From Hyphomicrobiales bacterium (GTDB lineage Bacteria; Pseudomonadota; Alphaproteobacteria; Rhizobiales; Xanthobacteraceae), in contig JAKFVL010000006.1 of NCBI GenBank assembly GCA_021732215.1, positions 248,001 through 312,000 on the forward strand: a stretch of 64,000 nt of DNA, in the 5' to 3' direction. Numbering within the stretch: the stretch's first letter is position 1; each line of letters opens with the position of its first letter. The notes beneath the pieces are model-generated. The model did no database searches and was not told the DNA's origin. It saw nothing but the letters and a program-made list of their open reading frames with translations. This document shows positions 1 to 64,000 of this stretch, one piece after another. Made by a program: the position numbers and the translations under genes.

Positions 1-729
1 GCGGTCGACGGCGTGAAACTCACGGTGCGCAAGGGTGAGACCCTTGGCGTCGTCGGCGAATCCGGCTCGGGCAAGACCACGCTCGGACTGGCGTTGCTGC
101 GGCTGATTTCGTCGCAGGGGCCGATCGTGTTCCTCGGCAAGGATATTCAGGGGCTGCGTTTCAAGGAGATGCGGCCGTTCCGCCGCGATATGCAGATCGT
201 GTTTCAGGATCCGTATGGCGCGCTCAGTCCGCGCATGTCCGTCAGCGATATCATTGCCGAGGGATTGGGCGTGCATCAGCCGTCGTTGACCGATAGCCAG
301 CGCGAAGATCGCGTGATCAAGGCATTGCGCGATGTCGGCCTCGATCCAGAAACCCGTTTCCGCTATCCGCACGAATTTTCGGGCGGCCAGCGCCAGCGCA
401 TCAGCATCGCGCGTGCGGTCGTGCTGGAGCCGGACTTTGTCGTGCTCGACGAGCCGACCAGCGCGCTCGATATGCTGTTTCAAGCCCAGATGGTCGATCT
501 GCTGCGCGAACTGCAGCGCAAACGCGATCTGACCTACATGTTCATTTCACACGACCTGCGCGTCGTGGCCTCGCTCGCAAGCCATCTGATCGTGATGCGT
601 CACGGCAAGGTCGTGGAAGAAGGGCCTGCGTCCGAGTTGTTCAAGAACCCGAAGTCGGATTATACGCGCGCCCTGTTCGCGGCTGCGTTCCGGTTAGAGA
701 CCTCCGCGTCCGGTGCGGTCGCGCAATAA
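1..729 (+). CDS. ABC transporter ATP-binding protein, peptide/microcin C type (5' truncated)
   Basis: C-terminal nucleotide-binding domain of an ABC importer ATPase; the open frame runs off the left edge, so the true start lies outside the window. Visible residues 19-27 are a Walker A (GESGSGKTT). A Q-loop (VFQDPYGALSP), the signature FSGGQRQR, Walker B (FVVLDEPTSALD) and the H-switch (ISHDLRVV) follow in order. The QDPYGALSPRM stretch and the short tail after the H-switch are typical of the oligopeptide/dipeptide group, including the second domain of YejF-type fused ATPases. Energises uptake of peptides or related solutes at the inner membrane. Whether it is a fused YejF or a single-domain DppF cannot be decided here. 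Confidence 0.85.
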   Translation, partial: AVDGVKLTVRKGETLGVVGESGSGKTTLGLALLRLISSQGPIVFLGKDIQGLRFKEMRPFRRDMQIVFQDPYGALSPRMSVSDIIAEGLGVHQPSLTDSQREDRVIKALRDVGLDPETRFRYPHEFSGGQRQRISIARAVVLEPDFVVLDEPTSALDMLFQAQMVDLLRELQRKRDLTYMFISHDLRVVASLASHLIVMRHGKVVEEGPASELFKNPKSDYTRALFAAAFRLETSASGAVAQ

Positions 730-735
730 CGGCGC

Positions 736-1593
736 CTATCTCAATCGCTTGATGCTTGTGACGTCGCTTCCGGTTGCCTTGATCCTCGCAATCGCCTCGC
801 TTACCGGTTCGATAGCGGTCGCCATGTGATGGGCGTTTGCATGAACGATCGTATCAGCGTCGCGCGCGATGGCGACATGACCTTTCCAGAAAATCAAATC
901 GCCTCGCTTGAGCGTTTGCCATTGCGATGGCGGCAGCGCTTCACCAAGTCCATTCTCCTGCATATCGCTGTCGCGAGGAGCAGCCTTTCCGCACGCTGCC
1001 AATGAGATTTGGACGAGCCCGGAACAGTCGATGCCGAGCGCAGTCTTGCCACCCCAGAGATATGGCGTCGTGGCAAACTTTTCCGCGACAGTGACGAAAT
1101 CGTCCGCGACAGAATTCAGCGAGACCACATGTCGTGCCGGAAGATAAAGTCCATCTCGCGTTATGGCGAATGCGCCCTCTTCATGCTCGATTGCCACCTT
1201 GGCGCCGAGAGGAAGGGTGTCGCGCGGCGGCAGCTTGATCGACGGCCCGGAAAAAGCAAACGTCCGCGGCGTATCGACTTTGTGCGTGGCTGCGGCCGCC
1301 GACTTCAACAGTGCGCGATCCGGAATCCAGCCGACATAGCCGTCGTCCGCGAGTTGTCCCCAGGCCCAGCCTTCGTCATTGATCTCATAAATGGTGATTC
1401 GCTCGCCTTTCAGCGCTTGCGTGTCCAGCGGCGAGGCGGCGGAAGGCTCGCGGTGCAATGGAGCTACACCGTCAGCCACAAAGTAGTCTGTCCCACTCAC
1501 ATAACGCGCCGCGCTCACTACACCTTCGAGATGCCTGGCTGCAAGGTCGGGCCGGGCGGGAGTCAGTCTCGGATCGTGTTTTGAATCAGCCAT
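736..1593 (-). CDS. NlpC/P60 family cell-wall peptidase with SH3-like domain
   Basis: Predicted gamma-D-glutamyl-diamino-acid endopeptidase of the NlpC/P60 family, 285 aa. Residues about 25-155 look like SH3b-type repeats. The C-terminal catalytic domain shows the Cys nucleophile in GIDCSGL (C190), a His in KGHVAI (H239) and a further His in IVHANAHH (H251). No signal peptide is apparent, so it may act on cytoplasmic or recycled muropeptides. The start is ATG at 1593, overlapping the aminopeptidase stop by 8 bases (ATGGCTGA), which indicates translational coupling. A longer in-frame extension exists but runs through the aminopeptidase gene and is rejected. Confidence 0.9.
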   Translation of the reverse strand: MADSKHDPRLTPARPDLAARHLEGVVSAARYVSGTDYFVADGVAPLHREPSAASPLDTQALKGERITIYEINDEGWAWGQLADDGYVGWIPDRALLKSAAAATHKVDTPRTFAFSGPSIKLPPRDTLPLGAKVAIEHEEGAFAITRDGLYLPARHVVSLNSVADDFVTVAEKFATTPYLWGGKTALGIDCSGLVQISLAACGKAAPRDSDMQENGLGEALPPSQWQTLKRGDLIFWKGHVAIARDADTIVHANAHHMATAIEPVSEAIARIKATGSDVTSIKRLR

Positions 1594-2962
1594 ATCGTTC
1601 GCCGAGCAGCTTGTAGAGCGCGCGTGCGGCCTGGCACTCACCGCCTTCCGGGCGCGCGGGTTTGGCCGATGGTGTCCAGCCGTAGATGTCGATATGCAGC
1701 CAGTTCGTTGTCGGCTCGACGAACCGCTGCAGGAACAGGGCGCAGGTGATCGAGCCGGCAAATGTGCCGCCCGGGGCATTGTTGATATCCGCCGTTTTGG
1801 AATCGAGCCAGGAATCGTAAGGCGCCCACAGCGGCATGCGCCACAGTGGATCGTTCTCTGCGCGCGCGCAGCGTGCGACGTCGTCGGCCAAGGAATCGTC
1901 TCTGGTGTAGAACGGCGGCAGATCCGGCCCCAATGCGACACGCGCCGCGCCCGTAAGTGTTCCCAGATTGATCAGGAGATCGGGCTTTTCTTCTTCCGCA
2001 AGCGCGAGAGCGTCTGCCAGAACGAGGCGGCCTTCCGCGTCGGTGTTGCCTATCTCAACGGAGGGACCCTTGCGGGATCTGAAGATGTCGAGCGGGCGGA
2101 ACGCATTTCCGGCAACTGAATTTTCAACCGCGGGGATCAGGACGCGAAGGCGTACTTTGAGTTTCGCGTCCATGATCATCTGCGCCAATGCGAGCACACT
2201 TGCGGCTCCGCCCATGTCCTTCTTCATAATCAGCATGCCGGCCGGTGGCTTGAGATCGACACCGCCTGTATCGAAACACACGCCCTTTCCGACCAGGGTC
2301 ACTTTCGGATGGGATGGGTCGCCCCAGGTAAAGTCGATCAGGCGCGGCGCACGTGCTGACGCCATGCCGACCGCATGGATCAGGGGAAAATTCTGCGCCA
2401 GCAGTTCGTCGCCTATGATGCAGCCGAACTTCGCGCCGAAACGGTTCGCAATCTCTTCGGCCGCTTTGGCGAGTTCTTCCGGCCCCATATCATTTGCGGG
2501 CGTGTTGATCAGATCGCGAGCCAAAGCGACGCCGGAAGCGATGCGCGAGATATCCGTGATATCGATGCTGTCTGGCGGAACGAGCTTGACCACGGGCAAC
2601 TTCGATTTGCGATAGCGCGTAAAGCGATAGCTGCCCAAGGCAAATGCAAGTGTCGCCAGCCGCGCATCATGCGGCATATTCGCGAAACGATACGTGCCCG
2701 CCGGCAGCAGCGCGGGGAGTTGGCCGGGCCGGAAGAGATCGCGCGAGGTGCTCGCATTATCTTCAAATCCGAACAGCACGCCAACGATGGCGCCATCCGT
2801 CATGGGCAATACCAAGATCTGTCCGGGCTTCGCCGCAAAGCCATTTGCCTCGGCAAACTGCCGCGCCTCCTGCGGAAGCGCTGCCTTGATATCGGGCCAG
2901 GTCGTCTCCGTCGCGAAGGTGATGGGTATCGCCGTGCCGGCAGCTTCGAACACAGGGTGCAT
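1586..2962 (-). CDS. Leucyl aminopeptidase family protein (M17)
   Basis: Cytoplasmic metallo-exopeptidase that releases N-terminal residues from peptides, 458 aa, on the short side of the family. The C-terminal catalytic domain carries the two-metal site: GKGVCFDTGG (K226, D231), MKKDMGGAA (D249) and the diagnostic NTDAEGRLVLADAL (D308, E310). The N-terminal domain (about 1-130) is diverged from PepA, and this looks like the shorter alphaproteobacterial paralogue rather than the multifunctional DNA-binding PepA. It is the first gene of a two-gene operon with the NlpC/P60 gene, joining peptide trimming with cell-wall peptide hydrolysis. Confidence 0.92.
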   Translation of the reverse strand: MHPVFEAAGTAIPITFATETTWPDIKAALPQEARQFAEANGFAAKPGQILVLPMTDGAIVGVLFGFEDNASTSRDLFRPGQLPALLPAGTYRFANMPHDARLATLAFALGSYRFTRYRKSKLPVVKLVPPDSIDITDISRIASGVALARDLINTPANDMGPEELAKAAEEIANRFGAKFGCIIGDELLAQNFPLIHAVGMASARAPRLIDFTWGDPSHPKVTLVGKGVCFDTGGVDLKPPAGMLIMKKDMGGAASVLALAQMIMDAKLKVRLRVLIPAVENSVAGNAFRPLDIFRSRKGPSVEIGNTDAEGRLVLADALALAEEEKPDLLINLGTLTGAARVALGPDLPPFYTRDDSLADDVARCARAENDPLWRMPLWAPYDSWLDSKTADINNAPGGTFAGSITCALFLQRFVEPTTNWLHIDIYGWTPSAKPARPEGGECQAARALYKLLGERYG

Positions 2963-3075
2963 GGAAATTCCAGGTGGAGCAGGAGGGATCGGACGCCGGT
3001 TAACCAGACGTTAGGGTTAACAGTCTATTGATGCCAGATCATCTCTCCGGCACTGCAAGTGTGAGATCGAGTATC

Positions 3076-3882
3076 ATGCGTGATTTGCGAAGCGTCTCCA
3101 GATTTCTGGTCTCTGCCGTCCCGGTGGTGATGTTAGCCGCCGTCCTCGGAGGATGCCAGACCGCCTTCCCCAACGTCACCGGAGCCCTCGGAGCGCGCGC
3201 GGAGGCCAGCGATTCTGCCGATCCCAAGCGCAACGTCGACAATGCCGCCGAGCGTTTTCGAGCCAACCCGCGCGATGCGCAAGCCGCGTTGAGCTACGGG
3301 CAGTCGCTGCGTGCCAACGGCCAACGCTCGCAAGCGGTCGCCGTTCTCGAGCGGGCGACCATCGCAAATCCCGGCAACAAAGCCTTGCTGGCCGCTTATG
3401 GCAGGGCGCTCGCCGATAACGGCAACCTGCAACAGGCATTCGATACGCTGGGCCGGGCGCATGCCCCGGAAGACCCTGATTGGCGCATTCTGTCGGTTCA
3501 GGGTGCGGTTCTGGATCAGCTCGGCCGCCATCCCGAAGCGCAGCGATACTACGCCAACGCCCTGAAGATCGCGCCTGAAGATCCGTCGGTGTTGTCCAAT
3601 CTTGGCTTGTCTTACGTTTTGTCGAAGAAGCCGCAGAAGGCGGAGGAAGTCTTGCGCCGGGCATACGCCGGCGGCAATATCGACCCTCGTGTTCGCCAGA
3701 ATCTCGCTCTGGCCGTGGGCCTGCAAGGGCGCTATTCGGAAGCGGAAACGATCGCCAAGGCCGATCTGCCGCCCGAAGAGGCCGCTGCCAATGTCGCTTA
3801 TCTCAAGCAGATGATGAGCGGCAATGAACCGCAGCGCCGCAACGTCGATGCCGCAGTCATACCGGACCGCAGCCGGTCCTGA
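3076..3882 (+). CDS. TPR-repeat lipoprotein, TadD-like pilus assembly factor
   Basis: Outer-membrane-associated tetratricopeptide protein, 268 aa, probably the TadD pilotin/assembly component of the tad pilus made by the neighbouring genes. From ATG 3076 it has a lipoprotein signal: basic MRDLRSVSR, a hydrophobic stretch, then lipobox LGGC with C27. Several TPR units follow between about residues 50 and 230, for example AALSYGQSLRANGQRSQAVA. An in-frame start at 3028 would bury the signal peptide behind 16 extra residues, so 3076 is preferred, although the ribosome binding site is weak. It is transcribed away from the aminopeptidase operon and converges on the TadG-like gene. Confidence 0.82.
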   Translation: MRDLRSVSRFLVSAVPVVMLAAVLGGCQTAFPNVTGALGARAEASDSADPKRNVDNAAERFRANPRDAQAALSYGQSLRANGQRSQAVAVLERATIANPGNKALLAAYGRALADNGNLQQAFDTLGRAHAPEDPDWRILSVQGAVLDQLGRHPEAQRYYANALKIAPEDPSVLSNLGLSYVLSKKPQKAEEVLRRAYAGGNIDPRVRQNLALAVGLQGRYSEAETIAKADLPPEEAAANVAYLKQMMSGNEPQRRNVDAAVIPDRSRS

Positions 3883-3942
3883 CGGCAGACACTTTCACCG
3901 GTCGTTACGCGGCGATACTTCTGCCCGCATACCGCTATTGGA

Positions 3943-4518
3943 TCACGGGCACGAAGATGTGCCGTACAGCACGCAGTTAGACTGGCGCGGGCGCGTGAAA
4001 AACTGCTCGTTGAGATTGATGCCGGCGGACGCGATCACCCAGCCGATGGACGACTTGTAGGTGTAGCTGACCTCGCTCCAGATCAGATAGGTATTCGGCA
4101 CAGCAAGACTGGACGGAATCGTTACGGTCGAGTTGACGGGGCGCGCTGTAGCGTTCGCATTTGCCTTGCTCCAGGCGACGGTCGCCTGTCCGGATCCGTT
4201 GATCTTAACCTCGGAGACGACACTCTTGATCGTCGAAGTGTTGAACGGCGACATGACGTTCGAAATCGCAGCGAAAGAATCGGTAATTTCCGTATCGGTA
4301 ATCGACGAGGCCTGCGAAATGACGTCGGAAATCGCACGTGCCGTGAGCGTCACCTTGCGATCGGCTGCGACTCCAGTCGTGACTTCAACCAGCCCGAAAA
4401 GGAGCGTCAGCATCAGCGGCAGGATGAAGGCGAATTCCACGGCAGACGCGCCCCGCGCGTCGCAGCGCAGACGAAGAGCCGCTTGCTTGAGGCTGTTCAG
4501 AATGTTTGTTCGGGGCAT
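3943..4518 (-). CDS. TadG/TadE-like pseudopilin
   Basis: Small inner-membrane pseudopilin of the tad system, 191 aa. Near residues 22-50 is the TadE-like hallmark GASAVEFAFILPLMLTLLFG: a Gly-x-x-x-x-Glu class IV prepilin-like segment followed by one long hydrophobic helix. The remainder is a periplasmic domain rich in Ser/Thr and Val. Start ATG 4518 is preceded by GAGGTGATC, a good ribosome binding site, and lies 7 bases after the stop of the upstream pseudopilin gene, so the two are co-transcribed. In tad systems such proteins are processed by the prepilin peptidase and are needed for Flp pilus biogenesis. Confidence 0.85.
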   Translation of the reverse strand: MPRTNILNSLKQAALRLRCDARGASAVEFAFILPLMLTLLFGLVEVTTGVAADRKVTLTARAISDVISQASSITDTEITDSFAAISNVMSPFNTSTIKSVVSEVKINGSGQATVAWSKANANATARPVNSTVTIPSSLAVPNTYLIWSEVSYTYKSSIGWVIASAGINLNEQFFTRPRQSNCVLYGTSSCP

Positions 4519-4525
4519 GATCACC

Positions 4526-5077
4526 TCAAGGCTCAATGCGGAATATCGCGGTCGAAGAGAGCAAGCGCTTGTTGCATTTGCTGCCGTCGGTATTGTTGCC
4601 GCCGATGTAGTATCCGAGGCCCGTGACGTACAGGGGCCATTGATAAAACGCCCGAATAGCCATGACTTCGCCATTGGTTCCGATTGAGAAACTAGTCGAC
4701 TGTGTGGGTGTGCAGGAGTCTATCGTCTTGGCGAGATTCACGCTGCCGAAATTCGGATACTTCTTGGCTTCTACGACTATCTTGTTGCAATCGAATAGCG
4801 CACTTGTTTTGTTGCAGACATCCGTCTGGAATTGCGCTTGCGTTTTGTTTGCCGCCGTCGTCTGGCTGGTCAGAACGAGACGCGCGTTGTCGTGCAAGGC
4901 GGTTTCAAGCACCTGACCGGCGACGAAAACAAGAGCGGTTTCCAGAATCGCAAAGATCAACGCAAAGAAAAGCGGAGCGATGAGCGCGAACTGAATGGCC
5001 ACATTGCCTTTGCGATTCTCAGCAAAGCGCCGGAAGATGCGTGATCCAGGCTGCATTTGTGGCGATCGAGAAGACAT
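4526..5077 (-). CDS. TadE-like pseudopilin
   Basis: Second pseudopilin, 183 aa. After a basic N-terminus it shows KGNVAIQFALIAPLFFAL at about residues 23-40, the TadE-type membrane segment. Gln replaces the usual Glu at the +5-like position, which could change processing or assembly. The C-terminal part is a periplasmic domain with several Cys residues that could pair. Start ATG 5077 follows AGGA at 8 bases; an in-frame upstream ATG at 5113 lacks this. It forms an operon with the downstream TadG-like gene. Confidence 0.83.
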   Translation of the reverse strand: MSSRSPQMQPGSRIFRRFAENRKGNVAIQFALIAPLFFALIFAILETALVFVAGQVLETALHDNARLVLTSQTTAANKTQAQFQTDVCNKTSALFDCNKIVVEAKKYPNFGSVNLAKTIDSCTPTQSTSFSIGTNGEVMAIRAFYQWPLYVTGLGYYIGGNNTDGSKCNKRLLSSTAIFRIEP

Positions 5078-5167
5078 CGGGAAATCCTGACGGTCGGGAG
5101 AACGATCTACCATCCAGACTAAATGAAACTGATTGTTAAATTGTTGCCCCCGTTCAGGACAAAGCGG

Positions 5168-5187
5168 CGGCGGCCATTAAGCCGCCG
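5168..5187 (-). terminator. Hairpin after the stand-alone pilus N-domain gene
   Basis: CGGCGGC and GCCGCCG form a 7-bp stem around a 6-base loop about 30 bases beyond the stop of the 5220-5723 gene on the minus strand. The following minus-strand tract (GCTTTG) is only weakly T-rich, so this is a possible rather than a clear intrinsic terminator. Confidence 0.35.
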
Positions 5188-5219
5188 TTAACCGGTCAAT
5201 CAGAGCGGATTGCTGCCGG

Positions 5220-5723
5220 TCAGCGCCGTCCGGCATTCGCTATGGCTGCGCCAGAACTTGCGGCGGCGGCGCGTTGATTCAGGTTTCCGCCCTGCGCGAT
5301 CGTTGCATCGAAGTAGGTCGGGCCGTCGCCAAGTGTAACGCGGCGCTGGCATGTCGGCGTGCAGCTGTAAGTTTCGCGTTCGAGTCCGCGATAGACCGTG
5401 ACCAGCTTGTGGGTCGGTCCTTCGACCTGAATGGACCTTTCCTCGATGATACCGCCGGACCGGTCCATGGCGATCATGTTGGTCGAACCGTAGCCCTTGC
5501 CGGTCACGACCACCGATCCGCCCGGTTGCAGCGTGACATCCGCAATCAGCGGATTGCCGACCACGATGGTTGAGACATTCTCAGGGATTTTTACGAGCTT
5601 GGCCTGATCAACGACGATGCTGACCGGTTCGTTGCTTTGTGCCTGAAGCTGGGCTGTGCAGGCCACCAAAGCGACCAGAACCAGACAGGCGCGCATGCTC
5701 TCGCGCGTGATAACGGCTGACAT
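5220..5723 (-). CDS. Stand-alone secretin N-terminal-domain protein (pilus assembly)
   Basis: Predicted exported protein of 167 aa: signal peptide (MRACLVLVALVAC...LQAQ) and then the domain found at the N-terminus of CpaC/RcpA secretins. Visible landmarks are IVVDQAKLVKIPENVSTIVVGNP, split here as residues of the beta-sandwich start, and TGKGYGSTNMIAMD. The secretin at 8162-9601 has the same arrangement (VIDLPRDIKDVLVADPK and GQTNIVFFD), so this gene is a paralogue of only that domain, with no channel region. CTPTCQRR later gives two close Cys residues. Start ATG 5723 has GGAG 6 bases upstream. It may interact with the secretin ring; the function is inferred. Confidence 0.75.
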   Translation of the reverse strand: MSAVITRESMRACLVLVALVACTAQLQAQSNEPVSIVVDQAKLVKIPENVSTIVVGNPLIADVTLQPGGSVVVTGKGYGSTNMIAMDRSGGIIEERSIQVEGPTHKLVTVYRGLERETYSCTPTCQRRVTLGDGPTYFDATIAQGGNLNQRAAAASSGAAIANAGRR

Positions 5724-5893
5724 ACTATACTCCGGGACGTTTACAGGCCGGCAAATGCGATACGCAGCGAAACCGGCGCCCGACATGACAAACATGCCGT
5801 TAATTGATGAAGGAACTGCAAACGCCGCAAGCCGGGCAGGATGCGGATGTCCGGCATTCGAGCAAATCACTTAAGCCAGCATTTACTCTGTGT

Positions 5894-5915
5894 ATCGAGA
5901 TCGGGATATCTCGAT
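5894..5915. promoter_or_regulatory. Perfect inverted repeat in the pilin upstream region
   Basis: ATCGAGAT, a 6-base spacer, then ATCTCGAT: a perfect 8-bp inverted repeat in the 320-base divergent region between the N-domain gene and the first Flp pilin gene. It is not followed by a T tract, so an operator for a dimeric regulator is more likely than a terminator. No regulator can be named from sequence alone. Confidence 0.4.
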
Positions 5916-6043
5916 GTTTATTCAATCGAATTAACGGTGCTGCAATTTTCCGCTTTTACGGTGGCGCATGGTCACGGCGGTCGGAAAACGCCGATGAGGC
6001 CAGATAGAGTTCGACAGCCACATACTAATTAACGGAGTGATCC

Positions 6044-6217
6044 ATGAAGAATCTTATTGCCCGCTTCGTCAAGGACGAGTCCGGCGCAACTGCAATCGAA
6101 TACGCTCTGATCGCCGCCGGCATCGGCATTGCGATCATCACGGGCATCAGCGCGCTCGGCACGGCGATCAACACCAAGTTTGGTACGATCACCACTGAGC
6201 TCGGAAAGACCCAGTAA
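6044..6217 (+). CDS. Flp/Fap type IVb pilin
   Basis: Major-pilin candidate of the tad pilus, 57 aa. Residues 11-20 (DESGATAIEY) contain the class IVb prepilin processing site: cleavage after G14 gives mature ATAIEYALI with the required Glu at +5 and Tyr at +6. One hydrophobic helix (about residues 20-42) and a short polar tail follow, the usual Flp size. Start ATG 6044 is preceded by GGAGTGATCC. The gene stands alone with its own terminator 25 bases after the stop, suited to high expression relative to the assembly genes. Confidence 0.93.
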   Translation: MKNLIARFVKDESGATAIEYALIAAGIGIAIITGISALGTAINTKFGTITTELGKTQ

Positions 6218-6241
6218 GTCTTTATCACAACGAAACGGCAG

Positions 6242-6273
6242 AAAGGCTCCGGCTTGAAACCGGAGCCTTTTCT
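6242..6273 (+). terminator. Intrinsic terminator after the first Flp pilin gene
   Basis: AAAGGCTCCGG pairs perfectly with CCGGAGCCTTT across a 7-base loop and is followed by TTCTTT. A strong rho-independent terminator that ends the pilin mRNA before the second pilin and the assembly genes. Confidence 0.9.
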
Positions 6274-6518
6274 TTGAGTCTTTGTCGCCGGGGTGGGTGT
6301 TAGCGACAAGCATGGTCGCAGGAACGGCGAGTGCTACAGCGAAGAGCGAACCATGGTTGCAGGCAGAGCTCGCAATCGTATCAAATTGTATGCCTGGCGC
6401 TTTTGTTTGCGATCGCTGCGGCAGCGTTCCAGGTCTTGATGGTGTTGTGATTCCGCGGTTGCATTTCACTATTGTTCACTTTCGTGGCCTAGCTTGGGCT
6501 CCGGCTCAGGAGGTCCAA

Positions 6519-6680
6519 ATGATGCTGATCCGGAGATTCATTCGGAACGATGCTGGCGCTACCGCGATCGAGTATGCGCTGATCCTCGCCGGGATCGCCG
6601 TTGCGCTCATCGCCTCCATGCCGTTGCTCAGCGCAGCAATCAAGACTGTATTTGGAACGGTCAGTAGCAATCTGGGCTGA
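6519..6680 (+). CDS. Second Flp/Fap-type pilin
   Basis: 53-aa Flp pilin paralogue. It has the processing motif NDAGATAIEYALI (cleavage after Gly, mature +5 Glu) and a hydrophobic helix, but the helix and tail differ from the first pilin (IASMPLLSAAIKTVFG). Start ATG 6519 follows CAGGAGG at ideal spacing; upstream in-frame codons are rejected because they do not fit a leader peptide. It lies 16 bases before cpaA and is probably co-expressed with it. It may be a minor pilin or an alternative major subunit. Confidence 0.9.
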   Translation: MMLIRRFIRNDAGATAIEYALILAGIAVALIASMPLLSAAIKTVFGTVSSNLG

Positions 6681-6696
6681 CGGTCGGCGGGATCGC

Positions 6697-7221
6697 ATGT
6701 TGCTGGATATTGCACGCCTGTTTCTGTTTCCTGCCCTGGTCGCTTTCGCCGCCGCGAGCGATCTTCTGACCATGACTATTTCCAACCGTGTCTCGTTGCT
6801 GTTGGTCGCCGGGTTCCTCGGTCTTGCCGCTGTCAGCGGTATGACGATCAGCGACGTTTCTCTTCATCTCGGCGCCGGGCTTCTGGTGCTCGCTGTCGCC
6901 TTTGCCTGCTTCGCGCTTGGATGGATCGGCGGCGGTGACGCCAAGGTGGCGGCAGCCACCAGCGTCTGGTTCGGATTTCCATTCCTGATGAGTTATCTGG
7001 CGCACGCCGCGGTGTTCGGGGGCATCCTCACGATTCTGCTCATCATGTTCCGCCGCTGGCCCGTACCCTATGCGCTTGGCAACCAGACCTGGCTGCTGAG
7101 ATTGCACCACAAGGACAGCGGTGTCCCTTACGGGATCGCGCTCGCGATCGGGGCGTTGCTGATCTACCCGGACACGCCTTGGATCAAGGCTGTCGACCTG
7201 GGACGCTTTGTCGTTCACTGA
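6697..7221 (+). CDS. cpaA: Prepilin peptidase CpaA (TadV type)
   Basis: Integral-membrane aspartic protease that removes the leader from Flp prepilins and TadE/F-like pseudopilins, 174 aa. The two catalytic Asp residues are visible: D22 in AASDLLTM and D81 in the GGGD motif (IGGGDAK). About five hydrophobic segments are present. The N-terminal methylase domain of PilD enzymes is absent, as usual for CpaA/TadV. Start ATG 6697 lies inside a longer open frame that overlaps the pilin gene; the upstream part does not resemble the family. Confidence 0.92.
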   Translation: MLLDIARLFLFPALVAFAAASDLLTMTISNRVSLLLVAGFLGLAAVSGMTISDVSLHLGAGLLVLAVAFACFALGWIGGGDAKVAAATSVWFGFPFLMSYLAHAAVFGGILTILLIMFRRWPVPYALGNQTWLLRLHHKDSGVPYGIALAIGALLIYPDTPWIKAVDLGRFVVH

Positions 7222-7237
7222 ATGAGTCCGGAAAGGT

Positions 7238-7273
7238 CTCATTAACGCGATTTAGATACGCCTCATTAACCAT
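7238..7273 (+). promoter_or_regulatory. Repeated CTCATTAAC with a CtrA-like TTAACCAT box upstream of cpaB
   Basis: CTCATTAAC occurs twice with a 24-base period, and the second copy continues as TTAACCAT, the half-site consensus known for the alphaproteobacterial cell-cycle regulator CtrA. The position, 75-110 bases before cpaB, suits a regulatory site. CtrA control of flp/cpa genes is known in Caulobacter; its use here is inference. Confidence 0.4.
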
Positions 7274-7347
7274 GCTTTGACGATTAGCTGGTCAAATCCG
7301 GATCACAGCGACGGGTCCGTCGCGGCGTGATGTGGAAAGTGAAGCGT

Positions 7348-8118
7348 ATGAATACCGCGCGTATTGTCGTCCTGACCATTGCGATCGTTGCAGGTGGGAT
7401 CGCCGCGTACCTTGCAAGCGGCTCAGATCCCACGCCCGTCGTCGATCGAACGCCAAAACTCGAAACTGTCGATGTTCTCGTCGCCAAGAACGAAATCCCG
7501 ATGGGTCATGCGGTGTCGGCGGAAGATCTGCAATGGCAGACCTGGCCGGCGGCCAGCGCCAGCGACAATTTTCTGCGAAAAGACAAGCAACCCGACGCTA
7601 CCGCGCAAACTGTGGGTTCGATTGCGCGCTTTCCGTTCATCGCAGGCGAGCCGATCCGCGAACAGAAGCTCGTCAAGGGCAATGGCTCCGGGTTCATGGC
7701 GGCTATCCTGCCATCCGGAGCGCGCGCAATTTCGACGGAAATATCGCCGGAAACGGGTGCGGGTGGCTTCATTCTGCCGAACGACCGCGTCGATGTGATC
7801 TTGACCCGGCGCGAACAGGTCGCGAACCAGGCCGACAGCATCAGTGCCGAAATCATTCTCAGCAACGTTCGCGTTCTCGCTATCGATCAGACGGTCGAAG
7901 ACAAGGGCGGTCAGAAGGTCGTCGTCGGCAAGACGGCGACGCTCGAACTGAAGCCGGATCAGTCCGAAGTGCTGGCGCGCGCCAGACAAACCGGAACGCT
8001 GACGCTGGCGCTGCGTAGCCTGGTCGATGCCGGCGCAACGGAAAATCGTGAGGCAAGGCGCGACAGCATCAACATCGTCCGGTTTGGCGTTTCGACGCCT
8101 GCGACAATTCAGAAGTGA
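7348..8118 (+). CDS. cpaB: Flp pilus assembly protein CpaB (RcpC)
   Basis: Periplasmic component of the tad outer-membrane complex, 256 aa, anchored by an N-terminal helix (about 5-24, IVVLTIAIVAGGIAAYLA). Residues about 45-110 form the SAF-like beta-clip domain (VLVAKNEIPMGHAVSAEDL), followed by the RcpC/CpaB domain with FILPNDRVDVILTRR. Start ATG 7348 (MNTARIVV) is chosen over GTG/ATG seven codons earlier because it begins the membrane anchor and is preceded by GGAAAG. First gene of the cpaBCDEF-tadBC operon. Confidence 0.92.
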   Translation: MNTARIVVLTIAIVAGGIAAYLASGSDPTPVVDRTPKLETVDVLVAKNEIPMGHAVSAEDLQWQTWPAASASDNFLRKDKQPDATAQTVGSIARFPFIAGEPIREQKLVKGNGSGFMAAILPSGARAISTEISPETGAGGFILPNDRVDVILTRREQVANQADSISAEIILSNVRVLAIDQTVEDKGGQKVVVGKTATLELKPDQSEVLARARQTGTLTLALRSLVDAGATENREARRDSINIVRFGVSTPATIQK

Positions 8119-8161
8119 TTGAGGGGAAGTGAAGATGAGTTGCAACCGGCAGGGAGGATCG

Positions 8162-9601
8162 ATGCGGATCGTCATGGCGCGCGCCCTGTCGGCGGTTGCC
8201 GTCGCGGCATTGACGCTCAATCCGATGCTCGCGCCCGTTTCGGCCAGCGATTATCGTGCGGCGGCTCCCGCCGGCGCCGGTGACCAGCTCAATGCCCGGT
8301 TTCTTCCGCTGGGTATCGGCAAGTCGCTTGTGATTGACCTGCCGCGGGATATCAAAGACGTTCTGGTTGCAGATCCCAAGATCGCCAACGCCGTAATCCG
8401 TTCCGCACAGCGCGCCTACATAATCGGCGCTGCGGTCGGTCAGACCAACATCGTATTCTTCGATGCGCAGGGTCAGCAGATTGCCGCATACGATATCGCG
8501 GTTACACGTGATCTGAATGGCGTTCGCACGGCGCTCCGCCAGGCGTTTCCTAACTCGGACATCAGGATCGAGGGCGTCGGCGACGGCGTGATGCTGATGG
8601 GATCGGTTTCGAGCCCGGTGGAAGCACAGCAAGCGCAGGATATTGCGGGTCGTCTGGTAGGTGCAGCCGACAGGGTCGTCAACAATATCGTGGTGCGCGG
8701 CCGCGATCAGGTAATGCTGAAAGTCACTGTTGCCGAAGTGCAGCGCGATATCGTCAAGCAGCTCGGTGTCGACTTGAATGCAAGCCTGAACTACGGAACT
8801 GCTGTCGTCAATTTCAACAATTCGAATCCGTTCAGTGCGCTCGGCCGCCCTCTGGTGGGCAGCAACAATCTAACCGGCACGTTCAAGTCGGTCAGCGCGA
8901 CCTTGCGTGCGATGGAAAGCGCCGGCGTCGTGCGAACGCTGGCCGAGCCCAATCTTTCTGCGATCTCTGGCGAATCCGCGACTTTTATCGCCGGCGGCGA
9001 ATTCCCCGTACCTGCCGGATTTCAGTGCGATCCGGTCACGCGCGTCTGTACCACCCAGATCACTTACAAGAAGTTTGGCATCTCGCTCAACTTCACGCCC
9101 GTCGTTCTGGCCGAAGGCCGCATCAGTCTTCGCGTCATGACGGAAGTCTCGGAGCTGTCGTCCGATAATTCGATCACCCTGACCCAGGCCGTCGGTACGA
9201 CGCAAACCAACTCGTTGACCGTGCCGTCGATCAAGACGCGGCGCGCGGAAACGACACTCGAGATTCCATCCGGCGGATCCCTGGCCATGGCTGGACTGAT
9301 CCAGGATCAGACGAAGCAGGCCATCAACGGATTGCCCGGACTGACGCAGCTGCCGGTTCTCGGAGCGCTGTTCCGCAGCCGCGATTACGTCAACCGTCAA
9401 ACGGAATTGATGGTGCTGGTCACGCCTTACGTGGTTCGTGCCGTCGCACAGAAAGATCTGTCGCGGCCGGACGACGGCTTCGTAGATGCGTCCGACCCGC
9501 AGTCCGATCTGCTGGGCACGATCAACCGGATATACGGCGTGCCCGGCAAGGCCGAACCTGCCAGACGCTATCGCGGCGCGTACGGCTTCATCACCGATTG
9601 A
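8162..9601 (+). CDS. cpaC: Type II/III secretin CpaC (RcpA), tad pilus channel
   Basis: Outer-membrane secretin through which the Flp pilus emerges, 479 aa. Signal peptide MRIVMARALSAVAVAALTL...VSA; N-terminal pilus domain (about 40-110, LPLGIGKSLVIDLPRDI); BON-like domain (about 115-180); secretin homology domain (about 230-440) with VRTLAEPNLSAISGESATF and the C-terminal LPVLGALFRSRDY...LMVLVTPYVV. Start ATG 8162 has GGGAGG 5 bases upstream; an in-frame ATG at 8135 also has a G-rich site and would add nine residues. CpaB and CpaD should be its partners. Confidence 0.94.
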   Translation: MRIVMARALSAVAVAALTLNPMLAPVSASDYRAAAPAGAGDQLNARFLPLGIGKSLVIDLPRDIKDVLVADPKIANAVIRSAQRAYIIGAAVGQTNIVFFDAQGQQIAAYDIAVTRDLNGVRTALRQAFPNSDIRIEGVGDGVMLMGSVSSPVEAQQAQDIAGRLVGAADRVVNNIVVRGRDQVMLKVTVAEVQRDIVKQLGVDLNASLNYGTAVVNFNNSNPFSALGRPLVGSNNLTGTFKSVSATLRAMESAGVVRTLAEPNLSAISGESATFIAGGEFPVPAGFQCDPVTRVCTTQITYKKFGISLNFTPVVLAEGRISLRVMTEVSELSSDNSITLTQAVGTTQTNSLTVPSIKTRRAETTLEIPSGGSLAMAGLIQDQTKQAINGLPGLTQLPVLGALFRSRDYVNRQTELMVLVTPYVVRAVAQKDLSRPDDGFVDASDPQSDLLGTINRIYGVPGKAEPARRYRGAYGFITD

Positions 9602-9612
9602 GGCGGATAAAA

Positions 9613-10356
9613 ATGAAAAAACTCATGCCCGGAACTCCTGATCGGTCCAGCCAATTCAAGGTGGGGATACTGCTGCTTGGCTTGTCTGCGGCTCTCGGAG
9701 CTTGCACACACACCAAGGAAGAGGTGACGGCCAGCGTTCCGCACGACTATCGGCAGCGGCACCCGATCGTTGTCCAGGAAGCTGATCGCTCGATGGAAGT
9801 CTTCGTCGGCAGCGCTCGCGGCGGTCTCACTGGACCGCAACGCGCAGACGTCGAGCAACTTGCGCAAACTTGGTTGCGCGAAGGAACCGGATCGATCGTC
9901 ATCGAGCAGCCTGTCGGCACGCCCAACGCGCGGGCCGCGCAAGAATCTCTCCGCGAGATACGCGCTGTGCTGAGTGCCGCCGGAGTGCCGCCGCGCGGCG
10001 TCAAGGTGCGTGACTACAAGCCGGTGAGCGAGCGGCAGTTCGCCACGATCCGCATCAACTATCCCAAGATCATCGCCGACGCAGGGCCTTGCGGCATATG
10101 GCCGGAAGACCTCGGTCCATCGATCAAGAACAAGGGTTATCTGGAGAATCGCCAGTATCACAACTTCGGCTGCGCCTATCAACGTAACCTTGCTGCGATG
10201 GTCGATAACCCGGCCGACCTTGTGCAGCCTCGCGCAGAAACGCCGGCCTACACCGCGCGCCGCTCTATCGCGTTCGACAAGTATCGCAAGGGCAATGCGA
10301 CCGCGACGACATATCCGGACGCCGAAAAGGCCAAATTGAGCGACGTTGGAAAATGA
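9613..10356 (+). CDS. cpaD: Pilus assembly lipoprotein CpaD
   Basis: Outer-membrane lipoprotein of the tad secretion pore, 247 aa. Lipobox LGAC with Cys at residue 31 after a hydrophobic signal. The CpaD domain covers about 45-225: VTASVPHDYRQRHPIVVQ at the start, the Arg/Gly-rich middle and GCAYQRNLAAMVDNPADL near the end, which are family landmarks. Start ATG 9613 follows GGCGGATAA, 11 bases after the secretin stop. The stop overlaps cpaE by 4 bases (ATGA). Confidence 0.92.
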   Translation: MKKLMPGTPDRSSQFKVGILLLGLSAALGACTHTKEEVTASVPHDYRQRHPIVVQEADRSMEVFVGSARGGLTGPQRADVEQLAQTWLREGTGSIVIEQPVGTPNARAAQESLREIRAVLSAAGVPPRGVKVRDYKPVSERQFATIRINYPKIIADAGPCGIWPEDLGPSIKNKGYLENRQYHNFGCAYQRNLAAMVDNPADLVQPRAETPAYTARRSIAFDKYRKGNATATTYPDAEKAKLSDVGK

Positions 10357-11627
10357 TCAGCTACGCGCAGCAGGACCCAAACGAAACAGAAGCGGCCTCG
10401 GTCTCTGCTGAGGATATGCACATCGCGCCGTCACCGCGCGTGTCGGTGCAGGCATTCTGCGAGACAGTTGAGACCGCCGCCACCGTGCAGTCTGCGGGCG
10501 AAGACCGCCGGTTGGGCAAGGCGCACATCAAGATACAGATGGGCGGCATGCCGGCCGCGATCGAAGCCTATCGCTCCGCGCCCACGCCGAATGTGATTGT
10601 TATCGAGACCGAAGGTCGCGGCGACATTCTCGGCGGGCTCGATCATCTCGCTGGTGTCTGCGATGCAGGCACTCGTGTCATCGTTATTGGTCGCATCAAT
10701 GACGTAACTTTCTATCGCGAACTCATGCGCCGCGGTGTCAGCGATTACGTCATCGCGCCGGTCGGGACAATCGACGTCGTCCGTTCGATCTGCGGCCTGT
10801 TTTCTTCGCCGGAAGCCAAGGCGGTGGGCCGGGTTATCGCGGTGACGGGAGCCAAAGGCGGCGTCGGCGCTTCGACGATCGCCCATAATGTCGCATGGGC
10901 GATAGCGCGCGACCTTGCGCTGGACTCGGTCGTGGTCGATCTCGATCTTGCGTTTGGCACGGCCGGGCTGGACTATAACCAGGATCCGCCGCAAGGAATT
11001 GCCGATGCGGTATTCTCGCCGGATCGTGTCGATACCGCGTTCATCGACCGTTTGCTATCGAAGTGCACGGACCACCTCAGCTTGCTTGCCGCACCGGCGA
11101 CGCTCGATCGGGTCTATGATTTCGGCACGGAAGCGTTCGATTCAATCTTCGATACGCTACGCACGACGATGCCTTGCATCGTGCTCGATGTGCCGCACCA
11201 ATGGTCGGGTTGGAGCCGTCGTGCGCTGATCGGCGCCGACGATATTCTGATCGTGGCGGCCCCCGACCTCGCAAACTTGCGAAACGCCAAGAATCTTTAT
11301 GACCTCCTGAAAGCCGCGCGCCCAAACGATCGCGCGCCGCTCTATTGTCTCAATCAGGTCGGCGTTCCGAAGCGCCCGGAGATCAATGCTGCCGAGTTTG
11401 CAAAGGCGATCGAGGCCAAGCCGATAGCCAGTATTCCGTTCGAGCCGCAGATGTTCGGTTCTGCTTCGAACAACGGTCAGATGATCGCCGAGATCTCCGC
11501 GAACCATCGCGTTGCCGATATGTTTCATCAGATCGCCCAGCGCCTGACGGGCCGCGGCGAGACAAAGAAGCCCAAGAATTCGTTCTTTGCTCCGTTGCTC
11601 GGAAAGCTGCGGCGGAGCGGCACGTAA
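10353..11627 (+). CDS. cpaE: CpaE/TadZ-type ATPase, polar localisation factor
   Basis: Cytoplasmic MinD/ParA-superfamily protein that positions the tad machine, 424 aa. The N-terminal third (about 65-150) is an atypical receiver-like domain (VIVIETEGRGDILGGLDHLA). The C-terminal ATPase has a deviant Walker A (GAKGGVGAST) in which the usual Lys-Thr is replaced, a known TadZ peculiarity, and a switch region VVVDLDLAFG. It starts inside the cpaD stop, indicating coupled translation. Confidence 0.92.
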   Translation: MISYAQQDPNETEAASVSAEDMHIAPSPRVSVQAFCETVETAATVQSAGEDRRLGKAHIKIQMGGMPAAIEAYRSAPTPNVIVIETEGRGDILGGLDHLAGVCDAGTRVIVIGRINDVTFYRELMRRGVSDYVIAPVGTIDVVRSICGLFSSPEAKAVGRVIAVTGAKGGVGASTIAHNVAWAIARDLALDSVVVDLDLAFGTAGLDYNQDPPQGIADAVFSPDRVDTAFIDRLLSKCTDHLSLLAAPATLDRVYDFGTEAFDSIFDTLRTTMPCIVLDVPHQWSGWSRRALIGADDILIVAAPDLANLRNAKNLYDLLKAARPNDRAPLYCLNQVGVPKRPEINAAEFAKAIEAKPIASIPFEPQMFGSASNNGQMIAEISANHRVADMFHQIAQRLTGRGETKKPKNSFFAPLLGKLRRSGT

Positions 11628-11733
11628 TGTGGTCCGGTCGTTGAGCGGAGCGATCTGAGAAAGAGCCGAAGCGGGATTGCTATCGGTCGTCGTCAGGCCG
11701 ATTGCGGTCTGGCTAGAGGTTTGGAGTATCGCC

Positions 11734-13218
11734 GTGTTCGGTAAGCGTAGCGGAGTGGACAACAATGCGAGATTGGCGCCGCCGGCGGCCATGCCGTCCG
11801 ACGCCGGATCTGCGACCATTGCTGCCTCGCGGCCGCCCGAGCCCCAGACCTCAGCTCCTGCCGTCGCTTCGCCGCCGCTTGCACCCACACGCCAGGCGCC
11901 GCCCGCGGACACGCGCCGTTCCGACAATTACTATCAGGTCAAGGCGACGATCTTCGGTGCGCTGATCGAGGCGATCGATCTTGCTCAGCTTTCCAAGCTG
12001 GACGGTGAATCGGCGCGCGAGGAAATCCGCGACATCGTCAACGAAATCATCGCGATCAAGAATATCGTGATGTCAATCGCCGAGCAGGAAGAGCTGCTCG
12101 ATGATATTTGTAACGACGTTCTCGGCTATGGCCCGCTTGAACCGCTGCTGGCGCGAGACGATATCGCCGACATCATGGTCAATGGCGCCGGTACCGTGTT
12201 TATCGAAGTTGCCGGGCGGATTCAGCGCACCGGGATCCGGTTCCGTGACAATCAGCAGTTGCTGAACATCTGCCAGCGTATCGTGAGCCAGGTCGGCCGG
12301 CGCGTCGACGAATCTTCGCCGATCTGCGATGCGCGTTTGGCGGATGGGTCCCGTGTCAACGCCATCGTGCCGCCTCTTGCGATCGACGGTCCCGCTCTCA
12401 CCATCCGCAAGTTCAAGCGCGACAAGCTCACACTCGAGCAACTCGTCAAGTTCGGCGCGATTACGCCCGAGGGCGCCGAAATCCTTCAGGTCATCGGCCG
12501 CTGCCGCGTCAACGTTCTGATCTCCGGCGGTACCGGTTCGGGCAAGACCACGCTCTTGAATTGCCTCACTCGCTACATCGACGATGATGAGCGCATCATC
12601 ACGTGCGAGGACGCAGCCGAGCTCCAGCTCCAGCAGCCGCATGTCGTCCGTCTGGAAACGCGCCCGCCGAATATCGAAGGCGAAGGCCAGGTCACGATGC
12701 GCGATCTGGTCCGCAACTGCCTGCGTATGCGCCCTGAACGCATCATCGTCGGCGAAGTTCGCGGACCCGAAGCGTTCGATCTTCTCCAGGCAATGAATAC
12801 TGGTCACGATGGCTCGATGGGAACGCTGCACGCCAACAATCCGCGCGAAGCCCTGTCGCGTTGCGAGTCGATGATCACGATGGGCGGCTTTTCTCTGCCG
12901 TCTCGCACCATTCGCGAGATGATCTGCGCGTCGATCGATGTCGTCGTTCAGGCCGCCCGTTTGCGCGACGGCTCGCGCCGCATCACTCACGTTACCGAAG
13001 TGCTTGGGATGGAAGGCGACACCATCATCACGCAGGACCTCTTCATCTATGATATGACCGGTGAAGACCTGAACGGTAACATCATCGGCAGGCATCGTTC
13101 GACGGGCATCGGCCGGCCGCGATTCTGGGATCGTGCGCGATACTATGGCGAAGAGAAGCGGCTGGCGGCGGCGCTCGATGCCGCCGAGAAGCTCTCCGAT
13201 GCCGGGGCTCAGCTATGA
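11734..13218 (+). CDS. cpaF: CpaF/TadA secretion ATPase
   Basis: Hexameric type II/IV secretion ATPase that powers Flp pilus assembly, 494 aa. A low-complexity Pro/Ala-rich N-terminus (about 10-65) precedes the conserved body. Motifs: Walker [10 protein letters not shown], Asp box with [11 protein letters not shown], Walker [15 protein letters not shown], and His box [15 protein letters not shown]. Start GTG 11734 has TTGGAG at good spacing and gives FGKRSG at the N-terminus, as in related species; upstream in-frame codons lack support. The stop overlaps tadB by 4 bases. Confidence 0.94.
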
Positions 13219-14189
13219 ATGTTCAAGCTATCGCCCTTTCGTTTCTTGCGGCGACCGCCATCGGCGGCGTGGCCTGGGTGTTCCTCTATCCGTACCTGTC
13301 CGGGGAGAAATCCGCCGAGAAGAGGCGTGCTTCGGTTGCACGGGCGGAGCCGATTGCCAACCGCCGCGCCGAGCGTGCTCAACGCAGCCGGCGCGAGCAG
13401 GTCGAAGAGACTCTGAAAGAAGTCGAGAACCGGCACAAGAAAAAGAAAATTTTGCTTGCGTCGCGCATCTCGCAGGCTGGCTTGTCGTGGTCGAAACCGA
13501 AGTTCTTCATTATTTCCGGCGTACTTGGCGTTTCGACACTTGTCGGATTGATCGTCGCGGGACTGGCCCCGCTGCCGGCGGTCGGCATGGGTTTCGCGGC
13601 TGGGTTCGGTGTCCCTCGCTGGATGCTGGGCTTCCTCAAGAAACGCCGCGAGAAGAAGTTTATCGACGGTCTGCCTGACGCGGTCGATGTCATCGTGCGC
13701 GGTATTCGTGCCGGCCTGCCCTTGTTCGATTCCATCAAGATGGTGGCGGCGGACGCGAAAGAGCCGATCAAGAGCGAGTTTGCATCCGTGATCGAAACCC
13801 AGGCTATTGGTATGCCGCTCGGCGAAGCCTGCGCCCGGATTTATGAACGCATCCCTCTGCCGGAAACGAATTTTTTCGCGATCGTGATTGCGATCCAGAC
13901 GAAATCCGGCGGCAATCTGTCAGAAGCGCTGGGCAATCTGTCCCGGGTGCTGCGCGATCGCAAGCGAATGGCCGCCAAGGTTCAGGCGATGTCGATGGAA
14001 GCGAAGGCGTCGGCCAGCATCATTGGCGCGTTGCCGATCGTGGTCATGGGCGGCGTGTACGTGACCAGTCCTGGCTATATGGACGTTCTGTTCACGACTC
14101 AGGTCGGTCATATTCTGCTGGCATGCAGCGCGCTGTCGTATGCCACGGGCATTTTCGTCATGAAGAAAATGATCAACTTCGATTTCTGA
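13215..14189 (+). CDS. tadB: Tad inner-membrane platform protein TadB
   Basis: Polytopic inner-membrane protein with a type II secretion F (GspF-like) domain, 324 aa, docking partner of CpaF. Membrane segments near residues 5-25, 97-115, 120-135, 275-292 and 300-317. The cytoplasmic F domain has LPDAVDVIVRGIRAGLPL and AIVIAIQTKSGGNLSEAL, both family hallmarks. ATGA overlap with cpaF and 10 bases to tadC show one operon. Confidence 0.93.
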   Translation: MNVQAIALSFLAATAIGGVAWVFLYPYLSGEKSAEKRRASVARAEPIANRRAERAQRSRREQVEETLKEVENRHKKKKILLASRISQAGLSWSKPKFFIISGVLGVSTLVGLIVAGLAPLPAVGMGFAAGFGVPRWMLGFLKKRREKKFIDGLPDAVDVIVRGIRAGLPLFDSIKMVAADAKEPIKSEFASVIETQAIGMPLGEACARIYERIPLPETNFFAIVIAIQTKSGGNLSEALGNLSRVLRDRKRMAAKVQAMSMEAKASASIIGALPIVVMGGVYVTSPGYMDVLFTTQVGHILLACSALSYATGIFVMKKMINFDF

Positions 14190-14199
14190 CGAGGGTCCC

Positions 14200-15183
14200 G
14201 TGTTTGAGCTCATCATCAGTAAGTTCCACGATGCCCGGTTCATGACGATGATGCTTGCCGCGATCGCGGTTGGCGCAACGGTCTATACGCTCGCGATACC
14301 GCTTTTCTCGGGCGACAGTTTGTCGAAGCGCATGAAAGCTGTTGCGAGCGAGCGCGAGCGTATCCGGCAGCGCGAGCGCGAACGGTTGCAGCGCTCCGAG
14401 AAAGTGTCTCTGCGGCAGAGTCCAAAGCAACTCGTGCAGAGGGTGGTTGAAGATTTCAATCTGGGAAAATGGGTCGCACAGGAAGCTGCGCGCGACAAGC
14501 TGGTGATGGCCGGTTATCGCGGGCAAGCGCCTTACATCACGTTTCTGTTCTTTCGACTGGTGACACCGATCAGTTTCCTGATCCTCACTTCGATCTATAT
14601 ATTCTTTATTCTTGATAGCGATCAGTCGACCGGAACCAAATTGGGAATCTGCCTGATCGGCACTTTCCTCGGGATGCAGGCGCCAATGCTGTTTCTGAAG
14701 AACCAGATCAGCAAGCGGCAATTGTCCATCAAGCGCGCGTTCCCGGACGCACTCGACCTGCTTCTGATTTGCGTTGAATCCGGCATGTCGATCGAGTCGG
14801 CTTTCCGTCGCGTCTCGACCGAAATCGGAGCGCAATCGATTCCGCTCGCGGAAGAGTTCACCTTGACGACGGCTGAGCTGTCCTATCTGCAGGAACGCCG
14901 GGTTGCCTATGAAAACCTGGCCAAGAGAACCGGACTCGAGAACATCAAATCTGTCTGCCTCGCGCTTCAGCAGTCGGAAAGATACGGAACGCCGCTCGGG
15001 CAGACCTTGCGCGTGCTCGCACAGGAGAGTCGTGACTCCCGGATGAATGAGGCTGAGAAGAAGGCGGCTGCATTGCCGCCCAAGCTCACTGTTCCGATGA
15101 TCGTGTTCTTTCTGCCCGTGCTGTTTGTGGTCATCCTCGGGCCGACCGGAATCAAGGTCGCCGCCATGCAGGCGGGCGGCTAA
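14200..15183 (+). CDS. tadC: Tad inner-membrane platform protein TadC
   Basis: Second GspF-domain protein of the tad platform, 327 aa, paralogous to TadB. Landmarks: FPDALDLLLICVESGMSIE, the TadB/TadC-type F domain, and FFLPVLFVVILGPTGIK as the last membrane helix. The region after the first membrane segment is highly charged (runs of Arg/Glu), probably a cytoplasmic helix. GTG start at 14200 is preceded by GAGGG. Last gene of the cpaB-tadC operon; a terminator follows. Confidence 0.93.
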   Translation: MFELIISKFHDARFMTMMLAAIAVGATVYTLAIPLFSGDSLSKRMKAVASERERIRQRERERLQRSEKVSLRQSPKQLVQRVVEDFNLGKWVAQEAARDKLVMAGYRGQAPYITFLFFRLVTPISFLILTSIYIFFILDSDQSTGTKLGICLIGTFLGMQAPMLFLKNQISKRQLSIKRAFPDALDLLLICVESGMSIESAFRRVSTEIGAQSIPLAEEFTLTTAELSYLQERRVAYENLAKRTGLENIKSVCLALQQSERYGTPLGQTLRVLAQESRDSRMNEAEKKAAALPPKLTVPMIVFFLPVLFVVILGPTGIKVAAMQAGG

Positions 15184-15235
15184 GCCGACGGTCTTATATC
15201 GACACGCCGATACAGAAGGCAGTACAGGAAAAGCG

Positions 15236-15266
15236 AAAGGGCCGCGTCTGACGCGGCCCTTTGTTT
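15236..15266. terminator. Bidirectional terminator between tadC and cspA
   Basis: AAAGGGCCGCGT pairs perfectly with ACGCGGCCCTTT across a 3-base loop, with TTGTTTT after it on the plus strand. Being symmetrical, it can end both the tad operon and the convergent cspA transcript. Confidence 0.9.
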
Positions 15267-15302
15267 TATGTGCGCGATTTCCGCGGCCGGACCGCGAAGT
15301 CG

Positions 15303-15515
15303 TCAACCCGCGGCGCGGAGATTGTCTGCCGAAGACTTGCCTGAACGGCGATCGGCCACGATTTCGTAGCTGATCTTCTGACCCTCGCGCAGCGTACCGA
15401 GACCGGCACGCTCGACGGCGCTGATGTGCACGAATACATCGTTGCCGCCGTCATCCGGCTGGATAAAGCCGTAGCCCTTAGTCGCATTAAACCACTTCAC
15501 TGTTCCCATGCTCAC
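15303..15515 (-). CDS. cspA: Cold-shock domain protein (CspA family)
   Basis: 70-aa single-stranded nucleic-acid-binding OB fold, an RNA chaperone. RNP1 GYGFIQPDD and RNP2 DVFVHISAV are intact, with the leading [11 protein letters not shown]. The start may be GTG 15515 (RBS AGAGGGA 7 bases upstream) or the ATG two codons later; the GTG start gives the [10 protein letters not shown]-terminus usual in this group. A 278-base gap upstream could hold a long leader, as is common for csp genes. Confidence 0.95.
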
Positions 15516-15793
15516 GGGGAAGTCCCTCTCGATATATAAGTCGCGTCGAAACCCACAGCCAAGCGGGTTGGTGATATCGAATTTTGGGTGGGGTCGTCAG
15601 CGTCTAAACCGGCTGTACCGGTGGTAGCTCATGTCGTCCGGCCGAAAATCGATACCTTAACTTTAGGCGAAAAAAACGGCTGAAACAATCCGGCGGGCCG
15701 GGATTTTTTGGCGGCGGGCAATTTGTCTCAATTGCGGCGCACCCGCGTGCACGTGGCTCGCGGATGCGTATTTCATGCAGCGGTCGAGCTTGG
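15516..15793. other. Intergenic region: cspA promoter/leader and infA 3' region
   Basis: 278 bases without a credible gene. It must contain the cspA promoter and 5' leader and the end of the infA transcript. A G+C-rich imperfect hairpin followed by six T's on the plus strand sits at 15688-15709 and is the only clear structure; no plus-strand gene precedes it. Confidence 0.5.
15688..15709 (+). terminator. Short hairpin plus T6, orphan terminator-like element
   Basis: ATCCGGC and GCCGGGAT can form a bulged stem with a very small loop directly before TTTTTT on the plus strand. No plus-strand gene precedes it, so it may end an unannotated RNA or be chance. Confidence 0.3.
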
Positions 15794-16078
15794 CTACCTG
15801 CGCCGGAACTGGCCGCGTGCCTGACCGCCGCGTGGCACGGGAGCTCCGCCCGGCCGCTCGTCCTTGTGCCGGAAAATCAGGCGGCCTTTCTCGAGATCAT
15901 AGGGTGACATCTCGATCGTAACCCGGTCGCCGGCCAACGTCTTGATGCGGTTCTTCTTCATCTTGCCCGCCGTGTAAGCGATGATCTCGTGCCCAGCGTC
16001 AAGCTGAACACGATAGCGGGCATCGGGGAGAATTTCGGTGACCAGTCCTTCGAACTGGATCAGCTCTTCTTTCGCCAT
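15794..16078 (-). CDS. infA: Translation initiation factor IF-1 paralogue with RG-rich tail
   Basis: S1/OB-fold protein similar to IF-1 throughout residues 1-72 ([51 protein letters not shown]). It is 94 aa, whereas IF-1 is normally about 72, because of a C-terminal Gly/Arg/Pro-rich tail ending GQFRRR. It binds the 30S A site in initiation, or acts as an RNA chaperone. Its place between cspA and rhlE suggests a cold- or stress-adapted second copy. The tail resembles RG-rich RNA-binding tails. Confidence 0.9.
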
Positions 16079-16101
16079 AGGGGTCTCCGGAACGAATACG
16101 A

Positions 16102-17517
16102 TCAGCTTTGCGAATTGCGATTGCGGTTCGGGCGCGCGGGGCGGCTATCGCGTCGCAAAAATGCAACGCCTTGAATACCATCGCCTTTACCGGATTGCGA
16201 CGGGCGAGCCGGTTCATGCCGGTTGGGCTGCCCGTGCTGACCTTGATGGCCGGCCTGCTTGCGTCGCCGCCGGGGTCCTTGTGCTCCGGGTGCAGCATCA
16301 TGCTGCGGGCGACCGGCATGGCCATGATGTGGCTTGCCTCTTCCCATTCGATGCTGCTGTGGCACCGGTCCGGTATCGCGGTGGCCCGGTGTTCTGCGGT
16401 CTTCCTTCGGCAGCGTGATGCGAATGAGACGCTCGATGTCGCGCAGATAGCTGTGCTCATCAGGCCCGGCGCAGAGCGAGATCGCGACGCCGTCCGCCCC
16501 GGCGCGCGCCGTGCGGCCGATGCGGTGGACGTAGGTTTCCGGGATGTTTGGCAGGTCGAAGTTCACCACATGGCTGATGCCGTCGACGTCGATCCCGCGC
16601 GCCGCGATATCGGTGGCAACGAGCGTACGGATCTGACCGGAACGAAATGCGGCGAGCACCCGCTCGCGATGGTTTTGCGACTTGTTGCCGTGAATGGCGT
16701 CGGCGGGAATGCCGGCCTTGACCAAGCCCTTCACCACCTTGTCGGCGCCATGCTTGGTGCGGGTGAAAATCAGCGCCCGATTGACCTGTTCTTGTTTGAG
16801 CAACTGGGCGAGCAGCGCCGGTTTGGCTGAATGGTCTACCTGAATGACACGCTGTTCGATGCGATCGACGGTTGAGGCCACCGGCGTAACTGCGACCCGC
16901 GCGGGGTCGCGCAGCATCTGCTCGGCTAGATCGGCGATGTCCTTCGGCATGGTGGCCGAGAAGAACAATGTTTGCCGGGTCTTCGGCAGCTTGGCGATGA
17001 TCTTCCGGATGTCGTTGATGAAGCCCATATCGAGCATGCGGTCGGCTTCGTCGAGCACCAGATATTCGACCTGGTTCAGCTTGAGTGCGTTGCCCTGAAC
17101 GAGGTCGAGCAACCGACCGGGGGTGGCCACCATGACTTCGACGCCCTGCATGACCGAGCGGACCTGACGGCCCATCGGTACGCCGCCGATTGCCAGCGCG
17201 GAAGTCAGGCGCATGTGCCGGCCATAGGCATTGAAGCTGTCTAGGATCTGGCCCGAAAGCTCGCGCGTCGGGCTGAGCACAAGCACGCGGCAATGCTTCG
17301 GCTGCGGCCTTGTGCGAGCCTGAAGCAAACGGTGCAGAATGGGCAGGGCGAACGAGGCTGTCTTTCCGGTCCCGGTCTGTGCGATGCCGACAATGTCGCG
17401 GCCGGTCAGAGCAATCGGAATGGTTTGAGCCTGAATAGGCGTGGGCGTGAGGTAGTTTTCTTCCTTGAGCGCACGAGAGATTGGATCGGCAAGGCCGAAA
17501 TCCTGAAAGGAGGTCAA
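16102..17517 (-). CDS. rhlE: DEAD-box RNA helicase RhlE type, TTG start
   Basis: ATP-dependent RNA helicase, 471 aa, for ribosome assembly and RNA unfolding, often induced in the cold. Motifs in order: Q motif [19 protein letters not shown], Ia [60 protein letters not shown]. After about residue 365 there is a basic His/Gly/Arg/Pro-rich tail for RNA binding. The only start that gives the family N-terminus ([12 protein letters not shown]) is TTG at 17517, with GGAAAG 8 bases before it, so low translation efficiency or autoregulation is possible. It lies 23 bases upstream of infA in the same direction. Confidence 0.93.
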
Positions 17518-17570
17518 AAGATTTTCTTTCCATCAAAAGCAGCGCGCGCCTGACGGGATGCCAGGTACGG

Positions 17571-17590
17571 GCGGGTGTTTGGACACCCGC
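17571..17590 (-). other. Perfect hairpin in the rhlE leader
   Basis: GCGGGTGT and ACACCCGC form an 8-bp stem with a 4-base loop about 54-73 bases upstream of the rhlE start. It lacks a T tract, so it is more likely an mRNA leader structure than a terminator. Confidence 0.4.
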
Positions 17591-18003
17591 GCGTTTGAGG
17601 TGTCGGCTTGTTAGCGAGATTGGGGGCAAGCCTTGGGCCCGTCGTCGGGCTCGAACACGCTGCTTGCAGAGACCTGATGATTCTCAAGGTCGTAGCGGTG
17701 ATATGGAACACGAACGCGGCTCTTTCAAGGTGAAAGATGCCTGATCGCATGTTTGGTGAAGGGCCAAGCATTTTCCGGAATTCATCTCCAGGATAATCCG
17801 ACGGCAAATTGTGTACAGTTGTATTATTATACCGTAATTTTGCTTATTATATCATCATTGTTCTTTGAGTGACTATTTTATAGGCCGCAACAGTCCGACC
17901 ATCTCGCCTTAATTGCTTATAAAATAATCATAGTAGCCGCGATGCAGTTTGAGAGAAGATCAAAATACCTGCGGCAACATGCACTTAAGTACGCTCACTT
18001 CCT
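17591..18003. other. A+T-rich divergent region between rhlE and urtA
   Basis: About 410 bases with no convincing gene. From 17810 to 17945 it is strongly A+T-rich (runs such as TTATTATACCG and ATAAAATAATCATAG), unlike the rest of the window, as expected for promoter and regulator-binding DNA. I could not recognise a good NtrC palindrome. Confidence 0.5.
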
Positions 18004-18018
18004 TGGCATGGTTCTTGC
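18004..18018 (+). promoter_or_regulatory. Sigma-54 (RpoN) promoter for urtA
   Basis: TGGCAT-N5-TTGC matches the -24/-12 consensus TGGCAC-N5-TTGC at 9 of 10 positions, including the invariant GG and GC with exact spacing. Transcription would start near 18030, about 65 bases before the urtA ATG at 18095. Sigma-54 with NtrC is the classic nitrogen-limitation switch, which fits a urea transporter. Confidence 0.7.
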
Positions 18019-18094
18019 GATTCCGTTAACGCGGCTGCTTGCCGCACGTTCTGAATCAATGGGCTCAACGTCCGCGTCAGGGAGATTCCTTTTC

Positions 18095-19414
18095 ATGCTT
18101 ACTCATTTGGCTCACGCAATTAAGGCCCCGCTCACTCGCCGCCGAGCGCTGTCGGCCGTGACCGGACTGGCGCTTGGACTGGGCACCTTCGCCACGGCCA
18201 GTGCGCAGGACACCATCAAGGTCGGCATCCTGCATTCGCTCTCGGGAACGATGGCCATCAGCGAGACGACGCTGAAGGACACCATGCTGTTCCTCATCGA
18301 CGAGCAGAACAAGAAGGGCGGCGTTCTCGGCAAGAAGCTCGAAGCCGTCGTCGTCGATCCGGCCTCCAACTGGCCGCTGTTCGCGGAAAAGGCGCGCGAG
18401 CTCATCACCAAGGAAAAGGTTTCGGTCGTGTTCGGCTGCTGGACGTCGGTGTCCCGCAAGTCCGTTCTGCCCGTCTTCAAGGAATTGAACTCGATCCTGT
18501 TCTATCCGGTCCAGTACGAGGGCGAGGAGAGCGAGCGCAACGTGTTCTACACCGGCGCCGCTCCGAACCAGCAGGCGATTCCGGCGGTTGACTATCTCGC
18601 GAAGGAAGAAAAGGTGCAGCGTTGGGTGCTGGCGGGCACCGATTACGTCTATCCGCGCACCACCAACAAGATTCTCGAAGCCTACTTGAAGTCGAAGGGC
18701 GTCAAGCAGGAAGATATCATGATCAACTACACGCCGTTCGGACATTCCGACTGGCAGACGATCGTGGCCGACATCAAGAAGTTCGGCTCGGCCGGCAAGA
18801 AGACCGCGGTGGTATCCACCATCAACGGTGACGCCAACGTTCCGTTCTACAAGGAGCTTGGCAACCAGGGCGTCAAGGCCACCGATATCCCGGTTGTTGC
18901 GTTCTCGGTGGGTGAAGAAGAACTCGCCGGCATCGATACCAAGCCTCTGCTCGGTCACTTGGCAGCCTGGAACTATTTCCAGTCAATCAAGGACCCGGCG
19001 AATGCCGACTTCATCAAGAAGTGGCAGGAGTTCACCAAGAATCCCAAGCGTGTGACCAACGATCCGATGGAAGCGCATGTCGTCGGGTTTGCGATGTGGG
19101 TGAAGGCGGTCGAGGCCGCGAAGACTGTCGATCCGGACAAGGTGATCGACGCTCTGCCCGGCATAAAGGCGGCAAACCTCACCGGCGGTGTGTCTGAAAT
19201 GCTTCCGAACCACCACATCACGAAGCCTGTCTTCATCGGCGAAATCAAAGCCGACGGCCAGTTCGATGTGGTGTGGAAGACTCCCGGTCTTGTTGCCGGC
19301 GACGCCTGGTCGAAAGAACTCGACGGCTCCAAGGATTTGGTGGCCGACTGGGTCAAGCTGAAGTGCGGTAACTACAACACCAAGACCAACAAGTGCGGCG
19401 GTCAGGGCTCGTAA
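18095..19414 (+). CDS. urtA: Urea ABC transporter substrate-binding protein UrtA
   Basis: Periplasmic urea receptor, 439 aa, of the Leu/Ile/Val-binding type. An N-terminal TRRRALS followed by a hydrophobic stretch and ASA-Q resembles a twin-arginine signal. The mature part starts DTIKVGILHSLSGTMAISE, and further landmarks are VFGCWTSVSRKSV and FYPVQYEGEE, typical of UrtA. An open frame extends upstream to 17942, but the sigma-54 promoter lies inside that extension, so ATG 18095 (after GGGAGA) is preferred. First gene of the urtABCDE operon; a hairpin after it may favour its excess over the membrane components. Confidence 0.93.
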   Translation: MLTHLAHAIKAPLTRRRALSAVTGLALGLGTFATASAQDTIKVGILHSLSGTMAISETTLKDTMLFLIDEQNKKGGVLGKKLEAVVVDPASNWPLFAEKARELITKEKVSVVFGCWTSVSRKSVLPVFKELNSILFYPVQYEGEESERNVFYTGAAPNQQAIPAVDYLAKEEKVQRWVLAGTDYVYPRTTNKILEAYLKSKGVKQEDIMINYTPFGHSDWQTIVADIKKFGSAGKKTAVVSTINGDANVPFYKELGNQGVKATDIPVVAFSVGEEELAGIDTKPLLGHLAAWNYFQSIKDPANADFIKKWQEFTKNPKRVTNDPMEAHVVGFAMWVKAVEAAKTVDPDKVIDALPGIKAANLTGGVSEMLPNHHITKPVFIGEIKADGQFDVVWKTPGLVAGDAWSKELDGSKDLVADWVKLKCGNYNTKTNKCGGQGS

Positions 19415-19443
19415 AAGCTCGGGATCGATCACTTGCGACAACC

Positions 19444-19475
19444 GGAAGGCGGCGTATTCCGCCGCCTTCCTTCTC
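19444..19475 (+). terminator. Hairpin/partial terminator between urtA and urtB
   Basis: GGAAGGCGGCG pairs perfectly with CGCCGCCTTCC across a 5-base loop, followed by TTCTC. The weak T tract suggests a leaky terminator or a 3' mRNA stabiliser that keeps urtA transcripts more abundant than the permease mRNAs. Confidence 0.7.
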
Positions 19476-19493
19476 AATCCGCCGGGGAAGCCA

Positions 19494-21104
19494 GTGCCGA
19501 TTTCGTTATTTGATTATTTGCGTGCGGCGTTGCTCGCAATTTTTATGACGGTCGGTGTGGCTATGCCGTCGATGGCGGGACCTTTCGAGGACGCCGTCAG
19601 CCAACTCGCCAATGATTCGTTTTCGGACACAGAAGCAGCGGTCGGCCTGCTGGCCGGTGGTGGTAACGCACAGGCGCTTCCGATCATCTCCGCGCTTCAG
19701 GAAGGGCGCTTGCTCGCAGACCCTGCGACCAAGAGCGTTTTCATCAAACAGGGCGACGGAAAGTTCCTGAATGCGGCGACGGGAGCCGCGGTTGCGACCG
19801 CGCCCGCCTCGGCAGCTCCTGTTCGTCTCAACAACCGTCTGCGCCGGACTGTCGAAGCCGCGCTCGGCACGCTGACCCTGCTGTCGCCGGATCCTGCAAA
19901 ACGCATTCTCGCTGCGCAGTCCGCTTTCAAGACTCGCGATGCCGCGGCCCTTCCAGCAATCGATGACGCGCTCAAGAAGGAAACCGTACCCGCGGTGAAG
20001 CGGGCGTTTGCTGAAGCGCGCGCTGCGACCATTCTCTTCAAGGCTGATGCATCGGACGTCGACAAGATCGAAGCCGTCGGCACGTTGCGGGCAAAAGGCG
20101 ATCAGGATGCGCTCGCGTTGCTCTCTGGACTTTCCGGCCTCTCGCAGGATGTCGCGGGTGTTGCGACAAGCGCCGTCAATTCGATTCAGAGTAATCTCGC
20201 ACTTTGGTCGATCGGACAGAACGCCTGGTATGGGCTTTCGCTCGGCTCGGTGCTGCTGCTCGCGGCAATTGGCCTTGCCATCACATTCGGCGTGATGGGC
20301 GTCATCAACATGGCGCACGGCGAAATGGTGATGATCGGCGCCTACGTCACCTTCGTGGTGCAGGAGACAATCCGCACCCGCTATCCCGGCCTGTTCGATT
20401 ACTCCCTTCTGATCGCGGTGCCTCTGGCTTTTCTCGTCGCCGGCCTGATCGGCGTTCTGATTGAGCGTTGCGTCATCAAATTCCTCTACGGCCGCGCGCT
20501 TGAGACGCTGCTGGCGACCTGGGGCATCTCGCTGATCCTGCAACAGGCCGTGCGAACGATGTTCGGGCCGAACAATCGCGAAGTCGGCAATCCGTCATGG
20601 ATGAGCGGGGCGTTCGATATCGGGCAACTCTCCATCACCTACAACCGGTTATGGATTTTCTGTTTCACCCTCGCGGTGTTCGCGATCCTGCTCGCGATGC
20701 TGCGATATACGAGCCTCGGTCTTGAAATGCGTGCAGTCACGCAGAATCGCCGCATGGCTGCATCGATGGGCATTCCAACTGCGCGCGTCGATGCGCTGAC
20801 CTTCGGCCTTGGTTCAGGCATCGCCGGAATCGCCGGCGTGGCGCTTTCGCAAATCGACAACGTCAGCCCCAATCTGGGCCAGACCTATATCATCGACAGC
20901 TTCATGGTCGTGGTGTTCGGCGGGGTCGGCAATCTATGGGGAACGCTGGTTGGCGCGTTTACGCTCGGCATTGCCAACAAGTTTCTTGAGCCCGTCGCCG
21001 GCGCGGTGCTCGGCAAGATCGCCATTCTGGTCCTCATTATTCTTTTCATCCAGAAGCGCCCGCGCGGCATGTTTGCGCTCAAGGGGCGCTCGGTGGAAGC
21101 ATGA
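19494..21104 (+). CDS. urtB: Urea ABC transporter permease UrtB
   Basis: Inner-membrane permease of the LivH family, 536 aa. As usual for UrtB it has a signal-like N-terminus and a long periplasmic domain (about 30-225) before the permease core, which begins near LWSIGQNAWYGLSLGS. The core shows GVMGVINMAHGEMVMIGAY and ENxR-like loops, with about eight membrane segments. GTG start at 19494 is preceded by GGGGAAG. It overlaps urtC by 4 bases (ATGA). Confidence 0.94.
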   Translation: MPISLFDYLRAALLAIFMTVGVAMPSMAGPFEDAVSQLANDSFSDTEAAVGLLAGGGNAQALPIISALQEGRLLADPATKSVFIKQGDGKFLNAATGAAVATAPASAAPVRLNNRLRRTVEAALGTLTLLSPDPAKRILAAQSAFKTRDAAALPAIDDALKKETVPAVKRAFAEARAATILFKADASDVDKIEAVGTLRAKGDQDALALLSGLSGLSQDVAGVATSAVNSIQSNLALWSIGQNAWYGLSLGSVLLLAAIGLAITFGVMGVINMAHGEMVMIGAYVTFVVQETIRTRYPGLFDYSLLIAVPLAFLVAGLIGVLIERCVIKFLYGRALETLLATWGISLILQQAVRTMFGPNNREVGNPSWMSGAFDIGQLSITYNRLWIFCFTLAVFAILLAMLRYTSLGLEMRAVTQNRRMAASMGIPTARVDALTFGLGSGIAGIAGVALSQIDNVSPNLGQTYIIDSFMVVVFGGVGNLWGTLVGAFTLGIANKFLEPVAGAVLGKIAILVLIILFIQKRPRGMFALKGRSVEA

Positions 21105-22267
21105 CGCCGCATTTCCTCACGCGGTCGCTGGACCGGAGCGCCACAATATTCCTGATGGTCGTTGCCGCCGTCGGCGTTCTGCTGCCGCTATCGAACCTGC
21201 TGTTTCCGGCCGGCTCGGTGCTCCATGTGCCGACATATCTGATCGCGTTGTTCGGCAAGTACGTCTGCTACGCGCTGCTGGCTCTGTCGATCGACTTGAT
21301 ATGGGGCTACTGCGGCATCCTTTCGCTCGGGCATGGCGCTTTCTTCGCGCTCGGCGGTTATGCCATGGGCATGTATCTGATGCGTCAGATCGGAAGCCGG
21401 GGCGTCTACGGCAATCCGATCCTGCCGGACTTCATGGTGTTCCTCAATTACAAGGCGCTGCCGTGGTATTGGCATGGCTTCGACCATTTCTGGTTCGCAG
21501 CCCTGATGGTGCTGCTGGTGCCCGGGCTGCTCGCATTTGCCTTTGGCTGGCTGGCATTTCGATCACGAGTGACTGGTGTTTACTTGTCCATCATCACCCA
21601 GGCGATGACCTACGCGCTTCTTCTGGCGTTCTTTCGCAACGATTTTGGATTCGGCGGCAACAACGGCCTGACCGATTTCAAGGATATTCTCGGCTTCAAT
21701 GTGCAGGCACAGGGCACGCGCGCGGTCCTGTTCATGCTGTCGTGCCTCGCACTTGCCGTTGGATTCCTGATCTGCCGCGCGATTGTCACATCCAAACTCG
21801 GAAAGGTGCTGATCGCGGTACGCGACGCGGAATCGCGGACCCGGTTCCTCGGTTATCGCGTCGAATCCTACAAGCTGTTCGTATTTACGGTATCGGCCTG
21901 CATGGCTGGTGTGGCGGGTGCGCTTTATGTGCCGCAGGTTGGCATCATCAACCCCGGTGAGTTCGCGCCGGGAAACTCGATCGAAGCCGTTATCTGGGTC
22001 GCAGTCGGCGGGCGCGGCACGCTGGTCGGCGCGGCGCTGGGTGCAGTCGTCGTCAACTATGCCAAGACTGTTTTCACATCAGGTCCGCTCGCTCCTTACT
22101 GGCTGTTCATGCTCGGCGCGCTGTTCGTCCTTGTGACACTGCTGCTGCCGAAAGGCATCGTCGGCACATTCCAGGCCTGGTGGGCGCCGTGGCGGGCACA
22201 ACGGATGGCTGTACCTGTACCGGGCGACAAGGATGTCTCGGCCGTCAAACCCCATATGGCGGAGTGA
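21101..22267 (+). CDS. urtC: Urea ABC transporter permease UrtC
   Basis: LivM-type permease, 388 aa, partner of UrtB. Landmarks: LALSIDLIWGYCGILSLGHG, FFRNDFGFGGNNGLTDF and VAVGGRGTLVGAALGAVVV. About nine to ten membrane segments. The start overlaps the urtB stop. Forms the urea channel together with UrtB; ATP is supplied by UrtD and UrtE. Confidence 0.94.
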   Translation: MTPHFLTRSLDRSATIFLMVVAAVGVLLPLSNLLFPAGSVLHVPTYLIALFGKYVCYALLALSIDLIWGYCGILSLGHGAFFALGGYAMGMYLMRQIGSRGVYGNPILPDFMVFLNYKALPWYWHGFDHFWFAALMVLLVPGLLAFAFGWLAFRSRVTGVYLSIITQAMTYALLLAFFRNDFGFGGNNGLTDFKDILGFNVQAQGTRAVLFMLSCLALAVGFLICRAIVTSKLGKVLIAVRDAESRTRFLGYRVESYKLFVFTVSACMAGVAGALYVPQVGIINPGEFAPGNSIEAVIWVAVGGRGTLVGAALGAVVVNYAKTVFTSGPLAPYWLFMLGALFVLVTLLLPKGIVGTFQAWWAPWRAQRMAVPVPGDKDVSAVKPHMAE

Positions 22268-22270
22268 GCG

Positions 22271-23023
22271 ATGGAAACCCGCACCACATCCGCAATGCTC
22301 TATCTCGACGGCGTACACGTATCGTTCGACGGCTTCCATGCCATCAACAACCTATCGCTGACGATCGCTCCCGGTGAGATGCGCGCGATCATCGGACCGA
22401 ACGGCGCGGGCAAGACAACGATGATGGACATCATCACCGGCAAGACCAAGCCGGACGAGGGCGACGTTCTGTTCGATGGCAGTGTCGACTTGACACGTCT
22501 CGACGAAACCCAGATCGCCGAACTCGGTATCGGCCGCAAATTCCAGAAGCCGACCGTGTTCGAAAGCCAGACGGTCGAGGACAATCTCTTGCTTGCGCTG
22601 AACGTCGATCACCGCGTTCGTGCTACTCTGTTCTGGAGCGAATCGAAGAGCGAGTCCGAGCAGATCGAGCGCGTGCTGGAGACGATCCGGCTGCAGGATT
22701 CGCGCGGCCGGCTTGCAGGAAATCTGTCGCACGGCCAGAAGCAGTGGCTTGAGATCGGCATGCTGCTGGCCCAGGATCCAAAGCTGCTGCTTGTCGATGA
22801 ACCTGTTGCGGGCATGACCGATGTGGAAACGCATCAGACCGCCGAACTGCTCAAGGAGATCAACAAGCAAAAGACCGTTGTGGTCGTCGAGCACGACATG
22901 ACGTTCGTGCGCGAACTTGGCGTTCGCGTCACGTGCTTGCATGAAGGTTCGGTGCTCGCGGAAGGTACTCTCGATCAGGTGTCGTCGAACGAACGTGTCA
23001 TAGAAGTGTATCTGGGGCGTTAG
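22271..23023 (+). CDS. urtD: Urea ABC transporter ATPase UrtD
   Basis: LivG-type nucleotide-binding subunit, 250 aa. Walker A GPNGAGKTT, Q-loop with GRKFQKPTVFE, signature LSHGQKQWLEIGM (diverged LSGGQ, characteristic of UrtD), Walker B LLVDEPVAGM and H-switch VVEHDMTFV. It begins 3 bases after urtC. Its stop is immediately followed by a palindromic repeat. Confidence 0.94.
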   Translation: METRTTSAMLYLDGVHVSFDGFHAINNLSLTIAPGEMRAIIGPNGAGKTTMMDIITGKTKPDEGDVLFDGSVDLTRLDETQIAELGIGRKFQKPTVFESQTVEDNLLLALNVDHRVRATLFWSESKSESEQIERVLETIRLQDSRGRLAGNLSHGQKQWLEIGMLLAQDPKLLLVDEPVAGMTDVETHQTAELLKEINKQKTVVVVEHDMTFVRELGVRVTCLHEGSVLAEGTLDQVSSNERVIEVYLGR

Positions 23024-23024
23024 T

Positions 23025-23071
23025 GCATGATCTCGAAAAGCGGATACCGGTTGTTGGCCAAGATCATGTGC
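23025..23071. repeat. Palindromic intergenic repeat inside the urt operon
   Basis: GCATGATCT at the left and AGATCATGTGC at the right form an inverted repeat about 47 bases long, with CGAAAAGCGGATACCGG inside. It fills nearly all of the urtD-urtE gap. The sequence resembles an abundant Rhizobiales intergenic palindrome containing ATGATC...CGAAAA...ACCGG; that family assignment is from memory. Confidence 0.65.
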
Positions 23072-23085
23072 AGAGAGAAGTAGCA

Positions 23086-23781
23086 ATGCTGGCAGTCAAG
23101 GACATTACGCTCTATTACGGCGCGGCACAGGCATTGCGCGGTGTCTCCATTAATGCCGAGCCGGGCAAGGTGACGTGCGTGCTGGGCCGAAATGGTGTCG
23201 GCAAGACCAGTTTGCTGCGCGCTATGGTCGGCCAGCAAGCGATCGCGAGCGGGTCGATCGAGTTCGAAGGGGCGGATATCAAGGGGCTGAAGCCCTATGA
23301 GCGCGCGCGCAAGGGCATTTCCTTTGTGCCGCAGGGCCGCGAGATTTTTCCGCTGCTGACGGTCGAGGAAAATCTCAAGACCGGATATGCGCCCTTGCCG
23401 CGCGACCAGCGCAATATCCCGGACGATGTGTTCTCGCTGTTTCCGGTACTGCAAACCATGCTCGGACGGCGTGGCGGCGATCTTTCCGGCGGCCAGCAGC
23501 AGCAACTTGCCATCGGCCGTGCTCTGGTGATGCGGCCGAAGCTGTTGTTGCTGGATGAACCTACGGAGGGCATCCAGCCCTCGATCATCAAGGATATCGG
23601 TCGCGCGATTTCCTACCTGCGCAACCTCGGCAACATCGCGATTGTCCTCGTCGAGCAGTATCTCGACTTTGCCTGCGAACTCGGCGACAATTTCGCAGTC
23701 ATGGATCGCGGTGCGGTGAAGTTCAGTTGCGATCGCAGCAACCTGGACCCCAGCGAGATCAGCCGCGCCATGGCCTTATAG
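23086..23781 (+). CDS. urtE: Urea ABC transporter ATPase UrtE
   Basis: LivF-type nucleotide-binding subunit, 231 aa. Walker A GRNGVGKTS, Q-loop VPQGREIFPLLTVEENL, signature LSGGQQQQLAIGRAL, Walker B LLLDEPTEGIQPS, H-switch VEQYLDFA. The frame is open from 23023, but those 21 codons fall in the palindromic repeat; ATG 23086 (RBS GAGAGAAG) gives the usual MLAVKDITLYYG N-terminus. Confidence 0.94.
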   Translation: MLAVKDITLYYGAAQALRGVSINAEPGKVTCVLGRNGVGKTSLLRAMVGQQAIASGSIEFEGADIKGLKPYERARKGISFVPQGREIFPLLTVEENLKTGYAPLPRDQRNIPDDVFSLFPVLQTMLGRRGGDLSGGQQQQLAIGRALVMRPKLLLLDEPTEGIQPSIIKDIGRAISYLRNLGNIAIVLVEQYLDFACELGDNFAVMDRGAVKFSCDRSNLDPSEISRAMAL

Positions 23782-23830
23782 TAATGGCCATTATGGTATT
23801 GGCCTTGAAGTAGGGCGGCATTGTAAGCCG

Positions 23831-23852
23831 ACCCGCTCCGGATGCGGGTTTG
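23831..23852 (+). terminator. Weak hairpin between urtE and ureD
   Basis: ACCCGC and GCGGGT form a 6-bp stem with a 7-base loop followed by TTTGG. A possible attenuator between the transport and urease parts of the block. Confidence 0.3.
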
Positions 23853-23870
23853 GCACAGCGGACAAGTCGG

Positions 23871-24707
23871 ATGCGTGGACAACTGACGGCAAGCCAGTCA
23901 GAGCTTTTTGCGGCAAACCGTGCCGCTGGAGGTGTCGCGTTCGACGTGCAGTCGATCGATGGCAAAACCCGGCTTCGCAATCTCCATGAACACGGTTCGC
24001 TGCGGGTTCGCTTCCCGTCGCCGGAGGGCGAGGGACTGTCGGCGATGCTGGTCAATACGGCAGGCGGCGTTGCCGGCGGTGACATCTTCGACATCGATAT
24101 AACTGCGGGTGCTCATTCGAAGATCACACTGACCACGGCGTCCGCGGAGAAAATCTATCGCTCGCACGGGCCTAATGCGACGATCAATGTGGCGTTGCGG
24201 GTCGGCGACGAGGCGTGCCTCGCGTGGGTGCCGCAGGAAACCATCCTGTTCGATCGCGGGCGTGTGTCTCGCAAGATCGATATCGATCTTGCCGAAACCG
24301 CGACTCTGCTTTTGAGCGAGATTGTGGTGTTTGGGCGCGCGGCAATGGAAGAAGCGATCACTCAAGGTAGCATCGTTGATCGCTGGCGCGTGCGCCGGGG
24401 CGGAAAATTGGTTTTTGCCGAAACGGTCAGGCTCGACGGCGATATTGCGTCGAAGCTCGGCAAGCCCGCCATCGCAAATGGCGGCGTGGCTGTCGGCACC
24501 GCGCTGATTGCTCCCGGCAACGAGGCGGTCGTCGAACGCATACGGACGCTTCAGGATTCTTTCGCCGGGGAAGTGGGCGTCTCCTGCTGGAACGGATTTG
24601 CAATGGCGCGCTTCTGTGCGCAAGATGCCGCCGCGGTTCGCGCTGATATGATGGTGGTGCTGATGCAAGCCGGCATTGCGCCGTTGCCGCGTGTCTGGCT
24701 GCAATAG
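23871..24707 (+). CDS. ureD: Urease accessory protein UreD
   Basis: Urease maturation chaperone (UreD/UreH), 278 aa, which binds apo-urease and forms the tunnel for nickel delivery with UreF and UreG. Landmarks: [43 protein letters not shown] and [16 protein letters not shown] 23871 is chosen; an in-frame TTG at 23850 would add seven residues and has no better ribosome site. First gene of ureDABC, 90 bases after urtE. Confidence 0.93.
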
Positions 24708-24751
24708 ATCATACTCGGCTGCGAAAAGATCATACGCAAGAGAACGATCAA

Positions 24752-25054
24752 ATGAATCTGTCTCCCCGCGAAAAGGACAAGCTGCTCGTCTCGATGGCTG
24801 CGATGGTCGCTCGCCGCCGGCTCGAGCGCGGCGTCAAGCTCAATCATCCGGAGGCCATCGCATTGATTTCCGATTTCATTATCGAAGGCGCGCGCGATGG
24901 CCGCACCGTTGCCGATCTGATGCAAGCGGGCGCCCAGGTCGTCACCCGCGCGCAGGTGATGGATGGCATTGCCGAGATGATCCACGACATTCAGGTCGAG
25001 GCCACGTTCCCGGACGGCACCAAGCTCGTTACGGTACACGAGCCGATCCGCTAA
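24752..25054 (+). CDS. ureA: Urease gamma subunit
   Basis: 100-aa structural subunit of nickel urease. Matches the family along its whole length: [55 protein letters not shown] and the C-terminal HEPIR. It assembles with UreB and UreC into the cytoplasmic (UreABC)3 enzyme. Confidence 0.97.
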
Positions 25055-25064
25055 GGAGCCACAG

Positions 25065-25370
25065 ATGATCCCCGGTGAATTGTTCGTCAAGGATGGCGAG
25101 ATCGAGCTGAATGCCGGCCGCAAGACCATGACGCTCACGGTTGCCAACACCGGCGATCGGCCCATTCAGGTCGGTTCGCACTATCATTTTTTCGAGACCA
25201 ATCCGGCGCTGAAGTTCGATCGCAAGAAAGCCCGCGGCATGCGGCTCGATATTGCTGCGGGTACGGCGGTGCGCTTCGAGCCCGGACAGACGCGCGATGT
25301 TCAACTCGTTGCACTTGCCGGCAAACGGATGGTTTACGGATTCCGCGGCGACGTGATGGGCAAACTCTAG
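25065..25370 (+). CDS. ureB: Urease beta subunit
   Basis: 101-aa beta subunit. Landmarks: [59 protein letters not shown] and a C-terminal [10 protein letters not shown]. It lies 10 bases after ureA and 25 before ureC, in the usual order. Confidence 0.97.
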
Positions 25371-25395
25371 CAGCGCCAACGGGACGGAATCGATC

Positions 25396-27108
<1,713 letters not shown>

Positions 27109-27166
27109 TCTGCCGCCCGGCCGAAAGGCCTAAACAACAAAAGCCGCAACAAGCCGGGAGGACTTC

Positions 27167-27466
27167 GTGATCTATGTTGTTGCAACGCTGACCGTGAAAC
27201 CCGAGACCCGCGCCGAACTGATCGCTGGCGCGACGAAGTGTATCGCTGAAACCTGCAAGGAAGCCGGGTGCATTGCTTACGACATGCACGAGAGCGTCAC
27301 CGATCCTGCTAAGTTCGTGTTTGTGGAACAGTGGGAGAACGTCGAAGCGCTCGTTCCCCATGGCGCCAGCGATCATATGCGTACGTGGCGCAAGATCGTG
27401 AAGGAGTGCATGAGCGCGCCGGCCAAGATCGAGGTCATCACCCCCGCCAAGGTCGATGTCAGGTAA
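27167..27466 (+). CDS. ABM-fold (antibiotic biosynthesis monooxygenase domain) protein in the urease cluster
   Basis: 99-aa dimeric alpha-beta barrel protein of the ABM/YgiN-like type. It begins [16 protein letters not shown] and has the family block [18 protein letters not shown]. Such small proteins include quinol oxidases and heme-degrading or stress-related enzymes; no catalytic assignment is possible here. GTG start 27167 has GGGAGG close upstream. The last 11 bases overlap ureE, so it is translationally coupled to the urease genes although it is not a known urease factor. Confidence 0.8.
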
Positions 27467-28025
27467 AATCTGGAATCACGATGTGAGCCGCGCGACCAAA
27501 ATCATCAGGCAGCATCAATGGAAGCAGGCCGCCGCCGATTCTGTCGTGCTCGATTTCGATGATCGTTATCGCCGGCGTGTGGCGATGACGGGAACGCGCG
27601 GGCTTGCGTTTATGCTCGATCTGGAAGAGGCGATCGTATTGCGCGGAGGCGACGCGCTGGTGCTCGACGACGGCCGTCTGATCGAAGTGGTTGCCGCTCC
27701 CGAAGCGCTGATCGAGATCCGCTGCAATGACGCCCTGCATCTCGTCCGTGTCGCATGGCATCTCGGCAACCGTCATCTGCCGACCCAGATCATGCCGAAG
27801 GCGCTGCGTATTCACCGCGATCACGTGATCGCGGAAATGGTGCGTGGCCTCGGCGCGCGCGTTGTCGAGATCGATGCGCCGTTCGATCCGGAAGGCGGCG
27901 CCTATCACACCAGCGGGCACGTGCGCGCGCCGGATCATGGCGGCCATGGCCACCATGATCATGATCACGGCCATTCCCACGATCATCATCATCGTCATTC
28001 CCATGCTCATGACCATGGGGAGTAG
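27456..28025 (+). CDS. ureE: Urease accessory protein UreE, His-rich nickel chaperone
   Basis: Nickel metallochaperone, 189 aa. The N-terminal peptide-binding domain and the C-terminal metal domain ([30 protein letters not shown]) are recognisable. The tail from about residue 150 is extremely His-rich, with [18 protein letters not shown] at its core, and would bind or store several Ni(II) ions. Start ATG 27456 lies within the end of the ABM gene. The His codons create a CAT-rich stretch that opens spurious frames. Confidence 0.94.
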
Positions 28026-28758
28026 CGGCCGGGGTAAACCCGGTGAAGCGCCTGTTGCCGTCGATAGCGAGACGGAAGCTGGCCCGGCGGCGCTCTATCG
28101 GTTGATGACATGGATGTCGCCGTCTTTCCCCGTCGGTGCGTTTGCTTACTCGAGCGGCATCGAATGGGCGATCGAGGCGGGTGATATTGTCGATGCTGCG
28201 AGCTTGCGTGACTGGCTCAATGCGATGCTGACCGGCGGATCTGGATTTTGCGACAGCATCTTTCTGGTTCATGCGCACCGCTCTGTTGTGGCGGGCGATT
28301 ATGCGTCGCTGGCCGACATCGCAGAACTAGCGGCCGCATATGTCACTTCTCGCGAGCGCCAGCTTGAAACGACGGCGCAGGGTCGTGCATTTCTCGACAT
28401 TGCCCGTACCGCCTGGAATTGTTCGGCGCTCGACGCTGCGCTAGCGAATCTCAAAGGATCGATCGCTTATCCGGTCGCTGTTGGAATCGTCAGCGCAGCT
28501 CATGGGCTGCCTGTGGCTCCATCGCTGCATGCGTTTCTTCATGCAATCGTCTCGAACTGGATTTCGGCGGGCTTGCGCCTGGTACCGCTTGGCCAGACCG
28601 ACGGCCAGCGTATATTGGCGGCGCTGGAGGCAGATGTGGTGTCGACGGGCGATCGCGCGCTTTGTGCAACGCTGGACGATCTTGGCGGAGCGACGTTCCG
28701 CGCCGATCTTGCCAGTATGCGCCATGAGACCCAGTACACGCGGTTGTTCCGTTCATGA
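28015..28758 (+). CDS. ureF: Urease accessory protein UreF
   Basis: Urease maturation factor, about 247 aa, that gates GTPase activity of UreG in the UreDFG complex. Landmarks: [33 protein letters not shown] and [13 protein letters not shown]. The start is uncertain: ATG 28003, 28009 and 28015 are all in frame and overlap the end of ureE; 28015 is the closest to the conserved part. None has a ribosome site, so coupling to ureE translation is likely. The open frame further upstream is only the ureE His tail in another frame. Confidence 0.92.
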
Positions 28759-28792
28759 TATCTGCGCGTTTTTTTGGGAGCGATGTTTAACG

Positions 28793-29431
28793 ATGACTGA
28801 CTATAATGGCCCCCTTCGCGTCGGCATCGGCGGTCCCGTCGGTTCGGGGAAAACCGCGCTGATGGATCTCTTATGCAAGAGCTTGCGCGATCGTTACGAC
28901 GTCGCGGCGATCACCAACGATATCTATACCCGATGGGATGCAGAGTTTCTGGTCCGCTCCGGTTCGTTGACGCCAGACCGCATTGCAGGTGTCGAAACCG
29001 GAGGATGTCCGCATACAGCGATCCGGGAAGACGCATCGATGAATCTCGCGGCGGTCGCGGATATGCGTGCGAAGTTTCCCGATCTCGATCTGGTCTTGAT
29101 CGAGTCCGGCGGCGACAATCTCGCGGCGACGTTTTCTCCGGAACTCGCTGACCTGACGATCTATGTCATCGACGTCGCGGCGGGTGACAAAATTCCCTCA
29201 AAGGGTGGCCCTGGAATCACACGGTCCGATCTACTGGTGATCAACAAGATTGACCTTGCGCCTTATGTCGGTGCTTCGCTGGAAAAGATGGATATCGATG
29301 CCAAACGGATGCGCGGTGAACGGCCGTTCGTGATGACCAATCTGAAAAAAAGCCAAGGCCTTGATCGAATCATCGGGTTTATCGAGACCAGAGGCGGCCT
29401 GAAGGCGGCCGGTGATCCGCGCGCCCGGTAG
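28793..29431 (+). CDS. ureG: Urease accessory GTPase UreG
   Basis: SIMIBI-class GTPase delivering nickel to urease, 212 aa. P-loop GPVGSGKTA (about 13-21), metal-binding Cys-Pro-His in [16 protein letters not shown]3-like ESGGDNL, and the G4 motif NKIDLA. Start ATG 28793 ([13 protein letters not shown]) is chosen; the open frame upstream overlaps ureF and is not conserved. Ends the urease block. Confidence 0.95.
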
Positions 29432-29492
29432 CCGACCACACAACACAACGCGGGGTATCGGAACGGAGATCGGCTCAGCCGGTTAGCATCGT

Positions 29493-29660
29493 ATGCAAGT
29501 GTTGGTGAATGCGATGCGCGACTACAGCAAGATGTTCCTGGGACTCATTTTGACCGGCATAGTCCTGATTGTAGTCGGATTGATGTTCGCGCGAACCCAG
29601 CATTTCCGGACGGGAAATGCCGGCGAATTGCAGCCCACATTCAGTCGATCCAGTGGATAA
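29493..29660 (+). CDS. Possible small single-pass membrane protein
   Basis: 55-codon open frame in a 460-base gap. It has a polar start, one convincing membrane helix at residues 15-33 (FLGLILTGIVLIVVGLMFA) and a polar tail. I do not recognise a family. An in-frame ATG at 29514 (MRDYSKMF) would also retain the helix. No strong ribosome site is visible, so the call rests on composition only. Confidence 0.4.
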   Translation: MQVLVNAMRDYSKMFLGLILTGIVLIVVGLMFARTQHFRTGNAGELQPTFSRSSG

Positions 29661-29893
29661 ATTGCCGGAATTGTTCAGCAATGCTTCCTTTTGAAATTTT
29701 GCGAGCCTTGGAACCGGTTGCGTTCCTGCGAATTGTCATCCTCATCGCTCCTGTAGCGAAAGCTCGAATCGCAATCTGGAATTGTATTTTGCCCGTGCCT
29801 TCCCTCTCTTCATCCCCTCCAGGCGAGGGCTTTGGCATCGATCAGGCGCCTTTGACGGCACGTTTTTCGACCAAATTCATTTCGGGTAGTTGA
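29661..29893. other. Intergenic region ahead of the HWE kinase gene
   Basis: 233 bases with no credible gene. It contains GGAAC at 29714 but no matching CGTT at the 16-base spacing, so no EcfG promoter is claimed for the kinase. Confidence 0.5.
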
Positions 29894-31546
29894 GTGTTTC
29901 GACTGGGAATCATGATCGCGTTGGTGGCGCTGATTGGGGTGCTGGCCTCAAGTCTTGCCGCCATGCGCGTTTACGATCAGGAACAGTCGCTGGATCGGTT
30001 GGTTCTGGCCCGCTCGATCGACACGCACGCCAACGCGGTTCAGGACAGGCTTGGCGAGCGCGAATTGCTCATGAGGGTGGCCGTCGGGCTGTTCCGGTCC
30101 CCGTCGTTCTATCAATCCGATACATTAAGGCCGTTACGCCCGGCAATCGTTGCTTCGAAGACAGACTTTGCCGTGGTGAGCTGGATATCGCGCATCGCGC
30201 CGAACGATCTCGCCGCAGCGGAAGCCGAGCTCAGGCGCGCTGGTTACCCAAAGACCAACATCCGCAATTACGACGACAGCCCGCTCGACCTCAAGTCGGT
30301 CACGGACCCGCAATGGGTCGTCATGGATGTCGAGCCTAAGGCGGATAATTCTGCGGGTTTTCCGGGCCGCTCGTTGCAGAAGAGCCCGGCGATCGGACCT
30401 GTCCTTGAGCGGACAATCAAGGAGGACAAGCCGATCAGTTCGGATCCTGTGCGATTGTTCGGCGATGGGCCCATGGGAGTGGTACTGGCCGCCGCAGTTT
30501 CGCGGGAAGCAACAAGCGATATCCTCGGATTTATCACAATCTCCTATCGCATCGCGCCGCTGATGTTGCCGAACGACGATGTGTCTCCATTCTCCGTTTC
30601 GCTGATCGATCCGCGAGATGCTTCGCAGGAACTGCGCGCAGATGCCGAAGGCAACGTCACCGTTGCGCAAGCCCAGCGGCCCGACGGGACACAGGGCTGG
30701 GCGCGAACCGTCATTTTCGGCGGCCGTGACTGGACTCTTGCTTACTATCCGAAAATTGAACCGAGCGTGCGCGCGCGAAACATCGCCGGCGTGGTTGCTC
30801 TGATCGGCATGGCACTGACCAGTATCATCTGCGGCTTGTTCGGCTATGTCGCCTACAGCAACTTGCGACTGACTCGCGAGGTCGAAACACGAATTGATTT
30901 TGAACGGCGGCTCACCGCCGTGATCGACGAACTGAACCATCGCGTGAAGAATATTCTGGCCGTGATCCAGTCTATCGTGACCCGAACGGTCAGGCCTGGC
31001 GTAGATTCAAATATCGTCCGTGAGCTTTTGATCGGTCGCATTCATGCGATGTCGCACGTTGTCACGCTTCTAAGTGACAGCCAGTGGCAAGGCGTTAAGC
31101 TCAAGGGTTTGTTCGAAGCCCGCGCGATCCCGAATGCCGATCGCATTTCGCTCGAGGGGCCGGATCTGGTCGTCAGCGCGCGTGCGGCGCAAAGCCTCTC
31201 TCTGCTTTTCTTTGAACTCGCGTCGCATTCGGACGAGGGCCTCTCACTTGTCGGCAAGCACCCCAATGTTGTTGCGCGTTGGTCGATTGAAGGGGAAGGG
31301 CCCGAATCGATGCTTCACTTCCGCTGGGAGGAGTTCAACACCAGTGAAGCAACCCGCCGTCCGGACAGCGATTTCGGCCGCACGTTGCTCGATCGCGTTG
31401 CGCCGGAGGCGCTCGGCGGGACGTCGAAGAACTATTTCACGGATGTCAGCTATGTTTACGAGCTCGTTGCCCCGATGAAGACAGTGCTCGATGCGCCGGA
31501 ATTGGCGCGTACCGGACGCTTGCTGGCTACGCCAAAGCGCATCTGA
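29894..31546 (+). CDS. CHASE-domain HWE-family histidine kinase with degenerate N-box
   Basis: Membrane sensor kinase, 550 aa, beside the ecfG-nepR-phyR module and therefore a candidate input kinase for PhyR. Membrane segments at about 4-23 and 297-320 enclose a periplasmic CHASE-type domain (WISRIAPNDLAAAEAELRR). The HWE/HisKA_2 dimerisation box is intact: ELNHRVKNILAVIQSIV with H349. The ATPase N-box is unusual: FFELASHSDEGLS (about 439-451) stands where family members have HELATNAxKYGALS, so the Mg-binding Asn is His445. The later Trp-Glu (FRWEE) and a G-box-like FGRTLLDRV are kept. Autophosphorylation may be weak or absent. Start GTG 29894. Confidence 0.85.
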   Translation: MFRLGIMIALVALIGVLASSLAAMRVYDQEQSLDRLVLARSIDTHANAVQDRLGERELLMRVAVGLFRSPSFYQSDTLRPLRPAIVASKTDFAVVSWISRIAPNDLAAAEAELRRAGYPKTNIRNYDDSPLDLKSVTDPQWVVMDVEPKADNSAGFPGRSLQKSPAIGPVLERTIKEDKPISSDPVRLFGDGPMGVVLAAAVSREATSDILGFITISYRIAPLMLPNDDVSPFSVSLIDPRDASQELRADAEGNVTVAQAQRPDGTQGWARTVIFGGRDWTLAYYPKIEPSVRARNIAGVVALIGMALTSIICGLFGYVAYSNLRLTREVETRIDFERRLTAVIDELNHRVKNILAVIQSIVTRTVRPGVDSNIVRELLIGRIHAMSHVVTLLSDSQWQGVKLKGLFEARAIPNADRISLEGPDLVVSARAAQSLSLLFFELASHSDEGLSLVGKHPNVVARWSIEGEGPESMLHFRWEEFNTSEATRRPDSDFGRTLLDRVAPEALGGTSKNYFTDVSYVYELVAPMKTVLDAPELARTGRLLATPKRI

Positions 31547-31608
31547 GCGGAACAAAAAAACCCGATACGCATTAAAATGACGTTCGATTTTGATGTGTGG
31601 AGGGTGAT

Positions 31609-31692
31609 ATGGGCCGCTATCTACTGCTCTGGTTTCTTGGCATTCCGATTCCGGTTTTGGTTCTGATCTGGGCTTTCGGTGGATTGAACTGA
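31609..31692 (+). CDS. 27-aa membrane peptide
   Basis: Very short open frame, almost entirely one hydrophobic helix: MGRYLLLWFLGIPIPVLVLI and then a short WAFGG end. It has a very strong ribosome site (GGAGGGTGAT directly before ATG), which argues for real translation. A terminator follows 35 bases later. It lies between the kinase gene and ecfG. Function unknown; single-helix proteins of this type are seen among envelope-stress small proteins. Confidence 0.65.
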   Translation: MGRYLLLWFLGIPIPVLVLIWAFGGLN

Positions 31693-31726
31693 CACTTCGC
31701 CCTACGCGCATCGCAATCAAAAAAAG

Positions 31727-31758
31727 AAAAGAGCGGCTCAATATTGAGCCGCTCTTTT
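31727..31758. terminator. Bidirectional terminator between the 27-aa ORF and ecfG
   Basis: AAAAGAGCGGCTCA and TGAGCCGCTCTTTT form a perfect 14-bp stem around ATAT. It has T-rich sequence on both strands and serves both convergent transcripts. Confidence 0.93.
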
Positions 31759-31792
31759 CTCTTATTTCTTTCCCTTCGGTCGAGCGCTGTCG

Positions 31793-32338
31793 TTAGCGGC
31801 CGCCGCCGATGACGGCGCGCACCGTATCGTCGGGGCCGAAGTCGTCTGCCGTATCGACCGACAGCATCGTACTCAGTTTGGATCGAGCCCGATTGACGCG
31901 GCTTTTGATCGTACCGACGGCGCATCCGCAGATCGCGGCAGCATCCTCATACGAGAACCCTGATGCGCCCACGAGGATGAGGGCTTCGCGCTGATCCTGA
32001 GGCAGCTTCTCGAGCGCCGCGCGGAACTCCTCGAATTCGAGGTGCGCGGTCTGGTTCGGCTGCGACTTCAGTGTTTCGGCGTAGCTGCCGTCCGCATCCT
32101 CTACCTCACGCCTCCGTTTGCGGTAATCGGAGCGAAACAGATTGCGCAGAATCGTAAACAGCCACGCTGGCAGATTGGAGCCGGGCTGGAACGAGTCGAT
32201 GTTGGCAAGCGCCCGAAGCAGCGTTTCCTGCACCAGATCGTCGGCGCGATCGCTGTTGCCGCTCAGCGACATGGCGAAAGCGCGGAGGCTCGGCACGGTT
32301 GCGAGAATGTCGTCCCGGAGAGAATCTGTGAGAGGCAT
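31793..32338 (-). CDS. ecfG: General stress sigma factor EcfG
   Basis: ECF15-group sigma factor, 181 aa, that directs RNA polymerase to GGAAC-N16-CGTT type promoters in the alphaproteobacterial general stress response. Region 2 is visible as DRADDLVQETLLRALANIDSF and AWLFTILRNLFRSDYRKR; region 4 as LEKLPQDQREALILVGASG and AICGCAVGTIKSRVNRAR. The C-terminal tail VDTADDFGPDD is also typical. It is held inactive by NepR, whose gene stop overlaps the ecfG start (TGATG). Confidence 0.95.
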   Translation of the reverse strand: MPLTDSLRDDILATVPSLRAFAMSLSGNSDRADDLVQETLLRALANIDSFQPGSNLPAWLFTILRNLFRSDYRKRRREVEDADGSYAETLKSQPNQTAHLEFEEFRAALEKLPQDQREALILVGASGFSYEDAAAICGCAVGTIKSRVNRARSKLSTMLSVDTADDFGPDDTVRAVIGGGR

Positions 32339-32556
32339 CAGTCCCTCCCATCGGTCTTGGCCGGTGTTGCCGCATTGCCGTCCGGGTTATCCAGCTTCCG
32401 GATCAGATCGGCAAAGCGATCCGGCACACCCTGCCGGACGACATCGTCGTACATGGCCCGGAGCTGATGCCCGATCCGCGACTGGATTTCAGAATTCAAC
32501 CCGCCTGATTTGCCAGTTCCGCCGACCCTGGCAGCCTGTGGTTTGTTATCTTTCAT
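32338..32556 (-). CDS. nepR: Anti-sigma factor NepR
   Basis: 72-aa anti-EcfG protein. The conserved two-helix core IGHQLRAMYDDVVRQGVPDR is flanked by disordered Gly/Ala-rich ends, as in NepR. It sequesters EcfG until phosphorylated PhyR binds it. The 1-base overlap with ecfG (TGATG) suggests near-stoichiometric synthesis. phyR is transcribed divergently. Confidence 0.95.
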   Translation of the reverse strand: MKDNKPQAARVGGTGKSGGLNSEIQSRIGHQLRAMYDDVVRQGVPDRFADLIRKLDNPDGNAATPAKTDGRD

Positions 32557-32698
32557 TTCGATCCGACTTTCTCGAGATTTGTAAGGCTAACTCATTGTTA
32601 AATTTGGATTTTCTTGTGTACAATCTCGACTGGGTTGGTCTGAAAATACTGATTGGCTTCGCAAAGCGTATCCGAGAAATAAGTCCCGCCCGTCCAAC

Positions 32699-32738
32699 AA
32701 GTTCCAAGGCAATGGAACTTTTGTCGCTTTCGGGCGTC
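32699..32738. promoter_or_regulatory. Divergent nepR-ecfG / phyR promoter with inverted GGAAC boxes
   Basis: AAGTTCC-N8-GGAACTT (32699-32720) places the EcfG -35 element GGAAC on both strands. For phyR, GGAAC 32714-32718 is followed after exactly 16 bases by CGTC (32735-32738; consensus CGTT). For nepR, the element at the same spacing is ACTT, a poorer match. Autoregulation of the module by EcfG is known in related bacteria; here it is inferred from the motif. Confidence 0.55.
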
Positions 32739-32818
32739 ATTAGGCACGATAATGGTATGCGCGGCGACCGGGCGGGCAAAGCCTGGTGGGCGGCGGGTCC
32801 AAACGCGATGGAGTGGGG

Positions 32819-33622
32819 ATGTCCCGATCACAGGTTGTTGCCGAACACTTGCCGCTATTGCGGCGCTATGCCCGTGCCTTGACGGGGAACCAGACGTCCG
32901 GAGACGCCTATGTGGCGGCGATGCTGGAAGCTCTGCTGGAAGATCCGGCGCTGCTGGATGAACAGCACGGGCCGCGCGCCGGTTTGTTCAAGATATTCGC
33001 TCAAATCTGGAATTCGGTGTCGGTGAACGAGAATTCCGATGCTCCCTTTGCGCAGGCTGCGTCCGAGCGGCGGCTGTCGAATATCACGCCGCTCCCGCGT
33101 CAGGCATTCCTGCTGTTATCGCTCGAAGGATTTTCAGAGGAAGAGGTTGGTTTTATCCTCGACAGGAACGCTGCTGACGTCCGCCAGCTTGCCGATACCG
33201 CCGGCCGCGAGATGGCTGCGGAGATTGCGACCGACGTGCTTATCATCGAGGATGAAACCTTCATCGCGATGGATCTGGAAAGCCTGGTCAAAAATCTGGG
33301 CCACAACGTTATCGGCGTGGCGCGCACCCATACGGACGCGGTCGCCATGGCGAGCAAGAAAAAGCCCGGCCTGATACTGGCCGATATCCAGCTCGCCGAT
33401 GGCAGCTCGGGCCTCGACGCAGTCAATGAATTGCTCAAGATTTTCGAAGTCCCGGTGGTCTTCATTACCGCCTATCCAGAGCGCTTCCTCACAGGCGAGC
33501 GCCCGGAACCAGCCTTCCTGATCTCGAAGCCGTTCCAGCCCGCAATGGTTTCCGCGGTGGCTAGTCAGGCGTTGTTTTTCCAGCGCAACTCGCGATCCAA
33601 AACGCCAAATGCTGCAGCCTGA
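32819..33622 (+). CDS. phyR: Anti-anti-sigma response regulator PhyR
   Basis: 267-aa master regulator of the general stress response. The N-terminal sigma-like domain (about 1-130, VAEHLPLLRRYARALTGNQ) mimics EcfG to bind NepR. The C-terminal receiver has the acidic pair E144-D145, phosphoacceptor D189 (LADIQLADGSSG), T217 and K237 (ISKPFQP). Phosphorylation exposes the sigma-like domain, which titrates NepR and frees EcfG. Start ATG 32819 follows GGAGTGGGG; upstream in-frame codons are not conserved. Terminator 30 bases downstream. Confidence 0.95.
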   Translation: MSRSQVVAEHLPLLRRYARALTGNQTSGDAYVAAMLEALLEDPALLDEQHGPRAGLFKIFAQIWNSVSVNENSDAPFAQAASERRLSNITPLPRQAFLLLSLEGFSEEEVGFILDRNAADVRQLADTAGREMAAEIATDVLIIEDETFIAMDLESLVKNLGHNVIGVARTHTDAVAMASKKKPGLILADIQLADGSSGLDAVNELLKIFEVPVVFITAYPERFLTGERPEPAFLISKPFQPAMVSAVASQALFFQRNSRSKTPNAAA

Positions 33623-33651
33623 TCGTTTTCCTGAACAAGATCGAGCTATAG

Positions 33652-33680
33652 AAAACCGGGCGATCTGCCCGGTTTTTTCT
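33652..33680 (+). terminator. Intrinsic terminator after phyR
   Basis: AAAACCGGGC and GCCCGGTTTT pair perfectly around a 5-base loop, with six T's in the run that follows. Confidence 0.93.
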
Positions 33681-33738
33681 TTGACCGTTTGTGAAGGTCA
33701 TTGAACCGGCGAGCGGTGAAACCCGTCAAAGCTCAAGC

Positions 33739-33824
33739 AAAAAAGAAAATGGGGCGCGACCGGCATCACCACGGTCACGCCCCACATAGCCGGTCAATTG
33801 GGGCAGGGGGAAATAACCGGCTGT
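33739..33824 (-). ncRNA. Candidate GsrN-like small RNA of the general stress response
   Basis: On the minus strand, AGCCGGT (33822-33816) pairs with ACCGGCT (33794-33788), exposing a 21-base loop that contains CCCCCTGCCCC. Then comes a 13-bp terminator stem (33784-33772 with 33762-33750, one mismatch) directly followed by TTTTCTTTTTT. This gives an RNA of about 85 nt: a 5' hairpin with a C-rich loop and a rho-independent end. A GGAAC box lies at 33855-33851; at 16-base spacing the -10 is AATT rather than CGTT, which would start transcription near 33824. The Caulobacter stress sRNA GsrN also has a C-rich loop and is encoded near GSR regulators. No sequence alignment was possible. Confidence 0.6.
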
Positions 33825-33900
33825 CCTGATAATTGCGTTCGAGTGCATTCGTTCCCATGCGATCGGCTTGATTTTACCGGGCGTGCCTCAGCCTGTTCCC

Positions 33901-33925
33901 GGAACATTGCGTTCCGGACGCAGTT
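33901..33925 (+). promoter_or_regulatory. EcfG-type promoter, near match, for the 33964 gene
   Basis: GGAAC at 33901-33905, a 16-base spacer, then AGTT at 33922-33925 (consensus CGTT). The start point would be near 33932, about 30 bases before the ATG at 33964. Confidence 0.5.
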
Positions 33926-33963
33926 AAATGGGAGAACGCAACGGCGAACATTTGAGGCCGGTC

Positions 33964-34398
33964 ATGGCTCGGTTCATTTCAGGAGTTCTCGGAGTGGCCA
34001 CCGCAACGCTCGTGATGAGCGCGGCGCATCTGGAAGTTGCTTCGGGTAACGATCTCGATCTCGATACCTTCGGCATGCGGCATGGATCGGCTACGCTCCT
34101 TGCACCCGGATCGGCGCCGCAGATCAATCGCGAGAGCAAGGGCGATCGCAATACTATCGCAGCTCAATCGAAAGAGATTCTGCGTACAGTGTCGATCCAG
34201 GTCGATCAGCTCGCTCATACGTCGGTGCTGATCCGCATACCGGTAGATCGATGGGGAGCGAGTGTCAGTCCTTCGATCCAAAAGCCGGTCAACCGCGATT
34301 CGAAAACGCCGGCGCGCAGGATCGTTGCCTGTGAGCCGGTGGTAAGCGGGCTGACGGAAGTTGCCAAACTGCTCGATTCAGGCCGCTGCATTACCTGA
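33964..34398 (+). CDS. Hypothetical exported protein, probable stress regulon member
   Basis: 144-aa protein with an N-terminal signal-like segment (ARFISGVLGVATATLVMSAA) and then a soluble domain without a family I recognise. Two Cys residues near the C-terminus (RIVACEP and GRCIT) could form a periplasmic disulfide. ATG 33964 has GAGG upstream; an ATG 12 codons earlier would put the signal after polar residues. A near-match EcfG promoter precedes it. It is convergent with the holin-like gene, and a small A+T-rich hairpin at 34398-34415 separates them. Confidence 0.7.
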   Translation: MARFISGVLGVATATLVMSAAHLEVASGNDLDLDTFGMRHGSATLLAPGSAPQINRESKGDRNTIAAQSKEILRTVSIQVDQLAHTSVLIRIPVDRWGASVSPSIQKPVNRDSKTPARRIVACEPVVSGLTEVAKLLDSGRCIT

Positions 34399-34430
34399 TA
34401 AATCGTTTGATTTATTGATCGGTGGTCAGA

Positions 34431-34865
34431 TTAATCGTCTGACGTTTCATCATCTGCCGCCTGGCGGCTCGCCATCAAGCCGAGAGCCACGCCTCCGATT
34501 GCAAGGATCGGGATCAAGCGCTTGACCCCAATTGTCCTTACAACCTGTAAACCGGTTGCCAAAATGACAGGATCGGACAGTGCGGTCTGCAGCATCGATT
34601 TTGTCTGTTCGACGGGACGTTTCTGGATTTGCTTTTTGCGATACAGGTAAATGCCCGCCGCGAGCAGCGTCAGAACAAGGTAGATCGCAGCTCCGCTCAG
34701 ACAGGCGTATAGCGCGCCATGCTTGTTCAATACGAATACGAATGCTGCCGCGGTCACGAATGCGGTCGAAATAAATAGTGATATTGCTGCGGCTGCTGCG
34801 AGCGAGGTCATGCGGAGCGCGAGCCCCGTACCGTCCTTCAAATCATCCACCAGCCGTTGCAACAT
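34431..34865 (-). CDS. Holin-like two-helix membrane protein (YqjE-like)
   Basis: 144 aa with two adjacent membrane segments (about residues 22-48 and 52-75) and an additional C-terminal hydrophobic stretch (VKRLIPILAIGGVALGLMA). The size and layout match the putative holin superfamily / DUF1469 proteins. These commonly sit next to DUF883 (YqjD/ElaB) proteins, as here. A role at the inner membrane under stress is plausible; the holin name does not imply lysis. Start ATG 34865, weak ribosome site. Confidence 0.7.
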   Translation of the reverse strand: MLQRLVDDLKDGTGLALRMTSLAAAAAISLFISTAFVTAAAFVFVLNKHGALYACLSGAAIYLVLTLLAAGIYLYRKKQIQKRPVEQTKSMLQTALSDPVILATGLQVVRTIGVKRLIPILAIGGVALGLMASRQAADDETSDD

Positions 34866-34896
34866 TATGCCAAATCTTTCTTCGATGACGCCGGAC

Positions 34897-34925
34897 TAAA
34901 ACGGCGACGCGCTCGGCGTCGCCGT
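34897..34925 (-). terminator. Terminator after the DUF883 gene
   Basis: ACGGCGACGC and GCGTCGCCGT form a perfect 10-bp stem with a 5-base loop; on the minus strand TTTTA follows. It separates the DUF883 gene from the holin-like gene. Confidence 0.75.
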
Positions 34926-34953
34926 AAATTGGTTTTGGTGGCGGGTCGTACGA

Positions 34954-35325
34954 TCACCGTCGCCAAGTCACGCCGATCAGGAAGCCCAGGCCCACTGCCA
35001 GACCTATCGCGGCAATCGGCCGCTCGTGAATGGCATCTTCCAGCGTTTCCTCGAGTGTCGATGCTGCATCCTGGGCGGCTTCAAGTGCGGCATTTCCCTG
35101 CTTGCTGACGTCGGACATCATGGAATTTGCGGTGGAGCGAGCTTGCTTGTAGCCGCGTCGCGCTTCCTTGCGCGCTGTGCCGGCCAATGAGTTCAAGGCC
35201 TCGGAAATCTGATCGGCCAATGCCGAGATATCGTTTTTCACGGCCTCCACATCTTTCTCAAGTCGGTCGTATGTTGATTTCTCGGCCATCGTTTTCATCT
35301 CACCTTCGCCCTCGATACTCGACAT
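34954..35325 (-). CDS. DUF883/ElaB-YqjD family membrane-anchored protein
   Basis: 123 aa. A long charged amphipathic helix (about 18-95, YDRLEKDVEAVKNDISALAD) is followed by a C-terminal membrane anchor with the family signature HERPIAAIGLAVGLGFLIG. E. coli YqjD and ElaB are stress-induced inner-membrane proteins that bind ribosomes; that function is an extrapolation. ATG 35325 is chosen because AGAGG lies 7 bases upstream and an exact EcfG-type promoter at 35358-35382 would begin transcripts near 35350, after the alternative upstream start. Confidence 0.88.
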   Translation of the reverse strand: MSSIEGEGEMKTMAEKSTYDRLEKDVEAVKNDISALADQISEALNSLAGTARKEARRGYKQARSTANSMMSDVSKQGNAALEAAQDAASTLEETLEDAIHERPIAAIGLAVGLGFLIGVTWRR

Positions 35326-35357
35326 CGCTGGCCTCTGCTGGGTTTGTGAACCGGTTA

Positions 35358-35382
35358 AACGTTCGGCGGGCGGCGAAGTTCC
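35358..35382 (-). promoter_or_regulatory. Exact EcfG-type promoter for the DUF883 gene
   Basis: Minus strand: GGAAC (35382-35378), 16 bases, CGTT (35361-35358), an exact match to the published EcfG consensus. The predicted start is about 25 bases before the ATG at 35325. Confidence 0.8.
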
Positions 35383-35396
35383 ATTGCGCAACCCAT

Positions 35397-36527
35397 TCAG
35401 TCTTCAAACAATTGTCCATTTTCCGTCGGCATCAGATGTTCTTTGAGGATTAGTCCGACGATCAGGATCGGTGACGACAGAAACGCGCCCATTGGCCCCC
35501 ATAACCAGGTCCAGAACGCGATGGCGAGGAAGATGGCAAGCGCATTGAGCGAGAGACGGCGTCCGATGATTGCCGGTGTGACGAAGTGGCCTTCGATAAA
35601 TGTCATGCCGGCGAACAGCAGGCACGGAATCATCGCCGCGCCGAGCGTCGAAAAGGTCACGAGCGAGACCAGAGCGATTACGGCGAACATCACAATCGGT
35701 CCGATGATAGGGATATAATTCAGCGTTGCCGCCAGCGCGCCGAGACCGGCCGGGTTAGGCATGCCGCTGGCTGCGCAGATCAATCCGGTGGCGATGCCGA
35801 CGCCCATATTGATGCCGGTTACCATCAGGAGATAGGCGCCGAGCTTCTGCTCGATCGCATTGACGATGCGGAGAGTCCTCAGCCGCCCTTCGCGATCAGG
35901 ATACATCAGAATCAGTGCGCGCCGCATATCCGGCCAGCTCGCGATGAACAGGATAAGTGTTGCGAAAAACAACAGCAGTTCCGCGAGTGTCGGCGAGATG
36001 AACTCCAGCGTCGGCTGCATCCATTCTATCTTGGGCAGTTGCGGCGTCGTCGTTGTAGAAGGGGTTTCGCCAAACAGTCCCTGCAACTGATGCCAGAGCG
36101 CGAGCGGCCGGTCGAAAACATGCGCTTTCTCTTTCAGCGCCGCGCTAAGTTCGGGCAGTCGCTGGCTCCAGTCCATCACCGGGGCGGATATCAGGCCTAT
36201 GACGAAGGCCAGCGCGGCGCATACCCCGGCAACGATCAGGACCGCCGAGACCGAACGCGGAATGGGATATCGGGATTTTGCGAGAAAATGCGCAGCTGGC
36301 GACAGCATGGTGCCGATCACGAAGCCGGTGACGATGGGTAGGAAGAATACCCGGCCTACGTAAAGCACGGCGATCGCAGCAATAATGGCGATCGCTATCA
36401 ACGAGAAATAGGCGAGGTCTTGCAGTGTAATCGAAGGAGGAGGTTTTGCCTCGGTGCTGACCCGCTCCATCGGCGGCGTATCGGCACGACGTGTCGGGGT
36501 CGCGGATATCTGTGACGGCTTGCTCAC
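35397..36527 (-). CDS. AI-2E family transporter (PerM/TqsA-like)
   Basis: Polytopic inner-membrane protein, 376 aa, of the AI-2E exporter/permease family. About seven to eight helices; landmarks are VGRVFFLPIVTGFVIG, GMPNPAGLGALAATLNYIP-IIGP and IEGHFVTPAIIGRRLSLNA. The substrate is unknown and members are not necessarily AI-2 exporters. GTG 36527 is the preferred start because it overlaps the DUF3309 stop (GTGA), indicating coupling; ATG 36470 is an alternative. The long open frame upstream is not part of the protein. Confidence 0.87.
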   Translation of the reverse strand: MSKPSQISATPTRRADTPPMERVSTEAKPPPSITLQDLAYFSLIAIAIIAAIAVLYVGRVFFLPIVTGFVIGTMLSPAAHFLAKSRYPIPRSVSAVLIVAGVCAALAFVIGLISAPVMDWSQRLPELSAALKEKAHVFDRPLALWHQLQGLFGETPSTTTTPQLPKIEWMQPTLEFISPTLAELLLFFATLILFIASWPDMRRALILMYPDREGRLRTLRIVNAIEQKLGAYLLMVTGINMGVGIATGLICAASGMPNPAGLGALAATLNYIPIIGPIVMFAVIALVSLVTFSTLGAAMIPCLLFAGMTFIEGHFVTPAIIGRRLSLNALAIFLAIAFWTWLWGPMGAFLSSPILIVGLILKEHLMPTENGQLFED

Positions 36528-36682
36528 AGCTTGCCGAGCAATGCCAGAACCAGAACAATAACCAGAATGGTGCCTACGATACTGGAAGGGCCATAACCCC
36601 AGCTTCGGCTGTGCCCCCAACTCGGAATAACGCCGAGCAGAGCCAGGATCAAAATGACGATCAGAATGGTACCGAGCGACAT
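36524..36682 (-). CDS. DUF3309 small membrane protein
   Basis: 52-aa protein with two hydrophobic helices separated by a Trp/Gly/Ser-rich turn: LGTILIVILILALLGVIPSW and then GTILVIVLVLALLG. This matches the DUF3309 pattern. ATG 36682 has GAGGAG 9 bases upstream. Translationally coupled to the AI-2E gene, and a near-match EcfG promoter is upstream. Function unknown. Confidence 0.85.
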   Translation of the reverse strand: MSLGTILIVILILALLGVIPSWGHSRSWGYGPSSIVGTILVIVLVLALLGKL

Positions 36683-36750
36683 GGCAGTGCTCCTCGCACG
36701 AATGCAGCTGCCTGAGCGAACATCGTTCGCGTCCGCAAACACCTGAGTAA

Positions 36751-36775
36751 AACCGTTGAAGCGGGGAAAAGTTCC
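36751..36775 (-). promoter_or_regulatory. EcfG-type promoter, near match, for DUF3309-AI-2E
   Basis: Minus strand: GGAAC (36775-36771), 16 bases, GGTT (36754-36751; one mismatch to CGTT). About 70 bases before the DUF3309 start. Confidence 0.55.
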
Positions 36776-36833
36776 ATCTCGCGAACGTGATTGTTCGCCG
36801 TCTTGACTGTTGCTGCGGCGAACGAACCGGCGA

Positions 36834-36858
36834 GGAACTGGAATGGGGTGTCCGCGTT
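36834..36858 (+). promoter_or_regulatory. Exact EcfG-type promoter for the L,D-transpeptidase gene
   Basis: GGAAC (36834-36838), 16 bases, CGTT (36855-36858). Exact consensus, about 48 bases before ATG 36907. Confidence 0.8.
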
Positions 36859-36906
36859 TGTCTTGCAATCCGGCATCGGCTGGATTGGCAAACGCAGGGG
36901 CAGGTC

Positions 36907-37653
36907 ATGAGACATTCAGGTTTGGGCGTGGATTTTCGCAGCGCCGTTTTGGCTATTTCGGCAATCGCACTTGCTCTTCCCGTCTCGCTCTGGAGTAGCG
37001 CAGCTTCTGCACAGGCTCTCGGTTATGCATCGTCCCAATCGACCAACTGGAGTAACGATCGGCTGGACCAGCCGGATATCGGCGAGGCTGACCAAACGGT
37101 GGTGCCGGATCGGTTGAGAAAAGCCGTCGTCGATTTCCCGACGCGCGAAACCGCGGGAACGATCGTGATCGATACCGGAAACACCGCTCTCTACTATGTG
37201 CTCGGTGGCGGCAGGGCGATCCGTTATGGCGTCGGTGTTGGCCGCGAAGGTTTCACCTGGAGTGGCACGCAGACGGTGACCCGCAAATCGGAGTGGCCGG
37301 ATTGGCATCCGCCGCAGGAAATGATCGCACGGCAGCCCTATTTGCCGCGGTTCATGGCCGGTGGACCGGGCAATCCGCTCGGCGCGCGGGCGATGTATCT
37401 GGGCTCCAGCATCTATCGCATTCACGGCACCAACGATCCCTCGACCATCGGCAAGTTTGTTTCCAGCGGATGCATTCGTCTGACCAATGAGGATGTATCG
37501 GACCTGTTCAGCCGTGTGAACGTCGGCACCAAAGTCGTGGTTCTGCCGAAAAGCTCGCCGCTCAGGTTTGACGCGACGGCAGAAGCTCGCCGCCCCGTTG
37601 TATCGGCCTCGTTGCCGGCTCGTCAGGGCATATCAATGTCCACGCTCTATTGA
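36907..37653 (+). CDS. L,D-transpeptidase (YkuD domain)
   Basis: Exported peptidoglycan cross-linking or lipoprotein-attaching enzyme, 248 aa. Signal peptide with cleavage near ASAQ; catalytic YkuD domain about 85-220 with RIHGTNDPSTIG and the nucleophile motif SSGCIRL. The substrate-side IVIDTGNTALYYVLGGG is typical for the domain start. ATG 36907 (after GGGGCAGG) is chosen; the upstream frame overlaps the promoter. It probably strengthens the wall under stress, consistent with the EcfG promoter. The stop is 14 bases before the DUF2865 gene. Confidence 0.92.
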   Translation: MRHSGLGVDFRSAVLAISAIALALPVSLWSSAASAQALGYASSQSTNWSNDRLDQPDIGEADQTVVPDRLRKAVVDFPTRETAGTIVIDTGNTALYYVLGGGRAIRYGVGVGREGFTWSGTQTVTRKSEWPDWHPPQEMIARQPYLPRFMAGGPGNPLGARAMYLGSSIYRIHGTNDPSTIGKFVSSGCIRLTNEDVSDLFSRVNVGTKVVVLPKSSPLRFDATAEARRPVVSASLPARQGISMSTLY

Positions 37654-37667
37654 GACGGGATCGGGCG

Positions 37668-38309
37668 ATGCGTTTTCTGTCAAAAGGGATGTTCCTGGTC
37701 GCAGCGATGACGCTGGCGCACCTTGGTGCCGGCGTGACGAGCGCATCGGCTCAGGATTTTTTCTCGCTGTTCGGAAACGTTTTCGGAGGCAAGTCGTCGC
37801 GTGCGTCGCCGGCGCTTTCGTTCGCGCCCGATCAGCCTTTTGACGATGGGAGGATCCGACGGCAAGCAGCTCGGTCCTCAGGCGGATCCTTTTGCGTGCG
37901 GACCTGCGATGGCCGTTATTTCCCCGTTTCGGCGGCGGGTGGTCAGAGCAAGGCCGAGACATGCAAGAGCTTCTGTCCCGCGGCCGAAACCAAAGTCTTC
38001 AGCGGTGGATCGATCGACCATGCGATCGCAGAGAACGGCAAGAGTTACAGCGATCTTCCGAATGCCTTCCGCTTCCGGAACGAACTGGTCGGAGATTGCA
38101 CCTGCAACGGCAAGGATCCGGTCGGTCTTGCACAAATCAAGATCGAAGACGATCGCACGGTACGGCGAGGGGACCTCGTTGCCGGAGCGAACGGGTTGAT
38201 GGTCGTTGGACGGGGCGCAGAAGGACGACGCGCTACTCTGCAGTTCTCTCCCGCTTCGCCCGACGTTCAGGCGCGATATCGCCAGTTTCCGGTTGTGGCA
38301 GCCGAGTAA
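37668..38309 (+). CDS. DUF2865 Cys-rich exported protein
   Basis: 213 aa with a signal peptide (FLSKGMFLVAAMTLAHLGAG...ASAQ). The DUF2865 core has SFCVRTCDGRYFPVS, CKSFCPAAETKVFSG and VGDCTCNGKDPVGLA: six Cys residues, probably disulfide-bonded in the periplasm. The family often lies near envelope and stress genes in Rhizobiales; its role is unknown. ATG 37668 follows GGGATCGGG. Likely co-transcribed with the L,D-transpeptidase. Confidence 0.85.
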   Translation: MRFLSKGMFLVAAMTLAHLGAGVTSASAQDFFSLFGNVFGGKSSRASPALSFAPDQPFDDGRIRRQAARSSGGSFCVRTCDGRYFPVSAAGGQSKAETCKSFCPAAETKVFSGGSIDHAIAENGKSYSDLPNAFRFRNELVGDCTCNGKDPVGLAQIKIEDDRTVRRGDLVAGANGLMVVGRGAEGRRATLQFSPASPDVQARYRQFPVVAAE

Positions 38310-38346
38310 TCTTTTGGCGGTGGCCGGTCATCCCGGTTCCAGAAAT

Positions 38347-38371
38347 GGAACCGGAATCGGTCTCTCGCGTT
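38347..38371 (+). promoter_or_regulatory. Exact EcfG-type promoter for the small membrane protein gene
   Basis: GGAAC (38347-38351), 16 bases, CGTT (38368-38371). Transcription would start near 38378, ahead of a 15-codon open frame (38383-38430) and the disrupted gene at 38442. Confidence 0.8.
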
Positions 38372-38441
38372 ATACTCGCATCATGGCGATCTGGATGTTT
38401 GCGATGGCCGCAACCGCAGATCGCCGCTAGCGGGGGTTCGC

Positions 38442-38605
38442 ATGGCAGTCCTTATCGGCATTCTGATCACGTTTCTCGTCGTCATATTGGTTCTGTATCT
38501 GATCAATATGCTTCCGCTCGACGGACGAGCGAAACAGATCGCGCGCGCGTCGTTGTGATCATAATCGGCATCATTTCGCTGCTGAAATATCTGGCGGTGT
38601 TCTGA
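38442..38605 (+). pseudogene. Small two-helix membrane protein, frameshifted (Thivi_2564-like)
   Basis: From ATG 38442 the frame gives a membrane helix, then NMLPLDGRAKQIAR, then stops early (ASL-stop, 38 aa). Reading two bases later from the same point gives VVVIIIGIISLLKYLAVF and a stop at 38605, exactly the second helix expected for this family (helix, PLDG/PMDGKIKQI loop, helix). The break is a run of five CG dinucleotides (38540-38549); with four the frame would be continuous at 53 aa. So the gene is interrupted by a 2-base slip, or the assembly has an error there. An exact EcfG promoter lies upstream. Confidence 0.75.
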
Positions 38606-38658
38606 CGTCTGATTCATCAGGTGGCTGCCGCCTGACCGGTATTGTCCAAACCTTAGAA

Positions 38659-38686
38659 AAAGCCCCGGATGATTTCCGGGGCTTTC
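38659..38686. terminator. Bidirectional terminator before glcB end
   Basis: AAAGCCCCGGA and TCCGGGGCTTT pair perfectly around a 5-base loop; suited to both the stress-island transcript and the convergent malate synthase transcript. Confidence 0.88.
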
Positions 38687-38722
38687 CGTTTGCGGATGCT
38701 CTGGCCTTATCCCTACTTTGGC

Positions 38723-40885
38723 TTATCCCGCCGCCTTGGCTTCCTTGCGGCGGGCATGAAGGATGAACTCGGTGTAGCCGTTCGGCTGCTCGCGGCCTTT
38801 GAATACCAGATCGCACGCCGCCTTGAACGCGACGCCGTCAAATCCGGGCGCCATCGGCTTGTACTCACGATCATCGGCATTCTGGCGATCGACCACCACC
38901 GCCATGCGTTTGAGCGCATCCATCACCTGATCCTTGGTGATGACACCTTGATGCAGCCAGTTGGCGAGATGCTGACTTGAAATCCGCAGCGTGGCGCGGT
39001 CTTCCATCAGGCCGACATCGTGGATGTCCGGCACCTTCGAGCAGCCGACGCCCTGATCGATCCAGCGCACGACGTAACCGAGAATACCCTGGCAGTTGTT
39101 GTCGATCTCTTGCCGCACGTCGTCCGGCGCCCAGTTCGACTGGGAGACCGGGATGGTCAGAATATCGGAGAGCTTGGCGCGCGGCACCTTCCCCTTCAGT
39201 TCATTCTGCTTCGCCGCGACGTCCACCTGGTGATAATGCACCGCGTGCAGCGTGGCCGCGGTCGGTGAGGGCACCCACGCAGTGGTCGCGCCCGCCTGCG
39301 GATGCGCGATCTTCTGAACCATCATATCGGCCATCTTGTCCGGCGCGGCCCACATGCCCTTGCCGATCTGCGCGTGACCGGGCAGGCCGTCGATCAGGCC
39401 GTTGTCGACGTTCCAGTCTTCGTAGGCCTTGATCCACGCACTGCCGCGCATGTCGTTCTTGCGGATCATCGGCCCCGCTTCCATCGAGGTATGAATTTCG
39501 TCGCCGGTGCGATCGAGGAAGCCGGTGTTGATGAACACGATGCGGTCGTGGGCCTTGTCGATGCAGGCCTTGAGGTTCACCGTCGTGCGGCGTTCCTCAT
39601 CCATGATGCCGACCTTCATCGCGTTCTTCGGCAGCGACAGCATTTGTTCCACGCGGGCAAACAGATCGCAGGTCAGTTGCACCTCGTCTGGGCCATGCAT
39701 CTTCGGCTTGACGATGTAGATCGAGCCTTTGCGCGTGTTGCGGATTTTCGACTTCGACTTCAGGTCGTGAATCGCAAGAAGACCGGCGACGGCGGCATCG
39801 AGAATGCCTTCGGGGATCTCCTGGCTCTGCGCATCGAGTACCGCGTCGGTGTACATATGATGGCCGACATTGCGCATCAGCAGCAGGCTGCGTCCGTGCA
39901 GCGTGAGGTCGCCGCCTTGCGGAGCCTTGTAGGTGCGATCGGTGTTGAGCTTGCGCTGAAGTGTCTTGCCGCTCTTTTCAAAGTCTGCGGCCAGGGTGCC
40001 GTTCATCAGACCGAGGGTGTTGCGATAGATCAGCACCTTGTCCTCGGCGTCTACGGCAGCCACGCTGTCTTCCATATCGAGAATGGTGCTGACGGCTGCC
40101 TCCAGAATTACATCTGCGACGCCGGCTGCATCGTCCTTGCCGGTCTGATTGTTGCGATCGATCTTGATCTCGAGATGCAGGCCGTTGTTGACCAGCAGAA
40201 TAGCCGAAGGCGAAGCGGCATCGCCAAGATACCCGGCGAACTGCTTTTCATCCTTGAGCGCGGTTGCGTTGCCGCTCTTGAGCTTGACTGCGAGCTTACC
40301 GCTCTCGACGCTGTAGGCGGTCACATCGCTGTAATTGCCGGTCGCCAGTGGTGCGGCTTGATCGAGAATGGCTTTGGCTTTGGCGACGACCTTGGCGCCC
40401 CGTGCCGGGTTGTAGCCCTTGCCGGTTTCGCTCGGATCGTGGGGGATCGCGTCCGTTCCGTAAAGCGCATCGTAAAGGCTGCCCCAACGTGCATTCGCCG
40501 CGTTGAGCGCATAACGTGCGTTGGTCAGCGGGACCACAAGCTGCGGACCGCAGATCTGACCGATTTCCTCATCAACGTTGGCGGTCTCGACCTGGCGCGT
40601 GGCAGGCTCGGGCAGCAGGTAACCGATTTCCTTCAGGAACGCCGTGTAGGCGTTCATATCGAACGCCTTGCCTTTGTGGGCGCGATGCCAGGCGTCGATC
40701 TGGTCCTGAAGCGTATCGCGAATCTTCAACAGCTCCTGATTACGCGGGGCAAGGTCCCGAACAATTCCGGCAAGGCCGGCCCAGAATGCATCCGGCGAAA
40801 TTCCGGTCTGGGGCGCGGCCTCCTTGGCAATGAAATCGAACAAAATCGGAGCGACCTTCAAGCCACTGGCATCAATACGTTTCAT
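38723..40885 (-). CDS. glcB: Malate synthase G
   Basis: Condenses glyoxylate with acetyl-CoA to malate (glyoxylate shunt), 720 aa, close to the 723 of E. coli GlcB. Landmarks: [37 protein letters not shown]-like [58 protein letters not shown] and the C-terminal catalytic Asp region [20 protein letters not shown] 40885 is preferred; GTG 40900 would add five residues. Monocistronic. Confidence 0.96.
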
Positions 40886-40988
40886 CTTGGACGATCTCAC
40901 AGGATACGGCTCTGGGCCGTTTGATGGGATGGGGAAAAGCCGGTCCAGAGGAGGTCGGCAACTTCTGGGGCGTCTTTTACCGTCAAAC

Positions 40989-41010
40989 GGCGGGCTGTGA
41001 AAAGCCCGCC
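40989..41010 (-). terminator. Hairpin downstream of cysNC
   Basis: GGCGGGCT and AGCCCGCC form an 8-bp perfect stem with a 6-base loop; the minus strand continues with GTTTG. A probable but weak terminator of the cysD-cysNC transcript. The rest of the 200-base gap up to glcB contains no gene. Confidence 0.5.
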
Positions 41011-41086
41011 AAATGGACCTCCGGGCCCCAAATACGGGCAGCCGGAAACTGTCGGTTGACAGGCTTCAAAAGCGCGGGAGCACGGA

Positions 41087-43003
41087 TCAGATGTTGGCGG
41101 CGATATCGGCCGGTTCGGCTGACATAATGCCGGTTTTAGCCAGCATCTGTTCGATATCTCCGGCCAGATTCAGCGCGGATCGTGTGGTTGTGTCGAGGGT
41201 CAGCTCGGGAGCATCCGGCTTTTCGTAGTCGCTGCCGGTGCCGGTGAAATTCGCCAGATTGCCGGCGCGGGCCTTTGCGTAGTGACCTTTCGGGTCGCGG
41301 CCTTCGCACACCTCGCGCGGTGTCGCGACGAAAATCTCACGGAAGGAATCTGCGGCGATCCGGCGTGCCTGAGCGCGATCGTCCGCCGATGGCGACACAG
41401 CTGCGACAATCGCTATGTGGCCGTTACGGGCGAGATGCGTCGCGACCTCCGCAAGACGTCGGATGTTTTCCGAGCGATCCCCCGGGGAGAAATCGAGGTC
41501 GCCATTCAGTCCGGCACGCAGCGTATCTCCATCGAGAAATACCGGCGAGCCGCCGCGGCTGAACAGCTTCCGCTCCAGCGCCTGCGCGATGGTGGACTTG
41601 CCCGAACCAGGAAGCCCGGTCAGCCAAAGCACCGCGCCGGTGTGTCCATAGCGCGCCGAGCGCTCGTCGTCCCGCAAAGCAGACTCCACCGGCACAATGT
41701 CGATGGGAATCGCGCGCTCACCGGCGTTGACGCTGAGCACCAGTCCGCCGCCGGCGATCCGGCCGGCAACCTCTATGACGAGGCGGCCCGTGTTCGGATT
41801 TTCCAGATAGGGGTCAGCTGCGACCGGCTGCGCCAGTGCAAGATCGATTTCGCCGACGTGATTGCGCTGGATCGATTGTGTCTCGAGGCTTGCCAGATCG
41901 CCCGGATCGACCGCCTTGTCGATAGCGACGACGGTGGCGCGGGCTTCCTTGGTACCGAGCCGCACCAGAATTTGTGCGCCTTTCGCGAGCGGCGCATCAT
42001 GCAGCCAGAAGATGCGGGCGCGCAGCCGCCGCGTATCGCGGGGCGCAGTTCCGACGTGGCTGACAATGTCGCCGCGTTCGACAAATAACTCGCGGTCGAG
42101 CGTGATTCCGACCGAGCGCCCCGCGCCGAGTTTTCCGGCAACCGGAGTCACAGGCCAGCTTTCGACCGACTTGATCCTTGCGATCTTGCCGGCTGGCATG
42201 ATCACGACTTCATCACCAGCGCTCAATTGACCGGCCTCGATGCGGCCTGCGATGATGCGGCGGTCGTCGAACTTGTAGATCGACTGAATCGGCAAGCGCA
42301 GCGGCAAGTCGTCCATGGCTCGCGCCGGTTCGAGCGTATCCAGCGCCTCGACCACGGTCGGACCGTGATGCCACGAAATTCTCGGCGTCCGTGCGGTGAC
42401 ACCGTCGCCATCGCGTGCCGAGATCGGAATGATCGCCGACGGCGTGACGCCAAGCCCGATGAGGTGTTCTGAAATCTCGCGGCTGATTTCGGCGAATCGC
42501 TCATGCGCGAAATCAACCCGGTCCATCTTGTTGATGACGACTGCAACCTGCCGGATGCCAAGCAGATGCAACAGATAGCCATGGCGGCGGGTCTGGTCGC
42601 GCACACCCTCTAGCGCATCGATGATCAGGACCGCGGCATCGGCTTGCGATGCGCCGGTAATCATGTTGCGCAGAAACTCCGCATGACCCGGCGCGTCGAT
42701 CAGAACGACCTCGCGTGAGGGCGTGCGGAAGCGGATTTGCGTGGTGTCGATGGTGATGCCCTGGTCGCGCTCGGTCTGCAGTGCATCGAGCAGGAACGAC
42801 CACTCAAACGGCATGCCGCGGCGCTCGCTGACGGCCTTGAGCATCTCGAGCTTGCCGTCGGGCAGGCTCCCGGTTTCGTGCAGCAGGCGGCCGACCAGCG
42901 TCGATTTGCCGTGATCGACATGGCCGACGATGACAATCCGGATTTGCGGGCGCGGCGTCGCCACAGCCTTGGCGATCGACGATGTCGGAGCAATCATGTT
43001 CAT
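41087..43003 (-). CDS. cysNC: Bifunctional sulfate adenylyltransferase subunit 1 / APS kinase (CysNC)
   Basis: Fusion of the GTP-driven ATP sulfurylase subunit CysN (about 20-440) with APS kinase CysC (about 455-638). CysN has G1 GHVDHGKST (27-35), the DAPGHAEF switch and NKMDRVD. CysC has P-loop GLPGSGKST (463-471), DGDTLRAGLNGDL and GRDPKGHY. It makes APS with CysD and phosphorylates it to PAPS. ATG 43003 lies 15 bases after the cysD stop. The long open frame upstream is antiparallel noise inside cysD. Confidence 0.95.
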   Translation of the reverse strand: MNMIAPTSSIAKAVATPRPQIRIVIVGHVDHGKSTLVGRLLHETGSLPDGKLEMLKAVSERRGMPFEWSFLLDALQTERDQGITIDTTQIRFRTPSREVVLIDAPGHAEFLRNMITGASQADAAVLIIDALEGVRDQTRRHGYLLHLLGIRQVAVVINKMDRVDFAHERFAEISREISEHLIGLGVTPSAIIPISARDGDGVTARTPRISWHHGPTVVEALDTLEPARAMDDLPLRLPIQSIYKFDDRRIIAGRIEAGQLSAGDEVVIMPAGKIARIKSVESWPVTPVAGKLGAGRSVGITLDRELFVERGDIVSHVGTAPRDTRRLRARIFWLHDAPLAKGAQILVRLGTKEARATVVAIDKAVDPGDLASLETQSIQRNHVGEIDLALAQPVAADPYLENPNTGRLVIEVAGRIAGGGLVLSVNAGERAIPIDIVPVESALRDDERSARYGHTGAVLWLTGLPGSGKSTIAQALERKLFSRGGSPVFLDGDTLRAGLNGDLDFSPGDRSENIRRLAEVATHLARNGHIAIVAAVSPSADDRAQARRIAADSFREIFVATPREVCEGRDPKGHYAKARAGNLANFTGTGSDYEKPDAPELTLDTTTRSALNLAGDIEQMLAKTGIMSAEPADIAANI

Positions 43004-43017
43004 AGCAGCACCAGTTC

Positions 43018-43881
43018 TCAGAGGTAGCCGGAGACGCGGAGCCGCTCGAAGGCGTCTTCCGTCTCGTGATCGAGCGCGCGTCCGGCGCGTTCGGGCACCT
43101 TGGTCGTATTCAGTTCGATCAGAATCTCGTCGATGTTCGCGGCGTTCGAGGCGACCGGGAATGTGATGTCGGCATCGCCGAGCGAGCGATAGCGTTTGCC
43201 GTTGTTCGAGAGATACAGCGAGATGATCGGAATATTCTCGCGCTGGGTGTAAGCCCAGATGTCGGCCTCGGTCCAATGCAGGATCGGATGGATGCGCAGA
43301 TGTGCGCCTTGCGGGGGCGATGCGTTGAAATGATCCCAGAACTCGGGAGGCTGATCGCGCACATCCCAACCGCCTTCGACGCCGCGCGGCGAGAACACGC
43401 GCTCCTTGGCGCGGGTCGCTTCCTCGTCGCGGCGGATGCCCGCGATCAGACCGTCGAAGCCGTACTTGGCGAGCGCGAGCTTGAGGCCTTCGGTCTTGCG
43501 CGCGGCGGAACGCGCAGCCGGCGGCAAGGTCGGGTCAACCGCATCGATCGGCGGACAGGGATCGACACGCAGATCGAGACCCCACTCCTTCGCGTACTGA
43601 TCGCGGAAGGCATACATCTCGGGAAATTTCTTGCCGGTATCGACGTGCAATGCCGGGAACGGCACCTTGCCGAAGAACGCCTTGCGGGCCAGCCAGATCA
43701 TCACATTTGAGTCTTTGCCGAGCGACCACAGCAGCGCGAGCTTCTTCATCCGCGCGAACGCCTCGCGCAGGATGTAGATGCTCTGTGCTTCCAGTTCGTC
43801 GAGATGGTCCATTGCGGGAGCCAGATCGCCGGAATGTGATGTGGGAAAGCGCTTGCTTGCCCCCGGAATTGCATCGCTCAT
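43018..43881 (-). CDS. cysD: Sulfate adenylyltransferase subunit 2 (CysD)
   Basis: Catalytic ATP sulfurylase subunit, 287 aa, making APS from sulfate and ATP. N-type ATP pyrophosphatase motif SLGKDSNVM, plus LHVDTGKKFPEM, GIRRDEEATRAKERVFS and HPILHWTEADIW. ATG 43881 has GGAGGG 8 bases upstream; a TTG two codons earlier is possible. First gene of the minus-strand sulfur arm. Confidence 0.95.
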   Translation of the reverse strand: MSDAIPGASKRFPTSHSGDLAPAMDHLDELEAQSIYILREAFARMKKLALLWSLGKDSNVMIWLARKAFFGKVPFPALHVDTGKKFPEMYAFRDQYAKEWGLDLRVDPCPPIDAVDPTLPPAARSAARKTEGLKLALAKYGFDGLIAGIRRDEEATRAKERVFSPRGVEGGWDVRDQPPEFWDHFNASPPQGAHLRIHPILHWTEADIWAYTQRENIPIISLYLSNNGKRYRSLGDADITFPVASNAANIDEILIELNTTKVPERAGRALDHETEDAFERLRVSGYL

Positions 43882-43982
43882 GCACAAGCCCTCCGGCTTT
43901 TCCCGCCGCCGCGAATGCTGTGAAGAACTGCGAAAAGAAGATGCATCTCTTGCGCTTGGCGATCAGGGTGGAAAATTCTATA

Positions 43983-44053
43983 GTTGCAGTGCGAGATAGA
44001 AGAAATAATTTTCTCTTTGCTGCACGTTGCAGATACATATATAGAAAATAATT
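43983..44053. promoter_or_regulatory. Direct-repeat operator candidate between cysD and cysG
   Basis: GTTGCAG occurs at 43983 and 44027 (44-base period), each followed after 12 bases or less by an A+T-rich GAAATAATT or GAAAATAATT (44002 and 44044). The second copy is also the right half of CTGCA-CGT-TGCAG (44020-44032). The spacing of about four helical turns in a divergent sulfur-gene promoter suggests a LysR/CysB-type or similar regulator. A -10-like TATATA is at 44036. Confidence 0.45.
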
Positions 44054-44089
44054 CCAGTCAACCCCGCGATCGGGGAAGCGGAGCGCCGT

Positions 44090-45514
44090 ATGCGGTTTCT
44101 GCCAATCTTCCTGGACCTGAAGGCTGGCCCCATCGTTTTGGTGGGCGAGGGAGAACTCGTGCGCGCCAAATTGCGCTTGCTGATGGCGGCAGGTGCACGG
44201 GTTCGCTGGTATGCGACCGACGGCGACCATGACGTCTCAAGTTTCGACGCAGAGAGCGCCGCTCGCATCGAGCGCGCCTCCGGCGATCCGCTCAAGGATG
44301 ATCTTCGCGATGTGATTGCTGTGCTTTGCGCAGGCGCGGGCGATGTCGGCATTGTCGTGGCGTCACACGCTCGCGCCGCTGGATTGCCCGTCAATGTGAT
44401 GGACGATCTGCAGCACTCCACCTTTATCTTTCCGGCGATTATCGATCGCGGCGACGTCGTCGTTGCCGTCGGTACCGGCGGCGCATCGCCGGTGGTTGCG
44501 CGCCGCGTGCGCGAGCGCATCGAAGCCGCGCTCCCCGCGCGCATTGGTGATCTCGCGACGTTCATCGGAAAATTCCGTAAAGTATTCGCCGAGCGCATCG
44601 GCGACATGCCGCTGCGCCGCCGCTTTTGGGAACGTGTCGTCGATGGCCCGATCGGAGCCGCAGTTCTCGCTGGCCGATCGGGCGATGCCGAGAAAGCGCT
44701 GAATGCGATCGGCGATCCCGCCGCGTTCGCTGGCAAAGCTCCGCAGGGCTTCGTGACATTGGTCGGCGCGGGCCCCGGCGATCCGGATCTGCTGACCGTG
44801 AAAGCGCTGCGCGCTTTGCAGGATGCCGACGTGGTATTCTACGACGATCTCGTATCTGCCGAAATTCTTGATCGTGCGCGTCGCGACGCCGCGCGTGTAT
44901 CGGTCGGCCGCCGCATCGGCAAGCCTGGCATCGGCCAGGATGCGATCAACACATTGATGATCGAAGCGGCGCGGGCCGGTCAGCGTGCGGTACGCCTCAA
45001 GGGCGGCGATCCGTTCGTGTTCGGGCGCGGCGGCGAAGAGATTGCAGCGCTGCGTGAGGCAGGCGTTGCCTACGCGGTTATTCCTGGAATCACGGCGGGA
45101 TTGGGTGTCGCGGCCGAGTCCGAAATTCCCCTCACTTTCCGGCATCAGGCATTGCGCATCACAATGCTGACCGCCCATAAGGCGCGCGATGCCGAAGCGG
45201 TGGACTGGTCGGCGCTGACCGACACCAAAATGACCGTTGTCGTTTACATGGGTATCACCGCCGCCGCGACGATCCGCCAGGGCCTACTCGTCGCCGGACG
45301 CTCGCCGACGACGCCCGTTGGTGTCTTTGCGCGCGCCACGCGCCCCGACGCCAAGTCTGTTGTCGGCACGCTCAACGAATTGCCCGCACTTGCCGCACAA
45401 GTGGAAACCGGCCCCGCCATTCTCGTGATCGGCGACGTGGTGATGCACTCCGCGCCGTGGCGCGACGCCTTTCTCGACGATGTTGTCAACAATGTACGCA
45501 TGGCTGCCGAATGA
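44090..45514 (+). CDS. cysG: Siroheme synthase CysG (multifunctional)
   Basis: 474 aa. The N-terminal part (about 1-210) is precorrin-2 dehydrogenase / sirohydrochlorin ferrochelatase (IVLVGEGELVRAKLRLL; VAVGTGGASPVVARRVRERI). The C-terminal part (about 220-474) is uroporphyrinogen-III C-methyltransferase (VTLVGAGPGDPDLLTVKA, VRLKGGDPFVFGRGGEE). It makes the siroheme cofactor for the sulfite reductase encoded two genes on. It overlaps the DUF2849 gene by 4 bases (ATGA). Confidence 0.95.
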   Translation: MRFLPIFLDLKAGPIVLVGEGELVRAKLRLLMAAGARVRWYATDGDHDVSSFDAESAARIERASGDPLKDDLRDVIAVLCAGAGDVGIVVASHARAAGLPVNVMDDLQHSTFIFPAIIDRGDVVVAVGTGGASPVVARRVRERIEAALPARIGDLATFIGKFRKVFAERIGDMPLRRRFWERVVDGPIGAAVLAGRSGDAEKALNAIGDPAAFAGKAPQGFVTLVGAGPGDPDLLTVKALRALQDADVVFYDDLVSAEILDRARRDAARVSVGRRIGKPGIGQDAINTLMIEAARAGQRAVRLKGGDPFVFGRGGEEIAALREAGVAYAVIPGITAGLGVAAESEIPLTFRHQALRITMLTAHKARDAEAVDWSALTDTKMTVVVYMGITAAATIRQGLLVAGRSPTTPVGVFARATRPDAKSVVGTLNELPALAAQVETGPAILVIGDVVMHSAPWRDAFLDDVVNNVRMAAE

Positions 45515-45825
45515 CGTCTCCGCTGCAACAGAAGATCAAGATCACCGGTGCTTCGATCGTGACTGCCAATCGCACCGGAGACGGCGTGGTGATCTACCGG
45601 ACCGCCGACAAGAGCTGGTCGTCGCGGATCGCCGATGCATCGGTGGTGCACAATGCCGATGAGGCGCGCGCGCTGTTATCGGAGGCGGTCGCCGACGATG
45701 TCGGAGCGATCGGCGCCTACATTGCTCCCGTCGAAGTGATCGAAGGCAAGATTGAGCCCGGCAATCTCCGTGAACATATCCGTTCCGAAGGCCTGACGAT
45801 CGAGTTGCTGCCGGTGCCGGCTTAA
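45511..45825 (+). CDS. DUF2849 protein
   Basis: 104-aa cytoplasmic protein, DUF2849 type: KITGASIVTANRTGDGVVIY at the start, IGAYIAPVEVIEGKIEPGNL later. It is regularly found between cysG and the sulfite reductase gene in alphaproteobacteria; the function is unknown. The ATG overlaps the cysG stop. A structural or electron-transfer helper for sulfite reduction is only a guess. Confidence 0.87.
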   Translation: MTSPLQQKIKITGASIVTANRTGDGVVIYRTADKSWSSRIADASVVHNADEARALLSEAVADDVGAIGAYIAPVEVIEGKIEPGNLREHIRSEGLTIELLPVPA

Positions 45826-45834
45826 AGGTCCAAC

Positions 45835-47490
45835 ATGTACGCTTACGACGAAATCGATCGCACGCTGGTCAATGAACGGGTCTCGGAATTCCGGGATCAG
45901 GTTCAGCGGCGCTTGTCGGGCGAGCTGACCGAGGACGAATTCAAGTCGCTGCGGTTGATGAACGGCGTGTATCTGCAGCTTCATGCCTACATGCTGCGCG
46001 TCGCCATTCCCTACGGCACACTTTCGTCGCCGCAACTGCGCAAGCTCGCCCATGTGGCGCGGCGTTACGATCGCGGCTACGGCCATTTCACCACGCGGCA
46101 GAACATCCAGTACAACTGGATCAAGCTCTCCGAATTGCCCGACGCGCTGGAAGATTTGGCGGCGGTCGGCATTCATGGCATGCAGACCAGCGGCAACTGC
46201 ATCCGTAACATTACCACCGATCAGTGGGCCGGCGTTGCCCCGGGTGAAATCGAGGATCCGCGCATCTGGGCGGAAATCCTGCGCCAGTATTCGACGCTAC
46301 ATCCGGAATTCTCGTTCCTGCCGCGCAAGTTCAAGATCGCGATCACCGCGTCCGACCACGATCGCGCAGCCATCAAGATTCACGATATCGGCCTGCGCAT
46401 CCGGAAGAACGAACAGGGCGAGACGGGCTTCGAGGTACTGGTCGGTGGCGGCCTCGGCCGCACGCCGTTCATCGGCAAAACCATCAAGCAGTTCGTCGTT
46501 CACCGCGACATCCTCAGCTACGTCGAGGCGATCCTGCGCGTCTACAACCAGTACGGCCGCCGCGACAATATCTACAAGGCGCGCATCAAGATTCTGGTGC
46601 ACGAGCTTGGCATCGAGAAATTCGCGCAGGAGGTTGAAGATGAGTGGCTGCAGATGCGGGACGGCGTGCTTGCGCTCGACGACGCTGTCGTCGAGGATAT
46701 TCGCTCGCGTTTCAGCTATCCTGCCTACCAGAAGCTCTCCGACAATCCGGATGAGATGAAGGCGGCTTCGGCCGATCCGCGGTTCGCCATGTGGCTTGGC
46801 AACTCGGTCGCGCCGCATCGTGTAACAGGTTATTCGATCGTCACGCTGTCGTTGAAGCCGGTCGGCATGCCCCCGGGCGACGCCACGGCCGAGCAAATGG
46901 ATGCCATCGCCGATCTCGCCGATAAATATTCCTCCGGTGAAATTCGCGTCGGCCACGAACAGAATCTGGCGCTGCCCAATGTCGCCAAGCGCGATTTGCC
47001 TGCGTTATGGCGTGCGCTCGACAAGATTGGCGTCGCCACGCCGAACGTTAATCTGATCACCGATATCATCGCGTGCCCCGGCCTCGATTATTGTTCGCTG
47101 GCGAACGCACGTTCGATTCCGATTGCGCAGGAATTGACCAAGCGCTTTGCCGATCCCGATCTCGCTAACATGATCGGCAAGCTGCACATCAATATTTCGG
47201 GCTGCATCAATGCATGTGGTCATCATCACGTCGGCCATATCGGCATTCTCGGCGTCGAAAAGAACAATGAAGAGTTCTATCAAATCACCATCGGCGGCCG
47301 CGCCGACGAGCAGGCCGAGATGGGGACGCTGATCGGCCCCGCCGTGCCGTACGCCGACGTTGCGGACGTAGTCGAGGATATCGTCGAGGCGTATCTCGCT
47401 CTTCGGGCGCGGCCAGATGAAACGTTCGTCGAGACCGTCAAGCGGCTTGGCGTCACGCCGTTCAAGGAGCGCGTCTATGCCACTCGTTAA
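45835..47490 (+). CDS. cysI: Sulfite reductase hemoprotein (CysI-type nitrite/sulfite reductase)
   Basis: 551 aa, reduces sulfite to sulfide with a coupled siroheme and 4Fe-4S cluster. Two ferredoxin-like halves; RGYGHFTTRQNIQYNWIKLS and SGNCIRNITTDQWAG in the first half. Cluster ligands near the C-terminus: ACPGLDYCSLANARS and SGCINACGHHHVGHIGI (C-x6-C and C-x3-C). No CysJ flavoprotein gene is nearby, so ferredoxin or another donor is likely. Ribosome site AAAGG. Confidence 0.95.
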   Translation: MYAYDEIDRTLVNERVSEFRDQVQRRLSGELTEDEFKSLRLMNGVYLQLHAYMLRVAIPYGTLSSPQLRKLAHVARRYDRGYGHFTTRQNIQYNWIKLSELPDALEDLAAVGIHGMQTSGNCIRNITTDQWAGVAPGEIEDPRIWAEILRQYSTLHPEFSFLPRKFKIAITASDHDRAAIKIHDIGLRIRKNEQGETGFEVLVGGGLGRTPFIGKTIKQFVVHRDILSYVEAILRVYNQYGRRDNIYKARIKILVHELGIEKFAQEVEDEWLQMRDGVLALDDAVVEDIRSRFSYPAYQKLSDNPDEMKAASADPRFAMWLGNSVAPHRVTGYSIVTLSLKPVGMPPGDATAEQMDAIADLADKYSSGEIRVGHEQNLALPNVAKRDLPALWRALDKIGVATPNVNLITDIIACPGLDYCSLANARSIPIAQELTKRFADPDLANMIGKLHINISGCINACGHHHVGHIGILGVEKNNEEFYQITIGGRADEQAEMGTLIGPAVPYADVADVVEDIVEAYLALRARPDETFVETVKRLGVTPFKERVYATR

Positions 47491-47989
47491 AGGCGGCAAG
47501 ATCGTCAGCGATACATATGCCGGGCTCGCGGATGATGCCGAGCTTGCGAGCGGTGGGAATGTCTTGATGTCGGCCGCGCGTTTTCTGGCCGATCCCGCAG
47601 CTCTGGCTGTACGGTCTGGACAGACCGGCGTGGTCTGGCCGAACAATCGCGACATCGACGATCTCGTGCCGCACCTCGCCGAGATCGCGGTGGTAGCCCT
47701 CGTGTTTCCGAGCTTCCGCGACGGGCGGGCTTATTCGCAGGCGCGTTTGCTGCGCGAAAGGCACGGCTACAGGGGCGAGTTGCGCGCAACCGGTCAGGTG
47801 TTGCGCGATCAGTTCGTTTTCATGCTGCGGGCCGGATTCGATACGTTCGATGTCAGGAAGGAGAGCGACGCCAAGGCATTCGCCCAGGTCGCCGAGCGCT
47901 ATTCGGTGTTCTATCAGCCGACCGGCGACGGCCGCGCGACGGCCTTCCGCCAAAGACTCGCGCGCCAAGCAGAGGTGACCGGCTCGTGA
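47477..47989 (+). CDS. DUF934 protein (sulfite reduction-associated)
   Basis: 170 aa, DUF934 type: FPSFRDGRAYSQARLLRERH is the family signature, followed by GELRATGQVLRDQFVFMLR. The family almost always accompanies cysI and cysH and is thought to assist sulfite reduction, but the biochemistry is not settled. ATG 47477 follows AAGGAG; the gene overlaps cysI by 14 bases and cysH by 4. Confidence 0.92.
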   Translation: MPLVKGGKIVSDTYAGLADDAELASGGNVLMSAARFLADPAALAVRSGQTGVVWPNNRDIDDLVPHLAEIAVVALVFPSFRDGRAYSQARLLRERHGYRGELRATGQVLRDQFVFMLRAGFDTFDVRKESDAKAFAQVAERYSVFYQPTGDGRATAFRQRLARQAEVTGS

Positions 47990-48729
47990 GTGTCATTGCA
48001 CCAATGCTCGACAGCGTTCGATTGGAGACGCCGTCCGATCGGGAGGTCCAGGCCGCCGAGCTTGGCCGTGCGTTGGCTCTTGCTTCGCCGCGCGAGGTTG
48101 TCGCGGCTGCGTTGAAAGCGGTCGGCCGTGATAACCTTGCAGTGGTATCGTCTTTCGGAACCGAGTCTGCCGCGCTGCTCAAGATTGTCGCAGATGTGGA
48201 CCCTGCGATACCCGTGGTGTTTCTCGACACCGGCTGGTTGTTCGAGGAAACGCTGGCCTATCGCGATACGCTGGTCGGACTGCTCGGCCTGAAGGACGTG
48301 CGTAGCATCAAGCCGTTGGAAAGCGATCTTGCACGCGAGGACGGCGAGCGCGAGCTTTGGTTTTCCAATCCAGATCGCTGCTGTTTCGTCCGCAAGGTGG
48401 AGCCGCTGCAGCGCGCGCTGAAGCCGTTTGCTGCCTGGATCAATGGCCGCAAGCGCTTCCAGGGTGGAGAACGTTCGGCAATTCCGGTTGTCGAAGCCGA
48501 CGGCAATCGCCTTAAATTTAATCCTTTGGCCAACGTGTCGCGTGAGGAACTGGAAGCAATCTTCACGTTTTCACATTTGCCGCCGCATCCGCTCGTCGCG
48601 TCCGGTTATGCGTCGGTTGGTTGCATGCCGTGTTCGAGCCGGGCTGCGCCCGGTGAGGACGAGCGGGCCGGGCGATGGCGCGGAAAAGGCAAGACAGAAT
48701 GCGGCATTCACACCGTGAAGATGTCATAG
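47986..48729 (+). CDS. cysH: Adenylyl-sulfate (APS) reductase, 4Fe-4S type CysH
   Basis: 247 aa. P-loop-like SSFGTESAALL; FLDTGWLFEETLAYRD; the two Cys pairs that mark iron-sulfur APS reductases, RCCFVRK and GCMPCSS; and the catalytic ECGIH near the C-terminus. It reduces APS to sulfite directly, so PAPS is not needed for assimilation. GTG start overlaps the DUF934 stop (GTGA). Confidence 0.94.
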   Translation: MSVIAPMLDSVRLETPSDREVQAAELGRALALASPREVVAAALKAVGRDNLAVVSSFGTESAALLKIVADVDPAIPVVFLDTGWLFEETLAYRDTLVGLLGLKDVRSIKPLESDLAREDGERELWFSNPDRCCFVRKVEPLQRALKPFAAWINGRKRFQGGERSAIPVVEADGNRLKFNPLANVSREELEAIFTFSHLPPHPLVASGYASVGCMPCSSRAAPGEDERAGRWRGKGKTECGIHTVKMS

Positions 48730-48845
48730 CATCCTGACCTACAATTGTTCGCCACAAAGAAATCCGGTTTCGTTGACATCATGCACCTTCTCCAAGACGT
48801 TCGTCGCGGTTTTGTAATCCTGTCGTTCGGTGATGGAGATTCGCA

Positions 48846-49835
48846 ATGATACGTCGATTGATTTTGGTTGCCGCGGGTTTGCTGTGGGCAGGCGCCGCGT
48901 TCGCGGCCGATGTCACGCTGCTGAACGTGTCCTACGATCCCACGCGCGAGCTCTATGCCGAGTTCAACAAGGCATTCGCCGCAGCGTATCAGAAGGATAC
49001 AGGCAAGAGCATCGAGATCAAGCAATCGCATGGCGGATCGGGTTCGCAGGCGAGATCGGTGATCGATGGCCTGCAGGCCGACGTCGTGACGCTCGCGCTG
49101 GCTTACGACATCGACGCCATTGCCGCGAAAAACATGATCCCCGCCGATTGGCAGAAGCGTCTCTCGCTCAATTCCTCGCCCTACACATCCACCATCGTTT
49201 TTCTTGTGCGGAAGGGAAATCCCAAAGGCATCAGGGATTGGGACGATCTGGTGAAGTCCGGCGTGTCCGTCGTCACTCCGAATCCGAAGACCTCGGGAGG
49301 CGCGCGCTGGAATTATCTCGCGGCATGGGGATTCGCGCTCAAGAAATATGGCTCCGAGGAGAAAGCGAAAACCTTCACGGCAAGCCTGTTCAAGAACGTG
49401 CCCGTTCTCGATACCGGCGCGCGAGGCTCAACAGTGACGTTCGTCGAGCGCGGCGTCGGCGACGTTCTGCTGGCATGGGAGAACGAGGCGTTTCTCGCCG
49501 TGAAGGAATTCGGCAAGGACAAGTTCGAGATCATTGCGCCGCCGACGTCGATTCTGGCGGAGCCGCCCATCACGATCGTCGACCGTGTCGTTGACAAGAA
49601 GAAGACGCGGGAAGCCGCCGATGCCTATCTGAAATACTGGTACACCAAAGACGGGCAGGAGATTGCCGCGCGAAACTCCTATCGGCCGCGCGATCTCGAA
49701 ATCGGCAAGCAATACGAGAAGTCGTTTGCAAAAGTCGATCTTTTCACCATCGATGAAGTATTCGGCGGCTGGACCAAGGCGCAGATGACCCACTTCGCCG
49801 AAGGCGGCGTGTTCGACCAGATCTACAAGAACTGA
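48846..49835 (+). CDS. sbp: Sulfate-binding protein of the sulfate ABC transporter
   Basis: Periplasmic receptor, 329 aa, with signal peptide [20 protein letters not shown]. Mature landmarks: [53 protein letters not shown] and [17 protein letters not shown], all typical of Sbp/CysP. A 116-base gap after cysH suggests its own promoter. First gene of sbp-cysT-cysW-cysA. Confidence 0.95.
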
Positions 49836-49863
49836 TCCGGATCAAGGCGCGCAAGGGGGCAAC

Positions 49864-50700
49864 GTGAGCGGGGTAACGGGACGACGACGAACGCTGCCGG
49901 GCTTTGGCCTCACCATGGGGCTGACGCTGACATGGCTGTCGCTCATCGTCCTGCTTCCGCTCGCGGGCCTGTTCCTGAAGACCTTTGAGCTGAGCTTGGC
50001 GCAGTTCTTCGAGATCGTCACCAGCCGTCGCACGCTGAACGCACTGAAAATCTCATTCGGCCTCGCGTTTCTTGCAGCCCTCGTCAATCTCGTGATGGGG
50101 ACCATCGTGGTATGGGCGCTGGTGCGTTATCGTTTTCCAGGGCGGCGATTGTTCGATGCCGTCGTCGATATTCCATTTGCGTTGCCGACCGCGGTGGCAG
50201 GTGTCGCGTTGACCGCCCTGTTCGCGCAAAAAGGCTGGCTCGGTGCGCCGCTTGCCGAACTGGGGATCAAGGTTGCATTCACGCCGATCGGCATCTTCAT
50301 CGCCATGGTGTTTATCGGCATCCCCTTCGTGGTGCGAACCGTGCAACCGGTGCTGATCGATCTCGATCCGGAGATCGAGGAGGCGGCCGCCAGTCTTGGC
50401 GCCAGCCGCTGGAATACAGTCACGCGCGTGATCCTGCCGAGCCTTACGCCGGCATTGCTGACGGGCTTTGCACTGGCGTTCGCGCGTGCGGTCGGTGAAT
50501 ACGGCTCGGTGATCTTCATCGCCGGTAACCTGCCGAACGTGTCCGAAATCGCTCCGCTTCTGATTGTAATCCGCCTGTCCGAGTTTCGTTACGCCGATGC
50601 GACTGCGATCGCAGTTGTCATGCTGGTCGTTGCATTCCTCATCATCTTTCTCATCAACCGGGTTCAGCGCTGGGCGCAGACCCGCGTTCCTGCGTTTTAG
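49864..50700 (+). CDS. cysT: Sulfate ABC transporter permease CysT
   Basis: 278-aa inner-membrane permease with six predicted helices. Landmarks: LPTAVAGVALTALFAQKGWLG and the EAA loop EEAAASLGASRWNTVTRVIL; AFARAVGEYGSVIFIAGN is diagnostic for CysT/CysW. GTG start 49864 with GGGGGC upstream; 28 bases after sbp. Confidence 0.95.
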   Translation: MSGVTGRRRTLPGFGLTMGLTLTWLSLIVLLPLAGLFLKTFELSLAQFFEIVTSRRTLNALKISFGLAFLAALVNLVMGTIVVWALVRYRFPGRRLFDAVVDIPFALPTAVAGVALTALFAQKGWLGAPLAELGIKVAFTPIGIFIAMVFIGIPFVVRTVQPVLIDLDPEIEEAAASLGASRWNTVTRVILPSLTPALLTGFALAFARAVGEYGSVIFIAGNLPNVSEIAPLLIVIRLSEFRYADATAIAVVMLVVAFLIIFLINRVQRWAQTRVPAF

Positions 50701-50708
50701 GCCGGCCG

Positions 50709-51594
50709 ATGGCGCAGCTCGATCTCATAACCCCGGTCGCCCCGGTTCGCATTCGCGAGATCAGCGCTGAGCATGACGCGCGCACCGAACCGCGCCTGAT
50801 CCGGCTTTCGATCATCGGCATCGCGGTGACGTTCCTGTCTATCTTTGTCGTGCTGCCGCTGGTCGTCGTCTTTACGCAGGCATTTTCGCGCGGCATCGGC
50901 GCCTATCTTGCGGCGCTCGCGGAGCCTGAAGCGCTGTCTGCCATCAAGCTCACGCTCCTTGTTGCTGCGATCTCCGTCGGCCTCAATCTGATATTCGGGC
51001 TCGCCGCCGCATGGGCGGTGGCGAAGTTCGACTTCCCCGGCAAGACGTTCCTGATTACGCTGATCGACCTGCCGTTTTCGGTGAGCCCGGTTATCTCTGG
51101 ACTTGTGTTCGTACTGTTGTTCGGCGCGCAGGGTTTCTTCGGCGCATGGCTACAGGCGCGTGACATTCATATCCTGTTCGCGGTCCCCGGCATCGCGCTC
51201 GCGACCACATTCGTGACGTTTCCCTTTGTTGCGCGGGCCCTGATTCCGCTGATGCAAGAGCAGGGCACCCAGGAGGAAGAGGCGGCGCTGTCGCTCGGCG
51301 CGTCCGGCTTGCAGACCTTCTTCCGGGTCACATTGCCCAATATCAAATGGGGATTGCTCTACGGCGTGCTGCTTTGCAACGCCCGGGCGATGGGCGAGTT
51401 CGGGGCGGTCTCCGTGGTGTCGGGGCACATCCGCGGCGAGACCAACACCATGCCGCTGCTGGTAGAAATTCTGTATAACGAGTATCAGTTTGTCGCTTCT
51501 TTCGCGATTGCCTCACTGCTGGCGATGCTGGCATTGGTGACGCTGGTGATGAAGACCATTCTCGAAAGCCGGCTGCAAGAAGGGCAAGTGCCAC

Positions 51595-51605
<11 letters not shown>
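50709..51605 (+). CDS. cysW: Sulfate ABC transporter permease CysW
   Basis: 298-aa second permease. Landmarks: [40 protein letters not shown] (EAA loop) and [20 protein letters not shown]. Pairs with CysT. The last 11 bases overlap cysA. Confidence 0.95.
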
Positions 51606-52644
<1,039 letters not shown>

Positions 52645-52757
52645 AACCCTGTCTCCTCAGCTCGGCCACGCCAGCCGATCAGCCTTGAATTTTGCTCCGT
52701 ATTCACCTTTCAGCCACGGTTGGTGTGCAACAACCGGAGTGGAATCGGGGAACGGGG

Positions 52758-53270
52758 ATGCAGCGTCTGGTACTGGCGATCATGGGCCTCATGGTGTTGG
52801 GCGGCTGCGCGGCTGATCGCGATCCGCCGCCGGGCCAACCCGCATTCTATCTCAGCATGGCCAGCGCCGGCGCACGGATCGATCCGCAAGTGGCGGCGTC
52901 GATGATTTCCGGCTATCGCCAGAACAATGGCCTTGGGGTGGTTACGGTCGATCCCGAACTGATGAAGGCAGCAGAAACGCAATCCCAAGCGATGGCGAGC
53001 CGCAACAAGCTCGATCACGACGTGGCCGGAAACCTGATGAAGCGCATCAAGGCGACACGGTTCGACGCCCAGATTGCGGTCGAGAATGTGTCGGCTGGCT
53101 ATCACACGCTTGCGGAAGCGTTTTCCGGTTGGCGGGATTCGCCGCCCCATCGTGCCAATATGTTGAAGATTGGTGTCACAAAAATAGGCATCGCCACGGC
53201 CTACGCGCCGAACACGAAGTACAAGGTGTTCTGGACCCTGATCCTCGCCGCTCCCGACAGCCGCGGCTGA
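52758..53270 (+). CDS. CAP/SCP-domain lipoprotein
   Basis: 170-aa outer-membrane or periplasmic lipoprotein: lipobox VLGGC with C17. A CAP (CRISP/PR-1) domain follows: NNGLGVVTVDPELMKAA, AMASRNKLDHDVAG, ENVSAGYHTLAEAFSGW and SPPHRANML, the usual end motif. The biochemical role of bacterial CAP proteins is mostly unknown. ATG 52758 (after GGGGAACGGGG) is preferred because it starts the lipoprotein signal. Confidence 0.87.
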   Translation: MQRLVLAIMGLMVLGGCAADRDPPPGQPAFYLSMASAGARIDPQVAASMISGYRQNNGLGVVTVDPELMKAAETQSQAMASRNKLDHDVAGNLMKRIKATRFDAQIAVENVSAGYHTLAEAFSGWRDSPPHRANMLKIGVTKIGIATAYAPNTKYKVFWTLILAAPDSRG

Positions 53271-53373
53271 TTTTTCCAGCTTTTCAAGCGTTGACGTGGC
53301 TCTTGATGAGGATCACGCTGCACTGCGATATCTTCCGTGAAACTGTCGCTTTGTTGCGTTAGTCATTGCCCCG

Positions 53374-54522
53374 ATGAATTCGTCAGACCTCTCTCGCCCG
53401 TCGGCACCGGCTCAGGCCCAGCGCGTGCTCGTGCTGCAGGGTGGCGGCGCGCTCGGCTCCTATCAGGCCGGAGCGTATGAGGCACTATGCAACCACGACT
53501 TCGAGCCGAAATGGATCGCCGGCATTTCAATCGGCGCGATCAATGCCGCGATCATCGCCGGCAATCCGCGGGAGAAGCGCGTCCAGAAACTCCATGAGTT
53601 CTGGGAGCAGGCGTCCGCGCCGGTGCCGTGGAGCCCGCTGCTGACCGACGATCGTTCACGGTCATTGTTCAACGAAACCAGTGCAGCGACCGTTGCTGTC
53701 TTTGGTGTGCCGGGATTCTTCATGCCGCGGTTTCCGCCAGCGCCGTTCTGGCCGCCGGGCAGCGCTCAGTCGCTGAGTTACTACGACACCTCGCCGCTGC
53801 GCGAGACGCTGGAACGTCTGGTCGATTTCGACCGGATCAACAGCAAGGACGTGCGTCTCAGCGTCGGCGCGGTGAATGTGCTGACCGGCAATTTCGCCTA
53901 TTTCGACAACACCAGGATCAAGATCGGCCCAGAGCACATCATGGCTTCCGGTGCGCTGCCACCCGGCTTTCCGGCGATCGAGATCGATGGTCAGCCGTAT
54001 TGGGACGGTGGCATCGTCTCCAACACGCCGCTCGACTACGTCCTCGACGCAGAACGAACGAACGATCTGTTGATCTTTCAGGTCGATCTCTTCAGCGCGC
54101 GCGGGCCGATGCCGGCGTCGGTGCTGGAAGCTGCCGAGCGTGAGAAAGACATCCGGTTTTCCAGCCGTACCCGGATGAACACCGACGTCAACAAGAGAAT
54201 TCACAACGCGCGGCGGGCGTGGCGCGACCTGTTCGCGAAACTGCCTGACGAATTGAAGAACGATCCTCTGGCCCACGCGCTCAACGATGCCGCGAAAGAG
54301 AACACGGTGACGGTGGTTCACCTGATCTATCGCCGCAAGAACTATCAGACCTCGTCCAAGGATTACGACTTCTCCCACTTCGGCATGCTCGAGCACTGGA
54401 GTGCTGGCGTGCGCGATGTCGATTGCTCGATGACGCATCCGCAGTGGCTGCAGCGGCCTCAATCCGGCGAGACCATGGCGACTTACGATCTGACCGGACC
54501 TGGTCCGGACGATCCGACATAA
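53374..54522 (+). CDS. Patatin-like phospholipase
   Basis: 382-aa serine hydrolase of the patatin family. Oxyanion-hole loop GGGALG (23-28), nucleophile elbow GISIG with S52, and the dyad Asp in YWDGGIVSN (D211), so the enzyme looks active. The C-terminal extension (about 260-370) resembles DUF3734. Cytoplasmic; it may act on phospholipids or on storage-granule lipids. The next gene, 3-hydroxybutyrate dehydrogenase, lies 21 bases downstream, which suggests a link to PHB metabolism. Confidence 0.9.
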   Translation: MNSSDLSRPSAPAQAQRVLVLQGGGALGSYQAGAYEALCNHDFEPKWIAGISIGAINAAIIAGNPREKRVQKLHEFWEQASAPVPWSPLLTDDRSRSLFNETSAATVAVFGVPGFFMPRFPPAPFWPPGSAQSLSYYDTSPLRETLERLVDFDRINSKDVRLSVGAVNVLTGNFAYFDNTRIKIGPEHIMASGALPPGFPAIEIDGQPYWDGGIVSNTPLDYVLDAERTNDLLIFQVDLFSARGPMPASVLEAAEREKDIRFSSRTRMNTDVNKRIHNARRAWRDLFAKLPDELKNDPLAHALNDAAKENTVTVVHLIYRRKNYQTSSKDYDFSHFGMLEHWSAGVRDVDCSMTHPQWLQRPQSGETMATYDLTGPGPDDPT

Positions 54523-54543
54523 ATCCTTCAGGAACAGGAGAAA

Positions 54544-55335
54544 ATGATGGCTGATCTCAAAGGCAAAACTGCCGTCGTCACTGGGTCGACCAGCGGAATC
54601 GGGCTTGCTATTGCGCGCAAGATGGCCGGTGCGGGCGCCAATGTCGTCATCAACGGCTTTGGTGCAGCTTCCGATATCGAAAAGGAGCGCGCGGGCATCG
54701 AGAGCGAGTTCAGGGTCAAGGCAATCTACTCACCGGCAGATATGACCAAGCCGTCGGAGATTGCGGGTATGATCGCGCTTGGGGAAAGCAATTTCGGCTC
54801 TGTCGATATCCTCGTAAACAATGCCGGCATCCAGTTTGTTTCGCCCGTTGAAGATTTCCCGATCGAGAAATGGGACCAGATCATCGCGATCAATCTGTCG
54901 TCGGCATTTCATGGCATTCGCGCCGCGGTGCCTTTGATGAAGAAAGCCGGATGGGGCCGCATCATCAATACGGCGTCGGCGCATTCGCTGGTGGCGTCGC
55001 CGTTCAAGTCAGCCTACGTTTCCGCCAAGCACGGCATCGCCGGATTGACCAAGACCATCGCGCTCGAAGTCGCAACCCACAAGATCACGGTCAATTGCAT
55101 CTCGCCGGGATACGTCTGGACGCCGCTGGTCGAGAAGCAGATCCCTGACACCATGAGGGCGCGGAATCTGACCAAGGAGCAGGTCATCAACGATGTGCTG
55201 TTGGAAGCGCAGCCGACCAAAGAGTTCGTCACCTCCGATCAGGTGGCGGCGCTGGCGCTGTATCTGTGTGGCGACGATGCCAGCCAGATCACCGGCGCCA
55301 ATCTGTCGATGGACGGCGGCTGGACTGCGGCGTAG
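54544..55335 (+). CDS. bdhA: D-3-hydroxybutyrate dehydrogenase
   Basis: 263-aa short-chain dehydrogenase oxidising 3-hydroxybutyrate to acetoacetate with NAD. Cofactor motif TGSTSGIG (13-20), NNAGIQFVSPVEDF, catalytic SAHS and SAYVSAKHG, and the C-terminal MDGGWTAA. The sequence IQFVSPVEDFP and a Thr/Pro-rich lid are typical of BdhA rather than FabG. RBS AGGAG; ATG 54544 or the next codon. Confidence 0.93.
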   Translation: MMADLKGKTAVVTGSTSGIGLAIARKMAGAGANVVINGFGAASDIEKERAGIESEFRVKAIYSPADMTKPSEIAGMIALGESNFGSVDILVNNAGIQFVSPVEDFPIEKWDQIIAINLSSAFHGIRAAVPLMKKAGWGRIINTASAHSLVASPFKSAYVSAKHGIAGLTKTIALEVATHKITVNCISPGYVWTPLVEKQIPDTMRARNLTKEQVINDVLLEAQPTKEFVTSDQVAALALYLCGDDASQITGANLSMDGGWTAA

Positions 55336-55359
55336 CTCGCGCAAGGGCGGTGAAAAGTA

Positions 55360-56736
55360 TCAGCTCTTGCTGCTGCCGAACGGCAATACGTGTATGCCAA
55401 GCCGCGTCTTGGCGACATAGAACAGAATTGCTGTGAGGAAGATCAGTGCGATCGACAGCGCGGCCGCCGCGCCGTAGCCGCCATAGGTCGGGATCAGCAG
55501 CAGGCCCGCGGTGAAATTGACCAGAAACGCCATGCCGTAGGCTGCGGCGCAGACATTCTGCTTGCCCAGCATATTGAGCAACCGCTCGACCGGGCCGACA
55601 GCGGCACGGACCACAAGGCCGATCGCCAGCACGAACATCATGCCGTAACCGTCGACGAACTGAGGGCCGAACAGCCAGAGCATCGGTTTACCCACGATCA
55701 GCAGCAGGACAGTCACCGCGAGCGATGGCCAGAACATGACCTTGATCGAGTGAGTGACAAAAGCCTCAAGCCGCTTCTTGTCGCCGGAGGCGTGAAGTTC
55801 GCTGAACCGATGCGCCGTCGATGCGCCGATGGCGTAGTGAATGAACGACACCAGAACCAGCGTTTTCACCACTGCGAAGTAGATGCCGACCTCTTCCGAT
55901 GGACGGAACTGCTGAAGCATGAGCACGTCGGTGTAGCTCAGCAGCAGGAAAGTGCCTTCTGTCAGTACGATCGGCAGCGAGGTCGCAAACCAGCTCTTGC
56001 CCTCATAACGGCGCGGCCCGTCCGGAACGACAGTCGCGAGGCGGCGATTGAGCGGGACAAGCTGGCCGATCATCGCGATCCAGACCGCAATCGCGCTGGC
56101 GATCATGGCTGCCGTGGCATCGAGCTTGAATCCGATCACGAGGGCCATGCCCGTGAATGCAATCAACAGTCCCTGCCGGATGATGAACGTCGGCACCAGC
56201 CCAAGCCGCATCCAGTCCCAGGCGCGCGCCATCGCGTCCTGAATATTGGCGACGATGAAGCCCGGAAGCGTGGCGCAGGCGATATAGAGCGGCAGCACCA
56301 TCGGCTGCGGGATGTACGGCGTCAGCAGATAGATGCCGCAGGCAATGAACGCGCAGAGAATGCAGCAACCTGCGAACGCCATCCAGCGGGCGCCGGTGAA
56401 GAATCCGCGCAGGCCGTCGAGGTCATTGCGCGCACGATACTCGGGAATCACCTTTTGTGCCGCAGGCGACATGCCAAAGTCGAACAGCGAGCCCAGCATC
56501 AGCACCCAGGTCCAGACGTAGACGTAAACGCCGTAGTCGGCGACGCCCATCCAGCGGGCGAGGACGATCTGTGAGCCATAGGCGAGAACCGCGCTGATGA
56601 CACGAATGATGAAAACAGTGGTAGCATTGCGATTGGTGATCGAGGCTTCGCTGGTGCCATGACGGAAGTCGCGAACGCGCGCCATCACCTTTTGCATCAG
56701 GCTTGAATTGGTGGTCTCGGTTTCGATCGCCGACAC
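55360..56736 (-). CDS. Polysaccharide flippase (oligosaccharide translocase family)
   Basis: 458-aa polytopic protein with about 12 to 14 hydrophobic segments, of the MOP/Wzx-like superfamily. ARWMGVADYGVYVYVWTWVL and GASTAHRFSELHASGDKKRL resemble lipopolysaccharide or exopolysaccharide exporters. It probably flips an undecaprenyl-linked or other sugar-lipid across the inner membrane. GTG 56736 with GGGAA upstream is a plausible start; ATG 56697 is an alternative. No polysaccharide genes are adjacent. Confidence 0.85.
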   Translation of the reverse strand: MSAIETETTNSSLMQKVMARVRDFRHGTSEASITNRNATTVFIIRVISAVLAYGSQIVLARWMGVADYGVYVYVWTWVLMLGSLFDFGMSPAAQKVIPEYRARNDLDGLRGFFTGARWMAFAGCCILCAFIACGIYLLTPYIPQPMVLPLYIACATLPGFIVANIQDAMARAWDWMRLGLVPTFIIRQGLLIAFTGMALVIGFKLDATAAMIASAIAVWIAMIGQLVPLNRRLATVVPDGPRRYEGKSWFATSLPIVLTEGTFLLLSYTDVLMLQQFRPSEEVGIYFAVVKTLVLVSFIHYAIGASTAHRFSELHASGDKKRLEAFVTHSIKVMFWPSLAVTVLLLIVGKPMLWLFGPQFVDGYGMMFVLAIGLVVRAAVGPVERLLNMLGKQNVCAAAYGMAFLVNFTAGLLLIPTYGGYGAAAALSIALIFLTAILFYVAKTRLGIHVLPFGSSKS

Positions 56737-56906
56737 GATGCGCCATTCCCTGCTCGCCGGATATTTCCGGTAAGGATTTGGCGTAGCAAGATATCGTTAA
56801 CATTCGGTTGGGTGGATGGTCGCTTCAGTAGGTGAAAATGACGCAGTTTCAATACGATTAGAGGAGCCTGGCCGGTTCCAGCCTAGTGGATCAATTGAGT
56901 CCCGAC

Positions 56907-58406
56907 CTAGTCGTCCGATGCCTTGAAGCGGCCCAGCCCCTTGAGCGCAAATGGCGCGATCAGCGCGATCGCGGCGATGGTCAGCAGGATCACCGACGCC
57001 CAGCTTTGCACCAGCACCATCGGATCGCCGAGGCTGATGGCGAGCGCGCGGCGCAATTGGGCCTCGGCGATAGGCCCGAGGATCAGCCCGACAACCACGG
57101 GCGCGATCGGATAATCGAACCGCCGCATCAGGAAACCGAGCACGCCGAATGCCGCAAGCATCGAGAGTTCGATCACCGATGGCTTGGCAGCAATGGTGCC
57201 CATGGTCGCGAACACGAGAATTCCCGCATAAAGCCACGGCTGCGGAATCGCGAGCAGTTTCACCCACAATCCAACCAGCGGCAGGTTGAGGACGAGCAAC
57301 ATGACGTTGGCGATGAACAGGCTCGCGATCAAACCCCAGACCAGTTCGGGCCGCTCGGCGAACAGCAACGGTCCGGGATTGAGCCCGTACTGCTGGAAGC
57401 CCGCCAGCATCATCGCGGCTGTTGCAGATGTCGGTAGGCCGAGTGTCAGCAGGGGCACCAGCGTGCCGGCTGCGGATGCATTGTTGGCGGCTTCCGGTCC
57501 GGCAACGCCTTCGATCGCGCCTTTGCCGAATTCCTCCGGATGCGCTGCCAGCCGTTTTTCCGTTGAGTAAGACAAGAATGTCGGAATTTCCGCGCCGCCT
57601 GCCGGAAGCGCGCCGATCGGGAATCCGAACATGGTGCCGCGCAGCCATGGCTTCCACGAACGCTTCCAGTCCTCTCGCGTCATCCAGAGCGAGCCGCGCA
57701 CCGGCTCGAGCTTTTCTTCGGCGTGATGGCGGCGGGATGCCACGTAAAGCGCCTCACCGATAGCAAACAGGCCGACCGCGAGCGTCGTGACCTCGACGCC
57801 GTCGAGCAATTCCGGAATGCCGAACGCCAATCGAGCCTGACCCGTCAGCTTGTCGATGCCAACGAGGCCGAGCGTCAGTCCGATGAAGAGACTGGTCAAT
57901 CCGCGAATCGGAGAATCGCCGAACGTCGCGGAGACGGTGACGAACGCCACGCACATCAATGCAAAATAATCTTCCGGTCCGAACTTCACTGCGAAGTCGA
58001 CCAGCGAGGGCGCCAGAAACGCCAACCCGAGTGTTGCGAGCGTGCCGGCGACGAACGAACCGATGGCGGCCGTTGCGAGCGCCGGTCCGCCGCGGCCGGC
58101 TTTGGCCATCTTGTTGCCCTCAAGCGCGGTCGCCATCGACGCGCTCTCGCCAGGCGTGTTGATCAGGATCGCGGTCGTGGAGCCGCCATACATTCCGCCG
58201 TAGTAGATGCCGGCGAACATGATGAGTGAGCCGCCGGGATCGAGCTTGTAGGTGACCGGCAACAGCAACGCGACGGTGAGCGCCGGTCCGATGCCGGGCA
58301 GCACACCGACGGCGGTGCCGAGAAATACGCCGATCAGCGCGAACAGCAGGTTCATCGGCTGCAAGGCGACCGCCATGCCGTTGGCGAGTGCAGCAAAGGC
58401 GTCCAT
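56907..58406 (-). CDS. tctA: Tripartite tricarboxylate transporter large permease TctA
   Basis: 499-aa permease with about 11-12 helices. Landmarks: [40 protein letters not shown] and [20 protein letters not shown], the TctA signature. The start overlaps the tctB stop (TAATG), so the large permease is translated from the same mRNA. The solute (citrate, another carboxylate or an aromatic acid) cannot be told. Confidence 0.95.
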
Positions 58407-58891
58407 TACAGTAATCTTTCCAGCGGTCCGGCGGGCAGGCTCAGGGTCAGCAGTTTGTCGAAGGCGAGATAAACGAGTGTCGTGAGCACGATCGCGATCG
58501 CAAGGTCCACGAGCAATGCACGGCGGCCGAACGCGGCGGACGTCGCGACGAACAGCGCCGATGTCGCCGGGATGAAGCCGCCGCCGAAACCGATGATGGC
58601 GATCATCAGCGCCAGCCCGCCGAGGATCAGCCACACCGCCACCGGATCGGCACTCTCGCGTGCAGGGAGGTTGCCGCGCAGCGCGTCGAACAGATTGGCG
58701 ACCGCGAGAATGCCAAGTCCGATAGCAATCACGACCGGCGTGACTTCCGGTCCCATACCGTAAATCGTGTTAGAGGTGATCTTGCTCGCATCCCAGACCA
58801 GAATGGCGGCAAGCAGCGCCAGAAAGGCTGCAACGACGACGCCTGCGCTGTCGGTCTTAGGCCTGGCTCGGCCAGACTTCCCGGTGATCAT
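58406..58891 (-). CDS. tctB: Tripartite tricarboxylate transporter small permease TctB
   Basis: 161 aa with four predicted helices, TctB type ([20 protein letters not shown] near helix 1). It lies between tctC and tctA with overlaps at both ends (ATGA and TAATG). Confidence 0.9.
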
Positions 58892-59859
58892 GATTTCACG
58901 AGGCCGACCGACTTCAAGACGGCAGTGACGCGCTCGTTCTCGCTCTTGAGGAATTTCGCAAACTCCTCGTCGCCCAGATAGGCGTCATCCCAGCCTTTCT
59001 GCTTGAGGATGTCCTGCCACGCCTGCGACTTCGTCATCTTCTCCACGGTGGCGGTCAATGACTTGCGCTGTTCGGCCGTGATGCCCGGAGGCGCGACCAC
59101 CGAGCGCCAGTTGGCGAGCACGAGGTCGATGCCCTGCTCCTTGAAAGTCGGAATATCGATACCCGGAATTCGCTTCGGCGAACTGACACCAATGGCGCGC
59201 AGCTTGCCGGATTTGATCTGGCCGTCATATTCGCTGAGGCCGGAAATCCCGGCTGTAACTTTCGCGCCAAGGATCGCGGCCAAAGATTCGCCGCCGCCGG
59301 AGAAGGGAATGTAGTTCACCTTGCTTGCGTCCGCGCCGATGGTGTTTGCGAACAACGCCGCCATGACGTGATCGACGCCACCTGCGGAGCCGCCGGCAAA
59401 ACGCACCTTGCCGATGTCGGCCTTGATGGCGTCTGCGAGATCCTTTGCATCCTTGATCGGCGAACTCGCCGGCACGACGATCACTTGAACCTCTTCGGTC
59501 AGCCGCGCGATCGGCGTCACCTGATCGAGCGTCACCTGCGACTTGTTCATGATAAGCGCGCCCACCATGACGAAGCCGTTGACCATCATCTGATTGCCAT
59601 CGCCCTTGGCGCTGTTGACGAACTGGGCGATGCCAACGCTGCCGCCCGCACCTGCCACATTGGTGACCTGAACGCTGCGGGCGATGCCGGACGCGGTGAG
59701 CGCCTGCTGCATGGCGCGCGCGGTCTGGTCCCAGCCCCCGCCGGGCGCAGCTGGCGCCATGATCTTGAGCTCAAGCTGCTGTGCCTGCGGAGAGGCTGGC
59801 GTCAGTGCAGTGGCGATAGCGGCGATTGCGCCCAGAATGGGCGTGGACAGGCGAAGCAT
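58888..59859 (-). CDS. tctC: Tripartite tricarboxylate transporter solute-binding protein (TctC/Bug)
   Basis: 323-aa periplasmic receptor; signal peptide LRLSTPILGAIAAIATAL...AQA. Landmarks: MAPAAPGGGWDQTARAMQQAL, NVAGAGGSVGIAQF and KVNYIPFSGGGESLAAILG, typical of TctC/Bug proteins. ATG 59859 follows GGAGGACGCC. First gene of the tctCBA operon. Confidence 0.94.
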   Translation of the reverse strand: MLRLSTPILGAIAAIATALTPASPQAQQLELKIMAPAAPGGGWDQTARAMQQALTASGIARSVQVTNVAGAGGSVGIAQFVNSAKGDGNQMMVNGFVMVGALIMNKSQVTLDQVTPIARLTEEVQVIVVPASSPIKDAKDLADAIKADIGKVRFAGGSAGGVDHVMAALFANTIGADASKVNYIPFSGGGESLAAILGAKVTAGISGLSEYDGQIKSGKLRAIGVSSPKRIPGIDIPTFKEQGIDLVLANWRSVVAPPGITAEQRKSLTATVEKMTKSQAWQDILKQKGWDDAYLGDEEFAKFLKSENERVTAVLKSVGLVKS

Positions 59860-59917
59860 GGCGTCCTCCGGCGGCGTTATTTGCCGCGATGAAGAGGCGC
59901 GACAATTTGACGCCATC

Positions 59918-60463
59918 TCAACCGGAAAAGCCTCCGCTGTCGAGGAAAACCTGCTCTTCGGTTGTGGTGTCCCGGTACAGGACTTTGTTGCGGTGGGGAA
60001 AGCGCCCGAAGCGGCGAATGATGTCCGCGTGTTCTTCGGCAAACTTCAGATTGAAAGTATTTTCAGCCGCGCGAAACAGTTCGATGCAGCGCTCTTGATG
60101 CGCAAGCTGCTCCGAGTGCATGAACGGCATATAGACGAACTGCTGAAAGTCTTTCTCGACGCGCGCGTCGGTGCCGCCGGCGATTGCCCGCTCGGCGACG
60201 GCGAGCGCCTGTGCGTCGGTCGCGTAGCTGCGCGGATCGCCACGGAACATGTTTCGTGGAAACTGGTCGAGCACGATGATCAGCGCGAGCCTGCCTGCGT
60301 CGCTTGTTTCCCATGACGCCAGTTCGCCGCGCGATGCGGCGAGCCACGTTGCCATGAAGCGCTGCGTGATCTCGCGATCGAAGGCGTCGTCTTTCTTGAA
60401 CCAGCGGTCCTCTCCGGCGGCGCGCCAAAACGAGACGATGTCGGCGGGTGAAATGTCGGTCAT
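59918..60463 (-). CDS. DUF924 family protein
   Basis: 181-aa cytoplasmic helical protein of the DUF924 family: IVSFWRAAGEDRWFKKDDAF, LDQFPRNMFRGDPRSYATD, YMPFMHSEQLAHQERCIELF. TPR-like fold; function unknown. Its stop is about 60 bases before the tctC start, so it may be separately transcribed. Confidence 0.93.
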   Translation of the reverse strand: MTDISPADIVSFWRAAGEDRWFKKDDAFDREITQRFMATWLAASRGELASWETSDAGRLALIIVLDQFPRNMFRGDPRSYATDAQALAVAERAIAGGTDARVEKDFQQFVYMPFMHSEQLAHQERCIELFRAAENTFNLKFAEEHADIIRRFGRFPHRNKVLYRDTTTEEQVFLDSGGFSG

Positions 60464-60480
60464 GCTTTGCGCTCAATCCT

Positions 60481-60571
60481 CGTCATGCCCGGACTTGATC
60501 CGGGCATCCATTTTACTTGCAAAAGAAAATGGATTGCCGGGTCACGCGCTTCGCGCGACCCGGCAATGACG
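60481..60571. repeat. Composite palindromic intergenic repeat
   Basis: CGTCATGCCCGG at the left and CCGGCAATGACG at the right form outer arms; inside, ATCCATTTTACTTGCAAAAG and GAAAATGGAT make a second inverted repeat, and CGCGCTTCGCGCG a third. The CGTCATGCCCGG...CCGGGCATCC core is widespread as an interspersed palindrome in Bradyrhizobium-like genomes (from memory). Fills the gap between the DUF924 start and the fadD stop and may act as a terminator. Confidence 0.75.
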
Positions 60572-60581
60572 AACAGGTGGC

Positions 60582-62270
60582 TTAAGCGGCTGCAGCCTTC
60601 TGCGCTTCGTCGCGCAGCTCACGACGCAGAATCTTGCCGACCGGGGTCTTCGGCAGGTCGGTGCGGAATTCGACGATCTTCGGCACCTTGTAGCCGGTGA
60701 GTTCGGTAGCGCAGAACTTGAGCACATCCTGCGCGGTCAGGTTCGGGTCTTTCTTCACCACGAAGGCCTTCACCGCTTCGCCCGCTTTGGAATCGGCAAC
60801 GCCGATCACGGCGCATTCCAGAACGCCCGGATGGCTGGCAATCACTTCCTCGACCTCGTTCGGGAAAACGTTGAAGCCAGAGACGAGGATCATGTCCTTC
60901 TTGCGGTCCACGATCTTGATGAAGCCGTCCGGCGCCATCACGCCGATGTCGCCGGTGCGGAAGAAGCCGTCCGCCGTCATCACCTTCGCGGTTTCGTCAG
61001 GCCTGTTCCAGTAACCCGCCATCACCTGCGGACCCTTGGCGCAGATTTCACCGGGTTCGCCGAGTGGCACGTCGTTGCCGTCGTCGTCGCGGATCGCGAT
61101 CAGCGTGTTGGGTACGGGGATGCCAATCGAGCCGGTGTAGCGGTCGCTGTTGGCCGGATTGCAGGTCAGCGTCGGCGAGGTTTCCGACAGGCCGTACCCT
61201 TCGATGATCGGGGTCTTGGTGACCTTCATCCAGTTCTCGGCCACGGGCTTCTGCACCGCCATGCCACCGCCGTTGGCTGCGACAAGTTTGGAGAAGTCGA
61301 GATCCTTGAACTCCGGATGCTGCATCAGGCCGTTATAGAGGGTGTTCACGGCCGGGAAGCTCGCCACCTTGTACTTCTTCAGCTCCTTGACGAAGCCCGG
61401 AATATCGCGCGGGTTGGGGATCAGCAGGTTCGAGCCGCCAGCCCGCGTCGCCAGCAGGAAGCACGCTGTCAGTGCGAAGATGTGGTAGAGCGGCAGCGCG
61501 CAAACCACGAGAAACTCGTCGTCCTTGTTCATACCCTCGATCGCCGGCTGCAGCCATGCATCGTTCTGCAGCACGTTGGCGAGAATGTTGCGATGGAGCA
61601 GCGTCGCGCCCTTTGAGACGCCGGTGGTGCCGCCGGTGTATTGCAGGAAGGCGACATCGTCCGGTCCCAGTTGCGGCTTGGTGAACCTGGCGCTGCGACC
61701 TTTCGCCAATGCGTCATTGAAGCTGATCGCTTGCGGGATCGAGAACGCCGGCACCATCTTCTTCACGCGGCGCACGACGAAGTTGACGATCACGCCCTTG
61801 AAACCGAGCAGATCGCCCATGGTGCCCATGATGACGTGCTTGACGTTGGTCTTGGGCAGCACCTTCTCGAGCGTGGTCGCGAAATTCTCCAGGATGATGA
61901 TCGCTTCCGCCCCGGAATCCTTGAGCTGATGCTCGAGCTCGCGTGGCGTGTAGAGCGGATTGACGTTCACCACCGCATAGCCGGCGCGCAGGACCGCCGA
62001 GGTCGCGACCGGATGCTGCAGCACGTTCGGCATCATGATCGCAACGCGCGACCCCTTTGGCATGCCAGTGCTTTGTAAGTAGGCGCCGAGCGCGAGCGAC
62101 ATGGCGTCGAGTTCGCCATAGGTCATGGACTTGTCCATACAGTAGAACGCCTTGCGGTCGCGGAATTTCTGGAAGCTCTCTTCCAGCAGCGCGACCAGTG
62201 ACGGATACTGATTGACATCGATATCGGCCGGTACGCCGGGCGGATATTGCTTGAGCCAGATGCGCTCCAT
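60582..62270 (-). CDS. fadD: Long-chain fatty acid-CoA ligase
   Basis: 562-aa acyl-CoA synthetase that activates fatty acids for beta-oxidation. AMP-binding P-loop YTGGTTGVSKGA, GYGLSETSPT, RTGDIGVMAPDGF and DRKKDMILVSGFNVFPNEVE, followed by the C-terminal hinge domain and a KTPVGKILRREL catalytic Lys motif. ATG 62270 has GGGGAAG directly upstream; the frame is open eight codons further. Length matches FadD (about 561). Confidence 0.95.
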   Translation of the reverse strand: MERIWLKQYPPGVPADIDVNQYPSLVALLEESFQKFRDRKAFYCMDKSMTYGELDAMSLALGAYLQSTGMPKGSRVAIMMPNVLQHPVATSAVLRAGYAVVNVNPLYTPRELEHQLKDSGAEAIIILENFATTLEKVLPKTNVKHVIMGTMGDLLGFKGVIVNFVVRRVKKMVPAFSIPQAISFNDALAKGRSARFTKPQLGPDDVAFLQYTGGTTGVSKGATLLHRNILANVLQNDAWLQPAIEGMNKDDEFLVVCALPLYHIFALTACFLLATRAGGSNLLIPNPRDIPGFVKELKKYKVASFPAVNTLYNGLMQHPEFKDLDFSKLVAANGGGMAVQKPVAENWMKVTKTPIIEGYGLSETSPTLTCNPANSDRYTGSIGIPVPNTLIAIRDDDGNDVPLGEPGEICAKGPQVMAGYWNRPDETAKVMTADGFFRTGDIGVMAPDGFIKIVDRKKDMILVSGFNVFPNEVEEVIASHPGVLECAVIGVADSKAGEAVKAFVVKKDPNLTAQDVLKFCATELTGYKVPKIVEFRTDLPKTPVGKILRRELRDEAQKAAAA

Positions 62271-62522
62271 GGTCTTCCCCTCTGTTCGTGACATCGCTCC
62301 CGTTCTCGCGACGGGATCTGCGGATGGTCGATTATCGAGCCAAGAACGAAGTGTGGCAAGCTATGGGCTGTGAAGTGCTGCCTGGATGCGACATGCTTTC
62401 GCGTGCAGGCGCCTCACTGAGGCAGCGCGGTGGCATACAAGAAGGCAAGTTTGATCGATTCAAAATGGATACCGCAAAGCACAATGCCTGGACGTTCAGC
62501 CGAGACTGGGGCCTGGCGTTGT
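62271..62522. other. Intergenic region between the carboxypeptidase and fadD genes
   Basis: 252 bases with the fadD promoter and the 3' end of the carboxypeptidase transcript. I see no gene, clear hairpin or repeat in it. Confidence 0.5.
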
Positions 62523-63968
62523 TCAGGAGCGCGGAGCAGCAGCCGGCTTGGCTTCGCTGCTCTTGTCCTTGCCGCCTTTGGCCGCGTTATTCGCAGCCGG
62601 CTTTGGTTTCGGCTTGTCCGCCGGTTTGGCAGCACTTTTCGGCTTGTCGGTCGCGATCGCCCCGGCCGATGGCTTGGCCGCAGCCGGTTTCGGCTTGGCA
62701 TCCGGCTTCGTGCCCGCTACCGCCGCCGCTACCGATTGAGGCTTCGGCTTGGCGGCGCGCGATTTCTTGCCGCGGGACTTTGGCGTTTGTTTCAACTCTT
62801 CGGCGGCAACCGCCGCAACCAGCGCCGCGCCGGTTTTCTTCGGACCGGTGTAGACGATCACAGCCTGAACCGGGCCGGGCGGCTGCAAAAGCTGCGAAGG
62901 CTTCACCGCCGCCGGTCCTGCTGCGAACATCGACACAAGATTATCGTTGTTGCCGTTGGCTGCGACGGCATTGTCGTCATCGGATTCCGGGCCCGGTCGT
63001 TTGCGTTTCGGTCCGCACATGTCATCGCGCAGGTTTGGTGGCGCTGCATCGATCGGCGCGAGCGCTTCCACCGTACCCAGTGACGGCTTCAGCCACGACA
63101 ATCCGCTTCCACCGAAACCGCGTTCGAGAATTTGCGCGGCCTTCACGGCGCGGATCGGTCCCGATTGTGCGCCAAGCACCACCGCGATGAGCCGTTTGTT
63201 GCCGCGAGTCGCGGTGGCGACGAGATTGAAGCCCGACGCGCAGATGAAGCCGGTCTTCATGCCGTCAGCGCCGGGGTAGCGACCGATCAGGCTGTTGTAG
63301 TTGCGCATCAAGCGACGGCCGAACTTGATCGCAGGCGTGTGAAAGTACTGATCGTATTCGGGCAAGTCGCGGATGATGGCGCGGGCAAGAATCGCAAGAT
63401 CGCGCGCCGAGGTGACCTGTCCATCCGCCGGCAGGCCATTCGGGTTCACGTAGTTGGTCTGCGTCATGCCGAGGCGCTGGGCATTCTTGTTCATCTCTGC
63501 AGAGAAGCCATCGATCGAGCCGCCGACGCCTTCGGCGAGCACGACAGCCATATCGTTCGCCGACTTGACCATCGTCATCTGCAAGGCGTTTTCGACCGTG
63601 ACGGTCGTGCCGGCCTTGAAACCCATCTTCGACGGCGCCTGAGATGCTGCAGCCGGTGAAACGGTGAGCAGGCTATCAAGCGTCAGGCGTCCATCCTTGA
63701 CGGCTTTCAAGGTGACATACGCCGTCATCAGCTTCGTCACCGAAGCCGGATACCAGGGATAGGTCGCGTTTTCGGCGTGCAGAACCTTGCCGGTGTCGGC
63801 TTCGACAACGAGCATCGCTTCGGCGCCGGCCGGACTGATCCGCGCACCTGCAAGCAAAACAACAACAGCGGCGAAAGCGATACGAGTCAGCGGGAACCGC
63901 CGATGGCGAAGAAAGAACAATTGCACAATCCGGTTCCGGTCTTTTGGGACATGCCGCAGACGGCACAT
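62523..63968 (-). CDS. D-alanyl-D-alanine carboxypeptidase (PBP5/6-like) with K/P/A-rich tail
   Basis: Periplasmic penicillin-binding serine peptidase that trims the terminal D-Ala of stem peptides, about 481 aa. Active-site motifs: SVTK (in YPASVTKLMT), SAN (KSANDMAVVL) and KTG (GMKTGFICASG). A Lys/Pro/Ala-rich disordered tail from about residue 370 (tandem KPAxxKP runs) replaces the usual PBP5 C-terminal domain and membrane helix. The start is uncertain: ATG 63968 is chosen, GTG 63998 or a further upstream start beyond the window is possible, and a hydrophobic signal follows (TRIAFAAVVVLLAGARI). Confidence 0.9.
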   Translation of the reverse strand: MCRLRHVPKDRNRIVQLFFLRHRRFPLTRIAFAAVVVLLAGARISPAGAEAMLVVEADTGKVLHAENATYPWYPASVTKLMTAYVTLKAVKDGRLTLDSLLTVSPAAASQAPSKMGFKAGTTVTVENALQMTMVKSANDMAVVLAEGVGGSIDGFSAEMNKNAQRLGMTQTNYVNPNGLPADGQVTSARDLAILARAIIRDLPEYDQYFHTPAIKFGRRLMRNYNSLIGRYPGADGMKTGFICASGFNLVATATRGNKRLIAVVLGAQSGPIRAVKAAQILERGFGGSGLSWLKPSLGTVEALAPIDAAPPNLRDDMCGPKRKRPGPESDDDNAVAANGNNDNLVSMFAAGPAAVKPSQLLQPPGPVQAVIVYTGPKKTGAALVAAVAAEELKQTPKSRGKKSRAAKPKPQSVAAAVAGTKPDAKPKPAAAKPSAGAIATDKPKSAAKPADKPKPKPAANNAAKGGKDKSSEAKPAAAPRS

Positions 63969-64000
63969 CGGGCGTGGCGCGGGAGCGAAGATCGTCACGA

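Follow-up and report, generated by a model that had tools for sequence, protein, structure and literature searches.

The general stress response locus and its promoters

The window, i.e., the whole stretch of 64,000 nucleotides of a Hyphomicrobiales bacterium that was analysed here, contains a general stress response (GSR) module. Two of its genes are located on the minus strand, i.e., ecfG (31793-32338; Pfam Sigma70_r2 and Sigma70_r4_2), which encodes the general stress sigma factor, and nepR (32338-32556; Pfam NepR, 2e-16), which encodes the anti-sigma factor. The phyR gene (32819-33622, plus strand; Pfam PhyR_sigma2, PhyR_sigma-like and Response_reg) encodes a response regulator and anti-anti-sigma factor, and a gene for an HWE/CHASE histidine kinase lies at 29894-31546, beyond ecfG-nepR-phyR. 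In the gap after phyR, an sRNA gene with a predicted transcript of ~86 nt is found at 33739-33824 on the minus strand, convergent with phyR. A module of about 2 kb in which an sRNA is encoded together with sigma factor, anti-sigma factor and anti-anti-sigma factor had been proposed in the initial annotation. The Pfam matches bear out the identity of the three protein genes, and the distance from ecfG (31793) to the far end of the sRNA gene (33824) is indeed ~2.0 kb.

Promoters of the sigma-EcfG type precede several of these genes. The sequence GGAAC-N16-CGTC is present upstream of phyR (32714-32738, plus strand), GGAAC-N16-ACTT is the probable promoter of nepR-ecfG (32681-32705, minus strand), and GGAAC-N16-AGTT (33901-33925, plus strand) precedes a gene at 33964-34398 (plus strand) that is divergent from the sRNA gene. 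Since phyR, the gene at 33964 and probably nepR-ecfG share this promoter type, the whole module appears to be wired to EcfG. The divergent gene has no Pfam match and is kept beside the sRNA gene in relatives, with 35-73% identity. At the GSR loci L333-L360, 94 EcfG-type promoter matches were counted around phyR versus 9-31 for anagram controls, an excess that is consistent with broad autoregulation. The phyR matches in L335, L336, and L350 (G608, G567, and G584, respectively) contain one in-frame TGA each; possibly, these are pseudogenes, read-through gene ends, or sequencing errors. Elsewhere in the window, Rfam assigns 5'ureB_sRNA (RF02514, 127.7 bits) to positions 25549-25837 on the minus strand, antisense to the gene for the urease alpha-subunit (25396-27108, plus strand). 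Most likely, this score reflects conserved urease coding DNA, and the assignment is a false family call as is to be expected in any urease gene.

A conserved RNA gene in the gap after phyR

The predicted sRNA consists of two hairpins joined by a short linker. The 5' hairpin (33788-33822, minus strand), AGCCGGTT-ATTTCCCCCTGCCCCAATT-GACCGGCT, encloses a C-rich loop, CCCCCTGCCCC (33800-33810, minus strand), which is the presumed seed for pairing with mRNAs. It is followed by an intrinsic terminator (33739-33783, minus strand) with a stem of 12 bp, in which the stem-loop GGGGCGTGACCG-TGGTGATGC-CGGTCGCGCCCC extends from 33783 to 33751 and is succeeded by an A and by the T-rich tail TTTTCTTTTTT down to 33739. 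The minimum free energy of the sRNA is -43.1 kcal/mol, as compared with -27.9 +/- 3.2 for shuffled sequences (z -4.78; 0 of 200 shuffles as stable), and its score with the covariance model is 102.7 bits. Thus, the minus-strand hairpin with a C-rich loop and the strong terminator that had been noticed at 33739-33824 withstood closer analysis. The same holds for the placement of the element in the gap after phyR without any overlap, since the stop codon of phyR is at 33622 and phyR is followed by a separate terminator at ~33652-33683. The 5' end of the sRNA would be located at ~33824-33826 and its 3' end within the T run.

The element was first located beside the GSR genes of related genomes by a nucleotide search. 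A covariance model built from six sequences was then run on 249 whole genomes of the family without using any gene information. The sRNA was matched in 102 of them, nearly always as a single copy. In all 33 genomes in which the sRNA and ecfG are found on one contig, both are encoded on one strand, usually with 1.2-3 kb between the sRNA and the start of ecfG and with 9.5-17 kb where DNA has been inserted. As this linkage with ecfG was found without gene information, it shows independently that the weak matches of the model are genuine as well. A separate EcfG-based scan found the sRNA within the 5-kb flank in 48 of 80 loci, the carriers being Rhodopseudomonas palustris and its relatives, Bradyrhizobium (including strains of B. 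diazoefficiens), Afipia, Nitrobacter, and Tardiphaga. The nearest relative of the window is a Hyphomicrobiales metagenome bin. When compared with one other genome of the genus, the sRNA differs by a single gap, with 78 of 79 positions identical and mismatches absent; around it, agreement falls to 22 of 33 positions in the promoter spacer region and to 65 of ~94 in the downstream flank. With the sRNA near-identical and the spacer and flanks diverged, the conserved island evidently stops at the end of the sRNA. A second, partial copy of the sRNA is present in L085 (4166-4232; G162), ~1.5 kb from the full copy; its terminator hairpin is intact and nearly identical, and the C-rich 5' hairpin is missing.

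The fold is strongly reflected in the alignment of 81 distinct homologous rows, three of which are partial or spurious. Both sides have changed in 19 of the 21 base pairs, including 7 of the 8 pairs of the 5' hairpin and 11 of the 12 pairs of the terminator stem, in which 98% of the cells are paired. The covariation score is 0.447 versus 0.230 +/- 0.008 for shuffled and at most 0.12 for slid alignments. In the six-sequence alignment, which had not been fitted to the structure, changes on both sides were already seen in 8 of the 21 pairs. The conservation of loop and terminator in related genomes, on which the initial annotation had staked its proposal, is therefore present. These sequence comparisons confirm that the sRNA gene is real and conserved and not a product of chance, and they define where it begins and ends, how it folds, to which class its promoter belongs, and that it is linked to the GSR locus.

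Upstream of the sRNA, on the strand of the hairpin, the sequence GGAAC is found at 33855-33851, i.e., 33 nt 5' of the hairpin. It is present at the equivalent position in 78 of the 81 homologues, 32-37 nt before the hairpin (32-34 nt in 75 of these); of random 35-nt windows, 3.7% contain this pentamer. In the homologues, a spacer of 16-17 nt separates it from the -10 element, which is most commonly CGTC (22), CGTT (13), or AGTC (9). Judged by its sequence, this conserved combination is a sigma-EcfG promoter. The earlier observation of a GGAAC -35 box at the right distance was correct in this respect, but the -10 position of the window, AATT (33831-33834, minus strand; GGAAC-N16-AATT), is a poor match to CGTC or CGTT and at the weak end of the range among the homologues. 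In the sister genome, the -10 sequence is TGTT. Transcription of the sRNA would, from this promoter, be expected under stress.

Two other readings of the element were rejected on sequence and alignment. It is most improbable that it is merely the terminator or a 3' regulatory structure of phyR: it does lie downstream of that gene, but no T run follows the stem on the plus strand, phyR has a terminator of its own, the homologues retain a minus-strand promoter at a constant distance, and the sRNA persists in several genomes despite the insertion of kilobases between it and ecfG. The idea that the element encodes a small protein, which is prompted by an ATG at 33787 that starts a frame running through the terminator, can practically be discarded, as this ATG is absent from several homologues (e.g., L035), loop and linker contain indels whose lengths are not divisible by three, and the sequence changes are such that base pairing is retained.

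Likeness to GsrN and the search for targets

GsrN of Caulobacter crescentus is a sigma-T-dependent sRNA with a C-rich 5' loop and G-rich targets and is stabilised by Hfq (PMC5869019). Further hallmarks of GsrN are its processing into a stable 5' isoform, its pairing with the leader of katG, and the protection that it confers against peroxide or osmotic stress. It is ~100 nt long and characterised by a sigma-T/EcfG promoter (GGAAC-N16/17-CGTT), an exposed C-rich loop in its 5' half, an intrinsic terminator at its 3' end, and a location that is usually near ecfG-nepR-phyR. The predicted fold of the window's sRNA has both the exposed loop and the terminator. Such a promoter precedes 78 of the 81 homologues, with a perfect -35 and a weak -10 element in the window, and the proximity to the GSR genes is seen in the window and in the 33 genomes mentioned above. 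There are also differences. The 5' stem of GsrN contains, next to the C tract, an inner hairpin, whereas the window's sRNA has one simple hairpin; a site for pairing with katG, as in GsrN, was not seen in the seven genomes analysed; and, in one genome compared, the orientation relative to phyR differs.

BLAST homologues of GsrN were reported in Caulobacteraceae only (Tien, Fiebig and Crosson 2018; PMC5869019). In that paper, GsrN-like genes were also predicted, by position and promoter, in Rhizobiaceae, Brucella, R. palustris, and B. diazoefficiens. The predictions for the latter two species concern the same taxa, the same locus, and the same EcfG promoter as the family described here; they are based on proximity and promoter only, and the text gives no sequence, structure, or covariation. 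As the family occurs in R. palustris and in B. diazoefficiens strains, it is very probably the gene predicted there (PMC5869019). The predicted homologues in Rhizobiaceae and Brucella (PMC5869019) are described as intergenic RNAs that depend on the GSR, are encoded close to its locus, and carry a 5' loop rich in cytosine; the covariance model R2 gave no supported match outside the window's family. BjsR1-BjsR10 (PMC5082802) are likewise sRNAs of Bradyrhizobium, but their promoters are of the RpoD or RpoN types or are unassigned, and EcfG is not mentioned in the paper (PMC5082802). Rfam release 15 contains no family that matches the sRNA at either gathering or permissive thresholds, and the best sub-threshold matches are unrelated.

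The best explanation, which we consider likely, is that the element encodes a sigma-EcfG-controlled, trans-acting sRNA of ~86 nt that pairs via its C-rich loop and works like GsrN. PhyR would free EcfG from NepR, whereupon EcfG-RNA polymerase would transcribe the sRNA. The transcript would fold into the 5' hairpin, presenting the C-rich loop in single-stranded form, and the Rho-independent terminator with its U-rich tail. By analogy with GsrN, the loop would most likely pair in trans with G-rich stretches in mRNA leaders or ribosome-binding sites, probably assisted by Hfq, which would provide the stress response with a post-transcriptional arm, as in Caulobacter.

Two classes of C-rich loops exist in the family, and the C-rich character is retained in both. 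The first, CCCCTGCCCC, is found in 48 of 78 distinct homologues and the second, CCCCTCC or CCCTCCCC, often followed by CGTGCTTGG, in 20 of 78. The terminator loop, TGGTGATGC (33763-33771, minus strand), is unusually conserved as well, with TGGTGATGCC in 48 of 78 and GTGATGCC in 55 of 78 homologues; the strong conservation is seen in the first loop class, i.e., in one subgroup. Since a plain terminator has no need of a conserved loop, this may be a second pairing site.

In seven genomes, 86 exact complements of the loop (GGGGCAGGGG) were found, a count in which the strand opposite the RNA gene is included, versus 36 for the reversed pattern, and no convincing conserved leader site was among them. 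One complement site common to G000, G001, G006, and G074 was dismissed, as it falls within a coding sequence. The katG gene is present in all seven genomes, and the regions upstream of it, which would contain its leader, have no G-rich site in common. Feedback on phyR, ecfG, or nepR was also rejected: the starts of phyR and ecfG are G-rich, yet loop pairing with the start regions of the three genes was no better than that of shuffled loops (mean z -0.29 for phyR, -0.46 for ecfG, and +0.21 for nepR). This lack of success in the target search, together with the conserved terminator loop, could suggest that the sRNA is a sponge for a protein and not an antisense regulator. This is improbable; in this group, we are aware of no RNA-binding protein whose motif is C-rich and would match. 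Moreover, mRNAs are the pairing partners of GsrN and of other C-rich sRNAs (PMC5869019).

Inheritance or reinvention

The initial annotation had called the sRNA GsrN-like. As a statement on function this is reasonable, given the promoter, the loop, the locus, and the agreement with the published prediction (PMC5869019), and the sRNA likely works like GsrN. As a statement on descent, by which the sRNA would belong to the GsrN family, it is unsupported, because R2 misses the GsrN of Caulobacteraceae, the topology of the 5' part differs, and the katG site has no common counterpart; from its sequence, the sRNA is not demonstrably a GsrN orthologue. A Caulobacteraceae-type GsrN gene, assigned by its loop sequence, adjoins phyR in L123, with GGAAC-N16-CGTT, a C7 tract, the inner hairpin, and a terminator. 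When R2 was run unfiltered on L123, the best score was 12.2 bits, at a position away from GsrN.

Nevertheless, the sRNA may be a true GsrN orthologue that diverged past recognition, one ancestral GSR sRNA having been inherited with phyR-nepR-ecfG across the Alphaproteobacteria. We regard this as possible, at somewhat over one chance in three; it concerns the origin of the sRNA and is compatible with the GsrN-like mode of action favoured above. The sRNA agrees with GsrN in the class of its promoter, its neighbourhood, the C-rich loop on its 5' side, and the terminator at its 3' end; the second loop class (CCCCCCTCCCCCCGTGCTTGG) resembles the loop of GsrN (CCCCCCGACTTGA), and similar RNAs adjoin phyR in further families of this order. 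Besides the failure of R2 to detect GsrN in Caulobacteraceae, the missing inner hairpin, and the unlike orientation in the genome compared, the matches outside the family argue against it. R2 found no supported match elsewhere in the order or class, and none of the weak matches in L142-L152 has an EcfG promoter before the matching RNA. Among them, one is the sequence directly after phyR, and those in L142 and L148 are C-rich hairpins without a GGAAC box.

Further families of the order have candidate GsrN-like RNAs next to phyR, i.e., in L337 (2367, plus strand), L346 (3648, minus strand), and L355 (3664, minus strand). Their layout is alike, with an EcfG promoter, a stem with a pyrimidine- or C-rich loop, and a terminator, and their sequences cannot be aligned with that of the window's sRNA. 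This layout was found three times behind 94 EcfG-type promoters and not once behind 75 anagram controls (four anagrams). Perhaps, then, different families acquired their C-rich GSR sRNAs independently, by new origin or by replacement, and RNAs of separate descent do the same job. This, too, is a matter of origin and not of function, and it remains a doubtful proposition: there are three cases only, and short, fast-evolving RNAs quickly lose similarity, at a pace that is illustrated by the two loop classes within one family. Tentative to the same degree is the broader scenario in which Alphaproteobacteria repeatedly and independently gained a sigma-EcfG-driven sRNA with a C-rich loop at the stress locus, the family described here and GsrN being unrelated and the former being a two-seed RNA that uses both its 5' loop and its terminator loop.

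In the Bradyrhizobium-Rhodopseudomonas lineage, the PhyR-EcfG cascade has an influence on symbiosis and on survival under stress. RNAs of this kind were known before, and one had already been predicted for this lineage in 2018 (PMC5869019). What is new is a defined family, with its structure and covariation, the evidence for its promoter, and its two loop classes. Thereby, a prediction by position and promoter becomes, for this lineage, a defined family of RNAs for which covariation, a promoter, and predicted ends are described, and it can now be tested whether a post-transcriptional arm is general in the stress response of Alphaproteobacteria and whether this arm was passed down or invented anew.
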